Shown: positions 1 to 64,000 of the stretch, piece after piece
How positions within the stretch are numbered: position 1 is the first letter of the stretch
Layout: each line of letters starts with the position of its first letter
NCBI RefSeq assembly: GCF_007827695.1
Contig: NZ_VITA01000001.1
Span: 558,001 to 622,000, forward strand
Direction of reading: 5' to 3'
DNA from: Sinorhizobium medicae
GTDB taxonomy: Bacteria > Pseudomonadota > Alphaproteobacteria > Rhizobiales > Rhizobiaceae
DNA length: 64,000 nucleotides
Made by a program: the position numbers and the translations under genes
The notes under the pieces: generated by a model
What the model saw: the letters and a program-made list of their open reading frames with translations, nothing else
Told to the model about the DNA's origin: nothing
Databases searched by the model: none

Positions 1-134
1 CTCTCGTGACAACACGCCAGTCTTTCGGAAGTTCCGTTGGGGCAGAACGGGCGGCACGCCCTTCAACAACGCGGAATCACTCCTGCAAAATCCGCCGATC
101 ATTCTGCGGCAATGCGCCCAGGTGCGAACGTGAT

Positions 135-160
135 GGAACCGCCGGCGCGGTCGTGGCGTT
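135..160 (+). promoter_or_regulatory. RpoE2/EcfG-type stress promoter
   Basis: GGAAC (135-139) is followed after 19 bases by TT (159-160), with the -10 reading cgTT. This fits the rhizobial general-stress consensus GGAAC-N18/19-TT. It lies about 118 bases upstream of the small gene at 278. Bases 1-134 show no convincing gene. Confidence 0.55.
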
Positions 161-277
161 TGTCTGGCAGCTATCGCATGAGTGCCCCGAGCCGAAGCGA
201 AGGGCAAAACCAATAAGTAAATCAAATCGCTACAGCGACCGAGCGCGTCTGTCGATGCGCCGTTGTGGGAGGAGCAT

Positions 278-517
278 ATGCCTGTGATCAGCCCCACCGT
301 TCATAGCCAGCAGATCAGCCGCGAGCTTGAATGTCAGCGTGCATTAGAGGATGAGTTCCTCGTCCTGACCGCCCTGGCCGAAGAGGCGGGCTGGTCATGG
401 CAGGAAATCGCGCTCGCGATGATGGAGCTGACCGAGCAATATGTGGCGGCCATGCGCCCCGGTTCGGCGATGGAAGCTCGCTCGCTCCTGCGCATGCACT
501 CCAAGAGCTTGCACTGA
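278..517 (+). CDS. Conserved small hypothetical protein (79 aa)
   Basis: This 79-residue soluble protein has no transmembrane segment. It is rich in Glu, Leu and Ala, with a likely helical centre (residues about 20-60) containing two closely spaced Trp-rich turns. The ATG at 278 is preferred over an in-frame TTG at 263 because GGGAGGAG sits just in front of it. A stress-type promoter (135-160) lies upstream and a strong hairpin (608-627) follows, so it looks like a monocistronic stress gene. I do not recognise a domain and assign no function. Confidence 0.7.
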   Translation: MPVISPTVHSQQISRELECQRALEDEFLVLTALAEEAGWSWQEIALAMMELTEQYVAAMRPGSAMEARSLLRMHSKSLH

Positions 518-607
518 CCGAGCCGGGTGGCGAGTGACCGGGGCTGGGTGCCCGTCACCGCCAAAACAGCGCGGAACTGCTCCAAAGTTTTGATTGCCTG
601 CAATTCC

Positions 608-630
608 GGGCGGCCCGCGGGCCGCCCTTT
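608..630. terminator. Perfect GC-rich palindrome, likely terminator
   Basis: A 20-base perfect palindrome (608-627) with 9-base arms is followed by TTT. It lies between the end of the 278-517 gene and the 3' end of the convergent autotransporter remnant, which suits a terminator for the former and possibly for both. Confidence 0.6.
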
Positions 631-656
631 CACTTGTCCCCTCGTTCTGAATGCCG

Positions 657-1262
657 TCAGAACCTGACCCGCAGTCCGACGGTGCCCAGGGCATGGCTGT
701 CGCCGAAGTCGGTAAGGCCGGTGGTGGCGCGTAGCTTGCCATAGCGTGCGTATTTGTCGTCGCCCCAATTATAGCTGCCGCCAAGGCCGATCTCGCCGGT
801 CCTCGGGTTGGCTGTCGAGCGTCACCTCCGACATCCGGGCCCGCATACGGCCCGACATGTCGTGAATGACGTTGGCAATGCCATAGACCCCCATACGGCG
901 TGTGTCGCCTTGCTGCCCCTGCCAGACATTCTCATAATCGATGCTCATGCCGATCCAGGCACGCAGGCTGTCGCCGTCATCGAGCGAGACACGGGCGGCA
1001 AACGGATCGGTGAAGTCGTCGAAATCGACCGAGGCGCAGCTCAACTGCGCCTGGGGCGTGAGCGCCCAGTTGTCGCCAATGGCGAAGCGCTGGCGGCTTC
1101 GAGAATCAAGCCATAGCCGAAGCCGTCATTGCCGCTGGCGAGATTGCCGAGAATGGCAGAAGGGAGATCGCTGGAGAACCAGCTCAGCCGGCCTGGACAT
1201 CGGCATAGAAGCCGCTCTGGCCATACCAGGTCAGCGCGCCCGTTGACCACCTTGGCCGGCCG
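657..1262 (-). pseudogene. Autotransporter beta-barrel domain remnant
   Basis: Reading the minus strand and changing frame about three times (near 1205, near 1085-1045 and near 805-830) gives the C-terminal half of an outer-membrane autotransporter barrel. Recognisable stretches are WYGQSGFYADVQA, then SWFSSDLPSAILGN, then NWALTPQAQLSCASVDFDDF, IDYENVWQG and finally EIGLGGSYNWGDDKYARYG, ending in a terminal Phe before the stop at 657. No single frame is intact and the passenger domain is missing. Similarity to the barrel family is by eye; the frame breaks are read directly. Confidence 0.8.
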
Positions 1263-1332
1263 CTGCCTACTCTGTAAAGCAAGCCTTGGATGAGGCACGC
1301 GGCGACTGGATTCTGCATTCAATGGGTCTGCT

Positions 1333-1506
1333 CTAAGTTACGGCGCCTCCAACCGCCAGGGCCAGCACGAGGAAGACGAGAAAAATGATGACTGCAATGT
1401 AGAACAATATCTTTGCGATCCCCGCCGTCGCGGCCGATATGCCGGAGAAGCCGAGAAACCCGGCGATCAACGAGATTACGAAAAAAATCAGAGCCCATTT
1501 CAGCAT
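1333..1506 (-). CDS. DUF1328 (UPF0391) small membrane protein, 57 aa
   Basis: This 57-residue protein begins [20 protein letters not shown] and is almost wholly hydrophobic, with two predicted transmembrane helices (about 4-22 and 31-52) joined by a small Gly/Ala-rich turn. Sequence and length match the DUF1328/YtjA family, whose function is unknown but which is often linked to stress regulons. It lies 46 bases downstream of the small gene at 1699-1553 on the same strand, so it is probably co-transcribed from the stress promoter at 1768-1744. The gene is shorter than usual annotation cut-offs. Confidence 0.85.
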
Positions 1507-1552
1507 GATTGTTCCTTTCGTTCAGCCCGGGCGGATTGTGGCCAATGGCGCC

Positions 1553-1699
1553 TTATCGGCTGCCCCTCTGCGGATCCTTCCCGGCCGACTGGCTGCTTTT
1601 CTTGACATCGTCCTTCTTCGCCTGGTCTCCTGCCCGATTTCCACCATGTGTCCCTTTCGAGCTCTTGGCGGCCTTGCCGTCCTTTGCATTCGTAGCCAT
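1553..1699 (-). CDS. Small Lys-rich hydrophilic protein, 48 aa
   Basis: A 48-residue, highly charged and low-complexity protein starting MATNAKDGKAAKSSKG, rich in Lys, Gly, Ser and Asp with no hydrophobic core, so probably disordered. The ATG is preceded by GGAGGAA at good spacing, and a GGAAC-N18-TT stress promoter sits about 45 bases upstream. Coding evidence is the ribosome site, the promoter and the operon with the DUF1328 gene. I recognise no domain; disordered stress-protective proteins are one possibility, but that is speculative. Confidence 0.65.
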   Translation of the reverse strand: MATNAKDGKAAKSSKGTHGGNRAGDQAKKDDVKKSSQSAGKDPQRGSR

Positions 1700-1743
1700 T
1701 GCGCTTCCTCCAAACTGAAACCCAAACCTGCGGTCGCAGGTGC

Positions 1744-1768
1744 AACCGAGAAGGGGCGCGAATGTTCC
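1744..1768 (-). promoter_or_regulatory. RpoE2/EcfG-type stress promoter (minus)
   Basis: On the minus strand GGAAC (1768-1764) is followed after 18 bases by TT (1745-1744), with context ggTT. The inferred start of transcription near 1738 lies about 40 bases before the 1699-1553 gene. Confidence 0.6.
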
Positions 1769-1831
1769 GACCGCATCTTCAATGCCGAGTCCAGTGCAGG
1801 TTTCCCATTGATCTCGGCCACGGCCGTCGGC

Positions 1832-1856
1832 GGAACCAATTCCGGCCTGGAAGGTT
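1832..1856 (+). promoter_or_regulatory. RpoE2/EcfG-type stress promoter (plus)
   Basis: GGAAC (1832-1836), 18 bases, then TT (1855-1856), context ggTT. It points at the general stress protein gene at 2092 across a leader of about 230 bases. The bases after the -35 (GGAACCAATTCC) resemble those at 5462 and 9494. Confidence 0.5.
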
Positions 1857-2091
1857 TGGGGGCCGGATCAGGCGCCCGAGAACGAGGGCCTGAAGTATAA
1901 CGTCTTAGGCCTTGCAGTGCTGATGAGTGTCCCGGAAGCCGCCGCTGACTGCGCCTGGAAGCGGTATGAGGAAGCCTGGGCCCTGCCCGCATCCCACGTC
2001 TCAACTCTTTGGAAGAGATCGGCGCTGATACGGGCGACACCGCGCACGCTCCTCAGCCGTCTATGCGCTGCAGAAGGAAAAGGAAGAAGAC

Positions 2092-2643
2092 ATGAGGGTC
2101 GTGGCAGGGCTGTTTGATGATTACGACGAAGCGCGAGGGGCGGTTAGCGATCTCGAAGCGGCGGGGTTTCCCTCGGAAGATATGAGCATCGTCGCCAACA
2201 ATGCGGGCGAGCGCTATACGAGCGGCGGCGCCGTGCCCGGCGCGACGGGGCTTTTGATGGGCCTGGACCTGATGGTGACACCAGGGATCGGACCTGTCGT
2301 CGGGGCCGGCTGGCTTGCGTCGGCCGCCGCCGGGGCTCTCACCGGAGAGTGTGCCGGCGGCATCATCGAAACGCTCACCCACTCCGGTCTCGAGGAGGAG
2401 GATGCGCATCTTTACGCAGAGGGCGTGCGCCGAGGCAGCGCGCTAGTGGTGGTCAGGGCCGATGAGAAGCTGGTCGCCCAAGCGGATGGTATTCTGAGAA
2501 ACCGCAATGCGGTCGATATATCGTTCCGGCGACGCGCTTTTACGGAAGACGGCTGGACCCGGTTCGACGCCGCTTCGAACCCGTACAGCCTCGATGAGGT
2601 GACACGCGAACGGGAACGCCTCAGCCCCCCGGCGCTGTTGTAG
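2092..2643 (+). CDS. YflT-like general stress protein with Gly-zipper core
   Basis: The 183-residue protein begins MRVVAGLFDDYDEARGAVSD, a ferredoxin-like half typical of the YflT/general-stress-17M domain (residues about 1-55). A Gly/Ala-rich hydrophobic segment follows (about 50-110), then a second alpha/beta half with EEDAHLYAEGVRRG (about 100-140). The C-terminus has an aromatic-acidic tail with a Tyr-Ser motif. Family members are induced by stress; the molecular role is unknown. AAGGAAAAGGAAG precedes the ATG. The fused methyltransferase gene follows on the same strand 152 bases later. Confidence 0.75.
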   Translation: MRVVAGLFDDYDEARGAVSDLEAAGFPSEDMSIVANNAGERYTSGGAVPGATGLLMGLDLMVTPGIGPVVGAGWLASAAAGALTGECAGGIIETLTHSGLEEEDAHLYAEGVRRGSALVVVRADEKLVAQADGILRNRNAVDISFRRRAFTEDGWTRFDAASNPYSLDEVTRERERLSPPALL

Positions 2644-2700
2644 CAGCAGGCGGCAGTCCGAAGTTTCCCGCGCGGCTGCACACCCCCGTTTCGGTTCGAT

Positions 2701-2739
2701 ACAGGCGACCCGGCCGAGGCCGCATGCCAGGTCGCCTGT
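2701..2739. other. Hairpin between stress protein and methyltransferase genes
   Basis: Two perfect 10-base inverted arms, ACAGGCGACC (2701-2710) and GGTCGCCTGT (2730-2739), flank a 19-base GC-rich loop. There is no T run, so it may be a weak terminator, an RNA-processing site or a leader structure for the 2796 gene. Confidence 0.4.
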
Positions 2740-2795
2740 TCGAATAAGGAGATGATCGAGTACCGGGCTGCGAGGAGACGCAAGGAGGCACCGCC

Positions 2796-4778
2796 ATGAT
2801 TGATTTTTCCAGAGCCCGCGAACGCATGATCGCGTCGCACCTCTCGCGGAGGGGAATTAGGAACGACCATGTGGTGAAAGCGATGCGCGTCGTTCCGCGG
2901 GAGGCCTTTGTGGACCCGGGCTTCGAAGAGTTCGCCTACGAGGATTCGGCGTTGTCGATCGGCCACGGCCAGACGATTTCGCAGCCCTATATCGTGGCGC
3001 TGATGATAGAGCGAGCCGAGGTTCAGCCCGGCGACACGGTGCTCGAAATCGGAACCGGATCCGGTTATGCAGCCGCAGTGCTCAGCCGGATCGCGGCACA
3101 TGTCTATACGATGGAGCGCCATGCAGGGCTCGCCAGGATCGCCGGGCAGCGCTTTGCCGACCTCCGCTACAAGAATATCGATGTCCGCGTCGGCGACGGT
3201 ACCACCGGTTGGCCGGAAGCAGGCCCCTTCGACGCCATACTGGTTGCGGCTGGAAGTCCCGAGATACCGTATGCGCTGAAGCAGCAACTCGATCTTGGCG
3301 GCCACCTCGTCATCCCCGTCGGGCCGCCGGACGAACAGCGCCTGCTGAAGGTCACGCGCGTGAGTGCCACGACGTTTAAGGAGCAGGACCTCGGTGGTGT
3401 AAGGTTTGTGCCGCTAATCGGCGAATATGGCTGGCACGACGAGCGGGCGGAGCCCCGGGCAAGGCAGAGCCTCAGGCCGGCCCCCACTCTGTCGCAGATG
3501 GTGGCGTCGGCGGCCGAACCGCTGCCCGCCTTCGACGATCCGGCCTTCGGGCGGCTTTTCGATAGATTCGCCGGGCGGCGGGTCGTGCTGCTCGGAGAAG
3601 CAAGCCACGGCACGTCGGAATTTTATCGTGCCCGCGCGGCCATCACGCGCCGTCTGATCGAGGAACATGGATTTACGATCGTGGCGGTCGAGGCGGATTG
3701 GCCGGATGCCGCAGCGATCGACCGCTATGTTCGCCACCGAGCGCCGGGCATGCTACAGGACGCGCCCTTCCAGCGGTTCCCGGTTTGGATGTGGCGCAAC
3801 CGCGAAGTGATGGAGTTCGTGGAATGGATGCGCGAGCTCAACGGCAGCAGGGAGGCCTCCGATCGGGCCGGCTTCCATGGGCTCGACATTTATAACATCC
3901 GCGGCTCCATTGCCGCCGTCCTGCGATATCTTGACCAGACCGATCCACAAGCGGCTGCAGTTGCCCGCGCGCGCTACGGGTGTCTCACGCCCTGGCAGAA
4001 CGAACCATCGACGTATGGCCGTGCTGCGATGACGGCAGGCTTCCGCAAATGCGAGGAAGCCGTCGTCGAGCAATGCCGGGAACTTCTGGAGAAGCAGCTC
4101 GAAGCCGGCCGCGGTAGCGGCGACGAGCTTCTCGACGCGGTACAGAATGCGCGGCTGGTGGCCTCGGCCGAGCGCTATTACAGGATCATGTATTATGCCG
4201 GGCCTGACTCCTGGAACATGCGTGACAGCCATATGTTCGAGACGCTCGAGCACCTGTTGAACGCGCGCGGCGATCAATCGAAGGCGGTCGTGTGGGCGCA
4301 CAACTCTCATATCGGCGACGCCCGCCACACCGACATGGGTACTGCCCGCGAGGAGTTGAACATCGGCCAGCTCTGCCGTGAGCGCTACGGCGATCAGGCT
4401 GTGCTGATCGGCTTCGGCACGCATAGCGGCCGTGTGGCTGCCGCAAGCGATTGGGATGGCGACATGGAAGTGAAGACTATCCGGGCCTCGCTCGAAGGGA
4501 GCTACGAGCGTGTGCTTCACGACTCAGGCGTAGCGCGCTTCCTCATCGATTTTGCCCGCCACGCGCCCCTGAGCGAATGCCTTCTCAAGCCGATGCTCGA
4601 GCGCTTCATCGGAGTCATCTACCGACCGGAAACGGAACGGTTGAGCCATTATTCCCACGCCTCGCTGCCGCGGCAGTTCGATGCATTCGTCTGGTTCGAT
4701 GAAACGAACCCGGTCGAGCCGCTCGGACCTGAACACACAAGGGCCGGCGTGCCCGATACATTTCCGTTCGGTTTGTGA
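2796..4778 (+). CDS. Protein-L-isoaspartate methyltransferase fused to erythromycin-esterase-like domain
   Basis: This 660-residue two-domain protein has an N-terminal PCMT domain (about 1-215) with the family motif GHGQTISQP at 57-65 and SAM-binding loop VLEIGTGSGY at 82-91. PCMT repairs isoaspartyl damage by methylation. The C-terminal domain (about 250-655) is erythromycin-esterase-like, with LLGEASHGTSEFY near 265 and WAHNSHIGD near 498 supplying the family His and Glu residues. The ATG follows AAGGAGG. No stress promoter sits immediately upstream, but transcription could read through from the 2092 gene. The esterase domain need not act on erythromycin; many family members have unknown substrates. 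Confidence 0.9.
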   Translation: MIDFSRARERMIASHLSRRGIRNDHVVKAMRVVPREAFVDPGFEEFAYEDSALSIGHGQTISQPYIVALMIERAEVQPGDTVLEIGTGSGYAAAVLSRIAAHVYTMERHAGLARIAGQRFADLRYKNIDVRVGDGTTGWPEAGPFDAILVAAGSPEIPYALKQQLDLGGHLVIPVGPPDEQRLLKVTRVSATTFKEQDLGGVRFVPLIGEYGWHDERAEPRARQSLRPAPTLSQMVASAAEPLPAFDDPAFGRLFDRFAGRRVVLLGEASHGTSEFYRARAAITRRLIEEHGFTIVAVEADWPDAAAIDRYVRHRAPGMLQDAPFQRFPVWMWRNREVMEFVEWMRELNGSREASDRAGFHGLDIYNIRGSIAAVLRYLDQTDPQAAAVARARYGCLTPWQNEPSTYGRAAMTAGFRKCEEAVVEQCRELLEKQLEAGRGSGDELLDAVQNARLVASAERYYRIMYYAGPDSWNMRDSHMFETLEHLLNARGDQSKAVVWAHNSHIGDARHTDMGTAREELNIGQLCRERYGDQAVLIGFGTHSGRVAAASDWDGDMEVKTIRASLEGSYERVLHDSGVARFLIDFARHAPLSECLLKPMLERFIGVIYRPETERLSHYSHASLPRQFDAFVWFDETNPVEPLGPEHTRAGVPDTFPFGL

Positions 4779-4852
4779 GACTGGTAACTCTTGGCGGCCC
4801 TAGAATGCTGCCGGTGAAGGGGACTTGCTTGATCTTTTTGGGCGGGATCGGC

Positions 4853-5188
4853 CTAAAGCTGCGTCGAAACGATGTTGTCGACACCGACCACGCCATCGAG
4901 CACGCCGCGTTCTGTGCCTTCCGGAGCCGGCCCTTCCTCAACGACTGTATAGAGCTTTTCGCTGCGAAAGGCGCTGGCCATGTCGGTTGTAACGCCTTCG
5001 GCCGGCTTGGCGTCGATCTCCAGAAAGTCGAGTTCCGCCTCCGAGGCGACGATCCGGGCGTCGCCGCTTGATCTCGCGGCAACGACGACTTCGCCCTGGT
5101 AACTGGCGTTCTGCCAGTTCGGATCGTCGGGCTCGGCCAGGGGCGACAGCCGGTAGATCTTGAGTTTTTCCTGGATTTCTCGCGTCAT
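4853..5188 (-). CDS. Conserved hypothetical protein, 111 aa
   Basis: This acidic, soluble protein of 111 residues begins MTREIQEKLKIYRLSPLAEP. It has no membrane segment or signal peptide and no domain I can name. A TTG two codons upstream (5194) is an alternative start; I prefer the ATG at 5188. It is the second gene of a minus-strand pair with the small membrane protein at 5341-5210 (21 bases apart). Transcription is likely from the stress promoter at 5425-5401. The C-terminus overlaps nothing. Confidence 0.7.
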   Translation of the reverse strand: MTREIQEKLKIYRLSPLAEPDDPNWQNASYQGEVVVAARSSGDARIVASEAELDFLEIDAKPAEGVTTDMASAFRSEKLYTVVEEGPAPEGTERGVLDGVVGVDNIVSTQL

Positions 5189-5209
5189 TTTCAAACGTCC
5201 GTTCCGGAT

Positions 5210-5341
5210 TCATTCCGATTGGTCGATAGCATGCGGAGGAGGCTGCCCCGGTTCGGCCGGTTGGTCGAGGGGAAACATCATCCAAAGCCCCGCGATTAGT
5301 ACCAGGCCTACGATCACTGCTGCAGCCACGATTTTCGACAT
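5210..5341 (-). CDS. Small single-pass membrane protein, 43 aa
   Basis: A 43-residue peptide beginning MSKIVAAAVIVGLVLIAGLW: one N-terminal transmembrane helix (about 4-22) and a short Pro-rich, acidic tail. GGAAGGG precedes the ATG. The stress promoter at 5425-5401 lies about 60 bases upstream and the 4853-5188 gene follows closely. It resembles the many small inner-membrane stress peptides of proteobacteria; no specific function can be assigned. Confidence 0.65.
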   Translation of the reverse strand: MSKIVAAAVIVGLVLIAGLWMMFPLDQPAEPGQPPPHAIDQSE

Positions 5342-5400
5342 GTGCACCCTTCCGACCCATTGCCGAGACCGAACCAGAGAACCTGCGGTTTCCGGTCTCA

Positions 5401-5425
5401 AATCATCAAGCCCTGGAATTGTTCC
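5401..5425 (-). promoter_or_regulatory. RpoE2/EcfG-type stress promoter (minus)
   Basis: On the minus strand GGAAC (5425-5421), 18 bases, TT (5402-5401). It faces the two minus genes starting at 5341. The -35 lies inside GGAATTGTTCC (5415-5425), an exact inverted copy of the sequence around the divergent plus promoter. Confidence 0.6.
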
Positions 5426-5461
5426 GCAGCCGTCGACTGGCCGCGGCGGGGCGGTCCCGCA

Positions 5462-5486
5462 GGAACAATTCCGCAAACTGCCGGTT
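5462..5486 (+). promoter_or_regulatory. RpoE2/EcfG-type stress promoter (plus)
   Basis: GGAAC (5462-5466), 18 bases, TT (5485-5486), context ggTT. It lies about 32 bases before the DUF892 gene. GGAACAATTCC (5462-5472) is the reverse complement of 5415-5425, so the two divergent promoters form a symmetric pair. Confidence 0.65.
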
Positions 5487-5517
5487 GGAGCACGCGCGAA
5501 AAAGAAAGGAACATCAG

Positions 5518-6024
5518 ATGGCTACTGCGAACGAACACCTTGTGGCTTGGCTCAGGGATGCGCACGCGATGGAAGAGCAGGCGATCACGATGCTGACCAG
5601 CCAATCCGGCCGGCTGGAAAACTATCCCGAACTGAAATCCAGGATCGACCGTCACCTGCAGGAGACGCGGGACCAGGCGGCGATGCTCGAACGCTGCCTC
5701 GAGCGCCTGGACGGCGGAACCTCGAGCATCAAGGATATCAGCGGCAAGATCATGGCTTTCGGACAAGGCCTGAGCGGTCTGTTTGTCAGTGACGAAGTGG
5801 TCAAGGGCTCGCTGGCCAGTTACACATTCGAGCACATGGAAATCGCGAGTTATAAAATTCTCATTGCCGCGGCCGAACAGGCGGGTGATCAGGAGACGAA
5901 GCGGGTCTGCGAGAGCATCTTGCAGCAGGAAATCGCGATGGCGGACTGGCTGGGCGAGCACGCCGGCGAGATCACCCGCAGGTTCCTGGAGCGGGATCAG
6001 CGAGACGTGACGGCCAAGCATTGA
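5518..6024 (+). CDS. YciF-like DUF892 ferritin-like protein
   Basis: This 168-residue all-helical protein, starting MATANEHLVAWLRDAHAMEE, matches the DUF892/YciE-YciF family of ferritin-like four-helix bundles. Conserved Glu/His positions for a di-metal site are visible in the first helix (DAHAMEEQ), the third (YTFEHMEIASY, about 101-111) and the last (QQEIAMADWL). Family members are stress-induced; a ferroxidase or metal-sequestering role is suggested for some but not proved. The start is set by AAAGGA and by the stress promoter 32 bases upstream. A terminator-like hairpin follows. Confidence 0.85.
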   Translation: MATANEHLVAWLRDAHAMEEQAITMLTSQSGRLENYPELKSRIDRHLQETRDQAAMLERCLERLDGGTSSIKDISGKIMAFGQGLSGLFVSDEVVKGSLASYTFEHMEIASYKILIAAAEQAGDQETKRVCESILQQEIAMADWLGEHAGEITRRFLERDQRDVTAKH

Positions 6025-6061
6025 ACAGCCTTTGCCGCGAACGCTTCGGCGGAAGTGCCGG

Positions 6062-6092
6062 CGCCGCGCACCCGGAAGGTCCGCGGCGTTTT
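6062..6092. terminator. Hairpin plus T run after DUF892 gene
   Basis: CGCCGCG (6062-6068) pairs with CGCGGCG (6082-6088) across a 13-base loop and is followed by TTTT. It lies between the convergent 5518-6024 and 6876-6148 genes. Confidence 0.6.
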
Positions 6093-6147
6093 CGTGCGGC
6101 ATGCGGCCCGCCATCACCAACAGCTCAGGCGGATAGGCCGATCTCGC

Positions 6148-6876
6148 CTACGCGAGGACGTCTAGTTCGGTCAGGAGCGGAAGATGGTCCGAGGCGCTTC
6201 GCGCCAGGGCGCTGCTGTGTACCTGGCAGGAAACCACTTCAATGCAGTCGCCTATCAGCACGTGGTCGATACGCAGCAGCGGCAACCGGGAAGGAAAAGT
6301 GGGCCGGGGCTTATTGCCAGTGAGGAGCTGTACGTCCTTGAGCTGCCGGGCGAGGAGCCTGTAGGAGGCGGAACGCCCGGTTGCATTGAGATCTCCTGCC
6401 AGAATCAAGCGGGTTTTTCCCTGCTCCATTGCCCCGAGCCATCCCGGGCCCAGCAGGGCCGTTGCCTGGCGCAAGCGCTCGGCACCGCGCAGTCCGAGAT
6501 GCGTCACGATCACCTGCAGTTTGACGCCGGCCGCGTCAATTTCCACCCATAGCGCGCCTCGCGGTTCGCCGGACGAGGGCAGTGGAGCAGCCCTGATCAA
6601 CCGCATGGGCAAAGCCGTCAGCACGGCATCGCCATATTTCTCATCCTCGAGGTGGAGTGCCGGATGGAACTGAGCGTCCATGCTGAGATGCGTGGCGATC
6701 ATGTGTGCCTGGTCTATTCCACCGGTGCGGGCGCGGCCGACGTCGACTTCCTGCAAGGCAATCACGTCGGGCCGGCATTCCGCGATCACGGCGGCGATGC
6801 GCGCGGGATCGAGCTTGCGGTCGGTGCCGAAGCAGCTGTGGACGTTATAGGTGAGGAAACGTATCCGCTGTCGCAT
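6148..6876 (-). CDS. ybhP: YbhP-like endonuclease/exonuclease/phosphatase family protein
   Basis: This 242-residue protein belongs to the EEP superfamily of metal-dependent phosphodiesterases. Near the N-terminus it has TYNVHSCFG, then ALQEVD (catalytic Glu), mid-protein HLGLRG and LAGDLNATG, and a C-terminal SDHLPLL with the catalytic His. No signal peptide is clear. Neighbouring genes resemble ybhN and ybhO/clsB, so this mirrors the ybhPON cluster of E. coli, linked to membrane phospholipids. I start at the ATG 6876 because the overlapping stress promoter would begin transcription near 6880; a GTG at 6891 is the longer alternative. Confidence 0.8.
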   Translation of the reverse strand: MRQRIRFLTYNVHSCFGTDRKLDPARIAAVIAECRPDVIALQEVDVGRARTGGIDQAHMIATHLSMDAQFHPALHLEDEKYGDAVLTALPMRLIRAAPLPSSGEPRGALWVEIDAAGVKLQVIVTHLGLRGAERLRQATALLGPGWLGAMEQGKTRLILAGDLNATGRSASYRLLARQLKDVQLLTGNKPRPTFPSRLPLLRIDHVLIGDCIEVVSCQVHSSALARSASDHLPLLTELDVLA

Positions 6877-6884
6877 CGCTTTCG

Positions 6885-6912
6885 GGAACACGCAGCGCCT
6901 GCATTTCGTTCC
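6885..6912. promoter_or_regulatory. Symmetric bidirectional stress promoter
   Basis: GGAAC (6885-6889) and GTTCC (6908-6912) are inverted copies 18 bases apart. On the plus strand this gives GGAAC-N19-TT (context cgTT) toward the ybhN-like gene at 6936; on the minus strand it gives GGAAC-N19-TT toward the ybhP-like gene. Each -35 overlaps the other strand's -10. Confidence 0.55.
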
Positions 6913-6935
6913 GGTGAGTGCGCAAGGGAGTGCCG

Positions 6936-7877
6936 ATGTCCAGGAAAATACTAGCGAGGCTGTTCATAGCGGCGGGTATCGCGGTGGCGGGCTGGCTGAT
7001 CTATCGAACGCTTAGCCAGCATAGTTTCAATGAGATCGTCGGTTCGATCATGCGGATTCCTGGCCGGCATCTCTTTGCAGGCATCGGTTTCGTCTTTCTT
7101 TCCTATTTCTGCCTGACGCTGTTCGACACTCTCGCCATTCGCTATGTCGGGCGAAAGCTCCCCTATCCGCAAATCGCCATCGCTTCGTTCACCAGCCTTT
7201 CGATCGGCCATAATGTCGGCGGCGCGGCCCTGAGCAGCGGTGCCATCCGGTATCGTTTCTATTCGCGCTGGGGCTTGAGCGCCGAAGAGATTGCGAAAGT
7301 CATTCTCTTTTGTGGGGTCACAGTGGGCCTCGGGCTTATCGCATTGGCCGGGCTTTGCTTTGTGGCGGTGCCGGCGGACGCCGCGCGGCTTACCGGGTTG
7401 TCCACGAGCGGCGCATTTCTGCTCGGCGCTGCCTGCATCGCAACAGCGGCCAGCTATGTACTGCTTGCGTGTTTGTTGCGCGGTTCGGTCCGCATCTTCC
7501 GCTGGAGCTTCGAAATGCCCTCGGTGAAGATCGCCACCTTGCAGGTGATCGTCGGTGTGGCCAACTTCCTCTGCGTCAGCGCATCCCTGCATCAGCTGCT
7601 CAGCGCTTTTGAAGAGGTGAGTTTCATCGACACGGCAATGGCCTATGTCGGTGCCGGGGTGACTGCGATCGTCAGTCACGTTCCCGGTGGAATCGGCGTC
7701 CTGGAAGCGACGATTGCATTTCTGCTCGGCAGTTCGGCGAGTCTGGGCGCTCTCATCGCCTTTCGGGCGATCTATTTCTTCCTGCCGCTGCCGCTGGGCT
7801 TGATATCGCTGTCCGTTGCGGAGCTCGCTGCCCGTCGCGACGACGATAAGAGCCTCGCGAGCAAGGCGAAAAGCTGA
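6936..7877 (+). CDS. ybhN: YbhN-like lysylphosphatidylglycerol synthase TM-region protein
   Basis: A 313-residue integral membrane protein with about eight transmembrane helices and the family signature SHVPGGIGVLEA (about residues 246-257). It belongs to the UPF0104/LPG-synthase transmembrane family, whose members act on or flip membrane lipids. The first helix starts at about residue 7. The ATG at 6936 is preferred over the GTG at 6918 because GGGAG sits just upstream. Its promoter is the shared site at 6885-6912. The last 106 bases overlap the 3' end of the convergent phospholipase D gene. Confidence 0.85.
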   Translation: MSRKILARLFIAAGIAVAGWLIYRTLSQHSFNEIVGSIMRIPGRHLFAGIGFVFLSYFCLTLFDTLAIRYVGRKLPYPQIAIASFTSLSIGHNVGGAALSSGAIRYRFYSRWGLSAEEIAKVILFCGVTVGLGLIALAGLCFVAVPADAARLTGLSTSGAFLLGAACIATAASYVLLACLLRGSVRIFRWSFEMPSVKIATLQVIVGVANFLCVSASLHQLLSAFEEVSFIDTAMAYVGAGVTAIVSHVPGGIGVLEATIAFLLGSSASLGALIAFRAIYFFLPLPLGLISLSVAELAARRDDDKSLASKAKS

Positions 7878-9391
7878 CCGACCCAGCGCCTGAGCAGCTT
7901 GTGCGTGCGATAAAAGGGCCGGATCGGCCGCTGCGGATCGATGATCTCCGTTCCCCAGACCAGATCGGTCGCGCCGCCATTGTCGATTCCGTCAAAGCTG
8001 CGTATGCCGCGCGGGCGCGTGTTCAACCTGTCTATGGCGGCTATGAGGGAGCTCGTTTCCCTCAGGGCCTCTGCGAAGGCGTCCGCATGGACGTCGAGAT
8101 GTTCTGCGATCAGGCCATTGCGTATTTTGGCAATTGCCGCGCGGTGTCCTTCATTGGCGGCTTCCACGGCAACATCGCATTCGGTGTCGAGGCTTTCCGA
8201 GCGGTGGTTGAAGTTCGACGAACCGACCCGGAAAAAGCGGTCGTCGATCGCGACCACCTTGGAATGGATCATCACCTCCTGCTCGGATCCGTCGGGGGCG
8301 GGAACGGCCGGATAGGCAACCCTGAGCCTGCCGTAACGGTCAGCCTGTGTGAGCCGTCGAATGAGACGGTCGCGGTTGCCGCCCATGACGATGCGTTCCA
8401 GCAGCCCATGCGAGCTTCGGGTCGTGATGATCACCACTTCCGGGCCGTCCGGCTCCTGCAGCCGGTCGCAGAGCAGCTGCCCTATCCTTCCGGACGCGAA
8501 ATACTGGTTTTCGATATAGATGTGGCGACGCGCGCTGCGCAAGGCGTCAAGCGTCAGCCGCAATGCTTCCCGGCGGGCGCGCTTTTTGCCGGAGCCGGGC
8601 TCGGTCCGGGCGATTGCGACCGGGCAATTTTCGAGGATCGGCACGGTGCCGTTGGGCCATGGCCATGTGCGCGCGCCTTTTGATGCCTTCGCACGCGGAG
8701 CTTCGACTTCTTCGCCGGTGGAGGCTGTCCAGCGGGCGCGGCAGAGATCACCGATCGCGCGGCTCGCCTCGCCTTCGACAATCGCCTGGATGTCATGCAC
8801 CGGGTCATAAGGCTTGCCGTCCGGATCTCGACGCAACTCGTTCTCTGCCGCGTGTTCCGGCGTGTCCCAGCGGCGCGCCGTCAGGTCGATGCCCCCCGCG
8901 AAGGCGATCCTGTCATCGATGCAGACGAGCTTCTGATGATGCGACCCTCGCAGCGCGCGATGGCTCGCGAAGCGGAGCTCGATCTGCGGATGCGCTGCCC
9001 ATTGCTGCTTGCGGAAAAGCCTGAGCGACTTTCCCGAATAAATGGGGCCCATCGCCCAAATGAGAATGCGGATTTTCAGGTCGGGCTTCTGCGCAGCCAG
9101 CCGCTCAAGCGTGCTTCCAAGGGATTCCGCATGCGGGTCTTCCGGCCTGAGCTTGATGCGCGGATCGAAGTCCCAGCCGGTGATCCACAGCTGCTCTTCC
9201 GCTTCCTCGAACATGGTGTCGAGACAGGCATAATAGGCTGCTGCATCCACGAGGAACGAGAGATGTCGTGCGGGCGCGCTGCGCCAGACATTTTCGGCCT
9301 CCTTGATAATCGGCCGGCTTGCCCGTCGCAATCGGCCGGCCGTATTTCCGGTGAGCGCGTTTTTCCAGTCCAAGCTTCCTATCCCGTGCAT
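7772..9391 (-). CDS. Phospholipase D / cardiolipin-synthase-like protein (YbhO-like)
   Basis: This 539-residue protein carries two HKD motifs: HHQKLVCIDDRIAFAGG in the first half and IHSKVVAIDDRFFRVGSSN in the second, each followed by the expected Gly/Ser/Asn residues. Paired HKD motifs form one catalytic site using a covalent phosphohistidine, as in phospholipase D and cardiolipin synthases. There is no N-terminal membrane segment, so it may be cytosolic or peripheral; the C-terminus ends in a basic Ser/Arg-rich tail. The start at 9391 fits the upstream stress promoter (9431-9406). Clustering with ybhN- and ybhP-like genes supports a membrane-lipid role. Confidence 0.85.
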   Translation of the reverse strand: MHGIGSLDWKNALTGNTAGRLRRASRPIIKEAENVWRSAPARHLSFLVDAAAYYACLDTMFEEAEEQLWITGWDFDPRIKLRPEDPHAESLGSTLERLAAQKPDLKIRILIWAMGPIYSGKSLRLFRKQQWAAHPQIELRFASHRALRGSHHQKLVCIDDRIAFAGGIDLTARRWDTPEHAAENELRRDPDGKPYDPVHDIQAIVEGEASRAIGDLCRARWTASTGEEVEAPRAKASKGARTWPWPNGTVPILENCPVAIARTEPGSGKKRARREALRLTLDALRSARRHIYIENQYFASGRIGQLLCDRLQEPDGPEVVIITTRSSHGLLERIVMGGNRDRLIRRLTQADRYGRLRVAYPAVPAPDGSEQEVMIHSKVVAIDDRFFRVGSSNFNHRSESLDTECDVAVEAANEGHRAAIAKIRNGLIAEHLDVHADAFAEALRETSSLIAAIDRLNTRPRGIRSFDGIDNGGATDLVWGTEIIDPQRPIRPFYRTHKLLRRWVGQLFALLARLLSSSRRAASSATDSDIKPSGSGRKK

Positions 9392-9405
9392 TCCGATTGG
9401 AAATG

Positions 9406-9431
9406 AATCCCTTTCAACCGTGATTTGTTCC
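9406..9431 (-). promoter_or_regulatory. RpoE2/EcfG-type stress promoter (minus)
   Basis: Minus-strand GGAAC (9431-9427), 19 bases, TT (9407-9406). The inferred transcript would start about 8 bases before the phospholipase D ATG at 9391. Confidence 0.5.
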
Positions 9432-9493
9432 AGCAACAGCATAGCTGCCGAATAAAGCTTCCCAGGGCTCTCGCGGTGCAGCACCGCCATGGC

Positions 9494-9519
9494 GGAACAA
9501 TTCCCCGGCGGAGGGGATT
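9494..9519 (+). promoter_or_regulatory. RpoE2/EcfG-type stress promoter (plus)
   Basis: GGAAC (9494-9498), 19 bases, TT (9518-9519). It lies about 68 bases before the ThDP enzyme gene. GGAACAATTCC is identical to the sequence at 5462-5472. Confidence 0.55.
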
Positions 9520-9587
9520 AGAAGGCCCCGAGCCTTCAACCCATCACCCGCAAAATCGCGCTCTCGCTGGCCGGAGGAGGAATAGAC

Positions 9588-11405
9588 ATGCCGAATGCTT
9601 CCGACATTCTCATAGAGACGCTTATCGAATGGAAGGTCGAAGTGGTCTTCGGCCTGCCGGGAGACGGCATCAACGGTATCATGGAGGCGCTGAGGCGGCG
9701 GCAGGACCGCATCCGCTTCGTCTCCGTGCGCCACGAGCAGTCCGCTGCCTTCATGGCGTGCGCCTATGCCAAGTTCACGGGCAGGCTCGGCGTTTGTCTT
9801 GCCACTTCGGGTCCGGGCGGAACGAACCTCCTGACCGGCCTCTACGATGCGAAGCTCGATCAGATGCCGGTGCTGGCGATCACCGGCATGCAGTATCATG
9901 ACCTGATAGAGACTTTTTCGCAGCAGGACGTCGATCTCACCCGCGTCTTCGAAAACGTCGCCGTCTACAATGCTCAGGTGAACGATGCCGCCCACATGGA
10001 AAATCTCGCAAACCTCGCCTGCCGGTCGGCCCTCTCGAAGCGCGGGGTCGCGCATCTTTCGATCGCCAACGACGTGCAAGAGCGTATGGCCGGCGGTGGG
10101 CGGTCCCGCCGCAACCGCGAAGGGCACATGCCGAGCCGCTTTTTCGAAGGCAGGCTGGTGCCGCGCGAAGACGATATTCTGCGCGCGGCGGACCTTCTGA
10201 ATGCGGGCAGGAAGGTTGCGATTCTTGCCGGTCGCGGCGCGCTCGAGGCAAAGGGGCTTTTGCGCGAGACGGCGGACCTGTTGGGCGCGCCGGTGGCAAA
10301 AGCCCTGCTCGGAAAGGCCGTGCTGCCCGACGACGACCCGTTCACCACCGGAGGCATCGGAATTCTGGGAACGGTACCGTCGCAGGAGATCATGCAGCAA
10401 TGCGACACGCTGCTGATCGTCGGTTCGACCTTCCCCTATATCGAATACTATCCGAAGCCCCACGCAGCCACCGGAATCCAGATCGATCATGACCCGCAGC
10501 GCATCGGGCTTCGCTATCCGGTCGAAGTCGGGCTTGTCGGCGCGGCGGGAGAGACCCTTCGCATGCTCAATGAACGGCTTCAGCGCAAAGCAGACCGGAC
10601 GTTTCTCGAACAGGCGCAAGAGAAAACGCGAAACTGGCGGCGTGAATTGCGTGCCATGGAGGGCGACAGGAGTTCTCCCCTGAAGCCGCAGGCCGCGGTC
10701 GGCGCGTTTGGCAGGCGCATCGCGGCAAACGGCATCGTCGTCACAGATTCCGGACAAAACACCGAACTTGCGGCCCGCCATGTGGATCTCGGTGCCGACC
10801 ATATGTTTGCGGTATCGGGCGCACTCGCATCCATGGCCTCGGGTCTCCCTTACGCGATCGCGGCTGGCATCGCCATGCCCGCCCGTCCCATCTACGCGGT
10901 GGTGGGCGATGGCGGCTTCGCCATGCAGCTCGGAGAATTCGCCACGGCCGTCCGCTATGAGATTCCTTTGAAGCTCCTGGTGATCCGTAACGACATGCTG
11001 AACCAGATCGCCTGGGAACAGATGATGTTCCTGGGCAATCCGCAATTCGCCTGCGAGCTGCCGCCGATCGACTTCGCCGCTGCGGCAGAAGCCATGGGCG
11101 GCCGAGGCTTCACGATCCGGTCCTTCGACGAAATAGACGGGGTTCTGGATCAGGCATTCGCAGCCGAAGGACCGGTCGTCATTCAGGCGCTGGTCGATCG
11201 CTACGAGCCGCTGATGCCGCCCAAAATGCCCGAGGACTACGCCCGCAATTTCCGTGCCGCGCTTCCGCAAACGCCGGGACATGAGAAAATCGAAGAAAAC
11301 CTCAGGCATTCCTCCGCAGGCAGGAAAGTCACCGAGGAGGAGCCGCAGGCACCACATGAAGCGGCGCCGGACGCCAATACCGGTGACCTGCCAGGGATAC
11401 CGTAG
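9588..11405 (+). CDS. ThDP-dependent enzyme, pyruvate oxidase / acetolactate synthase family
   Basis: The 605-residue protein shows the three-domain plan of ThDP enzymes. The N-terminal pyrimidine-binding domain has VRHEQSAA with the catalytic Glu at residue 50. A central Rossmann-like domain spans about 190-335. The C-terminal pyrophosphate domain has GDGGFAMQLGE near 440 and NDMLNQ as the metal-binding end of the motif. It is closer to pyruvate-oxidase-like (PoxB-type) proteins than to biosynthetic IlvB; no regulatory subunit is adjacent. GGAGGAGG precedes the ATG. The stress promoter suggests a role in stress metabolism; the substrate is not determined. Confidence 0.85.
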   Translation: MPNASDILIETLIEWKVEVVFGLPGDGINGIMEALRRRQDRIRFVSVRHEQSAAFMACAYAKFTGRLGVCLATSGPGGTNLLTGLYDAKLDQMPVLAITGMQYHDLIETFSQQDVDLTRVFENVAVYNAQVNDAAHMENLANLACRSALSKRGVAHLSIANDVQERMAGGGRSRRNREGHMPSRFFEGRLVPREDDILRAADLLNAGRKVAILAGRGALEAKGLLRETADLLGAPVAKALLGKAVLPDDDPFTTGGIGILGTVPSQEIMQQCDTLLIVGSTFPYIEYYPKPHAATGIQIDHDPQRIGLRYPVEVGLVGAAGETLRMLNERLQRKADRTFLEQAQEKTRNWRRELRAMEGDRSSPLKPQAAVGAFGRRIAANGIVVTDSGQNTELAARHVDLGADHMFAVSGALASMASGLPYAIAAGIAMPARPIYAVVGDGGFAMQLGEFATAVRYEIPLKLLVIRNDMLNQIAWEQMMFLGNPQFACELPPIDFAAAAEAMGGRGFTIRSFDEIDGVLDQAFAAEGPVVIQALVDRYEPLMPPKMPEDYARNFRAALPQTPGHEKIEENLRHSSAGRKVTEEEPQAPHEAAPDANTGDLPGIP

Positions 11406-11453
11406 GCGCATACCGTAGGCGCTTGTGGCGACGCGCCTCGGTGGCCCGCCGAT

Positions 11454-11479
11454 GGAACAAAGCTCGCCTTCTTAGGTTC
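11454..11479 (+). promoter_or_regulatory. RpoE2/EcfG-type stress promoter (plus)
   Basis: GGAAC (11454-11458), 19 bases, TT (11478-11479), context ggTT. It lies about 33 bases before the ASRT-like gene and probably drives the five-gene operon 11512-16128. Confidence 0.6.
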
Positions 11480-11511
11480 GACCGGAAGCGTTTGTTTTTG
11501 AGGATTTGAGA

Positions 11512-11889
11512 ATGACGCATGCTATTGGCAGCAGGCGATGGGCAATCGCCGACGGCTATATTCCTTCATCGAGCGCGAGCGACGATCCCGCGCTCGTCTC
11601 CCATGAGAGCGCCTGTGTCCTGAATACCGGGGACACGCCGGCGAAGGTCGAGATCACATTGTTTTTTTCGGACAGGGAGCCGGCGGGCCCGTTCCGGTTT
11701 ACCGTCGCCGCTCGGCGGACCGTACATCTTCGCTTCAACGATCTCGATGATCCGGAGCCCGTGCCGCGGGATACGCCCTATGCGTCGCTGATCGAAGCCG
11801 ACACGCCGGTCGTGGTGCAACAGACCCGGCTCGATTCCCGGCAGCCTTCCCACGCTCTCTTGAGCACGATCGCCTACTGCCAGGATTAG
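11512..11889 (+). CDS. Sensory rhodopsin transducer-like protein (ASRT family), first copy
   Basis: This 125-residue protein matches the Anabaena sensory rhodopsin transducer family along its whole length. Family blocks are RRWAIADGYIPS, a beta-rich middle with KVEITLFFSDREPAGPFRF, and RRTVHLRFNDL followed by VVVQQTRLDSRQ. ASRT is a small soluble beta-sandwich tetramer that binds a microbial rhodopsin, but most bacteria with homologues have no rhodopsin, and none is present here. The ATG is chosen over a TTG at 11506 because GAGGA is well placed. It is the first gene of the operon. Confidence 0.85.
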   Translation: MTHAIGSRRWAIADGYIPSSSASDDPALVSHESACVLNTGDTPAKVEITLFFSDREPAGPFRFTVAARRTVHLRFNDLDDPEPVPRDTPYASLIEADTPVVVQQTRLDSRQPSHALLSTIAYCQD

Positions 11890-11890
11890 C

Positions 11891-13120
11891 ATGGCAAACA
11901 CACCCTGGAGTGCAACCTCAAAAAACCTGGACCAGGATTGCCACAACTGGTCGGGCGGTCTGCGCTTTCGTCCAGCGCGTCTGGAGGTGCCGGAGCATGA
12001 AGAGGCCGTGGCAGCGCTCGTGCGCGCGGCCGGCAGGCAGGGCCGAACCATACGGCCGGTGGGCTCGGCACATTCTTCGAGCGAGATTTACGTCACGGAC
12101 GATGTCCTGGTTTCTCTGGCCAATATCTGTGGTCTGCATGAGCATGACTCTCGATGTCACCGAGCCGCGGTCGGTGCCGGCTCACAACTGACGGAGCTTA
12201 GCAAGGAGCTGCAGTCGGCGGGCATGACGCTCTCAAATTTCGGCGACGTCGCAACCCAGACCGTCGGGGGCGCGATCGGAACCGGCACGCATGGCTCCGG
12301 ACGAAACTTCCCCAACCTTTCGATGATGCTTGTCGGCGGCCGCCTGGTCACCGCCCGGGGAGAGATCACCACCTTCGGCGTCGAAGAGGACCTGGATTTC
12401 GTGCGAGCCTTGCGTGTTTCCTTCGGGACGCTCGGCATTCTCACCTCAGCCACTCTCCAGCTCGAACCCTTGCACGATCTCCGCCGTCAGGAATGGTGCC
12501 TTGGCTTCGAGCCCTGCATGGAGGCACTCGATCGGCTTTCCCGGGAAAATCGGAACTTCGACTTCTATTGGTATCCCCGCTCCGATGAGGTGAAGATCCG
12601 TTGCCTCAACCCGCCGGGCGAGGAAAAGACTTATGGCGCCTTCGCCCGGCTGGCGAAGGACGAGACCGGGCCGCCGCACGAGGTCATTCCGCAGCACAGC
12701 GATCTTCCTTATCGCTTCGAGGAAATGGAATATTCCATGCCGGCCGAGGCCGGACCGGATTGCATGAGAAAGCTGCGCACGCGCATCAAGGAAAAATGGC
12801 GCCGCTCGGTCGGCTGGCGCGTGCTCTACCGTTACATCAAGCGTGACGACACCTGGCTGAGCGAAGCCTATGGCCGGGACTCTGTGAGCATATCGCTCCA
12901 TCAGAACGCGACGCTGCCCTATTGGGACTTCTTTCTCGACCTCGAACCGGTGATGCGGGACCATGGCGGCCGGCCGCACTGGGCGAAAAAGCACAGTCTT
13001 CGCGCGACCGAACTCAAGGCCCTCTACCCGATGTGGGATCGTTTTCTTGCCCTTCGGCAGGAGCTGGACCCGGAGGGGCGGTTTCTAACGCCTTATTTGC
13101 GCAGACTTCTCGGGTGCTAA
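11891..13120 (+). CDS. FAD-linked sugar-1,4-lactone oxidase family protein
   Basis: The 409-residue protein has an N-terminal PCMH-type FAD-binding domain with PVGSAHSSSE (about 57-66) and GGAIGTGTHGSG (about 125-136). A C-terminal D-arabinono-lactone oxidase domain contains PYWDFFLDLEP and a final HWAKKHS motif. Family enzymes oxidise aldono-1,4-lactones to ascorbate-type products with oxygen or another acceptor. It starts one base after the first ASRT-like gene ends and is followed by the second ASRT-like gene. The actual lactone cannot be told from sequence. Confidence 0.85.
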   Translation: MANTPWSATSKNLDQDCHNWSGGLRFRPARLEVPEHEEAVAALVRAAGRQGRTIRPVGSAHSSSEIYVTDDVLVSLANICGLHEHDSRCHRAAVGAGSQLTELSKELQSAGMTLSNFGDVATQTVGGAIGTGTHGSGRNFPNLSMMLVGGRLVTARGEITTFGVEEDLDFVRALRVSFGTLGILTSATLQLEPLHDLRRQEWCLGFEPCMEALDRLSRENRNFDFYWYPRSDEVKIRCLNPPGEEKTYGAFARLAKDETGPPHEVIPQHSDLPYRFEEMEYSMPAEAGPDCMRKLRTRIKEKWRRSVGWRVLYRYIKRDDTWLSEAYGRDSVSISLHQNATLPYWDFFLDLEPVMRDHGGRPHWAKKHSLRATELKALYPMWDRFLALRQELDPEGRFLTPYLRRLLGC

Positions 13121-13128
13121 GAGGGTGC

Positions 13129-13521
13129 ATGGAGGCGATCGGAAAAAGGCGATGGACGATAGCCGGGGGGCACATCCCCTTGGGGAGTAACGGCATGGAG
13201 CCCGAATTCACCAGCCGCGACGAGATCGCGGTTCTCAACTGTTCCGACAGCCCGGCCCGGCTGCGCATTCAGATCCACTATGCGGATCGCCCCGTTGTCG
13301 GACCGTATGATGTGGAGATTGCCGCTCGGCGGGTACGCCGCATCCGCTTCAATGATCTGATCTTTCCCGAGGCGCTGCCGCTGGACGTCGATTTCGGAGC
13401 GGTCATAGAGGCTGACGTTCCCGTCGTCGTGCAGTTTACCCGGCTCGACAGTGGCACGGGATCACGCAGTACGATTGCGACGGCGGCTTATGCGGCGCGG
13501 AACTTGCAAGGGAGCCGATGA
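13129..13521 (+). CDS. Sensory rhodopsin transducer-like protein (ASRT family), second copy
   Basis: This second ASRT-family protein has 130 residues and starts MEAIGKRRWTIAGGHIP. It shares with the first copy the pattern IAARRVRRIRFNDL and VVVQFTRLDSGTGS. It is clearly paralogous but diverged. GAGGG precedes the ATG, 8 bases after the oxidase stop. The last bases overlap the start of the GH13 gene by 4 (ATGA), showing translational coupling. The two copies flank the lactone oxidase, suggesting they act with it or with a sugar product; no rhodopsin is present. Confidence 0.85.
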   Translation: MEAIGKRRWTIAGGHIPLGSNGMEPEFTSRDEIAVLNCSDSPARLRIQIHYADRPVVGPYDVEIAARRVRRIRFNDLIFPEALPLDVDFGAVIEADVPVVVQFTRLDSGTGSRSTIATAAYAARNLQGSR

Positions 13522-15155
13522 TGAATGAGGCGCCGTGGTTCACAAGCTCGGTCATCTATGGAATCGACGTGCGAAGGTTCGCTGACGGAAACGGCGACGG
13601 GATCGGCGACTTCATCGGACTGAGGGAGCGGGTAGTCTATCTGAGCCACCTCGGCATCGACTGCGTCTGGCTGTCGCCCTTCTTCAGGTCCCCCTTCGCC
13701 GACAATGGTTACGACGTCAGCGACTATTACTCTGTCGATCCTGCGCTCGGGACGCTGGACGACTTCCTGAACTTTCTGCACGCTGCCGGCGAACACGGTA
13801 TTCGCGTCATCATCGATCTCGTCGCCAACCACACATCGAGCGAGCATCCGTGGTTTCAGGCCGCACGGCGGGATGCGAGGTGCCGCTTCCGCGATTACTA
13901 TGTCTGGTCCGCCAGCCCGCCGCCGGTCGCTCCGGACAACAAGACGGCATTTCCCGGTGAGGAAAGCAGCGTCTGGACGTATGACGAGCTCGCCCAGGCC
14001 TATTATTTTCACAAGTTTCGCCACTTCCAGCCGGACCTGAACATCGCCAATCCGGCGGTGCGCGACGAATTGCTCCGCGTGGTCGATTACTGGCTGACAT
14101 TGGGCGTCGACGGCTTCCGGGTTGATGCCGCGCCCTTCGTCATCGGCGAGACGGGCATAGAACACGCTGATCCCAGGGATCCTCATGGCTTCCTGCGGGA
14201 GATGCGTGAGCTGGTCGAAGGCAGACGCCGGGATGGTCTTCTGCTCGGCGAGGCGGACCTCTCGCCTGAAAAGCTGCGCCCCTATTTCGGTGAAGGGAAA
14301 CTCGATCTTCTGTTCAACTTCGTTCTGAGCGCGTCTTTCGCGGCAAGCCTCGCGCGGCAGAAGGCCGATCTCATAGGTCAGGCGCTTTCGATAATGCCGG
14401 AGCCGCCTCCCCATCGAGGCTGGGTCAATTTCCTTCGCAATCTCGACGAGCTCAACCTCGACCGCCTGCCGGAAGACATCCAGCAGGAGACCTTTGCCGC
14501 CTTCGCTCCGGACGAGGAGATGCGGATCTACGGACGCGGCATCAGGCGTCGGCTCGCACCGATGCTCGAGGGAAACCAGACGAGATTGGAACTGGCGTTC
14601 AGCCTGCTTCTTTCTTCTCCGGGCGTGCCCCTTGTCCTCTACGGCGACGAAATAGGCATGGGCGAAGACCCTTCCCGCCCGGGCCGTGAGCCCGTCCGCG
14701 TCCCCATGCAGTGGAACGCTGGCGCCAATGCCGGCTTTTCCACGGCCCAGCGCGCCAGGCTCATACAGCCAATCGTGACCGACGGACCCTTCGCCTTCAA
14801 GCGGATCAATGTCGAAGCACAGCGAGAGGACCCCCGGTCGCTCCTCAACCGCGTCCGGGCGATGATCCTGATGCGGCGCAGTCACAAGCTTTTTCAAAGG
14901 GGCCGGCCGATCGTGCTGCATACACGGGATCCCGCGCTGTTTGCGCTCGCCTATTCCGACGGCACCGAGCTGTTCGTCGTGCTGCATAATCTAACGGAGG
15001 CCAAGCGGCGGGCGGAAGTCGAACTGCCCGGCGCCATCGACGCCAGGCTCAAGGATGTTTTCGGCGAAGGCGAGGTCGAGCTCTCCGGCCAGCATCTGAC
15101 GATGGGTCTTGGCCCATTCGGCTATGCCTGGCTCCATTCGGGAAGGAAGGACTGA
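13518..15155 (+). CDS. GH13 alpha-amylase-family enzyme (trehalose-synthase / glucosidase-like)
   Basis: A 545-residue GH13 barrel enzyme. Region I is DLVANHTSSEHP, region II GFRVDAAP with the nucleophile Asp, region III LLGEADLS with the acid/base Glu, and region IV FLRNLDELN with the stabilising Asp. The usual NHD in region IV reads NLD here, losing the conserved His. The fold and order resemble trehalose-synthase/maltose glucosyltransferase-type enzymes without an attached kinase. It overlaps the second ASRT-like gene by 4 bases and ends 1 base before the LLM gene. Substrate uncertain. Confidence 0.85.
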   Translation: MMNEAPWFTSSVIYGIDVRRFADGNGDGIGDFIGLRERVVYLSHLGIDCVWLSPFFRSPFADNGYDVSDYYSVDPALGTLDDFLNFLHAAGEHGIRVIIDLVANHTSSEHPWFQAARRDARCRFRDYYVWSASPPPVAPDNKTAFPGEESSVWTYDELAQAYYFHKFRHFQPDLNIANPAVRDELLRVVDYWLTLGVDGFRVDAAPFVIGETGIEHADPRDPHGFLREMRELVEGRRRDGLLLGEADLSPEKLRPYFGEGKLDLLFNFVLSASFAASLARQKADLIGQALSIMPEPPPHRGWVNFLRNLDELNLDRLPEDIQQETFAAFAPDEEMRIYGRGIRRRLAPMLEGNQTRLELAFSLLLSSPGVPLVLYGDEIGMGEDPSRPGREPVRVPMQWNAGANAGFSTAQRARLIQPIVTDGPFAFKRINVEAQREDPRSLLNRVRAMILMRRSHKLFQRGRPIVLHTRDPALFALAYSDGTELFVVLHNLTEAKRRAEVELPGAIDARLKDVFGEGEVELSGQHLTMGLGPFGYAWLHSGRKD

Positions 15156-15156
15156 A

Positions 15157-16128
15157 ATGGCGAGGATCGGCTATCACGCATCGCACGAGCAATTTACGCC
15201 GCTCGACCTGTTGGGCTGGGCGCGGGCGGCGGAAGAGGCCGGCTTCGATTGCACCATGTCGTCCGACCATCTCGCGCCCTGGAGCGAGCGGCAGGGGCAA
15301 AGCGGCTTTGCCTGGGCGTGGCTCGGCGCCGCCCTACAGGCGACAGAGAAGAGCTTCGGCCTCGTCACGGTTCCTTGCGGCTGGCGCTATCACCCCGCGA
15401 TAACGGCGCAGGCAGCTGCAACCCTTGCGCAGATGTTCCCGCGGCGGCTTGCCTGGCTGGCGTTGGGCAGTGGGGAGGCGCTGAACGAACAGGCTGTCGG
15501 TGGGGTCTGGCCCGAAAAGGCGGAGCGAAGGGCCAGACTCCTCGAGGCGGTCGAGGTCATCCGCGAGCTTTGGGCCGGCCGGACGGTTAACCGGCAAGCA
15601 CCCATTGCCGTGTCGGAGGCCCGCCTTTATACGCTCGCCGAGCACCCGCCGGCGCTGATCGCCGCGGCTCTAACGCCTGAAACGGCCGAAACGGCCGGAG
15701 AATGGGCGGACGGTCTCATCACCGTCAATCAGTCGTCGACAAAGCTTGCCGCCATTGCCGAGGCCTTCAGGCGCGGCGGCGGCGACGGCAAGCCTCTCTG
15801 CCTTCAGGTCCATGTCTCCTATGCACAGACGGACGAGGAGGCGCGGCAAAATGCTTTCGATCAGTGGAGGAGCAACGTGCTCAGCCCCGGTCAGTCGGAG
15901 ACGCTGAGGACGCCGGGTGAAATCGAGTCAGCCACGAAGAGCGTTCGTCCCGAGGATCTCGACAAGCATGTCAGGATCTCCTCGGATCCGGGGCGGCACG
16001 CCGCCTGGATCGAGGAGGATATCGCCGCCGGCTTCGACGAGATATATCTTCACAATGTCGGTCGCAATCAGCTTGAGTTCATCGATGTCTTTGGCAGATC
16101 GGTTCTGCCGCGTGTGCGCGCCTTCTGA
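15157..16128 (+). CDS. LLM-class flavin-dependent oxidoreductase
   Basis: This 323-residue protein belongs to the luciferase-like monooxygenase class, probably the non-F420 FMN-linked subgroup. It begins MARIGYHASHEQFTPLDLL and has the barrel elements DHLAPW near 40-45, VTVPCGWRYHP near 72-82 and LALGSGEALNE near 100-110. The ATG follows GGAAGGAAGG and starts one base after the GH13 stop, so it is the last gene of the stress operon. Rhizobial genomes do not make F420 as a rule, so FMN is likely. The substrate is unknown. Confidence 0.8.
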   Translation: MARIGYHASHEQFTPLDLLGWARAAEEAGFDCTMSSDHLAPWSERQGQSGFAWAWLGAALQATEKSFGLVTVPCGWRYHPAITAQAAATLAQMFPRRLAWLALGSGEALNEQAVGGVWPEKAERRARLLEAVEVIRELWAGRTVNRQAPIAVSEARLYTLAEHPPALIAAALTPETAETAGEWADGLITVNQSSTKLAAIAEAFRRGGGDGKPLCLQVHVSYAQTDEEARQNAFDQWRSNVLSPGQSETLRTPGEIESATKSVRPEDLDKHVRISSDPGRHAAWIEEDIAAGFDEIYLHNVGRNQLEFIDVFGRSVLPRVRAF

Positions 16129-16253
16129 CCGGCCCGCGTCGGCCGCCTGGACCCTTGCCGCTACTGTCATGCAGCGTACTTCAACGAAGCGGTGAGATCG
16201 TCTAGACAAGAGAGCGACGGCCGCCTGCCTTCGGCGGTCGAGAGGGTTGCGGA

Positions 16254-17465
16254 TTGTACGACTATTGCATCATAGGAGGCGGCATCGTCGGCCTGTCGAC
16301 GGCCATGGCGCTGCAGGACAGAGTGCCCGGCTCCAGGATCTTGCTCTTGGAAAAGGAGCCGGAGCTTGCGCGTCATCAGACGGGCCATAACAGCGGCGTG
16401 ATCCATGCCGGGATTTATTATGCGCCGGGATCCCTGAAAGCGACGCTGTGCCGCGAGGGAGCGGAGGCGACAAAGGCGTTCTGCACCGAAAACGGTATTC
16501 CTTTCGAAACCTGCGGCAAACTGCTGGTGGCGACGAACGATGCCGAGATTGAAGGAATGGAGAGCCTCGAGGATAGGGCGCGCCGGAACGGCATCGAATA
16601 CAGCCGCCTGTCGATGTCGCAATTGCGATCCGACGAGCCGAATATCGCCGGCCTCGGTGCGCTCCTCGTCCATGCGACCGGGATTGTCGACTATTCGGCG
16701 GTCTGCCGGGCAATGGCAGCGCGTATCGAAGCCCGGGGCGGCGAAATCAGGCGCGGGGCCGAGGTCTCCGCCATCGTGGAGGAGGCAGGCAGTGTGAGGG
16801 TTGCAAGTGCCTCCGGCCGCTTCGACGCGCGCAAGCTGATCGCCTGCGCAGGCCTCCAGTCCGACCGTATAGCTCTGATGGCTGGCCTGACGATCCACCA
16901 CCGGATCGTTCCGTTCCGGGGGGAATATTATGTGCTTCCGTCGTCCAAGGCGGCTCTGACCCGGCGCCTCATCTATCCCATTCCAGACCCGGGCCTGCCC
17001 TTCCTCGGCATTCATCTCACCCGGACGATCGAAGGAGGGATGACGGTCGGGCCCAATGCCGTGCTCGGCTTTGCGCGCGAAGGTTATCCGAAGGGCAGCT
17101 TCGCTCTTGCCGATGTGGCGGACATGGCGGCTTTCCCCGGCTTCTGGAAAATGGCAGCCAGGAACTGGCGTTCGGCAATCCGTGAATTTGCCAACTCTGC
17201 CTCTCGATACCGCTATCTGCAGGAGTGCCGGAAATACTGTCCGCCGCTAACGATCGCCGACCTTAGCCGTGCACAATCTGGCATCCGCGCGCAGGCTGTC
17301 ACGGCCGACGGCAGCCTCGTCCATGATTTCCTCTTCGAAGAGACCGAACGGATGCTTCACGTCTGCAACGCGCCATCTCCGGCTGCAACGTCTGCGATTC
17401 CGATCGGCCGGATGATCGTGGACCGGCTGCTGGAGGGGGCCGCGCGCGCAACTGAAACGGCGTAG
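16254..17465 (+). CDS. lhgO: L-2-hydroxyglutarate oxidase-like FAD protein
   Basis: The 403-residue FAD-dependent oxidoreductase of the DAO fold starts with the dinucleotide motif IIGGGIVGLSTA (about 6-17). It also has HQTGHNSGVIHAGIYY (about 42-57), VPFRGEYYVL (about 222-231) and a C-terminal NAPSPAATSAIPIG, all typical of LhgO. LhgO oxidises L-2-hydroxyglutarate to 2-oxoglutarate, feeding electrons to the quinone pool. The start is a TTG at 16254, preceded by AGAGGG at good spacing. It lies between the stress operon and the AcoR-like activator with no sign of an operon. Confidence 0.85.
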   Translation: MYDYCIIGGGIVGLSTAMALQDRVPGSRILLLEKEPELARHQTGHNSGVIHAGIYYAPGSLKATLCREGAEATKAFCTENGIPFETCGKLLVATNDAEIEGMESLEDRARRNGIEYSRLSMSQLRSDEPNIAGLGALLVHATGIVDYSAVCRAMAARIEARGGEIRRGAEVSAIVEEAGSVRVASASGRFDARKLIACAGLQSDRIALMAGLTIHHRIVPFRGEYYVLPSSKAALTRRLIYPIPDPGLPFLGIHLTRTIEGGMTVGPNAVLGFAREGYPKGSFALADVADMAAFPGFWKMAARNWRSAIREFANSASRYRYLQECRKYCPPLTIADLSRAQSGIRAQAVTADGSLVHDFLFEETERMLHVCNAPSPAATSAIPIGRMIVDRLLEGAARATETA

Positions 17466-17624
17466 CTGATGAGCGAGCGCCCGAATGCGTCGATTTCGTC
17501 CATTGTCCCTGTGACAAGCTCCCGAATGAGGTAACCCGAGCCCAAAAACGGCCGGTTCCTTTACATTCGGCCTCGCCATGCGCACACTTCAGGCGAGGAG
17601 CGAGGTGTCCGTTGGGAGGCGGTC

Positions 17625-19499
17625 GTGTTTTCACATTCCGAACATATCCGCGAAATTGAGCGCGTTGGCCGTGGCCTTCCGGTCAGCCGCGACGAAACGG
17701 TCGTGAAATCCTGGATGCGCTGCCTCGAGCATCACCGGCTCGACCCGGCCCAGAGTTGCGAAGCCTATATCGTGCCTGAAACCCGGCTCAAGGAACACCG
17801 GCAGCAATCGGAGGACCTGATCGGCATCGCTCGCTCGGGGCTGGAGCACCTGTTCCGCCAGGTTGCCGGGCAGAACTACGTGCTGCTTCTCTCCGACCGG
17901 GAAGGCGTGACCGTGGAGTTCCTTGGAGACCCTCTCTTCAACAACAGCTTGCGAAAGGCCGGGCTTTATCTCGGCTCGGAGTGGTCCGAATGGCGCGCCG
18001 GTACCTGTGCGGTCGGCGCATGCCTGGAAACGGGAGAGGCGCTGACGATCCATCAGACCGACCATTTCGACAATACCCACACCCCGCTCTCCTGCACGGC
18101 GGCACCGATTTATGACAACAAGGGCGAACTCTCCGCGGTGCTGGATATCTCGCTGCTGAGTTCGCCGATCCTCAAGGCCAGCCAGAACCTCGCGCTGCAT
18201 CTGGTGACCGCCACCGTGAGACGCATAGAGCTTGCCAACCTCATGGCGCAGGCGCGAAACCAGTGGGTGCTGCGGTTCTCGCGCTCACCCGAATTTCTCG
18301 ATGTCGATCCGGAGGCGGCCATCTCGATCGACGGCCTCGGCCGGATCGCCGGAATGACGCATGGGGGAGCCAAAATACTCGCACGCTCGACCGGGCTGGA
18401 CTGGCGCGATCCCCGGAAACTGATCGGCGAGCCGGTGTCACGTTTCTTCGATATCGAGGTCGACGATCTTTCCGACCTCACCCGGCGCCGCCCGACCCAG
18501 GAGCGCCTCGTCTTCGCCCGCGACGGAAATGCGCTCTTCGCCCATGCGATCGAGCCGCATTCGACCGTACGTGCGCCAGTCGTCTCGCGCGAGCAGATTC
18601 CGCCGGCCTTGCGGCGGCTCGGCGGCGACGCGCCGGTGATCGCCGCGCTGCAGGCAAGGGCCGCGAAGCTCGCGCGTACCGGGCTGCCGATCCTCGTTCA
18701 GGGAGAGACGGGGACCGGCAAAGAGCATCTTGCGCGCGCTATCCACGAGGGCAGCGGTCTGAAGGGGCAGTTCGTCGCGATCAACTGCGCGGCGATCCCC
18801 GAGCAATTGATCGAGAGCGAGCTTTTCGGCTACCTGCCGGGCGCCTTTACCGGCGCTTCGGCGAAGGGGCGCAAGGGCCTGATCGAGCAGGCGGACGGAG
18901 GAACGCTCTTCCTAGACGAGATAGGCGACATGCCGCTTGCCCTGCAAAGCAGGCTGTTGCGCGTACTTGCCGAGGGCGAGGTCCTGCCGGTCGGCGGCAC
19001 CGTGCCGCGAAAGGTCCGGATCCGGGTCGTGTCGGCATCGCACCGGCCACTGCAGACGCTTGTCGCGCAAGGGGCGTTCCGCGAGGATCTCTATTACCGG
19101 CTCAATGCCGCGACCCTCTCGATTCCGGCGCTCAGGGACCGGCCGGACTTTGACTGGATACTCGAACAGCTGCTGAAGCGGCACGGCGACGGTGAGTTGA
19201 TATTGTCGGAGGCCGCGCTCGCGGCGCTCAAGGCGCATGATTGGCCGGGAAACATCCGCGAACTCGACAATGTCGTCGCCGTGGCTGCAGCGCTCGCCGA
19301 GAACGGCGTCGTGGAGATCGGCGACCTGCCGGACCACCTCCTGGTGAATGCGGACACCGTCGGCGGAAGCGAGGCGGGGGCGGCCTTGAGCCTTATGCTC
19401 GCCACTTGCGACTGGAATATTTCCGAGACCGCCCGCCGGCTGGGGCTCGATCGCTCGACGGTGCACCGGCAGATCAAGCGCTACAGCCTCAAGCGCTGA
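17625..19499 (+). CDS. acoR: AcoR-type sigma-54-dependent activator
   Basis: This 624-residue protein has an N-terminal GAF-type sensor region (about 60-200) and a linker. The sigma-54 AAA+ domain (about 320-545) carries VQGETGTGKEHLARAIH as Walker A, GAFTGA for contact with sigma-54, and GGTLFLDEIGDMP as Walker B. The C-terminal Fis-type helix-turn-helix ends in SETARRLGLDRSTVHRQIKR. AcoR proteins activate acetoin/butanediol genes in response to their substrates. A sigma-54 promoter and a butanediol-dehydrogenase-like gene lie just downstream. The start is GTG with GGGAGG upstream. Confidence 0.9.
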   Translation: MFSHSEHIREIERVGRGLPVSRDETVVKSWMRCLEHHRLDPAQSCEAYIVPETRLKEHRQQSEDLIGIARSGLEHLFRQVAGQNYVLLLSDREGVTVEFLGDPLFNNSLRKAGLYLGSEWSEWRAGTCAVGACLETGEALTIHQTDHFDNTHTPLSCTAAPIYDNKGELSAVLDISLLSSPILKASQNLALHLVTATVRRIELANLMAQARNQWVLRFSRSPEFLDVDPEAAISIDGLGRIAGMTHGGAKILARSTGLDWRDPRKLIGEPVSRFFDIEVDDLSDLTRRRPTQERLVFARDGNALFAHAIEPHSTVRAPVVSREQIPPALRRLGGDAPVIAALQARAAKLARTGLPILVQGETGTGKEHLARAIHEGSGLKGQFVAINCAAIPEQLIESELFGYLPGAFTGASAKGRKGLIEQADGGTLFLDEIGDMPLALQSRLLRVLAEGEVLPVGGTVPRKVRIRVVSASHRPLQTLVAQGAFREDLYYRLNAATLSIPALRDRPDFDWILEQLLKRHGDGELILSEAALAALKAHDWPGNIRELDNVVAVAAALAENGVVEIGDLPDHLLVNADTVGGSEAGAALSLMLATCDWNISETARRLGLDRSTVHRQIKRYSLKR

Positions 19500-19504
19500 G
19501 CACG

Positions 19505-19543
19505 GTTGCGCCCGCGCAACAGGTCAGGTGCCACAGCTGTGGC
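19505..19543. promoter_or_regulatory. Two palindromes, candidate activator (UAS) sites
   Basis: GTTGCGC-CC-GCGCAAC (19505-19520) and the perfect 14-base palindrome GCCACAGCTGTGGC (19530-19543) lie 77-115 bases upstream of the sigma-54 promoter, a typical place for enhancer sites of AcoR-type activators. The first could instead help terminate the activator gene. Confidence 0.45.
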
Positions 19544-19618
19544 GCTCGAACCACTGACTGCAACAAGGCCAGTCATCGCCGGCATTGATTACATTGCATT
19601 TCCTCATCTCCAGGCAAT

Positions 19619-19634
19619 TGGCACGGCCATTGCA
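19619..19634 (+). promoter_or_regulatory. Sigma-54 (RpoN) promoter
   Basis: TGGCACGGCCATTGCA matches the -24/-12 consensus TGGCAC-N5-TTGC with the GG and GC doublets correctly spaced. It lies about 38 bases before the dehydrogenase gene and downstream of a sigma-54 activator gene. Confidence 0.85.
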
Positions 19635-19671
19635 ACTCGCTGCCCGGACACCACAGTCATCGGGAGGAAAC

Positions 19672-20745
19672 ATGCGAGCGCTCAGATTTCATGCGGCAAG
19701 GGATCTCAGGATCGAGGACATTCAGGCGCCGGGCGAACCCGCAGCGGGGCAGGTGCTGGTCCGCAACCGCTTCGTCGGAATCTGCGGAACGGACCTGCAC
19801 GAATATGCCTACGGTCCGATTTTCGTTCCAAAGGAACCACATCCGTTTACCGGCGCCCATGGCCCACAGGTCCTTGGCCACGAGTTCGGCGGTGTGGTGG
19901 AGGCCGTCGGTGAGGGTGTGACTTCGGTCCGTGCCGGCGACCGGGTATCCGTGCAGCCGCTGATCATGCCGCGCGCCGGCGACTTCTTCGCCGATCGCGG
20001 CCTCTTCCACCTGAGTACCGATCTGGCCCTTGCCGGTCTGAGCTGGGCGTGGGGAGGCATGGCGGAATACGCCCTTCTCAACGAATACAATGTCGAGAAG
20101 ATTCCCGAAGAGATGAGCGACGAGGAGGCGGCGCTTGTCGAGCCGAGCGCGGTCGCCGTCTACGCTTGCGACCGGGGCGGGGTCACGGCGGGCAGCAGCG
20201 TGCTCGTGACCGGTGCCGGGCCGATCGGAGTCCTGACCCTTCTTGCCGCACGCGCGGCCGGTGCTGCGCAGCTCTTCGTCTCCGACATCAACGACGCCCG
20301 CCTTGAATTCGCTTCATCCATTCTTCCGGACATAACCCCGATCAATCCGGGTCGGAGCAACCCGGGCGATGTGGTGCGCGCGGCTACGGAGGGCAAAGTC
20401 GGGTGCGACGTCGCTATCGAATGCGTCGGAAACGAGCACGCGCTCAAGGGCTGCGTCGACGCCGTGCGCAAGCAGGGTGTCGTGGTTCAGACCGGGCTGC
20501 ATCCGCACGAGAACCCGATCGACTGGTTTCAGGTCACGTTCAAGGACATCGATCTGCGCGGCTCCTGGGCCTACCCGACACACTACTGGCCGCGTGTGAT
20601 CCGCTTGATAGCCTCAGGACATTTGCCCGCAAAACAGGTCGTCACCGGTCGTATTGGTCTCGATCGGGCCGTGGCGGACGGCTTCGATGCGCTTCTCGAT
20701 CCGGGTGGCAGGCACCTGAAGATCCTGATCGACCTCACGAACTGA
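19672..20745 (+). CDS. Zinc-type alcohol dehydrogenase, butanediol dehydrogenase-like
   Basis: The 357-residue medium-chain dehydrogenase has the catalytic-zinc motifs GICGTDLHEY (about 39-48) and GHEFGGVVEAVGEG (about 69-82). The NAD-binding loop VTGAGPIGVLTLL lies near 177. The family resemblance is to (R,R)-butanediol/sorbitol-type dehydrogenases. The four-Cys structural-zinc loop expected around residue 95-115 is absent; that region reads as a Cys-free insertion. GGGAGGAAA precedes the ATG. It is controlled by the sigma-54 promoter and is followed 68 bases later by the broken monooxygenase gene. Confidence 0.85.
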   Translation: MRALRFHAARDLRIEDIQAPGEPAAGQVLVRNRFVGICGTDLHEYAYGPIFVPKEPHPFTGAHGPQVLGHEFGGVVEAVGEGVTSVRAGDRVSVQPLIMPRAGDFFADRGLFHLSTDLALAGLSWAWGGMAEYALLNEYNVEKIPEEMSDEEAALVEPSAVAVYACDRGGVTAGSSVLVTGAGPIGVLTLLAARAAGAAQLFVSDINDARLEFASSILPDITPINPGRSNPGDVVRAATEGKVGCDVAIECVGNEHALKGCVDAVRKQGVVVQTGLHPHENPIDWFQVTFKDIDLRGSWAYPTHYWPRVIRLIASGHLPAKQVVTGRIGLDRAVADGFDALLDPGGRHLKILIDLTN

Positions 20746-20813
20746 ACGCGTAGATCCGGTGCGGGCAGTCGAGGAGCCGCCCGCGCGTCAACCAAGCGAA
20801 GAGGAGGATACCC

Positions 20814-22591
20814 ATGCTTGAAGAAAGTCCCGGCACCCGCATCGACATTGTGCTCGCCAAACTCGGAAGAGCCCTCGAACGTGGCGACATCGATGCCGCC
20901 GTCAACCTGTTCCAGGCCGATTGCTACTGGCGCGATCTGGTTGCCTTCACCTGGAATCTCAAAACCATGGAGGGGCAGGACCAGATCCGCGATATGCTGA
21001 CGAGCCAGCTTGCCGCGATCAAGCCGGCGCGGCTGCGCCAGGACGAGATGGAACGGCCTGGTGACGCAGACGGTGTCACCGAAGGATGGTTCGAATTCGA
21101 AACGGAGGTGGCGCGCGGCCACGGCCATATCCGCCTCAAGAACGGCCTGATCTGGACGCTTCTGACGACGATGACGGAGCTTAAAGGACACGAGGAGCCA
21201 AGGGGAGCCAGACGTCCGCTCGGCGCCGAGCACGGCCATGACCCGAGCCGCAAGACATGGAAGGAAAAGCGCGAAACCGAAGCGGCCGAACTCGGTTATA
21301 CAAGCCAACCCTACGTCGTCATCATCGGCGGAGGTCAGGGCGGAATAGCACTCGGCGCGCGCCTCAGGCAGCTCGGCGTTCCGGCCATCATTATCGAGAA
21401 GAACGAGCGGCCCGGCGACAGCTGGCGGAAGCGCTACAAGTCGCTCTGCCTGCACGATCCGGTCTGGTACGACCATCTCCCCTATATCCCCTTCCCGGAG
21501 AACTGGCCGGTATTCGCCCCGAAAGACAAGATCGGCGACTGGCTGGAGATGTATACCAAAGTGATGGAACTCAATTACTGGAGTTCGACCACCTGCAAAT
21601 CAGCACGGTATGACGATGTAACGAAGGAATGGACGGTCGTCGTCGAGCGCGATGGGGAGGAGGTCGTCCTCCGGCCGAAGCAGCTCGTTCTGGCGACCGG
21701 CATGTCGGGCAAGCCGAACGTCCCGAAGCTGAGGGGCCAGGATATCTTCAAGGGCGAGCAGCAGCATTCCTCTCAGCATCCCGGTCCCGATGCATATCGT
21801 GAGAAGAGGGTCGTCGTCATCGGCTCCAACAATTCCGCGCACGATATCTGCGCCGCGCTCTGGGAAGGGGGCGCGGATGTGACGATGGTGCAGCGGATAC
21901 GCTGATGGAGATCGGGCTTGGAGACCTTTATTCCGAGCGGGCGCTTGCCGCCGGCATGACGACGCGCAAGGCTGATCTGATCTTTGCTTCGCTGCCCTAC
22001 CGGATCATGCACGAGTTCCAGATCCCGCTATACGAGAAGATGCGCGAGCGGGACGCCAAGTTCTATGCCGATCTCGAAAAGGCCGGCTTCATGCTCGACT
22101 GGGGCGCGGACGGATCCGGCCTTTTCATGAAGTATCTGCGTCGCGGATCCGGCTACTATATCGACGTCGGCGCCTGCGATCTCGTGATCGACGGCAGCAT
22201 CAAGCTGAAATCCGGTTCTGACGTCAGCCATCTGACGGAGGATTCCGTGGTGCTCAAGGACGGCACAGTGCTTCCGGCCGATCTCGTCGTCTATGCTACA
22301 GGCTACGGCTCGATGAATGGCTGGGCAGCCGACCTCATCTCCAGGGAAGTCGCGGACAAGGTCGGCAAGGTCTGGGGCCTCGGCTCCGATACGCCGAAGG
22401 ACCCGGGCCCCTGGGAGGGCGAGCAGCGAAACATGTGGAAGCCGACGCAGCAGGAGGCGCTCTGGTTCCACGGCGGAAACCTGCATCAGTCGCGGCATTA
22501 TTCGCAATATCTGTCGCTGCAGTTGAAAGCGCGCTGCGAGGGCATATCGACACCCGTCTATGGTCTCCAGGAACGCCATCACCTCGCCTGA
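20814..22591 (+). pseudogene. Flavin monooxygenase interrupted by a frameshifting deletion
   Basis: The first part (20814-21905) encodes a SnoaL-like N-terminal domain (about 1-130), an FAD motif IIGGGQGGIALGARL and a second Rossmann loop IGSNNSAHDICAAL, then stops after MVQRIR. The remainder continues in another frame (21905-22591), from MEIGLGDLYSE to HHLA, with the conserved ATGYG motif. Comparison with the intact family (about 600 residues) implies that 20-30 bases after VQR were lost, shifting the frame. A sequencing error is less likely because sequence is missing as well as shifted. It may have been co-expressed with the dehydrogenase. Confidence 0.8.
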
Positions 22592-22688
22592 CCTGCAAGA
22601 TGCCGGCCGGAGAAATCCGGCTGGCATCTGAAACACGGCTGCGAGAAGAGATCCGGCCGTTCGTTGCTCCGCCCGGCTCCCGGGCTTC

Positions 22689-23393
22689 TTACCCCAGTTC
22701 TATATAATCCGGATAACGCGCCGCGATGTCGTCGATCATCGACAATGTGCCGGAGAGATGGGTCTTCATCGCTTGAGCCGCGTCCACGGGCGCGCCCTTT
22801 TCGATTCCTTCGATGATCATGTCATGGGTATCCACGACCCGTTTGGTGCCGACATTGACGAGATTGAGGCGCCGCAGGCGATCGATATGGCCGCTGTGGC
22901 GGCGGATGATCGGCCAGATATGCTCCAGCCCGGCTTCGTCGAATATTATAAAGTGGAATGCACGGTCGGCGGCGAGAAAATCGGCAAACTCCTTCGAGGC
23001 CAGCGCCTTCAGGTTCGTGTTCGCGGTTCGCAGGCGATCAGCGATCTGCCGTCTGTTTGCGTTTTCCGCAAGGTTGAAGACGGCTTCCTGCTCGACGGCG
23101 CGCCGCATGAGATGGGTCTGACGCGCCAGGTTGATGTCGATTTTGGAGACCAGCGTCGCATATTGCGGATAGACGGTGACGAGACCTTCTTCCTCCAGCC
23201 GCATGAGCGCGTCACGCACCGGCGTCTGGCTGAGCCCGAACTGGTTCTGCAGTTCGACGCGTGAGAGCGCCGTACCGGGAGCAAGTTCCAGCGCGAGGAT
23301 CTTCTCGCGAAGATATTCGACAATTTGCGGTGCAATCTGCCGGGTGCGATCAAGGCCGGTTCGATGTTTGGCTGTCGGAGCTTCCGATATCAA
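22689..23393 (-). CDS. GntR-family (FCD) transcriptional regulator
   Basis: This 234-residue regulator has an N-terminal winged helix with VELQNQFGLSQTPVRDALMRL (about 46-66; recognition helix in SQTPVRDALMRL) and a C-terminal FCD all-helical effector domain. The FCD metal-binding pattern is visible at DRAFHFIIFDEAG. The start appears to be a TTG with GGAGG 10 bases upstream; the nearby ATG opens only a three-codon frame. It is divergent from the second GntR gene. A palindrome (23430-23439) between them also occurs before the ABC operon and the dehydratase operon, so this protein or its neighbour probably controls them. Confidence 0.85.
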   Translation of the reverse strand: MISEAPTAKHRTGLDRTRQIAPQIVEYLREKILALELAPGTALSRVELQNQFGLSQTPVRDALMRLEEEGLVTVYPQYATLVSKIDINLARQTHLMRRAVEQEAVFNLAENANRRQIADRLRTANTNLKALASKEFADFLAADRAFHFIIFDEAGLEHIWPIIRRHSGHIDRLRRLNLVNVGTKRVVDTHDMIIEGIEKGAPVDAAQAMKTHLSGTLSMIDDIAARYPDYIELG

Positions 23394-23429
23394 AAATCCA
23401 TTCCTCCAGAACAGTTCCCGATCCTGTAA

Positions 23430-23439
23430 TAATGCATTA
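23430..23439. promoter_or_regulatory. GntR operator candidate, site 1
   Basis: TAATGCATTA, a perfect 10-base palindrome, lies between the divergent regulator genes (37 bases from one start, 57 from the other). The same core recurs at 25274-25287 and 34940-34955. Confidence 0.6.
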
Positions 23440-23495
23440 ATGTGTCAGTGTGAAGGGACCGCGACGGCGGCCCCGGCAGGATAGGAAGGATCGCC

Positions 23496-24227
23496 GTGCC
23501 CGAGAAGCCGCTCATTCTCGAAAGCCTAGCGGAAGCCCGCCCTTCGAGCTATGCCGATCAGGTCTATGGGCGCATCCTGCACGACATATTGAATGGAGTT
23601 TTTCAACCGGGCGCGCGGCTGCCGACCGAGAACGAGTTGGCCGAACGTTTCGGCGTTTCGCGGCCGGTCGTCCGGGAAGCACTGGCGCGTCTGAGAGTCG
23701 ACGGCCTTGTTGAAGCGCGGCGCGGCAGCGGCACCTATGTCCTCAGCCGGCCTTCGCAAACTCTTCCGGAACTCGCCGACCTGGAGGATATCTCGCGCTT
23801 CCTTCGATATCAGGAGCTCCGCTTCCATGTGGAAGGCCAGGCGGCCGCACTGGCTGCGGAGCGGCGCACGGAAAAGCAGCTTGCCGCCATCGTCGAAGCC
23901 CATGAAACCTTCGCCCATGAGGTCGGCAGAGGGGCTTTCCTGCCTGAAAGCGACAGGCGTTTCCATCTTGCGATCTGCGAAGCAACCGGAAACGAATTCT
24001 TCGCCAAGGCGCTGGAGGGGCCGGAGGTCTCGCTGACGAGTTTCATGAATGTCTCGCTGGCGCTCACCCGTTCCGGCTCGCAGGCACGCGCCCGCCGGGT
24101 CATCGCCGAACATGCCGAGATTGTCGAAGCGATCCGCACGAAAGATGCCGCATGGGCGCGTGTGGCGATGGAGACGCATATCATCAAAGCGCGCCGACGG
24201 ATGACGGACGGAACAATCGACTCCTGA
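23496..24227 (+). CDS. FadR-type GntR regulator
   Basis: The 243-residue regulator has a GntR winged helix with LPTENELAERFGVSRPVVREA (long form of the motif at about 43-63) and an FCD domain carrying DRRFHLAICEATGN (about 150-163). It is the FadR subgroup, usually controlling catabolic genes by a sugar acid or carboxylic-acid effector. The start is GTG with AGGAAGGA upstream. The lyase gene follows at 67 bases on the same strand, and an inverted pair TTACAA/TTGTAA lies in that gap. Confidence 0.85.
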   Translation: MPEKPLILESLAEARPSSYADQVYGRILHDILNGVFQPGARLPTENELAERFGVSRPVVREALARLRVDGLVEARRGSGTYVLSRPSQTLPELADLEDISRFLRYQELRFHVEGQAAALAAERRTEKQLAAIVEAHETFAHEVGRGAFLPESDRRFHLAICEATGNEFFAKALEGPEVSLTSFMNVSLALTRSGSQARARRVIAEHAEIVEAIRTKDAAWARVAMETHIIKARRRMTDGTIDS

Positions 24228-24241
24228 TAAGTAATTATATT

Positions 24242-24266
24242 TTACAAATCCAAGACGATGTTGTAA
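24242..24266. promoter_or_regulatory. Inverted repeat, possible FadR-type operator
   Basis: TTACAA (24242-24247) and TTGTAA (24261-24266) are inverted copies in an AT-rich gap just before the lyase gene, after the FadR-type regulator gene. An operator for that regulator is possible but unproved. Confidence 0.3.
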
Positions 24267-24294
24267 TGAAAACCGACTTATGGAGGAGGTTCTC

Positions 24295-25251
24295 ATGCAA
24301 ATCAGACTTGATGCCCGTGATTACGCAGCTTCGGTGGTTGCGGTTCCGCCCATCGCGTTGAACGCGGACCTTACGGTGAACGCCGACGCCAACGCCGCGA
24401 TCATCCGCCACATAGAGGAAGGCGGAGTGGGTATCCTACTCTATGGCGGAAATGCCAATCTCTACCACTTCGGTCTGGAGGACTATCGGGCGGGAATGCA
24501 GGCGGTGATCGCTGCCGCTTCGCCCGAAACCCGTATCATAACGTCGATCGGTCCGGACTTCGGAAAAGCCCTGGCGCAGGCGCCGATCGCCCGCGATCTG
24601 GGTTTGAGGAATGTGATGCTCCTGCCCACGCAGTTTCCGGCGGATCCGGCCGGTGTCGCCAATGGCGTACGCCGCCTTGCGGCGGTCCTGGGCCATGGCC
24701 TCGTATTATATCTTAAGCGGGAGAACTACGTCGATCCGGACGAGCTTGGCCGGCTCGTCTCGGAAGGCGCGGTCGACTTCGTCAAATATGCGGTGGAGCG
24801 CCCCGATCCTGCACAGGATGCCTATCTCGACGCCATCATCGCGGCGATTGGAAAAGATCGGATGGCGAGCGGCATGGGCGAAACGCCAATTCACGATCAC
24901 CTCGGCGGCCGCAGCCTGACGACCTATACCTCGGGGGCCGTCTGCATTGCCCCGTCGGCGGCGATGGAACTTCTAAGGCTCTACAAGGCAGGACGCGGCG
25001 CAGAAGCCTTTGAACTCAGCCGGCCGTTCCTGGAGTTCGAGAAAGTTCGCGCGGAGCTCGGGGGCCTTCAGGTCCTCCATGATGGGATGCGGCTGGCAGG
25101 TATTGCAGATACGGGGCCGCTGATGCCGATGATCTCCAATCTTAATGCTGAAAAACTTGGTCCGGTCGGCGTCGCGGTGAAGGCCTTGCAGGTTGCCGAG
25201 GCCGATTGCCTGAGGCGCGCGGGGAAGCCGTCGGTAAGCGCCTTAGCGTGA
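24295..25251 (+). CDS. Dihydrodipicolinate synthase (DapA) superfamily lyase/dehydratase
   Basis: This 318-residue class I aldolase-type TIM barrel begins MQIRLDARDYAASVVAVPPI. The Schiff-base Lys is probably K164 in VDFVKYAV, with the preceding Tyr of VLYLKREN at 139 in the proton-relay place. In this genomic setting (sugar-acid dehydratase, GntR control) it is more likely a keto-deoxy-sugar-acid aldolase or dehydratase than a lysine-pathway enzyme. GGAGGAGG precedes the ATG at 24295. It lies between the FadR-type regulator and the ABC operon. Confidence 0.8.
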   Translation: MQIRLDARDYAASVVAVPPIALNADLTVNADANAAIIRHIEEGGVGILLYGGNANLYHFGLEDYRAGMQAVIAAASPETRIITSIGPDFGKALAQAPIARDLGLRNVMLLPTQFPADPAGVANGVRRLAAVLGHGLVLYLKRENYVDPDELGRLVSEGAVDFVKYAVERPDPAQDAYLDAIIAAIGKDRMASGMGETPIHDHLGGRSLTTYTSGAVCIAPSAAMELLRLYKAGRGAEAFELSRPFLEFEKVRAELGGLQVLHDGMRLAGIADTGPLMPMISNLNAEKLGPVGVAVKALQVAEADCLRRAGKPSVSALA

Positions 25252-25273
25252 GTTGACAGATTGATGTATGCTA

Positions 25274-25287
25274 ACTAATACATTAGT
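25274..25287. promoter_or_regulatory. GntR operator candidate, site 2
   Basis: ACTAAT-AC-ATTAGT is a 14-base inverted repeat about 95 bases before the ABC substrate-binding gene. It matches site 3 at all but the central position. Confidence 0.65.
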
Positions 25288-25380
25288 GCTTTAATGTGAA
25301 TGCGGTGCGGAGGAGCAATAAGGCCGTGTGAACGGTCGCCGCGCAAAGGCGTCTGGAAGACCATCGAGGAGGAGAGAGAA

Positions 25381-26889
25381 ATGATCATCCGCTATTGTAC
25401 CGGCGCCTTGGCGCTATTTGCAGCGACGCTGCTCGCTGGCGCCGCCATCGCAGCCGAAGGGGAAGTGAAGATCGTATTGCCGGAGCAGCCGGCCAATCTC
25501 GATCCCTGTCGCTCCATCCGGTCGGATATCGGCCGCATCATCAATTCCAACATCACCGAGACCCTGACCGTCATCGATACGGAGAAAGGCACCGTTGGCC
25601 CCTGGCTCGCGGAAAAATGGGAGCAGGTGGACGATCTTACCTGGCGCGTGCATCTCAAGAGCGGCGTCAAGTTCCAGGATGGCGTGGAGTTCAATGCCGA
25701 AGCGGTGGTCAAGTCCATCAATCGCCTGATGAATCCGAACATCACCTGCGACAGCCGCTCCAAATTCGGCGACGTCAAGCTGACGCCGAAGGCGGTCGAC
25801 GCGCAGACGGTGGAGATTTCCTCCGACAGCCCGGTGCCGATCATGCCGACACTGCTCGGCACCGTCCAGATCGTCTCGCCGAACATGCCCTTCGACAAGG
25901 AAAGCAACGATCCCGTCGGCACGGGCCCCTATGTGGTCGAAAGCAAGTCCAATGAACAGATCGTGCTGAAGCGTCACGATGCCTACTGGGGTGCCAAGCC
26001 GGACGTCACGCGTGCAACCTATGTCTGGCGCAGCGAGTCGGCTATCCGCGCGGCCATGGTCGAATCCGGTGAAGCGGATATGACTCCGTCCATCGCGGTA
26101 CAGGACGCGACCAATGCAGAGTCGGACTTCGCCTATCTGAATTCCGAGACGACACGCATGCGGATCGATGCGCAAATCCCACCGCTCGACGACGTTCGTA
26201 TCCGCAAGGCCCTGAACATGGCCATCGACTGGGACGGGATGGGCGAAGCGCTGTTCGGCAAGGATGTGCTCAGGGCGTCGCAAATGGTCGTTCCGGGCGT
26301 GCGCGGACACAATCCCGATATCAAGCCATGGACCTACAATCCCGAAGAGGCGATGAAGCTGGTCGAGCAGGCCAAGGCCGACGGCGCTCCGGTCGACAAG
26401 GAGATCGTGCTGATCGGGCGCAACGGCTTTTTCCCGAATTCGGCTGAAAGCCTGGAAGCGATCCGGTCCATGTGGCAGGAAATCGGGCTCAACGTTTCGA
26501 TACGCCAGCTCGAGGCGGCAGACTGGGTACGCTATCTCGACAAGCCTTTTCCCGAAGGGCGCGGCCCGACCCTGTTCCAGCAGCAGCACGACAACAATAC
26601 CGGCGATGCCGGGTTCACCGCGCCGGTCATGTATCTGAGCGAGGGGCAATATTCGACGATCGCAGACAAGGATCTCGATGCCGTCCTCAAGAAAGCCATG
26701 GCTGCGACCGGCGACGAGCGCGAAAAGCTCTTCCAGGAGGTCTTCGCAAAGGTGCACGACGAGATCGTTGCAGACGTGCCGATGTACCACATGATCGGAT
26801 ATGTCCGCGTCGGCTCGCGCCTCGACTGGAAGCCGGATCTCAAAACGAACAGCGAGATCGCGCTCTCCGAGATTCACTTCAAGGACTGA
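25381..26889 (+). CDS. Oligopeptide/dipeptide-type ABC substrate-binding protein (SBP family 5)
   Basis: A 502-residue exported protein with an N-terminal signal peptide (about 1-25, cleaved near AIAAEG). The family-5 features are KWEQVDDLTWRVHLKSGVKF (about 78-97) and DPVGTGPYVVE (about 178-188). Family 5 binds peptides, but also nickel, oligosaccharides and sugar acids. The ATG follows GAGGAGGAGAG. It is the first gene of the ABC operon 25381-31332, with the GntR palindrome upstream and a hairpin in the gap to the permease genes. Confidence 0.85.
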   Translation: MIIRYCTGALALFAATLLAGAAIAAEGEVKIVLPEQPANLDPCRSIRSDIGRIINSNITETLTVIDTEKGTVGPWLAEKWEQVDDLTWRVHLKSGVKFQDGVEFNAEAVVKSINRLMNPNITCDSRSKFGDVKLTPKAVDAQTVEISSDSPVPIMPTLLGTVQIVSPNMPFDKESNDPVGTGPYVVESKSNEQIVLKRHDAYWGAKPDVTRATYVWRSESAIRAAMVESGEADMTPSIAVQDATNAESDFAYLNSETTRMRIDAQIPPLDDVRIRKALNMAIDWDGMGEALFGKDVLRASQMVVPGVRGHNPDIKPWTYNPEEAMKLVEQAKADGAPVDKEIVLIGRNGFFPNSAESLEAIRSMWQEIGLNVSIRQLEAADWVRYLDKPFPEGRGPTLFQQQHDNNTGDAGFTAPVMYLSEGQYSTIADKDLDAVLKKAMAATGDEREKLFQEVFAKVHDEIVADVPMYHMIGYVRVGSRLDWKPDLKTNSEIALSEIHFKD

Positions 26890-26903
26890 CGAACCCGACC
26901 TTT

Positions 26904-26930
26904 CGCCGCGGCGTGTCCCACGTCGCGGCG
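26904..26930. other. Hairpin between binding-protein and permease genes
   Basis: A 12-base stem (26904-26915 with 26919-26930, one mismatch) and 3-base loop sits in the 72-base gap after the binding-protein gene. Such hairpins often make the binding protein more abundant than the permease. Confidence 0.5.
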
Positions 26931-26961
26931 CCGTCCCTGTTTGCGGTGGAAAGGAAACGCC

Positions 26962-27885
26962 GTGTTCGCTTTCATTCTCAGACGCGCCGGCCAGAGCGTG
27001 ATCGCAGTGATCGGACTTCTGGTCCTGGTCTTCTTCCTTTCGAGGCTGACGGGCGATCCGGCCTATCTCTATCTGCCGCTCGATTCGTCCGAAGCGCAGC
27101 GTCAGGCGTTTTCGGAGGCGCACGGTTTTAACGATCCCTTGGTCGTTCAATTCGGCCGCTACCTCGTCGATCTGGCGCGTTTCGATTTCGGCGACGCGTT
27201 GAGCCGCAACCGGCCGGCCATGGAGGTCGCGCTCGAGGCCTTTCCGCAAACGCTGAAGCTCGCCGCGATCGCGATTGTTCTTTCGCTCTGTCTTGCGGTC
27301 GTGGTCGGATCGCTTGCCGCCGCTCGCCCGGGTAGCCTCTTCGACAAGCTCGCGACCACCGCGTCGCTTGCCGGCGCCAGCGCTCCGGATTTCTGGGTCG
27401 CTATCGTCGCGATCCTTGTCTTCTCGGTCGGGCTAGGCCTGCTTCCGACCTCGGGCACGGGGACGGCCCTGCACTGGATCATGCCGATCTTCGTTCTGAC
27501 ATTGCGGCCCTTCGGTCTCCTCGTCCAGGTCGTTCGCGGCACGATGATGAGCGCACTCGCTTCCCCTTATGTGAAGACGGCGCGTGCCAAGGGCGTGAAC
27601 CGATCCCGTATCGTCTTCCGCCACGCGCTGCGCAATTCGCTGCTCCCGGTGATCACCGTCGCCGGCGACCTTGCTGCAAGCCTCGTCAACGGCGCCGTGG
27701 TCGTTGAGACCATCTTCGGCTGGCCCGGCATCGGTAAACTCATGATCGACGCGATCGTGAGGCGCGATTTCGCGCTCATCCAGGCGACGGTGCTGGTTAC
27801 GGCGATCGCCATCTTCGTCCTGAACATCGCGATCGATCTCGTCTATGCGCGGCTCGATCCCCGCATAAGGTTTGAAACGAGATGA
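26962..27885 (+). CDS. Oligopeptide-type ABC permease, DppB-like
   Basis: The 307-residue inner-membrane permease has six transmembrane helices and the cytoplasmic EAA-type loop ARAKGVNRSRIVFRHALRNS (about 210-229), which contacts the ATPase. It belongs to the DppB/OppB group. The start is GTG with GGAAAGGAAAC upstream. It overlaps the next permease by 4 bases. Confidence 0.85.
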   Translation: MFAFILRRAGQSVIAVIGLLVLVFFLSRLTGDPAYLYLPLDSSEAQRQAFSEAHGFNDPLVVQFGRYLVDLARFDFGDALSRNRPAMEVALEAFPQTLKLAAIAIVLSLCLAVVVGSLAAARPGSLFDKLATTASLAGASAPDFWVAIVAILVFSVGLGLLPTSGTGTALHWIMPIFVLTLRPFGLLVQVVRGTMMSALASPYVKTARAKGVNRSRIVFRHALRNSLLPVITVAGDLAASLVNGAVVVETIFGWPGIGKLMIDAIVRRDFALIQATVLVTAIAIFVLNIAIDLVYARLDPRIRFETR

Positions 27886-28829
27886 GCGCGACAGCCATGA
27901 CGACTTCTGCCGATACCCCCGAGACGAAAGTCTCTCGTTTTCAGGTGCTGCGCCTCATCAGCCGGGACTGGCTGGCGCTCGCCGCGGTGATCTTCCTGCT
28001 GATCGTGGTCGGATGTGCCGTTTTCGGTCCATGGCTTGTGGGCGATCTTATCGACAAGCCCAATTTCCGTGCACGAAACATGGCGCCGTTCGACCTGTCC
28101 CAGGGCTGGACCTATGTTCTCGGTGCCGATACGCTCGGCCGCAGCCTGCTCGCTCGGCTTGTGGTCGGCGCGCAAAACACCATCGGCATCGCGTTCTGCG
28201 CCGTGCTTTTTTCGGTCGTGATCGGCGGTATGCTCGGTTTGATTGCCGGCTATTCGCGAGGCGCCGCCGGCACGATGATCATGCGCGGTGCGGATATCGT
28301 GATGAGCTTTCCGTCGCTCCTGCTCGCCCTCATCGTTCTTTTCAGCCTGGGGCCTTCCGTCACCAATCTCGTCCTCGTCCTGGCGATCACCCGCGTGCCG
28401 ATTTATCTGCGCACGACTCGTGCGGAAGTGCTCGAGGTGAGAGAGCGTATGTTCGTGAGCGCCGCCGTTGCGCTTGGCGCCAATCATAGGCGCATCCTTT
28501 TCCGCCATATCGCCCCGATGGTGCTGCCCACCCTTGTGACGATCGGCGCGATCGACTTCGCGACCGTCGTTCTTGCCGAGTCATCGCTGAGCTTCCTCGG
28601 CCTCGGCATCCAGGCGCCTGAATTCACCTGGGGCGCCATGGTCGCCACCGGCCGTGGCTATCTCTCGACCGCCTGGTGGATTGCATTCTGGCCGGGTCTT
28701 GCGATCCTGCTGACGACGCTTTCGCTCAATATTCTCTCGAGCTGGTGGCGCACCTATGCCGATCCGCAGCAGCGCTGGCGGATCGAACTCGCTCGCTCGA
28801 AGAAGGGCATTCCGGAGAAACGCAAATGA
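27882..28829 (+). CDS. Oligopeptide-type ABC permease, DppC-like
   Basis: The 315-residue permease has an N-terminal cytosolic extension (about 1-30), then six transmembrane helices with ADTLGRSLLARLVVGA (OppC N-domain motif) and the EAA-type loop AAVALGANHRRILFRHI. It pairs with the DppB-like permease to form the channel. It overlaps genes on both sides by 4 bases, indicating coupled translation. Confidence 0.85.
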   Translation: MSATAMTTSADTPETKVSRFQVLRLISRDWLALAAVIFLLIVVGCAVFGPWLVGDLIDKPNFRARNMAPFDLSQGWTYVLGADTLGRSLLARLVVGAQNTIGIAFCAVLFSVVIGGMLGLIAGYSRGAAGTMIMRGADIVMSFPSLLLALIVLFSLGPSVTNLVLVLAITRVPIYLRTTRAEVLEVRERMFVSAAVALGANHRRILFRHIAPMVLPTLVTIGAIDFATVVLAESSLSFLGLGIQAPEFTWGAMVATGRGYLSTAWWIAFWPGLAILLTTLSLNILSSWWRTYADPQQRWRIELARSKKGIPEKRK

Positions 28830-30466
28830 CCGGCACACATCTTCTCGAGGTCAAGGACCTGACCGTCGATTTCCTGTCGCTTGGCGGATCCTTCCGCGCG
28901 ACAAACGGCGTCAGCTTCCATGTCGATGCCGGAGAGACGCTCGTGATCCTGGGCGAGTCCGGTTCCGGCAAATCGGTAAGCGCCAGTGCGATCATGGGAC
29001 TCATCGACACGCCTCCCGGCGACATCTGCGCGGGGTCGGTCGCCTATCGCGGCCGCGATCTCTCCTCGCTTTCGGAAGGTGAGCGGCGGGACCTCAACGG
29101 CCGCAAGATCGCGATGATCTTCCAGGACCCGCTTTCGCATCTGAACCCGGTCTATACGATCGGCTGGCAGATGGAGGAGGTGTTCAGCGTCCACGGAGTG
29201 GCGAGCGGTGGCGTGGCGCGGCAGAGGGCGATCGATATATTGAGGCGCGTCGGCATCCCGGAGCCGGAGAAGCGCATCGACCAGTATCCGCACCAATTCT
29301 CCGGCGGCCAGCGCCAGCGCATCATGATCGGCATGGCAATCGCGCTCAGGCCGGAAATCCTGATCGCCGACGAGCCGACGACAGCGCTCGACGTGAGCGT
29401 GCAGGCCCAGATTCTCGAGCTTCTGAAGAAGCTGCAGGCGGAGGACGGCCTTGCCATCATCATGATCACCCACGACCTCGAGGTGGCCGCGAACATGGCC
29501 GACAGGGTGATCGTCATGAAATCCGGCCGCATCGTGGAAGAGGGCGAGGCCCGTGCGGTCTTCGAAAACCCCGCCCATACCTATACGCGGACGCTGATCA
29601 ACGCGCTACCGCATGGCGATCACGAAGCCCCGCCGAAACGCGGAAGGCCCGCTGGAAAGCCGATCCTGGAAGTAAGGAACATCGACAAGTTCTACACTCT
29701 CTCCTCCGGGTTTTTCGCGAAACCGGCGCGGTTGCACGCGGTCAAGAAGTTGAGCTTCGACGTTGCGGCAGGGGAGACCATCGGCATAGTTGGCGAGAGC
29801 GGCTCCGGCAAGTCCACCGTCGCGCGCGTGCTTCTGGGTCTCAACGAAGCGTCCGGCGGAGAGGCGCTGTTCCACGGGCGCGATATCCTGAAGATGGACC
29901 GCAAGGAATTGCTGGCCTTCCGCCGGAAGGTGCAGATGGTTTTTCAGGATCCCTACAGCTCGATGAACCCGCGCATGACGGTGCTCGATATCGTTTCGGA
30001 GCCGTGGCGCATCCACAAGGATATTCTGGAGAAGCCCCGTTGGCGCGACCGCGTTACTGAATTGCTGGGGCTCGTCGGCCTGAACCCCGAGCATGCCGCA
30101 CGCTATCCTCATCAGTTCTCAGGGGGGCAGCGGCAGCGCATCGCCATTGCCCGGGCGCTTGCCTGCGATCCGGAGCTCGTCGTGTGCGACGAGGCCGTGT
30201 CGGCGCTCGACGTCTCGGTGCAGGTGCAGGTGATCGGCCTCTTGGCGGAATTGCGCGACCGGCTGGGCCTCGCCTACATTTTCATAACCCATGACCTGCC
30301 GATCGTGCGTCACTTCGCCGACCGGATCATCGTCATGAAGAGCGGCGAGATCGTCGAGCATGCGACGACGGAAGAGATCTTCCGCAGTCCGCAGCATGCC
30401 TATACGCGCCAGCTCATCAATGCGACGCCGAAGCCGAAGTGGCAGACAGCCGCCGACGCGGCATGA
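28826..30466 (+). CDS. Fused oligopeptide-type ABC ATPase (two nucleotide-binding domains)
   Basis: This 546-residue protein carries two complete ATP-binding cassettes, corresponding to DppD and DppF. The first has Walker A GESGSGKSVSA (about 38), signature FSGGQRQRIMIG and Walker B ILIADEPTTALD. The second has GESGSGKSTVA (about 322), FSGGQRQRIAIARAL and VVCDEAVSALD. Each half has the characteristic C-terminal helical extension of oligopeptide ATPases. It starts at 28826, overlapping the permease stop, and overlaps the EamA gene by 4 bases. Confidence 0.9.
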   Translation: MTGTHLLEVKDLTVDFLSLGGSFRATNGVSFHVDAGETLVILGESGSGKSVSASAIMGLIDTPPGDICAGSVAYRGRDLSSLSEGERRDLNGRKIAMIFQDPLSHLNPVYTIGWQMEEVFSVHGVASGGVARQRAIDILRRVGIPEPEKRIDQYPHQFSGGQRQRIMIGMAIALRPEILIADEPTTALDVSVQAQILELLKKLQAEDGLAIIMITHDLEVAANMADRVIVMKSGRIVEEGEARAVFENPAHTYTRTLINALPHGDHEAPPKRGRPAGKPILEVRNIDKFYTLSSGFFAKPARLHAVKKLSFDVAAGETIGIVGESGSGKSTVARVLLGLNEASGGEALFHGRDILKMDRKELLAFRRKVQMVFQDPYSSMNPRMTVLDIVSEPWRIHKDILEKPRWRDRVTELLGLVGLNPEHAARYPHQFSGGQRQRIAIARALACDPELVVCDEAVSALDVSVQVQVIGLLAELRDRLGLAYIFITHDLPIVRHFADRIIVMKSGEIVEHATTEEIFRSPQHAYTRQLINATPKPKWQTAADAA

Positions 30467-31332
30467 AGAAGATCGCCATGCCTGCGGTCGTCGCAGGAGC
30501 CCTGTTGATGGGGGCGAATTCTCTGGTTGCGGCGATGGATAGCGTGATCGTGCGCTTCGTGGCTGGAGAGGTTCACCCGATCGGGATCGTCTTCTTCCGC
30601 AATCTCGCCAGTCTGGGCGCGCTCTATCTGCTCATTCGCTCGCGGGGTTTCGTCGTAGAGCGGACGATGTCGTTCCACGTCCATGCGATCAGGGCCATCA
30701 TCAAGCTTCTGGCCCTGCTCGCGGCCTTCATCGCGGTCACGCAGATCCCTCTGGCCTCCGCGACTGCGATCGCCTTCACCATGCCTCTTTTCGTCGCCTT
30801 CGGCTCGGTGCTTTTTCTGGGCGAGCGGTTTTCCTCCGGCCGGGCCCTCAGCCTCGCCGGCGGCTTCGCGGGCATCCTGATCGTCGTCCGGCCGGGTGCG
30901 GAAACCTTCGACACAGGCGCTGCCTGGGCACTCGCTTCCGCGGTCGGTCTTGCCATCGTCGCGCTCCTGATGAAGGTTTCGGCCGGGCGCGAGGACCCGG
31001 TCAGCATAGCCTGGCTGAATCTCCTGGTGACGGTTCCCGTCGCCTTCCTCCTCGCTTTGCCCTTTTGGCAGACGCCTTCGCTGTTCAGCCTTTTCCTGAT
31101 GACGCTGCAGGGTATCGGCGGTCTTTTCGCGCAGCTTTCCTTCGCACGGGCAATGAAGCTGGCGGATGCATCCCTGCTGGTTACCGTCGATTTCATACGG
31201 CTGCCGCTCGCCCTCGTCATCGGCCTCCTGTTCTTCGGCGAGCCGATCCGGCTCGATGTGGTGATCGGCGGAGCGATCATCCTCGGAGCGATCACACTTC
31301 TCTTTCACCGAGAGGGAAGGGGCACGAAGTAG
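30463..31332 (+). CDS. EamA/DMT-family transporter
   Basis: This 289-residue membrane protein has ten predicted transmembrane helices arranged as two EamA repeats (about 1-140 and 145-285). It has the second-repeat ending SLLVTVDFIRLPLALVIG. DMT/EamA proteins export or import small metabolites. It starts within the ATPase stop and ends the ABC operon, so it may export a by-product of the imported substrate. The substrate is not evident. Confidence 0.8.
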   Translation: MKKIAMPAVVAGALLMGANSLVAAMDSVIVRFVAGEVHPIGIVFFRNLASLGALYLLIRSRGFVVERTMSFHVHAIRAIIKLLALLAAFIAVTQIPLASATAIAFTMPLFVAFGSVLFLGERFSSGRALSLAGGFAGILIVVRPGAETFDTGAAWALASAVGLAIVALLMKVSAGREDPVSIAWLNLLVTVPVAFLLALPFWQTPSLFSLFLMTLQGIGGLFAQLSFARAMKLADASLLVTVDFIRLPLALVIGLLFFGEPIRLDVVIGGAIILGAITLLFHREGRGTK

Positions 31333-31461
31333 AGCTGCGGGCGGCGCGCGTACAGCCCTGCAAGGGCCAAACGCCTCTTGCCAGAGTTATAATCCGCCGC
31401 CCTTGTCGCCTTGCCTACCCCTCAGAAAGCCGCGAAGATTGCGCGTGGCTTCTTGCGATGA

Positions 31462-32394
31462 TCACGCGCTTCGGCTCTCGAAATGCTCCACCAGGGCGGC
31501 AACCATGCTGTCGCCCATCTGTTGCCGCGTCTCGTGTGTTCCGCTGCCCATATGCGGCGACAGCACGACGCGCGGGTCGTTGCGGAGGGTATCCGGGACG
31601 AAGGGCTCGTTCTCGAAGACGTCGAGCGCTGCGCCTGCGATCCTGTTTCCGGCGAGCGCGCTTATGAGCGCCTGCTCGTCGACGATCGTGCCGCGCGAGA
31701 CGTTCACCAGGTAGCCTTCCGGGCCGAGGTTCGCGAGGACGGCGTGATTGACGAGCCCGATCGTCTCGGGGCCCGCGGGACAGGTGACGACCAGAAGATC
31801 AGCCCAGGCCGCCAGGCCTTCGACACTGTCGAAATAGGGAAGGTCGACCGGCTTGCGTCGCGGTCCGGAATAGGCGGTCGCCGCGCCGATGGCCCGCAGG
31901 CGGGCGGCGACGGCCGAGCCGATATGTCCAAGTCCGATGATCCCCGTCTTCATCGATCGAAGCGAGCGGCCCAGAGGGAAGGCGATCTGTCCCCATCTGC
32001 CTTCGCGCACGAAGTCGTGGCCGCGCATGAGGCCGCGCGTGGCCGAGATGCTCAACGCAAGCGCCAGATCGGCGACATCCTCGGCGAGGATTCTCGACGT
32101 GTTGCGGACGACGACGCCGCGGGCATGCGCACTCTCGACATCGATGCCGTCGAGACCGGCGCTGTAGCTGGAGAGGATCTCCAGCGCCGGCAGCCGGTCG
32201 AGCATTGCCGCGTCGATATGAGCGTGCCTGACGGCGACGCCGCGAATGCGCGTCCCATGCTCGGCCAGGAGCGGGCCGATCGCCGCCTCGTCCGTTGGAA
32301 GCCGGAGGACGTTGAAGATTTCCCTCAACTCGCGGTCGGTTTTTTCCGGAAGTTCGGCGGCTTGAAGAACGGTCACGTCCCGGAGCATCGCCAT
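31462..32394 (-). CDS. D-2-hydroxyacid dehydrogenase (glyoxylate/hydroxypyruvate reductase type)
   Basis: The 310-residue enzyme of the D-isomer-specific hydroxyacid dehydrogenase family has the NAD(P)-binding loop GIIGLGHIGSAVAARL (about 145-160). Further on come TCPAGPETIGLVN and NVSRGTIVDEQAL with the catalytic Arg, Glu in FENEPFVP, and the catalytic His in SPHMGSGT. It reduces 2-oxoacids to D-2-hydroxyacids or the reverse. The ATG lies two bases after the RraA-like stop on the same strand. It is the last gene of the operon with the RraA-like and IlvD/Edd genes. Confidence 0.85.
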   Translation of the reverse strand: MAMLRDVTVLQAAELPEKTDRELREIFNVLRLPTDEAAIGPLLAEHGTRIRGVAVRHAHIDAAMLDRLPALEILSSYSAGLDGIDVESAHARGVVVRNTSRILAEDVADLALALSISATRGLMRGHDFVREGRWGQIAFPLGRSLRSMKTGIIGLGHIGSAVAARLRAIGAATAYSGPRRKPVDLPYFDSVEGLAAWADLLVVTCPAGPETIGLVNHAVLANLGPEGYLVNVSRGTIVDEQALISALAGNRIAGAALDVFENEPFVPDTLRNDPRVVLSPHMGSGTHETRQQMGDSMVAALVEHFESRSA

Positions 32395-32396
32395 GC

Positions 32397-33122
32397 CTAG
32401 CGCCCCTTGCTCTGCCGCCAGGCTGCAAAATCGGCCTTTGTCCGTTCCTGCGTCGCAGGGTACAGGCCGATGATGGAGCGCCCCTTCAGGACTTCTTCGG
32501 TGACGAAGTCCTCGAAGGCCGTCATCTCGACGGCTTCGTCGGCGATCTCTTCGGCCAGATGCGCGGGGACGACGACCACGCCTTCGCGATCGCCTATGAC
32601 GACGTCTCCTGGCCAGACGGCGACGTCGCCGCAGCCGATCGGGATGTTGATGTCGAGCGCCTGGTGCAATGTCAGGTTCGTCGGCGCGGATGGGCGGCAG
32701 TGATAGGCCGGGATGTCGAGCTCGCCAATTTCCGGGCTGTCCCGGAAACCACCATCGGTGACCACGCCCGCCACTCCGCGCACCATCAGTCGGGAAACCA
32801 GGATCGAGCCCGCGGAAGCCGCTCGCGGGTCCTTGCGGCTGTCCATCACCATGACGAAGCCGGGAGGGCACTGCTCCACGGCTGCGCGCTGGGGGTGGTC
32901 GGGGTTCTGAAACACGGAAAGCTGGTTCAGGTCCTCGCGAGCAGGAATGTATCTGAGTGTGAAGGCCTGGCCGACCATGTTCGTGGCCTTCGGCGAGACC
33001 GGACGAACGTCCTGGATGAACTGGTTGCGCAGGCCCCGCTTGAAGAGGGCGGTGCACAAAGTGGCGCAGCTTACGCCTTCGAATTTCCTGCGGGCCTCTT
33101 TGGACAGACTATAAACGGACAT
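32397..33122 (-). CDS. RraA-like / HMG-aldolase family protein
   Basis: This 241-residue protein is of the RraA fold, with SILVSRLMVRGVAGVVTDGG (about 108-127) and GDVVIGDREGVVVVP (about 173-187), including the metal-binding Asp of the GDREG motif. Members are either RNase E inhibitors or 4-hydroxy-4-methyl-2-oxoglutarate/oxaloacetate aldolases; the catabolic setting favours an aldolase or decarboxylase. GGAGGAAAAC precedes the ATG. It is the middle gene of the operon. Confidence 0.8.
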   Translation of the reverse strand: MSVYSLSKEARRKFEGVSCATLCTALFKRGLRNQFIQDVRPVSPKATNMVGQAFTLRYIPAREDLNQLSVFQNPDHPQRAAVEQCPPGFVMVMDSRKDPRAASAGSILVSRLMVRGVAGVVTDGGFRDSPEIGELDIPAYHCRPSAPTNLTLHQALDINIPIGCGDVAVWPGDVVIGDREGVVVVPAHLAEEIADEAVEMTAFEDFVTEEVLKGRSIIGLYPATQERTKADFAAWRQSKGR

Positions 33123-33149
33123 GTTTTCCTCCGTGGGACGCTCTTGAAG

Positions 33150-34871
33150 TCAGAAAATGTCGGGCTCGCCCACCGCTGAGCCGAAGGCGGTTTCGAGAAA
33201 GTCGAAGTCGCAACCTTCATTGGCCTGCTTGATGTGCCTGGAGAACATCCAGCCATAGCCACGTTCGTAACGGTCGGCGGGAGGTTTCCATTCGGCGCGG
33301 CGTTTCGCCAAAGTCTCCTCGTCGACCAGCATATCGATCGTCCGGTTCGGCACGTCGACACGGATGACGTCTCCCGTCCTGACGAGCGAAAGAGGCCCCC
33401 CGATATGAGACTCAGGCGCCACGTGCAGGATGCACGCGCCGTAGCTCGTGCCGCTCATGCGGGCGTCGGAAATGCGGAGCATGTCGCGACAGCCCTGTTT
33501 CAGAATCTTCTTCGGGATCGGCAGCATACCCCATTCCGGCATTCCGGGCCCGCCCTTGGGTCCCGCATTTCTGAGGATGAGCACGTGGTCGGGCGTGACG
33601 TCGAGATCCTCATCGTCGATCGCAGCCTTCATCTCCGGATAGCTGTCGAACACGAGCGCCGGTCCCTCATGGACCCGCAGCCGCTCCTCGCAGGCGGAGG
33701 GCTTCACGACGCAGCCGTCCGGAGCCAGGTTGCCCTTCAGAACGGCAAGCGAGCCTTCATGATAGATAGGATTCGAAAGCGGCCGGATGACATCGGAATT
33801 ATGGACCTCCGCCCCTTCAAGCGTTGCACCCAAAGGAAATCCGCTCACGGTCATCGCATCGAGATGCAGGAGCTCCTTCATCTCTGCCATCAGCGCGCGA
33901 AGGCCGCCGGCGTAGTAGAAATCCTCCATCAGATACTGTTTGCCGGAGGGTCTGATATTGGCGATGACGGGCGTCGTGCGGCTGATCCTGTCGAGATCTT
34001 CGAGCGTCAGCGGCACCCCGGCCCGTCGCGCCATTGCGATGAGATGCACCACGGCATTGGTCGAACAGCCCGTAGCCATCGCCACGGCACTCGCATTTGC
34101 GACCGACTTTTCGGTGATGATTTTATCAGGCGCCAGCTTCTCGTGAACCATCTCGACAATACGCCTGCCGCATCGCGTGCTCATGCGGATGTGGTTGGCG
34201 TCGGCCGCGGGGATCGAGCTCGCGCCCGGAAGCGTCAGTCCGAGAGACTCGGCGATAGCCGTCATCGTACTGGCCGTTCCGAACGTCATGCAGTGACCGT
34301 ATGAGCGGGCGATGCCTTCCTCCACGCCGATCCATTGTTCATCCGTGATCGTTCCCGCGCGGCGCTCGTCCCAGTATTTCCACGCATCCGATCCGGAGCC
34401 GAGATGTTCGCCCTTATAGTGGCCACGCAGCATCGGGCCGGCGGGCAGGAAGATCATCGGGAGGCCGGCACTGATGGCGCCCATGACGAGGGCGGGCGTG
34501 GTCTTGTCGCATCCGCCCATCAGCACCGTCCCGTCGATGGGGTGACCGCGCAACAACTCCTCGGCCTCCATGGCCAGGAAGTTCCGGTAAAGCATCGTCG
34601 TAGGCTTTAGCGAGCTTTCCGAGAGCGACTGCACCGGCAGTTCGACGGGAAATCCGCCGGCCTGCAGCACGCCGCGCTTCACATCTTCGATCCGGTGCTT
34701 GAAATGGGCGTGGCACGGATTGAGATCCGACCACGTGTTCAGGATCGCGATGATCGGCTTCTCGCCCCAATCCCTGGCATCATAGCCCATCTGCATAAGG
34801 CGGGAGCGGTGACCGGAAGAGCGAAGGTCATCGGGCGCAAACCACCGCGCGCTTCGAAGTGTGGATGTCAT
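33150..34871 (-). CDS. IlvD/Edd-family dehydratase, sugar-acid type
   Basis: The 573-residue dehydratase has iron-sulfur Cys positions in WSDLNPCHAH and GGCDKTTPA and the later CMTFGTASTM, and the C-terminal RISDARMSGTSYG. Length and the NHIRMS region resemble L-arabonate/D-xylonate dehydratases more than biosynthetic IlvD. It would convert a sugar acid to a 2-keto-3-deoxy acid. I start at ATG 34871; longer forms exist but lack a ribosome site. A perfect GntR-type palindrome lies 69-84 bases upstream. It is the first gene of the minus operon. Confidence 0.85.
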   Translation of the reverse strand: MTSTLRSARWFAPDDLRSSGHRSRLMQMGYDARDWGEKPIIAILNTWSDLNPCHAHFKHRIEDVKRGVLQAGGFPVELPVQSLSESSLKPTTMLYRNFLAMEAEELLRGHPIDGTVLMGGCDKTTPALVMGAISAGLPMIFLPAGPMLRGHYKGEHLGSGSDAWKYWDERRAGTITDEQWIGVEEGIARSYGHCMTFGTASTMTAIAESLGLTLPGASSIPAADANHIRMSTRCGRRIVEMVHEKLAPDKIITEKSVANASAVAMATGCSTNAVVHLIAMARRAGVPLTLEDLDRISRTTPVIANIRPSGKQYLMEDFYYAGGLRALMAEMKELLHLDAMTVSGFPLGATLEGAEVHNSDVIRPLSNPIYHEGSLAVLKGNLAPDGCVVKPSACEERLRVHEGPALVFDSYPEMKAAIDDEDLDVTPDHVLILRNAGPKGGPGMPEWGMLPIPKKILKQGCRDMLRISDARMSGTSYGACILHVAPESHIGGPLSLVRTGDVIRVDVPNRTIDMLVDEETLAKRRAEWKPPADRYERGYGWMFSRHIKQANEGCDFDFLETAFGSAVGEPDIF

Positions 34872-34939
34872 TGACTGTACGATTCCCGACAAGTGGATCT
34901 TCCATGCGGCTGTAGCATGGCGGGAATGGAGGAGCAATA

Positions 34940-34955
34940 CACTAATGCATTAGTG
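34940..34955. promoter_or_regulatory. GntR operator candidate, site 3
   Basis: CACTAATGCATTAGTG is a perfect 16-base palindrome upstream of the dehydratase operon. It shares the ACTAAT-N2-ATTAGT plan with site 2 and the TAATGCATTA core with site 1. Confidence 0.75.
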
Positions 34956-34999
34956 CCACGTTGAGAAACGGCGTATCCGGTATTCCGGTGTACCAGGGC

Positions 35000-37204
35000 T
35001 CAATGGGTCGTCAGTACCTTCACGCCGCCCTTCCGCTCCAGCACGTCCACGACCACCTGGGATCGCGATCGCCTCAGTGCAATGTCGACGATCCCAGGCC
35101 CGACCCGCAGCCGTTTCAGCACGACTTCATCGAGGAAGGGCGGGAGGGTGGGTTCGGTCAACATGACCTGCGACTTCTCGGCGTCGAAGCCGAGGCCGAT
35201 CATCGACTGAAGCAGATAAAGGGGTGCCGCTGCCGCCCAGGCCTGCGGCACGCAGGAAACCGGGTAGAAGGTAGGGCCGCGGGCGCGCTGGCGCGAAAAG
35301 CCGCAGAAGAGCTCCGGCAAGCGCCTGAGGTCGATATAGGTGGAGGCGGCGAACAGCCCTTCGAAGATGCTGGCCGCTTCTGCCTGGAAGCCGTAGCGTA
35401 CGAAGCCTGCGGCGATCAGAGCATTGTCATGCGGCCAGACCGAGCCATTGTGGTAGCTCATGGGATTGTAGCGCGCCTCAGAAGCGGCGATCGTGCGCAC
35501 GCCCCAGCCGCAGAAGGAGGACTGGGCCATCAGCGTGGACACGACCCTGCCGGCGCGCTCAGGCAGTGCGATGCCGGTGAAGAGCGCATGCCCCGCATTG
35601 GAGGAACGGACGCGGCAGGGGTTCTTGTCCCCGTCGAGTGCCAGCGAATAGGTGCCAAGCTCCTCGTCGAAGAAGGCCGCGTCGAAACGGATGCGCAGGT
35701 CTTCGGCCCGTTGCTCGAGCCTCAGCGCATCCTCTGCATGGCCGAGCTTGCGCGACAGGCGGGCGGCCGCCCGCCAGGCTCCGAAGATATATGCCTGCAC
35801 CTCGGCGGTCGCGACCGGCCCTTTAGCCAGTCTGCCATCGGCGTGGAAGATCGAATCATGGCTGTCCTTCCAGCACTGGTTCACCAGGCCCTTCGCCGTC
35901 CGGCTTCCATATTCGACGAAGCCGTCGCCGTCGCGGTCGCCGAAACGATCGATCCAGTCGAGTGCGGCCACTATATTCGGCCAGAGGCCCCGCACGGTGT
36001 CGGTATCACCGGTACGGTCGAGATAGGCGCCGGCAAGCATGATGAAGAGAGGGGTGGAATCGACGCTGCCATAATAGCGCCGGAAAGGAACTTCGCCGAG
36101 TTCCGCCATTTCGCCATAACGCATCTCATGCAGGATCTTGCCCGGCTCCGCATCGGCAACTGGGTCGAAATCGGTCGCCTGGTTTGCTGCGAGATGTCTG
36201 AGCACGCCCTTCGCGATCGCCGGGTCCAGCCACAGGGTCTCAAGCGCGGTGATGAGCGCATCCCGGCCGAAGACGGTGCTGAACCAGGGAATGCCGGCAT
36301 AGGGGTAGGGACCCTCGGGCGTCTCCGTAAGCAGCATATAGAGATCGGCGACGCTGCGTCTGACGGCCTCGTTGAACACCGCATTGGAGGTCACGACCGC
36401 GGCCGCGCGCGAGGCGGAGTAGCGTAGCGCCCTGCGGGCGTCGCGCAGCGCGAGAAAGAAGTTGAAGGCCGGGGGGTGCGGATTGTCCTCAAGGCTGTTG
36501 CAAACGATCTCGATGAAGATCGATTGCGCCTGGTTCGGAGCGAGCTCGACGACAAAGCTTGCCTCCTGCCCTGTAAGCCTCTGCGGCTCCGGATCGAAGC
36601 GAAGAGTCGTGCTGCGGGTCTGGCCGTCGAGGCCGTCATAGGCAAGGACCACCCGGCCATTGCCGACGAGCGCGTTATGATGGGTGCCGCGCCGCCGCCT
36701 TGGGGTGCCGCGCACTTCGAAGAGGTCGGCGAAGTCGGCGGCAAAGGACAGCTCGACCTGCAGCCTTCTCGGGGCCTCATCGAAGTTGCGCAGCACCAGT
36801 CGTTCGTAGCAGGCCTCCTGCCAGAGAAAGCGGGTGCGCCGCACATGAATGAGGTCATGCTTCAAAACCTCGCCACCGGTATCGAGCACGAGAGCCGGAT
36901 TGGTGAGATCGCAGTCGAGCGTGGCATTGTCGTCGCGGAGCGTGGAACTCAGCAGCAGCGATCTGGCGCCGTTCAGCCTCAGCACGAATTGAGAGAGATG
37001 GCGGGTATCGCGATGGAAGATGCCCTCCGGATTGGAAGGAGAGGAAAACGCGTCGCCGTTATGGTCGAACACGGCGAAGGTATCGCCGTGTTTCAGGGAT
37101 CTGGAGCTTCGCTCGTAACGCGAGACCGCTGCCGGCCCCAGTTCGTCCGCAGATGTCACATCGGGAGCGGCTTCGGCCGCCGCTCCGGAGAGATTGGTTC
37201 CCAT
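35000..37204 (-). CDS. Glycogen-debranching-type amylo-alpha-1,6-glucosidase
   Basis: The 734-residue protein has an N-terminal beta-rich debranching domain (about 25-270) with FSSPSNPEGIFHRDTRHLS. An (alpha/alpha)6 glucosidase domain follows (about 290-700) with PWFSTVFGRDALITAL, GDRDGDGFVEY and YHNGSVWPHDNALIA. It would cleave alpha-1,6 or related glucosidic bonds, or a compatible-solute glucoside. GGAG precedes the ATG. The glycosyltransferase gene lies upstream on the same strand, separated by a palindromic repeat. Proteins of this type are sometimes stress-regulated, but no stress promoter is seen here. Confidence 0.85.
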   Translation of the reverse strand: MGTNLSGAAAEAAPDVTSADELGPAAVSRYERSSRSLKHGDTFAVFDHNGDAFSSPSNPEGIFHRDTRHLSQFVLRLNGARSLLLSSTLRDDNATLDCDLTNPALVLDTGGEVLKHDLIHVRRTRFLWQEACYERLVLRNFDEAPRRLQVELSFAADFADLFEVRGTPRRRRGTHHNALVGNGRVVLAYDGLDGQTRSTTLRFDPEPQRLTGQEASFVVELAPNQAQSIFIEIVCNSLEDNPHPPAFNFFLALRDARRALRYSASRAAAVVTSNAVFNEAVRRSVADLYMLLTETPEGPYPYAGIPWFSTVFGRDALITALETLWLDPAIAKGVLRHLAANQATDFDPVADAEPGKILHEMRYGEMAELGEVPFRRYYGSVDSTPLFIMLAGAYLDRTGDTDTVRGLWPNIVAALDWIDRFGDRDGDGFVEYGSRTAKGLVNQCWKDSHDSIFHADGRLAKGPVATAEVQAYIFGAWRAAARLSRKLGHAEDALRLEQRAEDLRIRFDAAFFDEELGTYSLALDGDKNPCRVRSSNAGHALFTGIALPERAGRVVSTLMAQSSFCGWGVRTIAASEARYNPMSYHNGSVWPHDNALIAAGFVRYGFQAEAASIFEGLFAASTYIDLRRLPELFCGFSRQRARGPTFYPVSCVPQAWAAAAPLYLLQSMIGLGFDAEKSQVMLTEPTLPPFLDEVVLKRLRVGPGIVDIALRRSRSQVVVDVLERKGGVKVLTTH

Positions 37205-37228
37205 AGGATCGGTCTCCGTTGCATCAGC

Positions 37229-37273
37229 GCGGGATGAGGAGCCTTTCGCGCGGCTTTCCGCCGCGCATCCCGC
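37229..37273. repeat. Rhizobial palindromic intergenic repeat, copy 1
   Basis: Outer arms GCGGGATG (37229-37236) and CATCCCGC (37266-37273) enclose inner arms GCGCGGC (37248-37254) and GCCGCGC (37260-37266). The layout and the GCGGGATGAGGA start match the copy at 62438-62487 and a palindromic element I recall as common between genes in Sinorhizobium. Confidence 0.65.
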
Positions 37274-37333
37274 TCTCGCTCCTTCGATCGATCACACTGA
37301 ACTTCGTCGTTGCGCGTTCAATGTGATCCGGTA

Positions 37334-38434
37334 TCAGGCGACCCGGGCAGAGCCAGGGCCGGCATTGCTTTCGTTCGCAGCATGGATCGGCATGACCCTT
37401 TGGCTGCCGCTTGCCAGAGCACGATAGATATCGAGATAATCGTTTGCCATGCGCTGGGCCGTAAAACGCCTGTCGAATGTGGCACGGACCATACGGCGAT
37501 CGACCCGGTCGAGTCCGTGGACCGCCTTCAACGCTTCCTCGGTGCTGTCGACGATGAAACCCGAAACGCCGTGGTCGACGATCTCAGGCACCGAGCCGCA
37601 GCGAAAGGCGATCACCGGCGTGCCGCAGGCCATCGCCTCGATCATCACCAGACCGAAGGGTTCGGGCCAGTCGATCGGGAAGAGGAGGGCGCGCGCGTTT
37701 CCAAGGAATTCGGCCTTCTGATGTTCGTTGATTTCGCCGATGAACTCGACATTCGGATAGCGCCGGATGAGCGGCTCGATCTCACTCAGCCAATAGGGCT
37801 CGTCCACCCGGTCCACCTTCGCGGCCATTTTCAACGGCATGCCGGCCCGGGCGGCGATTTCGATCGCACGGTCGGGCCGCTTTTCCGGCGAGATACGGCC
37901 AAGAAAGGCCAGGTAGTCGCCCTTGGGAGGGCTGGTGAAGGGAAGGACGTCCGGAGCCAGCCCGTGATGGACAGTGGCGATCCAGTTGACCGGCGGCATC
38001 GGCCGCCGCTGATCGTGCGAGATAGAAACCAGGGGGACATCCGGAAACGCGGCGTAGAACGGCTGGAGGTCGGGCAGATCGAGCCGGCCGTGCAGGGTCG
38101 TCACCGTCTTTCCGGCGAGGTCGCGGACAAGGGGAAAATGAAGAAGATCGATGTGGAAGTGCAGGATGTCGAAGGCGGGCGCCTGCCGGCGCACTTCTTC
38201 CAGCAGCATCATGTGATAGGGAATCGGATCCTGAATGGCGGGGTTCAACCTCAGCGCCATTTGCGAGCAGGGGACGAGCCTTGCCGATGTCATCGAGTCG
38301 CCGCTCGCGAAGAGGGTGACCTCGTGACCCTGCCGGACGAGCTCTTCCGTCAAATGGTGAACGACACGCTCCGTCCCGCCGTAGAGCTTTGGCGGGACGC
38401 GCTCGAAAAGTGGTGCGATCTGAGCGATCTTCAT
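37334..38434 (-). CDS. GT4-family glycosyltransferase
   Basis: This 366-residue GT-B glycosyltransferase has an N-terminal acceptor domain starting MKIAQIAPLFERVPPKLYGG. The C-terminal donor domain has FLGRISPEKRPDRAIEIA (about 178-195) and the GT4 motif PFGLVMIEAMACGTPVIAF (about 271-289), with the nucleotide-sugar-binding Glu. AAGGAGC precedes the ATG. The adjacent debranching-type enzyme suggests glucan or glucoside metabolism. There is no membrane segment. Confidence 0.85.
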   Translation of the reverse strand: MKIAQIAPLFERVPPKLYGGTERVVHHLTEELVRQGHEVTLFASGDSMTSARLVPCSQMALRLNPAIQDPIPYHMMLLEEVRRQAPAFDILHFHIDLLHFPLVRDLAGKTVTTLHGRLDLPDLQPFYAAFPDVPLVSISHDQRRPMPPVNWIATVHHGLAPDVLPFTSPPKGDYLAFLGRISPEKRPDRAIEIAARAGMPLKMAAKVDRVDEPYWLSEIEPLIRRYPNVEFIGEINEHQKAEFLGNARALLFPIDWPEPFGLVMIEAMACGTPVIAFRCGSVPEIVDHGVSGFIVDSTEEALKAVHGLDRVDRRMVRATFDRRFTAQRMANDYLDIYRALASGSQRVMPIHAANESNAGPGSARVA

Positions 38435-38601
38435 GAACGAAGCTCCTTGCCTGGGGACGAGTCATGAAGTGTCGGCCCCTCCGGGCGGACAACAACTATG
38501 ATCTAGTCGCCGCAGCAGGCGCTTCAAGAGCAAAAGGCGATCGAAGTGCATCGGCACGCGTGGCGTCGGAGATGCACGCTCTCTACCCGGAGCCCTTCCA
38601 G

Positions 38602-38633
38602 GCCGCACTCCAGGCTTTCGCCTGGAGTGCGGC
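38602..38633. terminator. Strong hairpin after TrpF-like gene
   Basis: A perfect 14-base stem (38602-38615 with 38620-38633) with a TTTC loop lies 32 bases past the end of the minus TrpF-like gene. There is no T run, but the stem is strong enough to act as a terminator or 3' protector. Confidence 0.5.
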
Positions 38634-38664
38634 GACATCGGCCGGGCGGGGGACGCCCCCGGTT

Positions 38665-39342
38665 TCAGGTCGCTCTCGCGGCCTCCACGAAAGCTGCGAT
38701 CTTGTCCAGATCCTTGCGAAAGCCACCTTCGGGGAGCGGCCGGTTCGTGTGGGTGAGGGAATCGACCCCCCACGGACGGACGGCTTCGATGGCTGCCCGA
38801 ACATTGTCGGGCCTGAGGCCACCCGCAAGAATGACCGGGAGCCTGCTTCTGGCGACGATTTCGCGGCTGAGCGACCAGTCATGCGTCACCCCGGCAGCAC
38901 CGATGCCGCCTATATGCGGGGCAACCGAGTCGAGGATGAACATGTCGACGAAGGGCTCGAATGCGGCGGCTTGATCGAGAGCTTCGGGACCGGTCATGGG
39001 AATGGCCTGCAGGATCCGCAAGGCGGGGTGTTCAGCGGACAGTCGAGACCGCAACACTTTGACCTGTTCGGGCGTCACAAGCGCGATGTCGCCGCAAAGG
39101 TGCAGGACATCGGGACGAACCGCCTCGACCATCGCGGCGATGTCATCGAGATTGCTTTCCACCGATAGAGCGACGCGCTGGGCTTTCCCTTCGAGCGCGT
39201 CGACGATCTCGCGTGCCTTGGCGAAGGTGATCTCGCCGGGAAGTCCGCGGTTCGATGGCGTGACACCGAGATAGTCCACGCCGGCTGCGGCTGCGGCAAC
39301 CGCTTCGGCGGCGGTCTGCATCGTATAGATCTGAATTTTCAA
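38665..39342 (-). CDS. Phosphoribosylanthranilate isomerase (TrpF)-like barrel protein
   Basis: A 225-residue (beta/alpha)8 protein with the TrpF-like C-terminal phosphate site, LAGGLRPDNVRAAIEAVRP followed by GVDSLT. The N-terminus lacks the usual TrpF catalytic Cys context (KICG) and reads KIQIYTMQTAAEA. A gene in a sugar ABC locus rather than a trp operon is unlikely to act in tryptophan synthesis. The start is probably the TTG at 39342 with GGAAA upstream; a second TTG at 39360 directly follows the RpiR stop. The two genes form an operon. Confidence 0.75.
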   Translation of the reverse strand: MKIQIYTMQTAAEAVAAAAAGVDYLGVTPSNRGLPGEITFAKAREIVDALEGKAQRVALSVESNLDDIAAMVEAVRPDVLHLCGDIALVTPEQVKVLRSRLSAEHPALRILQAIPMTGPEALDQAAAFEPFVDMFILDSVAPHIGGIGAAGVTHDWSLSREIVARSRLPVILAGGLRPDNVRAAIEAVRPWGVDSLTHTNRPLPEGGFRKDLDKIAAFVEAARAT

Positions 39343-39360
39343 GGCAGTTTCCGTTTGCAA

Positions 39361-40215
39361 CTAGATTGACTTGGGAAGGATTGCGTTGACCATGCGTTCC
39401 TCGGTGAGTTGGGCCGGCTCGGGATTTCGCGCGACGAGCGCCGCGTAAAGCGCGTCGACCAGGGTCATCTGGGCGATTTGCGCCGCCATGGGTTCGCTGC
39501 CTTGTTCATGGGAAACGCTGACAAGCACGACATCCGCCAGGCGCGCCAGCGCGGAACTGCTGTTGCCGGTAATACAGAGCGTGGAAGCGCCCCGGGCTTT
39601 TGCTTCCTGAAGCACGAGGACCGGATCGCTCGTGATCCCGGAATAGGAGATAGCGACCACCAGATCCCCCGGGCCGGTGAGTGCGGCATGCATGATCTGC
39701 AATTGTGAATCGATCGGCGCGTCGCAGCGCAGGCCGAGCCGGATACATCGCTGGTAGAATGCCTGGGCGACGATACCCGAACCACCGACGCCCCCGACCA
39801 TTATGTGTTTCGCATTGGCGACCAGATCCAGCGCTTTTGCGAAGGTCGCCTCGTCGAGCACCCCGAATGTGTCGTTGAGCGCCTGAGTTATCGCGCGAAA
39901 CAGCCGGCCCGCTGCCTGCAGGGCGCTCGCCTCCGGTTCTCCCGAGCTATGTTCGATTGCTTCGCGAGGTTCTTGCGCCAAAGCCAGTTTCAGGTCGGTG
40001 AAACCTTCGAAGCCGGCGGTGCGGCACATCCTCAAGACGGTCGTGTCGCTGACATCCGTCGCCTGGGCGATCGCCGACATGGACTGCCGAATGCTCAGGT
40101 CGACGTTCTTCAGCATCCATAGCGCCACCCGCCGTTCGGCGTCCGACAATTTAGGCAAAACGCTGCGCAGCCGGCTGCTGGCTGGTACGGAGGGACCACG
40201 CAAGTCAACAGTCAT
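39361..40215 (-). CDS. RpiR/MurR-family transcriptional regulator
   Basis: The 284-residue regulator has an N-terminal RpiR helix-turn-helix domain (SIRQSMSAIAQATDVSDTTV, about 42-61) and a C-terminal SIS sugar-phosphate-binding domain (GGVGGSGIVAQAFYQRC and VVAISYSGITSDPV). RpiR proteins bind phosphosugars. The ATG is at 40215 with AGGAG upstream. It is divergent from the ABC sugar operon; an inverted repeat (40273-40288) lies in the shared gap. Confidence 0.9.
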   Translation of the reverse strand: MTVDLRGPSVPASSRLRSVLPKLSDAERRVALWMLKNVDLSIRQSMSAIAQATDVSDTTVLRMCRTAGFEGFTDLKLALAQEPREAIEHSSGEPEASALQAAGRLFRAITQALNDTFGVLDEATFAKALDLVANAKHIMVGGVGGSGIVAQAFYQRCIRLGLRCDAPIDSQLQIMHAALTGPGDLVVAISYSGITSDPVLVLQEAKARGASTLCITGNSSSALARLADVVLVSVSHEQGSEPMAAQIAQMTLVDALYAALVARNPEPAQLTEERMVNAILPKSI

Positions 40216-40272
40216 GGCGGCTCCTGCTAGCTGGGGCTGTCCTAAGACCGGTATTAGCATGGCGATGTTGTG

Positions 40273-40288
40273 GTGTCACTATAGACAC
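40273..40288. promoter_or_regulatory. RpiR operator candidate
   Basis: GTGTC (40273-40277) and GACAC (40284-40288) form an inverted repeat with a 6-base spacer, midway between the divergent RpiR and ABC genes. Confidence 0.4.
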
Positions 40289-40355
40289 GTGATTTTCGAT
40301 GTGGCATCACTTCATGGGCGGCAGTGCTTGGCCGCAGGGAAATGGGGAGGACATC

Positions 40356-41606
40356 GTGAGGCTGAAACGTCTTCTGATCGCCGGCGCCGCTGCCGCTCTG
40401 GCAGCAATGCCGGCTTCCGCCGGAGAGCTTTCGTTCTGGCACGCTTATGCGGGTCAGCAGGACAAGGTCGAATTCATCGACTTCGCTCTCGGCGAATTCG
40501 CAAAGGCCCATCCCGAGGTCAAGCTCGAAGTGGTCGCTGCCGAGCAATCGGCCTACAAGACGAAGCTCAACACCGCCATGGCCTCGGGCAATCCTCCGGA
40601 TGTCTTCTACACGCTGCCTGGCGGCTTCCTGAACGCCTTCGTCAAAGGCGGGCAGATGTATGCCCTGGACGAGGAACTCGCCAGGGACGGGTGGCGTGAC
40701 AGTTTCCTTGAAAGCGCAATCTCCCAGACCAGCAAGGACGGTCACACCTATGCCGTCCCCGTAGACGTGGATTCGGTGGTGTTCTGGTACGACAAGGCCC
40801 GTTTCGCCGAGAACGGCTGGACGGTGCCGAAGACCTATGAAGAGCTGCTCGCCCTCGCCGAGAAGGTGAAAGGTGAAGGGCTTGTCCCCTTTTCGCTCGG
40901 CAACAAGGATTCCTGGCCGGCAACGTTCTGGTTCCAGTATCTCGAAATGCGGCTCAAGGGCTCGGGCGTCGTCTCGGCTTTCGTGAACGGGGATCCGGAT
41001 GCGACGCTGGGCGCCGAGGCGACGAAGGCGATGGAGAAGCTCGCCGAACTCGCGAAGCAAGAGTATTTCCCGATCGGATTCAACGGCATGAGCGATCAGG
41101 AAGCCAATATGCTCTTCCTCAACGGTCAGGCTGCAATGATGCTGAACGGCACGTGGCAGATAGGCGCATCGGCGGACGCGCCCGAAGGCTTCGAGCTTGG
41201 CTATTTCGCCTTCCCCGCTGTCGCAGGCGGGGCCGGGGACCAGTCCGACGTGCTGGCCGGCGTCGCTGCGAGTTTCGGCGTTTCGCAGAAGGCGGAGAAT
41301 AAGGCAGACGCGGTCACCCTGCTGAAGTTCCTGACCTCGCGCGAGGTGATGACCAAATATGTCGAGTTGCGCAAGACGATGGTGACCGTCAAGGACGCCA
41401 CCACCGAAACGGCCGCCGGGCCAGTCCTCTACGATATCAGCAACAAGCTGATGAAGGCTGCCGGCCACCTCGATCCTTTCTACGACACCGCCATGCCGCC
41501 CGCAGCGACGAACATCTATTACACCTCGCTGCAAGGAGTGCTCGATGGCTCGCTGCCGCCCGCGGATGCGGCCAAGCGCATCGAAGACGCATTGCGGGCG
41601 AAGTAA
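40356..41606 (+). CDS. Sugar ABC substrate-binding protein (SBP family 1)
   Basis: The 416-residue exported protein has an N-terminal signal peptide (MRLKRLLIAGAAAAL, cleaved near ASAG). The family-1 features include ELSFWHAYAGQQ near the mature N-terminus and NGTWQIGASAD. It binds a sugar or a polyol in the periplasm. The start is a GTG with GGGGAGG upstream; the longer ATG form at 40299 would lose the signal peptide pattern. It is the first gene of the operon 40356-45575. Confidence 0.85.
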   Translation: MRLKRLLIAGAAAALAAMPASAGELSFWHAYAGQQDKVEFIDFALGEFAKAHPEVKLEVVAAEQSAYKTKLNTAMASGNPPDVFYTLPGGFLNAFVKGGQMYALDEELARDGWRDSFLESAISQTSKDGHTYAVPVDVDSVVFWYDKARFAENGWTVPKTYEELLALAEKVKGEGLVPFSLGNKDSWPATFWFQYLEMRLKGSGVVSAFVNGDPDATLGAEATKAMEKLAELAKQEYFPIGFNGMSDQEANMLFLNGQAAMMLNGTWQIGASADAPEGFELGYFAFPAVAGGAGDQSDVLAGVAASFGVSQKAENKADAVTLLKFLTSREVMTKYVELRKTMVTVKDATTETAAGPVLYDISNKLMKAAGHLDPFYDTAMPPAATNIYYTSLQGVLDGSLPPADAAKRIEDALRAK

Positions 41607-41631
41607 CGCCCCGGCCCCTCGAGGGAAGAGC

Positions 41632-42540
41632 ATGAGCGCCGATACCAGCTTCGCAAAGAGATCCAACCGGGCTGCCATTCTCTTCCTGTCGCCCGCGCTG
41701 CTCTTCGTCTTCGCCTTCGTCGCCTATCCCGTGGCCTATGCAGGATGGCTTTCGCTCTTTCGATGGGATGGCGCATCGATGCCGGTGTTCCTGGGCGCGG
41801 GCAATTTCGTCCGTCTCGCCGGCGATGCGATCTTCTGGCAGGCGCTTTTCCGCAACATCCTCGTAGCGCTATCGGCGATTGTGCTGCAGGTGTTTCTGGC
41901 CCTCGCGATCGCCTATTGCCTGGTCCGCATCGTGCCCGCCTTCAGCCGTATTTTCCTCTTCTTCTATCTCGTGCCGGTCATGGTCAGCGAAATATGCATC
42001 GGGCTGCTCTGGCGCTTCATGTACAATCCCTATTTCGGCCTGGTGAACGCGGGGCTCTCGGCGATCGGCCTCGGTGGCCTCAAGCGCGGTTGGCTCGGAG
42101 AATCCGAGACGGCATTCACGGCCGTCGTCGTCGTGATGAGCTTCACCTATCTCGGTCTTTACGTGCTCCTGTTCGTGGCCGCCGTGCGCAACGTTCCGGA
42201 AAGTGTCTATGAGGCGGCGGAAATCGACGGTGCCGGCGACTTCCGCAAGTTCTTTTCGATCACCGTTCCCATGGTGTGGGATGCCGTGCGCGCCAATTCG
42301 CTGCTGGCGATCATCGGCTCGCTCAAGACCTTTTCTCTCGTCTTCGTTCTGACGAACGGCGGTCCCAACCACGCAAGCGAGGTGGTGTCGACCTATCTTT
42401 ACAAGATGGGCTTCGGAAGCTTCGAAATGGGGTACGCCGCGGCCATCGGCTTCGCCCAAATGGTGCTTACGGCTCTCGGAGCATGGATCGCTTTCCGTTA
42501 TATGAAGCGGATTGGTGCGGGTGCGGGAGCCTGGTCATGA
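41632..42540 (+). CDS. Sugar ABC permease (MalF-like)
   Basis: This 302-residue permease has six transmembrane helices, with the first at about 15-40, and the EAA loop YEAAEIDGAGDFRKFFSITVP (about 200-220). It follows the binding-protein gene by 25 bases and overlaps the next permease by 4 bases (ATGA). Confidence 0.85.
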   Translation: MSADTSFAKRSNRAAILFLSPALLFVFAFVAYPVAYAGWLSLFRWDGASMPVFLGAGNFVRLAGDAIFWQALFRNILVALSAIVLQVFLALAIAYCLVRIVPAFSRIFLFFYLVPVMVSEICIGLLWRFMYNPYFGLVNAGLSAIGLGGLKRGWLGESETAFTAVVVVMSFTYLGLYVLLFVAAVRNVPESVYEAAEIDGAGDFRKFFSITVPMVWDAVRANSLLAIIGSLKTFSLVFVLTNGGPNHASEVVSTYLYKMGFGSFEMGYAAAIGFAQMVLTALGAWIAFRYMKRIGAGAGAWS

Positions 42541-43373
42541 CGGCCGTCCGCCGCTGGAACCTGACAAGTACCATCGTTTTGGCAGTGTTGACCGCGCACG
42601 TCCTGATGGTGATCTTTCCGTTCTTCTGGATGATCTACAGCACCTTCAAGACCAACAGGGAGTTCATGCGCTCCGTCTGGTCGCTGCCGAAGAGCTTCTC
42701 CCTCGATGCCTATGTTGGCGCCTGGAGCGGCGGCGCGCTCGGCGGTTATGCCGTCAATTCGTTGCTGATCATGGCGGGGGCAACCCTGATCACGGTGGTC
42801 CTTGCGACGCTCGCCGGATTTGCGCTCGCAGCCTATCGGCCGCGCTGGATACCGGCGGTCGAGTTGAGCATGACGGCCGCAATGGCGATTCCGGCCTATG
42901 TCGCATTGGTCCCGCTGGTCGTCATGCTTCGCGGCGCGGGCCTCCTCGACACGCATCTCGGCGTCATCCTGCCGACCGCCGCCTTCAACGTTCCCGTCTC
43001 GATCTTCATCATGCAGGCATTCTTCAACACGCTCCCGCGCGACCTGTTCGATGCCGCGCGGATGGACGGAGCCTCGGAGTGGAAGATCTTTCTGCGGGTG
43101 GCGCTGCCCATCGCCCGCCCGGCAATGTTCACTGTTGCCATCGTCAACATGATCTGGGTCTGGAACGATTTCCTGTTCCCTGTGGTCTTCATCAACAGCC
43201 CGTCGCGCAAGACCTTGCCCGTGGGTCTGACCGATTTCGTAGGCGAACATATAACCAATTACCCGGTGATGCTGGCCGCGATCCTGATCGCAGCCATCGC
43301 GCCGCTCGTCCTATTCGTCTTTTTCGAACGCCAGATAACGGCGGCCCTTATCGGCGGAGCCGTCAAGGGGTGA
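42537..43373 (+). CDS. Sugar ABC permease (MalG-like)
   Basis: This 278-residue permease with six transmembrane helices carries the EAA loop FDAARMDGASEWKIFLRVALP (about 178-198). It pairs with the upstream MalF-like permease. No ATPase gene lies in this operon, so the importer must borrow a shared ATPase from elsewhere (an inference). Confidence 0.85.
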   Translation: MTAVRRWNLTSTIVLAVLTAHVLMVIFPFFWMIYSTFKTNREFMRSVWSLPKSFSLDAYVGAWSGGALGGYAVNSLLIMAGATLITVVLATLAGFALAAYRPRWIPAVELSMTAAMAIPAYVALVPLVVMLRGAGLLDTHLGVILPTAAFNVPVSIFIMQAFFNTLPRDLFDAARMDGASEWKIFLRVALPIARPAMFTVAIVNMIWVWNDFLFPVVFINSPSRKTLPVGLTDFVGEHITNYPVMLAAILIAAIAPLVLFVFFERQITAALIGGAVKG

Positions 43374-43415
43374 GTCACCGAACCGGTGCCGCTGCCAATT
43401 CCCAGGAGAGTCGCG

Positions 43416-44618
43416 ATGTCCCCCAAAGAGCTCGATTTTGCAAGCCAAGCCGTATTCTACACGCCGGAAGAACATTCCCAGTCGATCAGCTATCCGATCT
43501 ACATGTCGGCGAATTTCCAGTATGACGGAGACATCTACGATCAGATCGTTGCCGGCGCGCGCAAGGAAGTGAACATCTATTCACGCTGCGGCAATCCGAC
43601 GGAATACAAGTTCGAAGAACACATCGCCAAGCTCACCGGCGGCACGGCCTGCCTGGCGACCGCGTCCGGAATGGCGGCCATCTCGCATGCCTTGTTCGGC
43701 ATCCTCAAGGCGGGCGATCACATCGTCGCCGATCTGACGACCTATTCGAGCACACACGAATTCTTCGATCACCGCGCCCAGGATTTCGGACTGAAGGTGA
43801 GCCTGGTGGATTGCACCGACGTGAGGGCGGTCGAGAACGCGCTTACGGAAGAAACGAAGGTGCTCTACGTCGAGGCCATTGCCAATCCGACGATGAAGGT
43901 GCCGCCCCTGAAGGCGCTCGTGGAGCTGGCACATGCGCGCGGCATCGTGGTGATCTGCGACAATACCTTCGCGTCGCCGGCAGTCTGCCGCCCGCATGAT
44001 TTCGGCGTCGACGTGGTCGTAGAGAGCGCGACCAAGTTCATCGGCGGGCATAATGACGCGGTGGGCGGGGTTATCACGTTGAAATCCGATATCCTGCCGC
44101 CGGACTGGCTCGAAGACGTGCGTTGGAACACGCTCAACAAACTGGGCGCCCCGCTTTCGCCCTTCAATGCATGGCTGCTTTTGCGCGGCGCGCAGACCCT
44201 GGCGCTGCGGCTGGAGAAGCAATGCGCAAATGCGCTGGCGCTCGCGAAGCATCTCGAGGCCCATCCGAGGGTCAGGCGCGTGTTCTATCCGGGCCTGCCT
44301 TCGCACCCGAACTACGCATCCGCCAAGGAGCAGTTGCGCGGCGGCGGCGCAATGCTCTCGTTCCAGGTTGATGACGAAGCGTCCGGTGTCCGGCTTCTAA
44401 AGCGTTTGCAGCTTTGTTCCTTCGCCGCGAGCCTCGGGGGGCTCAGAACGACGACGCAGGTGCCCGCCACCATGGCCTTCCTGGATATTCCGAGCCAGGA
44501 AAGGGAGGCGATGGGCGTCGTCGACGGTCTCGTGCGCTTTTCGGTCGGCATCGAGCATATCGACGACATCATCGCCGATGTGGATAGTGCGATAGACCAG
44601 ATGCATATGGAGATCTAA
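43416..44618 (+). CDS. Cys/Met-metabolism PLP-dependent enzyme (gamma-lyase/synthase type)
   Basis: The 400-residue fold-type I PLP enzyme has YSRCGNPTEYKFEE (about 55-68), the phosphate-binding TASGMAAI (82-89) and the PLP Lys at K207 in ESATKFIGGHNDAVGG. The C-terminal block is SLGGLRTTTQVPATM. The family includes cystathionine gamma-lyase/synthase and methionine gamma-lyase; which reaction applies is uncertain. AGGAGAG precedes the ATG at 43416. It lies between the sugar permeases and a PfkB kinase, an unusual context. Confidence 0.8.
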   Translation: MSPKELDFASQAVFYTPEEHSQSISYPIYMSANFQYDGDIYDQIVAGARKEVNIYSRCGNPTEYKFEEHIAKLTGGTACLATASGMAAISHALFGILKAGDHIVADLTTYSSTHEFFDHRAQDFGLKVSLVDCTDVRAVENALTEETKVLYVEAIANPTMKVPPLKALVELAHARGIVVICDNTFASPAVCRPHDFGVDVVVESATKFIGGHNDAVGGVITLKSDILPPDWLEDVRWNTLNKLGAPLSPFNAWLLLRGAQTLALRLEKQCANALALAKHLEAHPRVRRVFYPGLPSHPNYASAKEQLRGGGAMLSFQVDDEASGVRLLKRLQLCSFAASLGGLRTTTQVPATMAFLDIPSQEREAMGVVDGLVRFSVGIEHIDDIIADVDSAIDQMHMEI

Positions 44619-44627
44619 GGTTGCGAC

Positions 44628-45575
44628 ATGTCCGTCATCGTCCTGCTTGGTGACATCAACGTCGATCTGGCCCTTGAGATCTCCACTTATCCGCCCGAAG
44701 GCGGAGAGGCGATCGCGACCGCCCAGAGGATGTTTCTGGGCGGTTCTGCGACGAATACGGCGGTTGCCCTTTCGAGGTCGGGGCACCGATGCAGGCTTAT
44801 CGGCAGGGTCGGTGATGACGGCTGGGGCAAACAGGCCCTTCGGGATCTGCGAGGCGAGGGTATAGACACCACTTGGATCGGTCGGGATTCGGCAGAACCG
44901 ACCCAGATCAATGTCGTGACCGTCGGCAGCACCGGCGAGCGAACCATGTTCGCCTATCGCGGCGCCAATGCACAGCTTTCGCCGGCCGCAATCGACGCGG
45001 CGGCGTTCGATGCAGCCGAACTCTTCCACCTGTCCGGCTACGCCTTCCTGCAGAGCCCCCAATCGGAGGCTGCCGATCATGCAATCGGCCTGGCCGTCGC
45101 CCGCAACATTCCGATCACCCTCGATATTCCGGGCGGCATCGTTTCGAGGCTTGCATCGCGCGTACGGACCATCCTGCCGAGGCTTGACACGATCGTGCTC
45201 GGCGATGCGGACCTAGCTCCGCTGGCCGACAAGCCGTACGGCACAAGCCTGGAAGAGGCAGTTCGCGCCCTGCTCGATCTCGGCGTCGAACGCGTTGCGG
45301 TAAAGGCGAATGAGGGTCGGTCGTTGCTCTGTAGCGCAGGGGTGACGGAGAGCGCCTCCTGGCTCCCCGCCGATGCTTTCGATACCACGGGAGCCGGCGA
45401 CGCCTTCGCCGCCGGGCACATCCATGGCCGCCTCACCGGAATGACGGGACGGGAATGCTGCCGTCTTGCTAATGCCTTCGGCGCGCTGGCGGTCGCCCGG
45501 CGAGGAGCCGGTCTCGCCATGCCGGCGATCGATGAGGCCCTCGCCTTGCTGGGGGCCTCGGACGGGCCATCATGA
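44628..45575 (+). CDS. PfkB/ribokinase-family carbohydrate kinase
   Basis: This 315-residue kinase begins LLGDINVDLALEI, with FLGGSATNTAVALSRSG as the substrate-side signature. Near the C-terminus it has FDTTGAGDAFAAGHIHGRL, containing the catalytic Asp and anion-hole Gly residues of PfkB family signature 2. It would phosphorylate a sugar or nucleoside at a primary hydroxyl. It follows the PLP gene by 9 bases, with AAGG upstream, and ends 5 bases before the convergent LysR gene. Confidence 0.85.
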   Translation: MSVIVLLGDINVDLALEISTYPPEGGEAIATAQRMFLGGSATNTAVALSRSGHRCRLIGRVGDDGWGKQALRDLRGEGIDTTWIGRDSAEPTQINVVTVGSTGERTMFAYRGANAQLSPAAIDAAAFDAAELFHLSGYAFLQSPQSEAADHAIGLAVARNIPITLDIPGGIVSRLASRVRTILPRLDTIVLGDADLAPLADKPYGTSLEEAVRALLDLGVERVAVKANEGRSLLCSAGVTESASWLPADAFDTTGAGDAFAAGHIHGRLTGMTGRECCRLANAFGALAVARRGAGLAMPAIDEALALLGASDGPS

Positions 45576-45580
45576 TGCTG

Positions 45581-46477
45581 TCACGAGGGCTTGCGGCTCG
45601 CTCCCATAAGAAACTCCTTCATCTTCGCCGCCGCCGGCGAGAGCATCGGTTGCCGGTACTGCAGAATGGAGATGTTGCGGCTGATGACGGGATCGACGAG
45701 GTCGACGATCCGCACGTCCACATTCGTGGTGAGTTGACGTGAGTTTTCCGGAAGGATCGCTATGCCAAGGCCTTCCGCCACCATGCTGATCGCCGTCGTT
45801 GAGAACCGCACCTCGTATCTCGTCTTCACCTCGACTCCGGAGGCGATCAGCGCGTGATCGACGAGTCCGCGCAAGGGGTTGTCCTTTGCAAGACCGATCA
45901 GAGCCTCGCCGGCAAGATTCGCCCAGCTCACCTGCGGCGCCCTTGCGAAGCGATGGTCGGAGCGGCAAATCAGTGTGAGTTGGTCACGCATGAGCACGCT
46001 GGCCTGAATCTCCGGGTCGTCGGCGGAAACGGTGCCGATGCCCAGGTCCGCCTCGTTTCGTTTCAACGCCGACCGGATCTCCTCCTCCGGCATGTCCCGT
46101 ACCTGCACCTGTATGTCGGGATATCGCTTGACGAACCGCGCGATGACCGGAGGCAGCAAGGTCGCAGCGAGCACGATCGCAGCCGCAATGGTAACCCGGC
46201 CGCGCTGCAGGTTCGCCAGCTCGTGGACGTTCGTGACTGCGATCTCGAGGTCCGACATGATCTTGCGGGCCTGCGGCAGAAACTCCGCTCCGGCCGTCGT
46301 AAGGCTGACCATGCGCGTGTGCCGGTCGAATAAGCGGTGCTTGAGGACGGCTTCCAGATCTCTGATCAGAATGCTGATCGCCGATTGCGTAAGTCCGAGG
46401 TGATCCGCCGCCAGATGGAAACGCCCGAGTTCGGCCACGGCAATAAATGCCTGCAACTGGCGAAGTGTCACATTCAT
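45581..46477 (-). CDS. LysR-family transcriptional regulator
   Basis: This 298-residue regulator has an N-terminal winged helix-turn-helix (MNVTLRQLQAFIAVAELGRF; recognition helix in LTQSAISILIRDLE) and a type 2 periplasmic-binding-like effector domain (about 90-290). It resembles CynR/CysB-like catabolic LysR proteins. It is convergent with the PfkB gene and on the same strand just after the ABC ATPase gene, 130 bases away. A role in controlling either neighbour is possible. Confidence 0.85.
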   Translation of the reverse strand: MNVTLRQLQAFIAVAELGRFHLAADHLGLTQSAISILIRDLEAVLKHRLFDRHTRMVSLTTAGAEFLPQARKIMSDLEIAVTNVHELANLQRGRVTIAAAIVLAATLLPPVIARFVKRYPDIQVQVRDMPEEEIRSALKRNEADLGIGTVSADDPEIQASVLMRDQLTLICRSDHRFARAPQVSWANLAGEALIGLAKDNPLRGLVDHALIASGVEVKTRYEVRFSTTAISMVAEGLGIAILPENSRQLTTNVDVRIVDLVDPVISRNISILQYRQPMLSPAAAKMKEFLMGASRKPS

Positions 46478-46607
46478 ACGTAGTTCTCTGCGTTTCGTAC
46501 TTCGCGCTTGGCGGTCACAAAGCCGTCCGTTACCGTTTCACCTCCAAGTTCCTCTTTTTCGGCTTCAAAAACAATGGATGGGCTGTCGATCGCCTTCGGC
46601 CGTTCGC

Positions 46608-48134
46608 TCACGCCGCCGACATCGGCGATTTGCCGGCCATCAGCAGTCCGATCTCCTCCAGGCGGCCGCGATCGGGTGGCATTTCACCGACGAGACGGCC
46701 CTCATACATGACGAGAATTCGATCGCAGAGCGTAAACAGCTCTTCAAGCTCCGTGGATATCAGCAGAATGGCCTTGCCGGCGCTGCGTTGCTCGAGGATC
46801 TTGTGCATCACCAGCTCGGTCGCGCCGATGTCGATTCCGCGCGTAAGCTGGTTGATCAGCAGGAAATCGAAGCGGCGGTCCAGCTCGCGTCCGACGACGA
46901 GCTTTTGCTGGTTGCCGCCGGACAGATTCTGGATGCGGTCGCCCGGGCCGGAGGCCTTGACCTGGAAGCGCCGCATGAGATCACGGGTTTGCCTCGTGAT
47001 TTCGCTCATGTCGAGCATGCCTCGAGAGCTGAACGGCGGCTTGTCGAAGCGCTGAAGTATCACGTTTTCCGTCAGCGGAAGCGGCAGCACGATACCCATC
47101 CGGTGACGATCTTCGGGGATATGCGCAATGGGCATCTGATTGATGTCGTGGGACGATCGGCCCACGAGTTCGGCCCCTTCGAGCGTGACGCTGCCCGAAG
47201 CAATCGGAAGGAGCCCCGTCAAGGCCAGAGCCAGCTCACTCTGGCCATTGCCGGAGACGCCCGCGATTCCGACGATTTCGTTGGCCCGGACCTGGAAGGA
47301 CACCCCGTGGAGTGCCGGAAGCCCGGATTCACCGTCGCAGTTCAGATGCTCGACCGAGAGCACGACGCGACCGGGCTCGATCGGTGCCCGCGGCAAATCC
47401 ATCAGAACGTCTCTGCCGACCATCATGCGCGCGAGTTCGCGCGCATTGGTTTCGGAGGTTTTCACGGTGCGGACAACCTTGGCGTCGCGCATCACGCTGA
47501 CGCGGTCGCTGACGCGTATCACCTCGTCCAGTTTGTGCGAAATGAAGATGACCGTCTTCCCGTCCTCGACGAGGCGGCGAAGCAAATGCAGGAGCCGATC
47601 GGTCTCCTGAGGCGTCAGGACCGCCGTCGGCTCGTCGAGGATCAGCAGTTCAACGCCGTGGTAGAGCACCTTGAGAATTTCGACGCGCTGCTGTTCGCCC
47701 ACCGAAAGGTCGGAGATGAGCGCGTCGGGCTTCACGCCGAGACCGTAGCGGTCGCTGAGCTCGACGATGCGGGCATGAACGGTCTTCATGTCGCGGATCA
47801 CGCTGAACGGCGAGCCCTGTCCCAGAACGTAGTTCTCGGCGACCGTCAGGTTGGGGACCAGCATGAAGTGCTGGTGGACCATGCCGATGCGATGCTTGAT
47901 GGCTTGGCGCGGGGAGCCGGGCTTGAGTGCCTGGCCCTTGAAAATGATCTGCCCTTCATCGGGCGAGAGAACGCCGCAGAGTATGCTCATCAAAACGGTC
48001 TTGCCGGCACCGTTTTCACCGAGAAGGGCGTGAATTTCGTTCTCCTCGATATCGAGGGTGACGCCGGCGCTTACGATGAGCGGCCCGAAACGCTTGTGAA
48101 TGCCATCCATTAGAAGCAGCTGCCTTCCCGACAT
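46608..48134 (-). CDS. Nucleoside/simple-sugar ABC ATPase with two cassettes
   Basis: The 508-residue ATPase of the BMP-type uptake system has two cassettes. The first has Walker A GENGAGKTVLMSIL (about 36), where KST is replaced by KTV, and signature LSVGEQQRVEI. The second has a degenerate Walker A (GVSGNGQSELALAL), normal for this family, and signature LSGGNQQKLVV. Only the first half is likely fully catalytic. The ATG at 48134 with GAGG upstream starts 10 bases after the permease stop. It is the last gene of its operon. Confidence 0.85.
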   Translation of the reverse strand: MSGRQLLLMDGIHKRFGPLIVSAGVTLDIEENEIHALLGENGAGKTVLMSILCGVLSPDEGQIIFKGQALKPGSPRQAIKHRIGMVHQHFMLVPNLTVAENYVLGQGSPFSVIRDMKTVHARIVELSDRYGLGVKPDALISDLSVGEQQRVEILKVLYHGVELLILDEPTAVLTPQETDRLLHLLRRLVEDGKTVIFISHKLDEVIRVSDRVSVMRDAKVVRTVKTSETNARELARMMVGRDVLMDLPRAPIEPGRVVLSVEHLNCDGESGLPALHGVSFQVRANEIVGIAGVSGNGQSELALALTGLLPIASGSVTLEGAELVGRSSHDINQMPIAHIPEDRHRMGIVLPLPLTENVILQRFDKPPFSSRGMLDMSEITRQTRDLMRRFQVKASGPGDRIQNLSGGNQQKLVVGRELDRRFDFLLINQLTRGIDIGATELVMHKILEQRSAGKAILLISTELEELFTLCDRILVMYEGRLVGEMPPDRGRLEEIGLLMAGKSPMSAA

Positions 48135-48144
48135 TTTCGCCTCC

Positions 48145-49077
48145 TCAGCTCTTTTTGTAAGCGACGCCGAGCATGCTCGGTGTGCCCACGCGATTTCGGA
48201 CAAAGATCAGCGCCGCAATGGTCATGAGGTAGGGCAGGGCCTGGAACAGCTGGTAGGGAAGGAAATGCACCGGTTGCGCCTGCAGCTGCAGTTGCAGCGC
48301 ATAGAAGACCCCGAACAGCAGCGACACGACAAAGGCGCCGATGGGTGACCATCTCGCGAAAACGACCACGGCAAGGGCTATGAAGCCGCGCCCGGAGGAA
48401 ATGCCTTCGACGAACTGGTTGGAGTGAGCGAGCGTCAGAAAGGCTCCACCGAGTGCCGCGAGCGCCGAGCAGATGAGCACCGCGCCGTAGCGGTAGAGCG
48501 CAACGCTGCGGCCAGCAACGTCGACGGCCTTCGGATGCTCGCCAACGGCGCGAAGCGTCAGCCCGAACGACGTCCTGTAGAGAACGAACACCGCAAGCGC
48601 GGCGACGGGAAGCGTGCTGTAGACAAAGGCGTTCTGCCGGAAAAGCGCTTCGCCGAAGAACGGCAGATCGCTGAGCCAGGGCAGGTGGACGGGTTTGGCA
48701 ATGTCGATACCTTTGCCCGCGGAGGGAAAATAGGAGCGAAACAGGAACGCCGTCAGGCCGAGGCCCAGCAGGTTGATGGCCGCGCCGACCACGATCTGGT
48801 CCGCCTTGATCGTGATGGTGAAGAACGCAAACAGCAGTCCGACGAGAACACCTGCCGCGATTGCCGCGGCGACCCCGAACAGGATGCTCCCGCTGGTGAA
48901 GGCGGCGGCGAAGCCGGCAAAGGCGCCCGCCAGCATCGTGCCTTCGAGGCCGATATTGAGGACTCCTGCGCGTTCGGAAAACACTTCGCCGATGGATGCG
49001 AATATCAATGGCGCCGCCAGCCGCCATGAGGCTGCAATGGTTGCCGCGAGAAAGCTCAGGCTTGCTAGATCTTCCAT
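48145..49077 (-). CDS. Nucleoside-type ABC permease (second subunit)
   Basis: A 310-residue permease with eight to nine transmembrane helices and the family motif FSERAGVLNIGLEGTMLAGA (about 33-52), typical of the YufQ/RbsC-like nucleoside permeases. It starts 9 bases after the first permease gene ends. Confidence 0.85.
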   Translation of the reverse strand: MEDLASLSFLAATIAASWRLAAPLIFASIGEVFSERAGVLNIGLEGTMLAGAFAGFAAAFTSGSILFGVAAAIAAGVLVGLLFAFFTITIKADQIVVGAAINLLGLGLTAFLFRSYFPSAGKGIDIAKPVHLPWLSDLPFFGEALFRQNAFVYSTLPVAALAVFVLYRTSFGLTLRAVGEHPKAVDVAGRSVALYRYGAVLICSALAALGGAFLTLAHSNQFVEGISSGRGFIALAVVVFARWSPIGAFVVSLLFGVFYALQLQLQAQPVHFLPYQLFQALPYLMTIAALIFVRNRVGTPSMLGVAYKKS

Positions 49078-49085
49078 GGTTCCAC

Positions 49086-50183
49086 CTATTCGGAAGGGCG
49101 CAATGACGGGATCCGCAACACGGCAAAGCCCACGACCGAGAGAATGACGATGCCCTGGATCACGAGCACCAGAACCTGGGGTATCTGAGCCGTGATCTGC
49201 ATAAGCTCGGACCCGCTTCGCAGGACCGCGAAAAGGAGCCCCGAAAAGATGGCCCCGATCGGATTGTTGTTGGCAAGAAGTGCGACGGCAATGCCTTCGA
49301 AGCCGTAGCCGGGGGAGATCGACTGGAAGAGCCGCCGGGTGACGCCCGCGATCTCGAAGGCACCTGCCAGCCCGGCCATGCTGCCGCTGAGGCAAATCGA
49401 GATCATGATGTTCCTGGGGACGCTTATTCCGGCGTAACGCGCGGCATCCGGGCTGATCCCGACCACCCTCAATGCGTAGCCCCGGGCACTGCGAAACAGA
49501 AAGACATACATTACGACCGCAAGCACCAGCGCAACGAGGATTCCGATGTGGAGGCGGGTCGGCGGAAGGATGCGCGGCATCCATGCCTCCTGTACGAGAC
49601 GCGCAGATTGCGGATAAGCTGCAGCCGCGTCCCGCAGGGGCCCGGTCACGAGATAGCTCGTCATGATGAGGGCGATGTAATTCAGCATGATCGTCGTCAC
49701 GATCTCGCTCGCCCGGAAATAGATCTTCAAAAGGCCTGCGATGGCCGCCCATGCCGCCCCGGCAAGAGCCCCGGCAAGCATGACCAGTGGCACATAGAGC
49801 CAGGCACCCAATCCATTGAACGAGACGCCTATCGCAGTCGCGGCCGCGGCCCCGGCATAGAATTGCCCCTCGGCACCGATGTTCCAGATGCTGCACCGGA
49901 AGGCAACGCACAGGCCGACGCCGATCAGGATCAGCGGCGTTGCCTTCAGAAGAATCTCAGCGATCGAGCGGGTGTCCTGGAAGACTCCCAGCACCATCAC
50001 GTCGATCACGGCGCGCGCGTCGTAACCATTGAAGGCCAGAAGCGCCGCACCGCAGGCCAGAGCCAGCGCGACGGCCGCAGCCGGCTGAGCGACGGTACGC
50101 AAGGGACGGAGCAAGCCTCGCCACAGGGCGCCATAGGCTTGGGGGGCAACCGCTAGCGGCTGTCCACTTTCACTGTTTGCCAT
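49086..50183 (-). CDS. Nucleoside-type ABC permease (first subunit)
   Basis: The 365-residue permease has an N-terminal cytosolic segment (about 1-30) then about nine transmembrane helices, with FRCSIWNIGAEGQFYAGAAA (about 95-114) as the YufP-type motif and GYGFEGIAVALLANNNPIGA near 290. It follows the binding-protein gene after a 160-base gap holding a hairpin. Confidence 0.85.
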   Translation of the reverse strand: MANSESGQPLAVAPQAYGALWRGLLRPLRTVAQPAAAVALALACGAALLAFNGYDARAVIDVMVLGVFQDTRSIAEILLKATPLILIGVGLCVAFRCSIWNIGAEGQFYAGAAAATAIGVSFNGLGAWLYVPLVMLAGALAGAAWAAIAGLLKIYFRASEIVTTIMLNYIALIMTSYLVTGPLRDAAAAYPQSARLVQEAWMPRILPPTRLHIGILVALVLAVVMYVFLFRSARGYALRVVGISPDAARYAGISVPRNIMISICLSGSMAGLAGAFEIAGVTRRLFQSISPGYGFEGIAVALLANNNPIGAIFSGLLFAVLRSGSELMQITAQIPQVLVLVIQGIVILSVVGFAVLRIPSLRPSE

Positions 50184-50284
50184 GAGTTTGCTGCCTTCGG
50201 ATTAGGGAAAGGCCCAAGGCCTTCCGTCGAACAATCGATCGAAGCGGTTATCGTGGCAGGATGGGAGCATCCCGGGGTGCCGGC

Positions 50285-50309
50285 GGACCCGGCGCGGTTC
50301 GCCGGGTCC
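50285..50309. other. Hairpin between BMP and permease genes
   Basis: GGACCCGGCG (50285-50294) and CGCCGGGTCC (50300-50309) form a perfect 10-base stem with a 5-base loop in the gap after the binding-protein gene. A partial terminator or 3' stabiliser that keeps the binding protein more abundant is likely. Confidence 0.5.
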
Positions 50310-50343
50310 TGACCATCCTTTTCGCACCGGAATGGATTCGGCG

Positions 50344-51327
50344 TTATTTCTGCCGGGTCTTGATTTCTCCGGCTGCGATCTTGGCCTTCACCTCATCGAC
50401 GTATTTTCGAACGTTCTCCGTCACCGGATTTGCAGCCTGGTCGTTATAGGTGAATTGCATGACGTCGGCATCTTTCAGACCGAATTCGACATTGGTCGTC
50501 GGCTTTTTGCCATTCTTTATGTCCCCGACGATCCGGATGACCCCACGGGCATAATCGGCGATGTAAAGGCCGAGGATGTTCTTGGGAGCAACCGATGTGA
50601 AGTCGCTGAAGATGCTGAAGGTCTTGACGTTTTCGCCCGATTCCGCGGCGGCCTGGAATCCGCCAACCGTCGCTCCTGACGCGTTCGGCAGGACAAAGTC
50701 CGCCCCTTGCGAGATCAGGCTGAGGCTCGCTTCCTTGGTCGCTGTCGCATCGGTGAAATTGCCGATGTAGACTTCGCTGATCGGAAAGTCCGGCGCGACG
50801 CTTCGCACGCCATTGGTAAATCCTTCGAAGGCCTCCTTGATCGGTGGAATCTCCATGCCTCCGACGAGACCCGCCTTCTTGCCCGTCTTGGCCGCGATCA
50901 CACCCATCAGATAGAAGGGTTGGCTCGTATCCGTGTTGAGCCCGATGACATTGCCCTCGGATATGTAGCTCGAGGAAATGAGAAAGACCGTATCGGGATA
51001 TTCAGGCGCAACCGCGAGTGCGGCGTCCTGAAACTCGAAGCCGTGCCCGAGAATGACGTTGTAGCCCTGGCTGGCGAAGTCGTGGAAGGCTTTCTCGAAG
51101 GATGCGGGGTTCTGCTGAAGCTCGACATAGCTCACCTCGGCACCGAGTTCAGCCTCCACGCCTTTGAGGGCGTTGAACCCGATCCTGTTCCACCCCTCCT
51201 CCGAGACGCTTCCGGGGACAAGCAATCCCATCTTGAACGGTGCACCCTCGGCGAGTGCCGACCCCGCGGCAATGAGTGCGGCCGCTGCGACCGCCGATGC
51301 CAAACAGCCTCTTCTGGTAATCATCAT
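50344..51327 (-). CDS. BMP-family (nucleoside-type) ABC substrate-binding protein
   Basis: This 327-residue exported protein has a signal peptide (MMITRRGCLASAVAAAALIA, cleaved near ALAEG) with a twin-Arg-like start. The BMP fold motif is VPGSVSEEGWNRIGFNALK (about 37-55), and GHGFEFQDAA and SSSYISEGNVIGLNTD follow. BMP proteins bind nucleosides or related bases. GGAGGAGC precedes the start; a second ATG lies one codon in. It follows the amidohydrolase gene. Confidence 0.85.
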   Translation of the reverse strand: MMITRRGCLASAVAAAALIAAGSALAEGAPFKMGLLVPGSVSEEGWNRIGFNALKGVEAELGAEVSYVELQQNPASFEKAFHDFASQGYNVILGHGFEFQDAALAVAPEYPDTVFLISSSYISEGNVIGLNTDTSQPFYLMGVIAAKTGKKAGLVGGMEIPPIKEAFEGFTNGVRSVAPDFPISEVYIGNFTDATATKEASLSLISQGADFVLPNASGATVGGFQAAAESGENVKTFSIFSDFTSVAPKNILGLYIADYARGVIRIVGDIKNGKKPTTNVEFGLKDADVMQFTYNDQAANPVTENVRKYVDEVKAKIAAGEIKTRQK

Positions 51328-51380
51328 GATGCTCCTCCCTTCCTCTCCTCATCATGCCCGTCCCGACGGCTTGTTGCCGT

Positions 51381-52679
51381 TCAGGGGACATTTTCCAATG
51401 CGCATATGGCTGCCATGGCAGGGAATGCGGGTGCTGCGATCGGCCGGCCTTTTGCAAGGACCTGCATGCAGTCCGGACCTGCGCTGACGAGCGCGCTCAC
51501 ATCCTCGCAATCGCTGATGACGAGATCCGCCCAGGCGCCCTCGCGAATGCCGTAGTCAGCGCCCAAATTCATCATGCGTGCCGGAATCTTGGTGATCATG
51601 TCATAGGCTGTGGCGAGCTCGTCGCCGCGCAGATGACCGGCGAGCAGCGTCCAGCGCGCGATCTCGAGCATGTCGCCCGATCCCGTCGGCACGAACGGAT
51701 CCTGAATGTTGTCCGACGCGGTTGCGATTGCCACGCCCGAGCGGATCAGCTCGGCGACGCGCGTCAAGCCTCGGGGCGGTAACATGTCGTGGCTTCGGCC
51801 CTGCAAATAGAGGTTGGCGGCAGGCAAGGTCACGACCGCGATGTCGAGGTCGATCATGCGGTCGCGGATGCGCTCGAATTCCGTCCTCGGAAGTGCACTC
51901 AGGACGGAGGCGTGCCCGAGGACGGTCCGTCCCTGCAGGCCGAATTTGCGGACGCGTTCGAACACCGCATCGAAAAGCGGCCGTTCGGGGTTCAGGTGTT
52001 CGTCGAGGTGCAGGTCGATGGGCCGGCCATGCCGCTTGGCGGCTGCAAACAGAATGTCGAGATAGCGGATCGGGTCCTCGGCGACGGCCGGTGTGCCTCC
52101 CACCGCGTCCGCCTGTTCAACGGCGGCATCGATGTTGCTCTCCAGCCAGGCGAGATCCTGGTTGGGATGCGGCGTCATGAATGCGACTATCTGCAGCGTG
52201 AGCCGGTCGGCCCATTCAGAGCGCAGCCGGGCCAGGGCGTTGATCCCGTTGAAGCCGGCATCCTTGTCGACATTTATATGGCTCCGGATCGCCGTGGTGC
52301 CCCGGCCAAGGCAGCGCGCCATGGTCCGCGCAGCCCGTCGCGTAACATCCTCTTCCGGCGCCTTGCGGGCATATTCGGCGAATGCCTCCCGCGCGCCCTG
52401 CAATGTTCCCGAGGGATTCGGCGTGAACCTGAGAACGCCGGTCTTGTCCAGATGCTGATGTACGTCGACAAATCCCGGTGAGATGAGTGCACCGCGGACC
52501 TCGACGACGGCCACATCCGGACCCACGTCCAGCCGGGAGCCGATCCTTGCGATGCGGCCATTCTCTCCAACGAGGATGTCGCGCCCGGCCTCGGCCGCAA
52601 TTTCGCCGGCGATCCGGCATCCCCGCAAGAGAAGTGCGCGGCGGGCGCCGCCTTGACGGGCTCCAATAACCGTATGCAT
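51381..52679 (-). CDS. Cytosine-deaminase-like amidohydrolase
   Basis: The 432-residue amidohydrolase has the metal-binding HxH in VHQHLDKT (about 74-81), then HLDEHLNPER, LGHASVLSAL and SDNIQDPFVPTGSGDML (about 334-350). These align with the metal and proton-transfer residues of cytosine deaminase (CodA). It probably deaminates a pyrimidine, creatinine-like or other heterocyclic substrate. GGAG precedes the ATG at 52679. It is first in the BMP operon, so the imported compound is probably its substrate. Confidence 0.8.
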   Translation of the reverse strand: MHTVIGARQGGARRALLLRGCRIAGEIAAEAGRDILVGENGRIARIGSRLDVGPDVAVVEVRGALISPGFVDVHQHLDKTGVLRFTPNPSGTLQGAREAFAEYARKAPEEDVTRRAARTMARCLGRGTTAIRSHINVDKDAGFNGINALARLRSEWADRLTLQIVAFMTPHPNQDLAWLESNIDAAVEQADAVGGTPAVAEDPIRYLDILFAAAKRHGRPIDLHLDEHLNPERPLFDAVFERVRKFGLQGRTVLGHASVLSALPRTEFERIRDRMIDLDIAVVTLPAANLYLQGRSHDMLPPRGLTRVAELIRSGVAIATASDNIQDPFVPTGSGDMLEIARWTLLAGHLRGDELATAYDMITKIPARMMNLGADYGIREGAWADLVISDCEDVSALVSAGPDCMQVLAKGRPIAAPAFPAMAAICALENVP

Positions 52680-53118
52680 CGCGTGACTCCATCTCGTTCC
52701 GTCTGGATGGAGACTATGAAGCGCCGATTGATGAGGCAATTTCATAATAAATATATATTGATTTGAATATTTCATGAATGTTCGGCCGGCACAGTTTCCG
52801 TCAGCTCCTCACGCGATGGGTGCAGTATACAAGACAGACAATCGGTGTAATGCAAACGTTGATGCGCATCTGTATGTGTAATGGACGCCCTTTTCAAGGT
52901 TCTTTGCGCGTCATGTCGGCAAATGTATCGACGAGAGTTGCTCGTATGTCTGAAAAAGATACGAAAAATTGCCTCGTTCATTACGCAGTGTCGTAGAAAA
53001 GGGCTATGCCATGTATTTTCATCGTTCCAAAATAACTCTACCATTCGAATCAGTACGTATTGTTGACACGGGGGCTCCAAGTATAGATTGTTGACAATCG
53101 AAACTGGAGAGAGTTCCT
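52680..53118. other. AT-rich divergent regulatory region
   Basis: This 439-base stretch is markedly AT-richer than its surroundings and separates the BMP operon from the GntR/Mo-hydroxylase operon. GACAATCG occurs at 52837-52844 and at 53093-53100, the latter within the palindrome at 53086-53099. I see no convincing gene; the small open frames lack ribosome sites. Confidence 0.55.
53086..53099. promoter_or_regulatory. GntR operator candidate for the Mo-hydroxylase locus
   Basis: GATTGT-TG-ACAATC is a 14-base inverted repeat 20-33 bases before the GntR gene, a position that would block its own promoter. GACAATCG recurs 256 bases upstream. Confidence 0.5.
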
Positions 53119-53898
53119 ATGGCCGTGTCGCCCTTTTTCAGGAGTCAGAAAGACCGCGCCCCTGCCGGTGCCGCGATGAGCGGGCCGGAGGCCGAGCATC
53201 GTGTCGTTCAGGTCATTGTCGAAGCGATCATGGATCATCGGGTGGCTCCCGGCGCCAGACTTATCGAGCGGGAGCTTGCCATTGCCTCCGGCGCCAGCAG
53301 GTCGGCGATACGCAACGGGCTCATGCGCCTCGCGCATGCCGGCCTCGTCGAACTGAGCCCCAACAAGGGCGCATCCATCGCGATGTGCTCGCCCGATGAA
53401 GCCCGGCAGATCTTCGATGCGCGCATCGTGATCGAGACAGCGGCGGTTAAGAAGCTCGCAGGGACGATCGGGGAAGGCGAGTTGGAACGCCTGCGCGCCT
53501 TCGTGGAGGACGAGCGAGAAGCCTATGAAAGGGGACGGATGGAAGATGCCCGGCACCTGTCCCGGCGGTTTCACGTGCTCCTGGCGGAAATGGCCGGCAA
53601 CGACGTGCTGACGGGCGTCATACGCGATCTCATCAACCGCCAGCCGCTCCTGTCCTGGTCGCGGCCGGAAACCGAGCCGCGCTTCTGCGGCAATCATGCG
53701 CATTCGGAGATCGTCGAGGCAATCGCCAGCAGAGACGGAGAAAGGGCCGCACATCTCAACATGGAGCATCTTCGCGCCTTGGAACGTGAACTGGGCGCCG
53801 AGCGGGCTGCTGCCATGCAGGAGCTTCGTTCCGCGCAGGCCGCCGACGGGCCGGACGGAAATGCACGACAGGCGGATGAAAGCCCCGTCGTCGATTGA
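53119..53898 (+). CDS. GntR-family (FCD) transcriptional regulator
   Basis: This 259-residue regulator has a winged helix with ERELAIASGASRSAIRNGLMR (about 51-71) and an FCD domain with LSRRFHVLLAEMAGND (about 148-163) as part of the metal pocket. GGAGAGAG precedes the ATG. It starts the plus operon with the Mo-hydroxylase genes, and a palindrome lies just upstream, so it probably represses itself and the divergent BMP operon. Confidence 0.85.
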   Translation: MAVSPFFRSQKDRAPAGAAMSGPEAEHRVVQVIVEAIMDHRVAPGARLIERELAIASGASRSAIRNGLMRLAHAGLVELSPNKGASIAMCSPDEARQIFDARIVIETAAVKKLAGTIGEGELERLRAFVEDEREAYERGRMEDARHLSRRFHVLLAEMAGNDVLTGVIRDLINRQPLLSWSRPETEPRFCGNHAHSEIVEAIASRDGERAAHLNMEHLRALERELGAERAAAMQELRSAQAADGPDGNARQADESPVVD

Positions 53899-53950
53899 AG
53901 CCATTCGCGGCGAGCGGCGGCTCACCGCAGCTATCTGGGAGGAGAAATGC

Positions 53951-54810
53951 ATGAAACCGTTTGAATATTACGAGCCGGCCACCCTTGCCGAGGCCAGCGA
54001 ACTTCTGAGGCGGCTGGGCAAGGACGCAAGCATCATCGCCGGCGGCACCGATCTTCTCGTGGAGCTGAAGGAGGACCTTCGCAGCGCGCACCATATCGTC
54101 AACATCAAGAAAATACCTGGCCTTACGGATTTCGCCTACGATCCGGCAAACGGGCTTCGCTTCGGCGCGCTGGTGACGGTCCGGGAGATCGAGACCTCCC
54201 CGGCGGTCAACGGCAATTATCCGAACCTCGCCAAGGCGGTAAGTCTCCTTGGTTCGATCCAGGTGCGCAATCGCGCGACGGTTGTCGGTAATATCTGCCG
54301 CGCTTCGCCCTCGGCCGACACCATTCCACCTCTGATCGCCGACGGCGCCAGCCTTTCCGTCTATAGTGGAGGCACCGAGCGCAGCATTCCGCTCGATGAG
54401 TTCTTCACCGGTCCGGGCCGGACGGTTCTCGTCCCCGGAGACATCGTCACGGGCATATCCATGCCGGCGCCGCGGCCGACGAGCGGCCGGGCCTATATCA
54501 AACACGGCCGCCGCAAGGCGATGGAACTCGCCACCGTCGGCGTGGCCGTCAGCATGGAACATGTCGCCGGACAATGTTCCGACATTAGGATAGCGCTCGG
54601 GGCCGTGGCTCCGACCGTCATCCGCGCGCGCAGGACCGAGGACCTGCTCAGGGGCCGCATGATCGACGCGGCGCTGCTCGCCGAGGCTGCGGAAAGCGCC
54701 ATGCAGGAGGCGACGCCCATAGGCAATGTGCGGGCGAGTGCGGCCTACCGCCGCGACATGGTCGGCGTTCTCACGCGCCGTGCCATCGGTTACGCCATGG
54801 GGGGTGTGCA

Positions 54811-54814
<4 letters not shown>
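53951..54814 (+). CDS. Molybdenum hydroxylase FAD subunit (XdhB/CoxM type)
   Basis: The 287-residue medium subunit of a xanthine-dehydrogenase-family enzyme has the FAD-binding motifs IIAGGTDLLVELK (about 33-45) and TVVGNICRASPSADT (about 111-125). GGAGGAG precedes the ATG at 53951. It overlaps the iron-sulfur subunit gene by 4 bases. It would pass electrons from the iron-sulfur centres to NAD or another acceptor. Confidence 0.9.
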
Positions 54815-55292
<478 letters not shown>

Positions 55293-55296
<4 letters not shown>

Positions 55297-57611
55297 ACAC
55301 GCATGAGAGAATCGACAGAGATTTGTCCGAACGGGATTTCACCGTCGTGGGCAAAAGCGTCAAGCGTTCCGATACGCTGGAAAAGGTGACGGGGGCGGCG
55401 AGATATGCTGGAGACGTCGCTTTGCCCGGCATGCTCTATGCCAAGATGAAGCGCAGCAACATCGCGCATGCGCGCATCAAAAGCATCGATACGTCCAAGG
55501 CGCTGGCGCTCCAAGGAGTGAAGGCGGTGCTGACCCACCAGGACGTTCCGCGCGTGCTGCATGCCGGCTCGCCGCATCCACGCTCGGCATCGGTTACAAA
55601 GGACCAGTACATCCTGGACGAGAGGGTACGCTACTGGGGCGAGGGCGTTGCCGCCGTCGCTGCCGTCAGTGAGGAAATCGCCGAGCGGGCGGTCGCACTC
55701 ATCGAGGTCGAATACGACCCTCTGCCCGGCCTCTTCACCATCGAAGCGGCATCGGATCCCGCGGCACCGCCGATTCATGAGAACGGCCTCGGTCAGAATT
55801 ACGTGCTGCCGCCGGTCTTCGTCACGCGGGGCGACGTCGACAAGGGCTTTGGCGAAGCGGATCTGGTTATCGAGCGCGAATATGATCTCGGCCGCCCGAC
55901 TCCGGCCTATATGGAGCCGAACGTCTGTGTCAGCCAGTGGGACGGCAACGGCAAGCTGACCATGTGGACCTCGACGCAAAGTGCCTTCATGGTCCGCGGC
56001 ACCCTCGCCGAAGTGCTCGGCGTGCCGCTGAACAAGGTGCGCGTGATCGTCGACCACATGGGCGGAGGCTTCGGCGCAAAGCAGGATCTGTTTCAGAACG
56101 AATTCCTCTGCGCGCTGCTTGCACGCCGGACCGGGCGCCCCGTCAAGATGGAGTTCAGCCGGAAGGAAACATTCGTGGGCGGCCGCTCGCGTCACCCCGG
56201 CAAGATCTGGCTCAAGCAGGGCTTCACCAGGGATGGCCGCATCGTCGCCCGCGAAGCCAGGGTCACGTTCAATTCCGGGGCCTACGGATCGCACGGTCCA
56301 GGCGTAACCAATGTCGGCACTGCTGCACTGACCTCGCTCTATCGCTGCGAAAATGTGCGTCTCGAAGGCCGCTGCATCTACACGAACTCGCCGATCGCCG
56401 GGGCCTTTCGCGGCTATGGCGTCGTGCAGACATATTACGCACTCGACCTGATGATGGACGAGGCGGCCGAGAAGCTCGGTTTCGATCCGGCCGAGTTCAA
56501 GCTGATGAATGCGGTGCGCGAGGGCGACATGGCGCCGTCGGGGCATCCGATCGTCGGCCATGGGCTGGTGGATTGTATCCGCCGTGTCATGGAAGAGACG
56601 AACTGGCACGAACTGCGCCGGCGCGAGAAGCCGGAAACCGTCAAGCGGCGCGGGATTGGGATCGGGTGCGAAATGCACGGCTCCAGCGCCTATCCCGGCA
56701 TCAAGGAGCAGGGCAACGCGATCGTCAAAATGAACGAGGACGGCACGGTGACCCTGATCACCGGTACAGCTGGCCTTGGCACCGGCGCGCATACGGCGCT
56801 GTCGCAGATCGTCGCCGAAGAGCTCGGAGTGCCGTTCGAGGCCGTCTCCGTCGTTCAGGGCGATACCGACATCGTGCCCTGGGACATCGGCGCCTTTGCC
56901 AGCCACACGACTTATCTGGGCGGCCGGGCGGCGCAGCTCGCGGCGGCCGACGTGCGCAGGCAGGTGCTCGAGCACGCCGCCCCCCTGCTCAAGGCGGAGC
57001 CCGGCGACCTCGCGATCCGCGATGGATTCGTGGTCGTCGCCAACGGCTCGAACCAGAGCCTCCGGCTTTCCGAAGCCGTGGGGCCGCAGCGGGGCATGCC
57101 GGCGGTGCAACTGGTCGGCGTCGGTACCTATATGCCGACGAAGTCCTACTCCTTCGCCGCGCATTTCGCCGAAGTCGAGGTGGATACGGAGACGGGCGAG
57201 GTCGCCGTTCTGGAGGTCGTGCCGGTACACGAGATCGGCAGGGTCATCCATCCGATCGCCGCGGCAGGACAGATCGAGGGCGGCATTCAGCAGGGCATCG
57301 GCCACACGCTCAGCGAGGACTACGTCATCGACCTTACCGACGGGCGCTCGCTCAATCCGAGCTTCGTCGACTACAAGATGCCGCTGTCGATGGACATGCC
57401 GTCCATCCGCACCATCATCATCGAGACGGCGCCGGATCCCGGCGGCCCATACGGCGCCAAAGGCGTCGGCGAGGATCCGATCATCGCGATCGGGCCGGCC
57501 ATCGCCAACGCGATCTACGACGCCATCGGCGTCCGCTTCCATCATTACCCGATAACGCCCGAGCAAGTGTTGAACGCGCTCAAGACCAAAGCCAACGAAA
57601 CGAGGCAGTGA
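55293..57611 (+). CDS. Molybdenum hydroxylase large subunit (XDH/CoxL superfamily)
   Basis: The 772-residue catalytic subunit carries the cofactor-binding [12 protein letters not shown] (about 255-266), [13 protein letters not shown] (about 370-382) and the C-terminal GAKGVGEDP with the catalytic Glu (about 722). It lacks the CoxL-type active-site loop, so it is not a CO dehydrogenase. It would hydroxylate a heterocyclic or aromatic ring carbon. The substrate is not identified; the neighbourhood favours a nucleobase-like compound. Confidence 0.88.
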
Positions 57612-58651
57612 TGCAGACCAACCATCTTCAGGACAGCAAAATTCCCGTCACCATCCTGACCGGCTTTCTCGGTGCCGGGAAGACGACGCTTTTGAACCAC
57701 ATACTGACTGAACGGCACGGCCACCGCATCGCCGTGATCGAGAACGAGTTCGGCGAGGTGGATGTCGACTCGGACCTGGTGCTCGCCTCGGAGGAAGAGA
57801 TCTACCAGATGAAGAACGGCTGCATCTGCTGCTTCGTCGACGTGCGCAACGACCTGATCGAGGTCCTGCAGAAACTGCTTGCCCGAAAGGACAAGTTCGA
57901 CCACATCCTCGTCGAGACCAGCGGGCTGGCAGACCCGACCCCCGTTGCAACAGCCTTCTTCATCGATGATGAAATCGGCAAGCATGTGACGCTGGACGGC
58001 ATCGTGACCCTGGTCGACGCCAAGCATATCGGACAGCATATCGAGGATCCCGTTCTCGATGGGCGCGACAACCAGGCGGTCGATCAGATCGTCGCCGCCG
58101 ACCGTATCATCATCAATAAGATCGACCTCGTATCGGATGGCGAGATCGCTCCTCTGGAACGCGACATGCGCAAGCTCAACCAGACGGCCGAAATCGTACG
58201 CTCGAGCTATGGCAAGGTGGACCTGTCGAGCATCCTCGGCATTTCCGGTTTCGCGCCATCCTATGTTGCCGAACGCGCCAAGCTGCTCGATCTCGATCAC
58301 CACCACCACGGTCATCACCACCACCATCATCATGATGCGACGGTCAGCTCGGAATCCTTCGTCTTCGACCGGCCCTTCGACCAGCATCGCCTGACGGAAT
58401 ATCTCTCGGACCTGCTTCGGGAAAAGGGCGACGACATATTCCGTACCAAAGGCATCATAGCGATCACCGGAGACCCTCGCTTCTTCGTCCTCCAGGCGGT
58501 GCACAAGCTGATGGATTTCCGTCCGGATCATGTCTGGGGGAAGGATATGCCCTATTCGAAGCTGGTCTTCATCGGCCGCAATCTCGACCGGGCGGTCCTG
58601 GAGGAAGGTCTGAAGCGCTGCCTTACCCCGGCCGGCGAAACGGTTAATTGA
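57611..58651 (+). CDS. COG0523 (CobW-type) GTPase with His-rich metal region
   Basis: The 346-residue G3E GTPase has P-loop GFLGAGKTT (18-26), the CxCC metal motif CICC (71-74) and NKID (169-172). A His-rich stretch (229-241) contains eleven His. The CobW C-terminal domain follows (about 245-340). COG0523 proteins act as metallochaperones for zinc, cobalt or iron. The ATG overlaps the last base of the large-subunit stop, so it is the last gene of the Mo-hydroxylase operon, which suggests metal delivery to that enzyme or a neighbour amidohydrolase. Confidence 0.85.
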
Positions 58652-58669
58652 TCCCGAGGGAATGACGAA

Positions 58670-58703
58670 AAATCCGCCGAAGCCGGGAGGCTTCGGCGGA
58701 TTT
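58670..58703. terminator. Terminator of the Mo-hydroxylase operon
   Basis: AAATCCGCCGAAGCC (58670-58684) pairs perfectly with GGCTTCGGCGGATTT (58689-58703) across a GGGA loop. A-rich and T-rich edges allow it to work in both directions. Confidence 0.85.
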
Positions 58704-58781
58704 CCTTTGTCCTTGCGCGGCGGATCCCACCGGGCCGGAGGCAGGGGGTATCCGACCCGCCAGCCAACGCTACATAAGATC

Positions 58782-58814
58782 GCACCGCCCCAGGTGATAT
58801 CGCCGGGGCGGTGC
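58782..58814. terminator. Hairpin near the 3' end of the permease operon
   Basis: GCACCGCCCC (58782-58791) pairs with GGGGCGGTGC (58805-58814). It lies 48 bases past the NCS2 permease stop on the minus strand, so it probably ends that operon. Confidence 0.6.
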
Positions 58815-58861
58815 ATGTCGCGCTTTCGCACGGGCAAACCGTTGAATACTTTTCCTGTGAT

Positions 58862-60253
58862 CTACCCCGGATGCCGGACGGCCCCTTCACCGAGCAAAAC
58901 CGGCTGCACCTCTTCCCGCCGGGGAATGCCGTTGAACAGCAGGTTGAGCAGCACCGCCGAGAAGGTTCCGACCAGCACGCCGCTATGGAAGAACCGGTCG
59001 ATGAACTCCGGCAACTGCGCAAAGATCTTGTCCGCGACGACGGGAATCATCGCCAGCCCTACGCTTACGGCGACAATGTAGAGGTTGCGGCGGTTCGCCA
59101 CGAAATCGACGCGGGAGAGGATCTTGACGCCGGTCGCCGAGACCATGCCGAACATCACGATTGCGGCGCCCCCGACGACGTAACTCGGTATGGAAGCGGT
59201 AATGAACGCAATCTTCGGCAGGCAGCCGAGAAGGATCAGTACGATGCCGCCTGCCGCGACCGCCCAGCGGCTCATCACGCCCGTTATCTGGAGCAATCCC
59301 ACATTCTGTGCATAGGTGGTGTATGTGAAGGTGTTGAAGATTCCACCGATGACATTGCCGATGCCGTCCGTACGCAGTCCGCGTGCCAGGTCGGCTTCGG
59401 TGATCGTGCGGCCAGCCATGTCGCCGACCGCGAGGATCTGGCCGGTTGCTTCGATCATCATGACGATCATGACCGTGCACAGCGCGACCGATGCCCACAG
59501 GTCGAATACCGGCATTCCGAATGCAAAGGGCGTCACGACCGTGACCCAGCTCGCATCCGCCACGCCTTGGAAATCCACCTTGCCGAAGGCGACCGCTATC
59601 GCGAACCCGATCCCTATGCCGAAGAGAACAGCCAGGTTGGCGAGAAACCCCTTCAGGAAGCGGGTCATCAGGAGAATGGAAACCAGCACGATGGCGGCGA
59701 CTGCAAGAGCAAAGGGTTGGCCGTAAGCCGGATTGGGAATGAGCCCGTCCGGACCCTTTATCATCGGCTGGCCGCCCGCCGCCCAGTTTACCCCGACGCG
59801 CATCAGTGAGAGGCCGATAACCAGCATCACCGTCCCGGTGACCACTGCCGGAAAGAAGCGAACCCAGCGGCTGAAATAGGGCGCCGCCAGAAGCGTAAAC
59901 ACGCCGGATGCAATCACGGCCCCAAGAACGCCCGGCATTCCAAGATCCGGATCCGTGCCCGTGGCGATAATCGGGGGGACCGCGGTGAAGCCAATGCCCA
60001 TCATGATCGGCAGGCGGGCGCCTATGTTCCAGATGCCAAGACATTGTATGAGCGTGACGATACCGCAGCAGAAAAGATCCGCGCTGATCAGCATCGCAAT
60101 CTGATCCTTCGAGAGGTTCAATGCACTGCCGATGATCAGGGGAACCGCGATCGCACCGGCATACATGACCAGAACATGCTGCAGCCCGAGCGCCGCCAGC
60201 TTCGGCGCGGGAAACATTTCTTCGATAGCATCACACTTCGAGTCCTTATTCAT
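58862..60253 (-). CDS. NCS2-family nucleobase:cation symporter (uracil/xanthine type)
   Basis: This 463-residue membrane protein has about 14 transmembrane segments and begins with LQHVLVMYAGAIAVPLIIG. Conserved family features are FAFGMPVFD and the signature around GIFNTFTYTTYAQNVGLLQITG (about 290-311). It resembles PbuX/UraA-type permeases and would import a purine or pyrimidine with protons. It is the last gene of the minus operon with UbiX, UbiD and the amidohydrolases, next to the convergent Mo-hydroxylase operon. Confidence 0.9.
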   Translation of the reverse strand: MNKDSKCDAIEEMFPAPKLAALGLQHVLVMYAGAIAVPLIIGSALNLSKDQIAMLISADLFCCGIVTLIQCLGIWNIGARLPIMMGIGFTAVPPIIATGTDPDLGMPGVLGAVIASGVFTLLAAPYFSRWVRFFPAVVTGTVMLVIGLSLMRVGVNWAAGGQPMIKGPDGLIPNPAYGQPFALAVAAIVLVSILLMTRFLKGFLANLAVLFGIGIGFAIAVAFGKVDFQGVADASWVTVVTPFAFGMPVFDLWASVALCTVMIVMMIEATGQILAVGDMAGRTITEADLARGLRTDGIGNVIGGIFNTFTYTTYAQNVGLLQITGVMSRWAVAAGGIVLILLGCLPKIAFITASIPSYVVGGAAIVMFGMVSATGVKILSRVDFVANRRNLYIVAVSVGLAMIPVVADKIFAQLPEFIDRFFHSGVLVGTFSAVLLNLLFNGIPRREEVQPVLLGEGAVRHPG

Positions 60254-60332
60254 TCTCGCTCCTCCCGTTTCTTATCAACGAACCTTCCGCTTGATCCGAC
60301 CCTCCTCCGGCCGGCGAACAAGCGGTATTGCT

Positions 60333-60965
60333 TCACCTCGTCTTCGCGTCGGCATCTTCAAATCGATTTGGCAGAACGACAGCGCGCCGCCCGCTCCAGC
60401 GATGTGCGAGCCCGGTATCGATGTCGAACAGATCAAGCACGCGGGCCACGGTATGATTGACCATCTCGTCCAGCGTCTGCGGACGCGCATAGAAGGCCGG
60501 AACGGGCGGGCAGATGATCGCTCCTGCTTCAGTCACCTGGGCCATCGAACGAATATGGCCGAGGTGCAGCGGCGTTTCGCGCAGCATGAGCACCAGCCGG
60601 CGGCGTTCCTTCAGTGTGACGTCAGCCGCCCGGGACAGCAGCCCCGATGTCATGCCCGTCGCGATTTCCGAAAGAGTCTTGACCGAGCAGGGCGCCACGA
60701 TCATCCCGAGGGTGCGGAAAGAGCCGCTGGAGCAGGAGGCGCCGATGTCCTTGTTCGAGTGGACGTGACAGGCAAGCGCCTCGACCTCGGCCACCTTGAA
60801 GTCCGTTTCCATCGCAAGCGTGATCTGGGCGGCGCGGCTCATCACCAGATGGGTCTCGATGTCCAGATCGCGCAGGATCTCCAGCAGCCGGATGCCGTAT
60901 ATGACGCCGGAGGCGCCGCTAATGCCGACGATGATCCGTTTTCTCTGTTCCCGGTCCGCCTTCAT
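60333..60965 (-). CDS. ubiX: UbiX-family flavin prenyltransferase
   Basis: The 210-residue flavoprotein has the FMN-binding IVGISGASGVIYGIRLLEIL (about 12-31), then SSGSFRTLGMIVAPCSVKTL (about 80-99) and PPVPAFYARP near 160. UbiX proteins make prenylated FMN, the cofactor of UbiD decarboxylases. The ATG follows GGAGGA; a TTG five codons upstream is less likely. It lies 29 bases after the UbiD gene ends, so the enzyme and its cofactor maker are expressed together. Confidence 0.9.
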   Translation of the reverse strand: MKADREQRKRIIVGISGASGVIYGIRLLEILRDLDIETHLVMSRAAQITLAMETDFKVAEVEALACHVHSNKDIGASCSSGSFRTLGMIVAPCSVKTLSEIATGMTSGLLSRAADVTLKERRRLVLMLRETPLHLGHIRSMAQVTEAGAIICPPVPAFYARPQTLDEMVNHTVARVLDLFDIDTGLAHRWSGRRAVVLPNRFEDADAKTR

Positions 60966-60994
60966 CGCTGCATCCTCCAAGCGTCGTTGTCAGT

Positions 60995-62368
60995 CTATGG
61001 ACGAGCGAGTTTCGCCAGGATCGAAGAAACGCGGCCGAAGGCGGCGTCGTCGATCCTGGCGAGCACGCCATGGAAATCAGGCCCGCGTGTCGCGTCGAGA
61101 CCCATGCGGGACGTCGTGCCGATGCCGGTTGCCGAGGGATCGAGCGCGTTGCCGGGCAGCCCCTCGATGATGACGACATCCCTGTGCGGCTGGAAATGAG
61201 CCGACATGGCCCAGAGAACTTCGGAGTCCTGCGTGATGTCGACGTCGGCGTCGACGGCAATGACGGTCTTCAGATAGGCGTCCCAGCCGAGCAGGCCGAG
61301 CATGATCTGGCGGGCCTCGCCGGGCCTTGTCTGGTTGAGGGCGATATAAGCATGAAAATGCGTGCCGGATGCAGGATAGTGGACCGCCGTTACGCTCGGG
61401 AAACGCTGCTTCAGCTTTTCGACCATCTCCGCCTCGCGCGGAACGCGGCCGAGATTGAGATGTTCGGACGAGTTGCCGCCGGCGACGCTGACCAGGATTG
61501 CGTCCTTGCGGCGCAGGAACGTTTCGACACGGAAGAGATTGTTTGTCGACCGGTCGGAAGAGTAGCCGGTAAACTCTCCGAAGGGTCCTTCGGCAACCTG
61601 GGCTTCGGGCTCGATCACTCCTTCAAGGACCATCTCGGCATAGGCTGGAACCCGGATGCCATATCTGGGAGTCCGTACGACCTCCAGCGGCTCGCCGAGC
61701 AGGCCGCCGGCGACGTCGCGCTCGTCTTCACCGAATGCAAGGCGCGCCGATGCCGCAATCATGAAGAGGGGATGTGCGCCTATGACCATGGCGACCCTCA
61801 GTTTCTCGCCGCGGTCCTTTGCCATGTTGAGCAGACGCCACAGATGGCCGCGCGAATGCAGGCTCGTCGCCAGCTCGTTCTTCGAATGGATCATGGCGCG
61901 GTGATAGCTGAGATTGCCGGCCCCGGTTTCCGGATGCTCAGCGATGATGATGCCGCTGGTAATGTATTTCGCCCTGTCGGTCGCGAAATGCTTCAGCATC
62001 GGCAGCGTGTTCAGGTCGATGTCGCCTTCTTCGACGCATTCGGTCACCGGTCCGCTGTCGAGCAGACGCGGCGGCAGAGCCTTTCGAGAGCGTGCCTGGT
62101 AAGCTTCGTGCAACCGGTCCTGGGAGGTCCCGAACATACGGGCGATACGCTCGCGCGAACCGAAGGTGTTGGCGATCACTTCGCAGGCGATACCCTCGAC
62201 ATTCCGGAAATGCAGGAGCGGCGCCTTGCCCTGCTGGTTGAGCCTCCAGATGAATGCCGTCGCGTCCTGGTCGTCGGTGATGTGGTCCTCGATGGTGAGT
62301 ACGTCTTCCGGGTACGCCTTCTGGTATTCCCGGAGAAAGTAGCGGACGTCCTGGCTGCCGAACTCCAT
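60995..62368 (-). CDS. UbiD-family decarboxylase
   Basis: This 457-residue prenylated-FMN-dependent decarboxylase begins MEFGSQDVRYFLREY. It has the UbiD sequences LPMLKHFATDRAKYITSGII and AEGPFGEFTGYSSD (catalytic Glu region), and a C-terminal GDALD-like turn LPGNALDPS. UbiD enzymes add or remove carboxyl groups on aromatic, heteroaromatic or unsaturated acids. I start at the ATG with AAAGGG upstream; a GTG at 62395 would add nine residues. It is upstream of UbiX in the same operon. Confidence 0.88.
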   Translation of the reverse strand: MEFGSQDVRYFLREYQKAYPEDVLTIEDHITDDQDATAFIWRLNQQGKAPLLHFRNVEGIACEVIANTFGSRERIARMFGTSQDRLHEAYQARSRKALPPRLLDSGPVTECVEEGDIDLNTLPMLKHFATDRAKYITSGIIIAEHPETGAGNLSYHRAMIHSKNELATSLHSRGHLWRLLNMAKDRGEKLRVAMVIGAHPLFMIAASARLAFGEDERDVAGGLLGEPLEVVRTPRYGIRVPAYAEMVLEGVIEPEAQVAEGPFGEFTGYSSDRSTNNLFRVETFLRRKDAILVSVAGGNSSEHLNLGRVPREAEMVEKLKQRFPSVTAVHYPASGTHFHAYIALNQTRPGEARQIMLGLLGWDAYLKTVIAVDADVDITQDSEVLWAMSAHFQPHRDVVIIEGLPGNALDPSATGIGTTSRMGLDATRGPDFHGVLARIDDAAFGRVSSILAKLARP

Positions 62369-62437
62369 AACCCTGCCCTTTGCTGTATCGTTCACTTCGT
62401 ATGAGCGGGCAGCGGCCTTGGAGGGAGCCGCTGCCCT

Positions 62438-62487
62438 GGAGCGGGATGAGGAAATTGCGCGCGGTCAGTCCGCCCGAATCCCGCTCC
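62438..62487. repeat. Rhizobial palindromic intergenic repeat, copy 2
   Basis: GGAGCGGGAT (62438-62447) and ATCCCGCTCC (62478-62487) are perfect 10-base arms around a GC-rich middle with inner GCGCGCGG and CCGCCCG. It resembles copy 1 (37229-37273) in arms and layout and lies between the UbiD and amidohydrolase genes. Confidence 0.65.
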
Positions 62488-62517
62488 AATTCCCGGAGTT
62501 CACCGTCACTAGCCGCA

Positions 62518-63450
62518 TCATGCGGGAGCAGGCTCGCGCCTCAGTCCTGCATAAGTGTCGGTGAGGCGCGCCTTGGCCTCCTCGAGATTGCGAGGCGGAG
62601 GGGTAGGGTCGATGCCGACGAGCTTGGCGATGTTGTTGCCGAGGTAGCCTTCGAGATCGTCTTCCGAGAGCCCGAGCCCGTGGGGCGGTTCGTGGCAGAG
62701 GACCTCAAGTTCGCGCAGCCACATGCCCGGTTCGTTCGGCGGCGAGTCCGTTCCGAAAACGATCTTGTGTTTCGGCAGCTCCTTCGCGAATTCGACGATG
62801 CGGGATTGGAAGCACCACCCGGACTCGCAGTAAACATTGGGCGTATCCATCGCCATCCAGAAGGACTCGAACGAATAATTGCCCCCCGTCTGGATGCCGA
62901 AGTGCCCGATGATGAAATTGACCATCGGGAACTCGCGGATGATCGGGTAGAACATCGTCGGAATGGTATAAGGACCATCCCCGGTGTGGATCAGCACGAC
63001 GACGCCGAGTTCTGCGCACTTCTTCATGGCAGGACGTAGCCAGTCGAGGGCACGGTCGGGCCGGTAGCCATGCATGTTGGCGTGCAGCTTCAGCATCTTG
63101 AAGCCGTATTCCTTCACATGGAACTCGAGCTCTGCAGCGCCGTTTTCGGGCCCCCAACGCGGGTTGTAGTTGAAGTTGCCGATGAAGCGGTCCGGGTATT
63201 TCTGGCAAAGTTCGGCGATATAGGCCATGTAGTCGCGAATGCCCTCGCGGCCCATGCGGTTGCCGTCTCGGTAGCCGGTATTGCCGGGCGGCGGCTGGAT
63301 GAAGCCCATGTCGATGCGGCGAGGCTTGCCGTTGATCATGTAGGGCCCGTCCATCAGTTTCAGCATGCGCTCGCCGTTGAAAGGCGTGCCGGTGTGGCGC
63401 CATGCCTCGTCGACCAGATTGGTCGGGTGGAGGTGGGTGTCGATAATCAT
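62518..63450 (-). CDS. Amidohydrolase (ACMSD/resorcylate-decarboxylase-like superfamily)
   Basis: The 310-residue barrel protein has the metal-binding DTHLHP at 4-9, KLHANMHG near 120, IHTGDGPY near 154, GHFGIQTGG near 182 and the catalytic Asp in FGTDSPPNEPG (about 234). The superfamily includes nonoxidative decarboxylases and hydrolases of cyclic compounds. It is a close relative of the next gene at the window edge. It lies 149 bases upstream of the UbiD start, separated by a palindromic repeat. Confidence 0.82.
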   Translation of the reverse strand: MIIDTHLHPTNLVDEAWRHTGTPFNGERMLKLMDGPYMINGKPRRIDMGFIQPPPGNTGYRDGNRMGREGIRDYMAYIAELCQKYPDRFIGNFNYNPRWGPENGAAELEFHVKEYGFKMLKLHANMHGYRPDRALDWLRPAMKKCAELGVVVLIHTGDGPYTIPTMFYPIIREFPMVNFIIGHFGIQTGGNYSFESFWMAMDTPNVYCESGWCFQSRIVEFAKELPKHKIVFGTDSPPNEPGMWLRELEVLCHEPPHGLGLSEDDLEGYLGNNIAKLVGIDPTPPPRNLEEAKARLTDTYAGLRREPAPA

Positions 63451-63489
63451 CTTATTTCTCCGATTTCATGAAGCACGCGTGCGGAAGCG

Positions 63490-64000
63490 TCATGCCGGCT
63501 GAAGGCTGGCATGGGCGCCCTTGAGGCGCGCCTGCGCCTCTTCGACGCTGCGTGGAGGCGGGGTCGGATCGAGACCGATCATCCGTCCGATATTGTTGCC
63601 GAGGTAGTCCTCGAGCGTGTCCTCGTCGAGGTTCAGTCCCTGCGGCGGTTCATGGCACAGGACCTCGAGTAGCCGCAGCCACATCCCCGGTTCGTTCGGA
63701 GGGGTGTCGGTGCCGAACAGGAGCTTGTGCTTGGGTAGTTCCTTGGCGAATTCGACGATGCGCGATTGCAGGCACCAGCCCGACTCCACATAGATGTTCG
63801 GCGCATCCATCGCCATCTGGAACGGCTCGAAGACGTAGACCCCGCCCGTCTGCACGCCGAAGTGCCCGAGGACGAAATTGACCGACGGAAACTCGCGGAT
63901 GATCGGGTAGAATTCGGTCGGAATGCTGTAGGGGCCGTCGCCGGTGTGCACCTTCACGATAAGGCCGAGATCGGCGCATTTCCTCATCGCGGGGCGCAAC
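63490..64000 (-). CDS. Amidohydrolase, second tandem copy (N-terminus beyond window)
   Basis: Only the C-terminal part (about 170 residues) lies within the window. It matches the 62518-63450 protein very closely: HTGDGPYSIPTEFYPIIREF, ESGWCLQSRIVEFAKELPKH and FGTDTPPNEPGMW are nearly identical to that paralogue. The 5' end is cut off by the window, so the start is unknown. It is first of the two copies on the minus strand and 40 bases upstream of the second. Recent tandem duplication is likely. Confidence 0.8.
   Translation of the reverse strand, partial: LRPAMRKCADLGLIVKVHTGDGPYSIPTEFYPIIREFPSVNFVLGHFGVQTGGVYVFEPFQMAMDAPNIYVESGWCLQSRIVEFAKELPKHKLLFGTDTPPNEPGMWLRLLEVLCHEPPQGLNLDEDTLEDYLGNNIGRMIGLDPTPPPRSVEEAQARLKGAHASLQPA

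Follow-up and report, generated by a model that had tools for sequence, protein, structure and literature searches.

We find that eleven intergenic sites in the first 11.6 kb of a 64,000-nucleotide stretch of Sinorhizobium medicae DNA (hereafter the window) most plausibly represent general-stress promoters of the sigma factor EcfG (RpoE2), and that a single 28-bp element at 6885–6912 would serve as two of them; judging from sequence, we give this reading a probability of about 0.8. The element, GGAAC-N18-GTTCC, lies between a YbhP-like gene on the minus strand and a YbhN-like gene on the plus strand, and the -35 box of either promoter encloses the -10 box of its partner. The first-pass annotation had treated 6885(+) and 6912(-) as separate promoters; they are instead one mirror-symmetric site, and this is the widely conserved part. 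All features are collected in Table 1, where RNA starts are predicted by the 5–12 nt rule of PMC3616915.

Table 1. Putative promoter sites and genes of the cluster, in window positions.
Feature	Position	Strand	Basis or remark
EcfG-like site, missed by the earlier list	11..35	-	pattern match, kept in S. meliloti
EcfG-like site; target small hypothetical protein (278-514)	135..160	+	pattern match, kept in S. meliloti
EcfG-like site; targets small basic protein (1557-1700) and DUF1328 (1336-1506)	1744..1768	-	pattern match, kept in S. meliloti
EcfG-like site; target YflT-domain protein	1832..1856	+	pattern match, kept in S. meliloti
YflT-domain general stress protein	2092..2643	+	PF11181
Protein-L-isoaspartate methyltransferase fused to erythromycin-esterase-family domain	2796..4778	+	PF01135 + PF05139
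EcfG-like site, -10 ATT; targets small minus-strand genes	5401..5425	-	pattern match, kept in S. meliloti
EcfG-like site; target DUF892 protein	5462..5486	+	pattern match, kept in S. meliloti
DUF892 ferritin-like protein	5518..6024	+	PF05974
YbhP-like endonuclease/exonuclease/phosphatase-family protein (EEP)	6148..6876	-	PF03372, 4.6e-22
Symmetric two-way EcfG promoter (predicted), GGAAC-N18-GTTCC, between YbhP-like and YbhN-like genes	6885..6912		pattern + conservation
EcfG site towards YbhN-like gene, -10 CGTT	6885..6910	+	matrix score 16.0; predicted RNA start ~6915-6922
EcfG site towards YbhP-like gene, -10 TGTT	6887..6912	-	matrix score 12.0; predicted RNA start ~6882-6875
YbhN-like membrane protein, UPF0104/MprF flippase-domain type	6936..7877	+	PF03706 below cut-off; MprF model 2.5e-54, below equivalog cut-off
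Phospholipase D / cardiolipin-synthase-like protein	7772..9391	-	profile match
EcfG-like site, -10 ATT; target PLD-like gene	9406..9431	-	pattern match, kept in S. meliloti
EcfG-like site, -10 ATT; target pyruvate-oxidase-like gene	9494..9519	+	pattern match, kept in S. meliloti
Thiamine-pyrophosphate enzyme, pyruvate-oxidase-like	9588..11405	+	homology
EcfG-like site heading five-gene run	11454..11478	+	pattern match, kept in S. meliloti

The first-pass annotation had proposed a compact stress island on an accessory replicon, with nine sites of the form GGAAC-N18/19-TT at a density beyond chance. The replicon is indeed a pSMED01/pSymB-type megaplasmid, and all ten coordinates listed match the pattern on the correct strand, the "nine" being a miscount; an eleventh intergenic site, 35(-), was absent from that list. 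In the 13 intergenic segments (2,177 bp, with gene limits that we set guided by annotated homologues), the 11 loose matches compare with a mean of 0.41 (sd 0.65, maximum 4) in 2,000 dinucleotide shuffles, which bears out the claim about density; the stricter GGAAC-N17/18-GTT gives 8 sites against 0.10 (maximum 3). Counting coding sequence as well adds 4213+, which lies within a gene, and brings the strict total for the first 11.6 kb to nine, while fifteen 20-kb stretches elsewhere in the genome hold 20, or about 0.8 per 11.6 kb. Genome-wide, matches number 390 against 307 for a reversed control pattern. The sites pair a GGAAC -35 with a GTT or TT -10 at the EcfG/RpoE2 spacing of N18/19 to TT, with ATT replacing GTT at three of the eleven (5425-, 9431-, 9494+). 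An RpoE2 matrix, weak in that it was built from just seven published promoters, scores the eleven at 9.9–16.5 against a training range of 15.9–21.1, reached by 6885+ and 11454+ only. At a threshold of 11 it yields 11 hits in the first 11.6 kb, part of them off the listed sites, 9 in the remaining 52.4 kb of the window, and 63 in the 300 kb of the fifteen other stretches.

Comparison with S. meliloti (strain 1021 for ten sites, 2011 for 11454(+)) shows core bases conserved at 77/77 positions, above the spacer (160/198) and the upstream flank (117/220, 53%), with the bases shared by the overlapping sites 6885 and 6912 counted twice. The genome also holds the cognate regulatory system: a model search found nepR twice, and genes for an EcfG-type sigma and for PhyR (assigned by PF22029/PF22233/PF00072) adjoin one copy. 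The sigma, of ECF type with sigma regions 2 and 4, stands directly behind nepR, the position on which its identity as EcfG rests. The divergent gap between phyR and nepR-ecfG carries GGAAC sites on both strands and no palindrome. Could the sites instead have arisen by chance, or belong to a different sigma factor such as RpoE6 or RpoE5? The motif is short, and PMC6180224 describes overlapping RpoE6 and RpoE2 regulons in S. meliloti, with 27/40 RpoE6 genes inside the RpoE2 regulon and an RpoE6 motif somewhat like that of group ECF15. Yet the same paper gives the RpoE6-group consensus -35 as GGAATA, and the excess over shuffled sequence and the fully conserved core also count against this explanation, which we consider extremely improbable. 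The data support RpoE2/EcfG-type promoters on the megaplasmid, far beyond chance and kept in S. meliloti.

We infer RpoE2 control of the cluster genes themselves. In PMC6180224, RpoE2 dependence is reported for the neighbours SMb20065 and SMb20074/75, and also for SMb20091. Counting from treS as SMb20099 would put SMb20091 at the DUF892 gene, although placement by counting is a guess. PMC6180224 describes SMb20091 as having no RpoE2-like motif, whereas the DUF892 gene here has an EcfG-like site.

The idea that the sites stand before stress-type genes mostly survives, though several targets are small hypothetical proteins. Behind 11454(+) is a closely spaced run encoding ASRT, an FAD oxidoreductase, a second ASRT, a TreS-like protein and an LLM oxidoreductase, probably as one transcript. 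This run ends at ~16,128, and loose-pattern sites are also abundant nearby (9 in the 20 kb directly upstream), so that the picture of a compact, isolated island does not hold. Two 20-kb stretches at C1:150-190 kb contain 17 and 11 loose sites; other stretches contain 1–8.

We now consider how the symmetric element is distributed among relatives. The palindrome is present in 30/30 Sinorhizobium loci fetched, and the locus gene is found at at least 73% in 31/33 genomes. In a first set of 82 relative loci (1.5 kb fetched per side, palindrome within 250 bp of the gene; L095, L096, L098 and L099 left out as repeats of L038, L070, L072 and L080), it occurs in 48/49 loci where YbhP and YbhN are head to head, in 1/16 co-oriented loci, and in 0/17 loci with no YbhN within the fetched stretch. 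The sole head-to-head exception, L081, keeps the YbhP-directed site intact and has TC in place of the GG required for the other direction. Among co-oriented loci, L086 has the palindrome near the gene, and L101 has one at 344 bp, beyond the limit. In a second set, the best 80 of 242 loci, which overlaps the first and is counted apart, all 78 head-to-head loci carry it, across ten genera (Sinorhizobium/Ensifer, Shinella, Agrobacterium, Rhizobium, Neorhizobium, Pseudorhizobium, Xaviernesmea, Phyllobacterium, Paramesorhizobium and a Mesorhizobium); L244 has the site with no YbhN hit. These loci are not independent trials, since the head-to-head layout has a single origin on the EEP tree (a quick-method tree with several long branches), where a test of independent pairs had one pair only and is uninformative. 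Rows from a DUF892 query whose reading frame was off by one base enter none of the counts.

An inverted repeat in a divergent intergenic region might also be bound by a dimeric transcription factor as its operator, with no promoter pair at all, and perfect 5-bp arms fit that description. Neither fixed spacing nor symmetry beyond the arms is found, however. Among 79 palindromes in the best 80 of 242 loci the spacer is 17 bp in 39 and 18 bp in 40, which would rotate the half-sites relative to each other, and symmetry does not extend into the spacer, whose self-complementarity is 0.18 across 64 distinct palindromes. The arms are exactly the EcfG boxes that recur nine more times across the cluster, and the C preceding GTT is fixed only towards YbhN, where it occurs in 78/78 scored sites, as in the published EcfG -10; the YbhP side is free (T 56, G 16, C 3, A 3). 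We therefore hold the operator to be very unlikely. The YbhP-directed -10 is mostly TGTT rather than CGTT, which counts against the two-way reading.

Does the element really serve both directions? One direction alone could be a real EcfG promoter, with CC kept for another cause such as the initial transcribed sequence. A second palindrome, C1:191679, lends this some weight: it is kept in 30/30 loci, one of its arms points towards the end of an MFS transporter gene, and the annotation shows no divergent gene there, so conservation of GTTCC by itself is no proof of a two-way promoter. (This palindrome stands at a DUF3008 gene beside rpoE5; for DUF3008 and MFS the annotation confirms our own gene finder.) Against the one-direction explanation stand the tie to head-to-head orientation in both sets and the 59-bp gap, which in the window shows no additional EcfG-like site for the second gene. 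CC also drifts elsewhere: at the glgX/treZ pair (C1:164724, treZ strand as annotated), with a separate EcfG site per gene, the treZ site retains its boxes including GTT, and CC follows in 8/30 loci only. Among other GGAAC-N17/18-GTT sites in the best 80 of 242 loci, CC comes next in 8/111, two of these being halves of one palindrome missed by the position filter (L230). We judge the one-direction explanation unlikely and retain the two-way promoter. Palindromes show no genome-wide enrichment, either in the S. medicae genome (13 against 16 for the control) or summed across 12 genomes (185 against 212), and a two-way site is thus no general habit of these genomes. A further palindrome in a divergent gap called by our gene finder, C12:45287, was set aside, being kept in only 5/30 loci.

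From these observations we infer how the element may work. EcfG polymerase would sit on the 28 bp in either orientation, with GGAAC on one strand acting as -35 and its complement GTTCC supplying the GTT of the opposite orientation's -10. Binding in one orientation would shut out binding in the other, and the short element would turn on the YbhP-like and YbhN-like genes jointly under stress. The YbhN direction, having the perfect CGTT, is predicted to be the stronger. The ancestral layout was probably one co-oriented YbhP/YbhN operon; once YbhN had moved head to head with YbhP, lengthening GTT to GTTCC, a gain of two bases at one end, would have sufficed to make the promoter two-way. Because the -10 GTT belongs to the complement of the -35 GGAAC, we lean slightly towards a broader proposal: any EcfG promoter would be two bases short of two-way action, related genera would have fixed one reciprocal promoter for YbhP/YbhN, and elsewhere, as with the palindrome conserved by the DUF3008 gene next to rpoE5, a stress gene may share its promoter with an antisense RNA, making this a second, ECF-specific kind of bidirectional promoter. 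Should the two-way reading hold, it would reveal in an ECF sigma's own recognition sequence a latent two-fold symmetry, available to selection as a way of controlling two divergent genes together within 28 bp. The YbhP/YbhN site is conserved and lends itself to experiment in model rhizobia: the two-way reading predicts that changing one arm silences one gene and leaves or raises the other.

How does this compare with known systems? The cluster sites share with RpoE2/EcfG (ECF15) general-stress promoters the GGAAC box, the spacing, the -10 GTT, stress-type targets and an EcfG-NepR-PhyR system in the genome; they differ at 6885-6912, where two promoters appear folded into a single symmetric site, an arrangement of which a literature text search found no case for EcfG. 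In E. coli, ybhP-ybhO(clsB)-ybhN form one operon; the same three kinds of protein are adjacent here, but YbhP and YbhN stand head to head. As described in PMC12825309 and PMC10268837, the bidirectional sigma-70 promoters of Warman et al. have one shared symmetric -10 and starts mostly 18 bp apart. Like them, 6885-6912 is pseudo-symmetric DNA that could bind polymerase in either orientation; unlike them, it would swap -35 and -10 between orientations, with predicted starts ~37 bp apart, an ECF-type sigma and no shared symmetric -10 with starts beside or within it. The element may work like a sigma-70 bidirectional promoter, though we do not class it as one.

All ten of the GGAAC-N18/19-TT sites that the first-pass annotation had listed in the first 11.5 kb were located, and there is an eleventh site, at 35(-), resembling promoters of EcfG (RpoE2 or sigma-E2, the general-stress extracytoplasmic-function sigma factor; see table). 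Their density stands out from shuffled intergenic DNA: 13 intergenic segments (2,177 bp), whose limits we drew ourselves, contain 11 sites, and 2,000 shuffles of them average 0.41 and never exceed 4. The strict form of the site, GGAAC-N17/18-GTT, has 9 matches within the first 11.6 kb versus 20 across fifteen other 20-kb stretches of the same genome, and over the whole genome it has 390 versus 307 for a reversed control; the majority of single matches outside the cluster are therefore chance, whereas the window's cluster is not. A larger cluster on the same contig, where two 20-kb stretches have 17 and 11 EcfG-like sites, takes in glgX/treZ with two back-to-back sites. The sequence GGAACAATTCC has 7 copies in the genome, 3 of them at sites of the window's cluster.

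The window lies at G000:C1:558001-622000 in a genome of 6.53 Mb, and over the initial 25 kb it shares 99.9% identity with the S. medicae WSM419 plasmid NC_009620 (1.57 Mb) and about 85.5% with S. meliloti pSymB-type plasmids, so the earlier placing of the island on an accessory replicon is correct if a megaplasmid is meant. In S. meliloti 11/11 sites are at the same place. Aligned without gaps, and with two overlapping sites sharing bases, the core bases agree at 77/77 positions, the 18-base spacers at 160/198 and the 20 bases upstream at 117/220, the last being a lower bound because the comparison is ungapped. Downstream of the 1832(+) site, where the window has 1857-2091, S. meliloti RCAM1750 carries a PepSY gene, to which the window's first 16.5 kb shows no significant match. 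The labels YbhP and YbhN for two of the cluster's proteins come from E. coli.

Features of the site cluster and of related loci (bare coordinates count within the window; C1, the window's contig, and C9 belong to its genome, G000)
Feature	Position	Strand	Remark
Eleventh EcfG-like site	35	-	
Two-way site	6885/6912	+/-	GGAACACGCAGCGCCTGCATTTCGTTCC
Copies of GGAACAATTCC at cluster sites	5415-5425, 5462-5472, 9494-9504		
Autotransporter-type gene fragments	660-1320	-	probably a remnant, from autotransporter-domain annotation
DUF1328 protein			site cluster
YflT-domain protein			site cluster
Isoaspartate methyltransferase/erythromycin-esterase-family fusion	2796-4778		660 aa, single protein
DUF892 ferritin-like protein			site cluster
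Endonuclease/exonuclease/phosphatase-family protein (EEP), YbhP-like	6148-6876	-	site cluster
YbhN-like membrane protein	6936-7877	+	matches flippase part of MprF
PLD/cardiolipin-synthase-like protein			site cluster
Pyruvate-oxidase-like enzyme			site cluster
Tightly packed run: ASRT, FAD oxidoreductase, ASRT, TreS-like, LLM oxidoreductase			after pyruvate-oxidase-like gene
Larger EcfG-like site cluster	C1:150-190 kb		
glgX/treZ intergenic region	C1:164724		glgX (-), treZ (+)
DUF3008 palindrome	C1:191679-191705		GGAAC-N17-GTTCC
EEP paralogue	C9:118190-118879		40% identity
Disrupted YbhN-like gene, S. fredii NGR234 (genome G007)	L129:5269-7065		

Two of the cluster's sites, 6885(+) and 6912(-), overlap almost completely, and, judging from sequence, this two-way site most likely acts like a bidirectional promoter. 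It separates this gene pair in 30/30 fetched Sinorhizobium loci, where both arms, the AC 3' of the first arm and the TTTC 5' of GTTCC are invariant; agreement in the left flank is mostly 27-60%, and in the right flank it begins at 97% and declines across about 10 bases. In NGR234 the YbhN-like gene is disrupted by an 858-bp insert, identical to an annotated IS5-like (ISNGR9) transposase insert on another plasmid of that strain, and the two-way site is undamaged. Elsewhere in the family (f1), 18/27 loci from other genera have the palindrome, GGAAC-N17/18-GTTCC. After an order-wide search (397 genomes) was added and four repeats removed, 82 loci could be classed: the palindrome is present in 48/49 with EEP and YbhN head to head, in 1/16 with the two co-oriented, and in 0/17 where YbhN was not found nearby. 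One change on the EEP tree suffices for the head-to-head layout, which therefore has a single origin followed by long retention rather than multiple origins. Among the best 80 of 242 named-genome loci, 78 are head to head, all with the palindrome (78/78); the remaining two are L244, with the palindrome and no YbhN match, and L241, without the palindrome. In these best 80, spacers of 17 and 18 are about equally frequent and the majority of spacer bases vary. The ten genera with the site belong to Rhizobiaceae and, according to NCBI, Phyllobacteriaceae (three genera looked up). Paralogue-type EEP matches (37-40%) are listed for 32/33 Sinorhizobium genomes.

At other GGAAC-N17/18-GTT sites in the best 80 of 242 loci, CC follows in 8/111, and two of these 8 are halves of the palindrome of locus L230, passed over by the position filter. 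The glgX and treZ genes are head to head with an EcfG site each; the boxes of the treZ site are kept in 30/30 loci and CC follows in only 8/30 (6/28 recognised with a stricter pattern), so this pair, with its separate promoters, does not retain the palindrome. Beyond the family, nine order-wide loci have just one site, located 56-86 bp ahead of EEP, with GTTCC at 0/9.

Evidence against the two-way reading comes from a second palindrome, which precedes a DUF3008 gene and is retained in 30/30 Sinorhizobium loci. The DUF3008 gene adjoins rpoE5; across the palindrome from it lies the 3' end of an MFS transporter gene, and the annotation shows no divergent gene there. In locus L301 the nearby sigma-factor gene carries the published rpoE5 promoter. 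Here GTTCC is possibly retained for some other reason, or the site may yield an antisense RNA alongside the gene; according to PMC3616915, sigma-E2 motifs precede 40 antisense RNAs. Genome-wide, the palindrome is not enriched over control.

If the two-way site between EEP and YbhN is a bidirectional promoter, holoenzyme with EcfG would bind it in both orientations, which would be mutually exclusive because the two sites overlap. The two predicted RNA starts would lie about 37 bp apart, directed outwards. Towards YbhN the -10 is better (CGTT in 78/78 scored) and the matrix score higher, 16.0 versus 12.0 towards YbhP. The YbhP mRNA of S. medicae may be nearly leaderless, since its start codon (6876) coincides with the predicted RNA start or lies only a few bases from it. 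At sigma-70 two-way promoters, competition was seen only at high activity, according to PMC12825309.

The genome has two NepR genes. One has an ECF-type sigma gene directly behind it, in the EcfG position, and a divergent PhyR gene; the other likewise has an adjoining PhyR gene. For S. meliloti, PMC3616915 gives 346 predicted sigma-E2 promoters and 76 genes as likely direct targets, and PMC6180224 gives SMb20065 and SMb20074 as RpoE2-dependent; compared by eye, their promoters closely resemble two sites that lie about 21 and 11 kb before the window begins.

Text searches of open-licence papers, judged largely from their listings, turned up no comparable bidirectional or palindromic promoter for EcfG or an extracytoplasmic-function sigma factor, and novelty is not proven by a search of that scope. 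Among known systems, the bidirectional sigma-70 class shares a -10 element, whereas the 6885-6912 site has no shared -10, and in the hrpL/hrpJ divergent region the elements are adjacent rather than shared.
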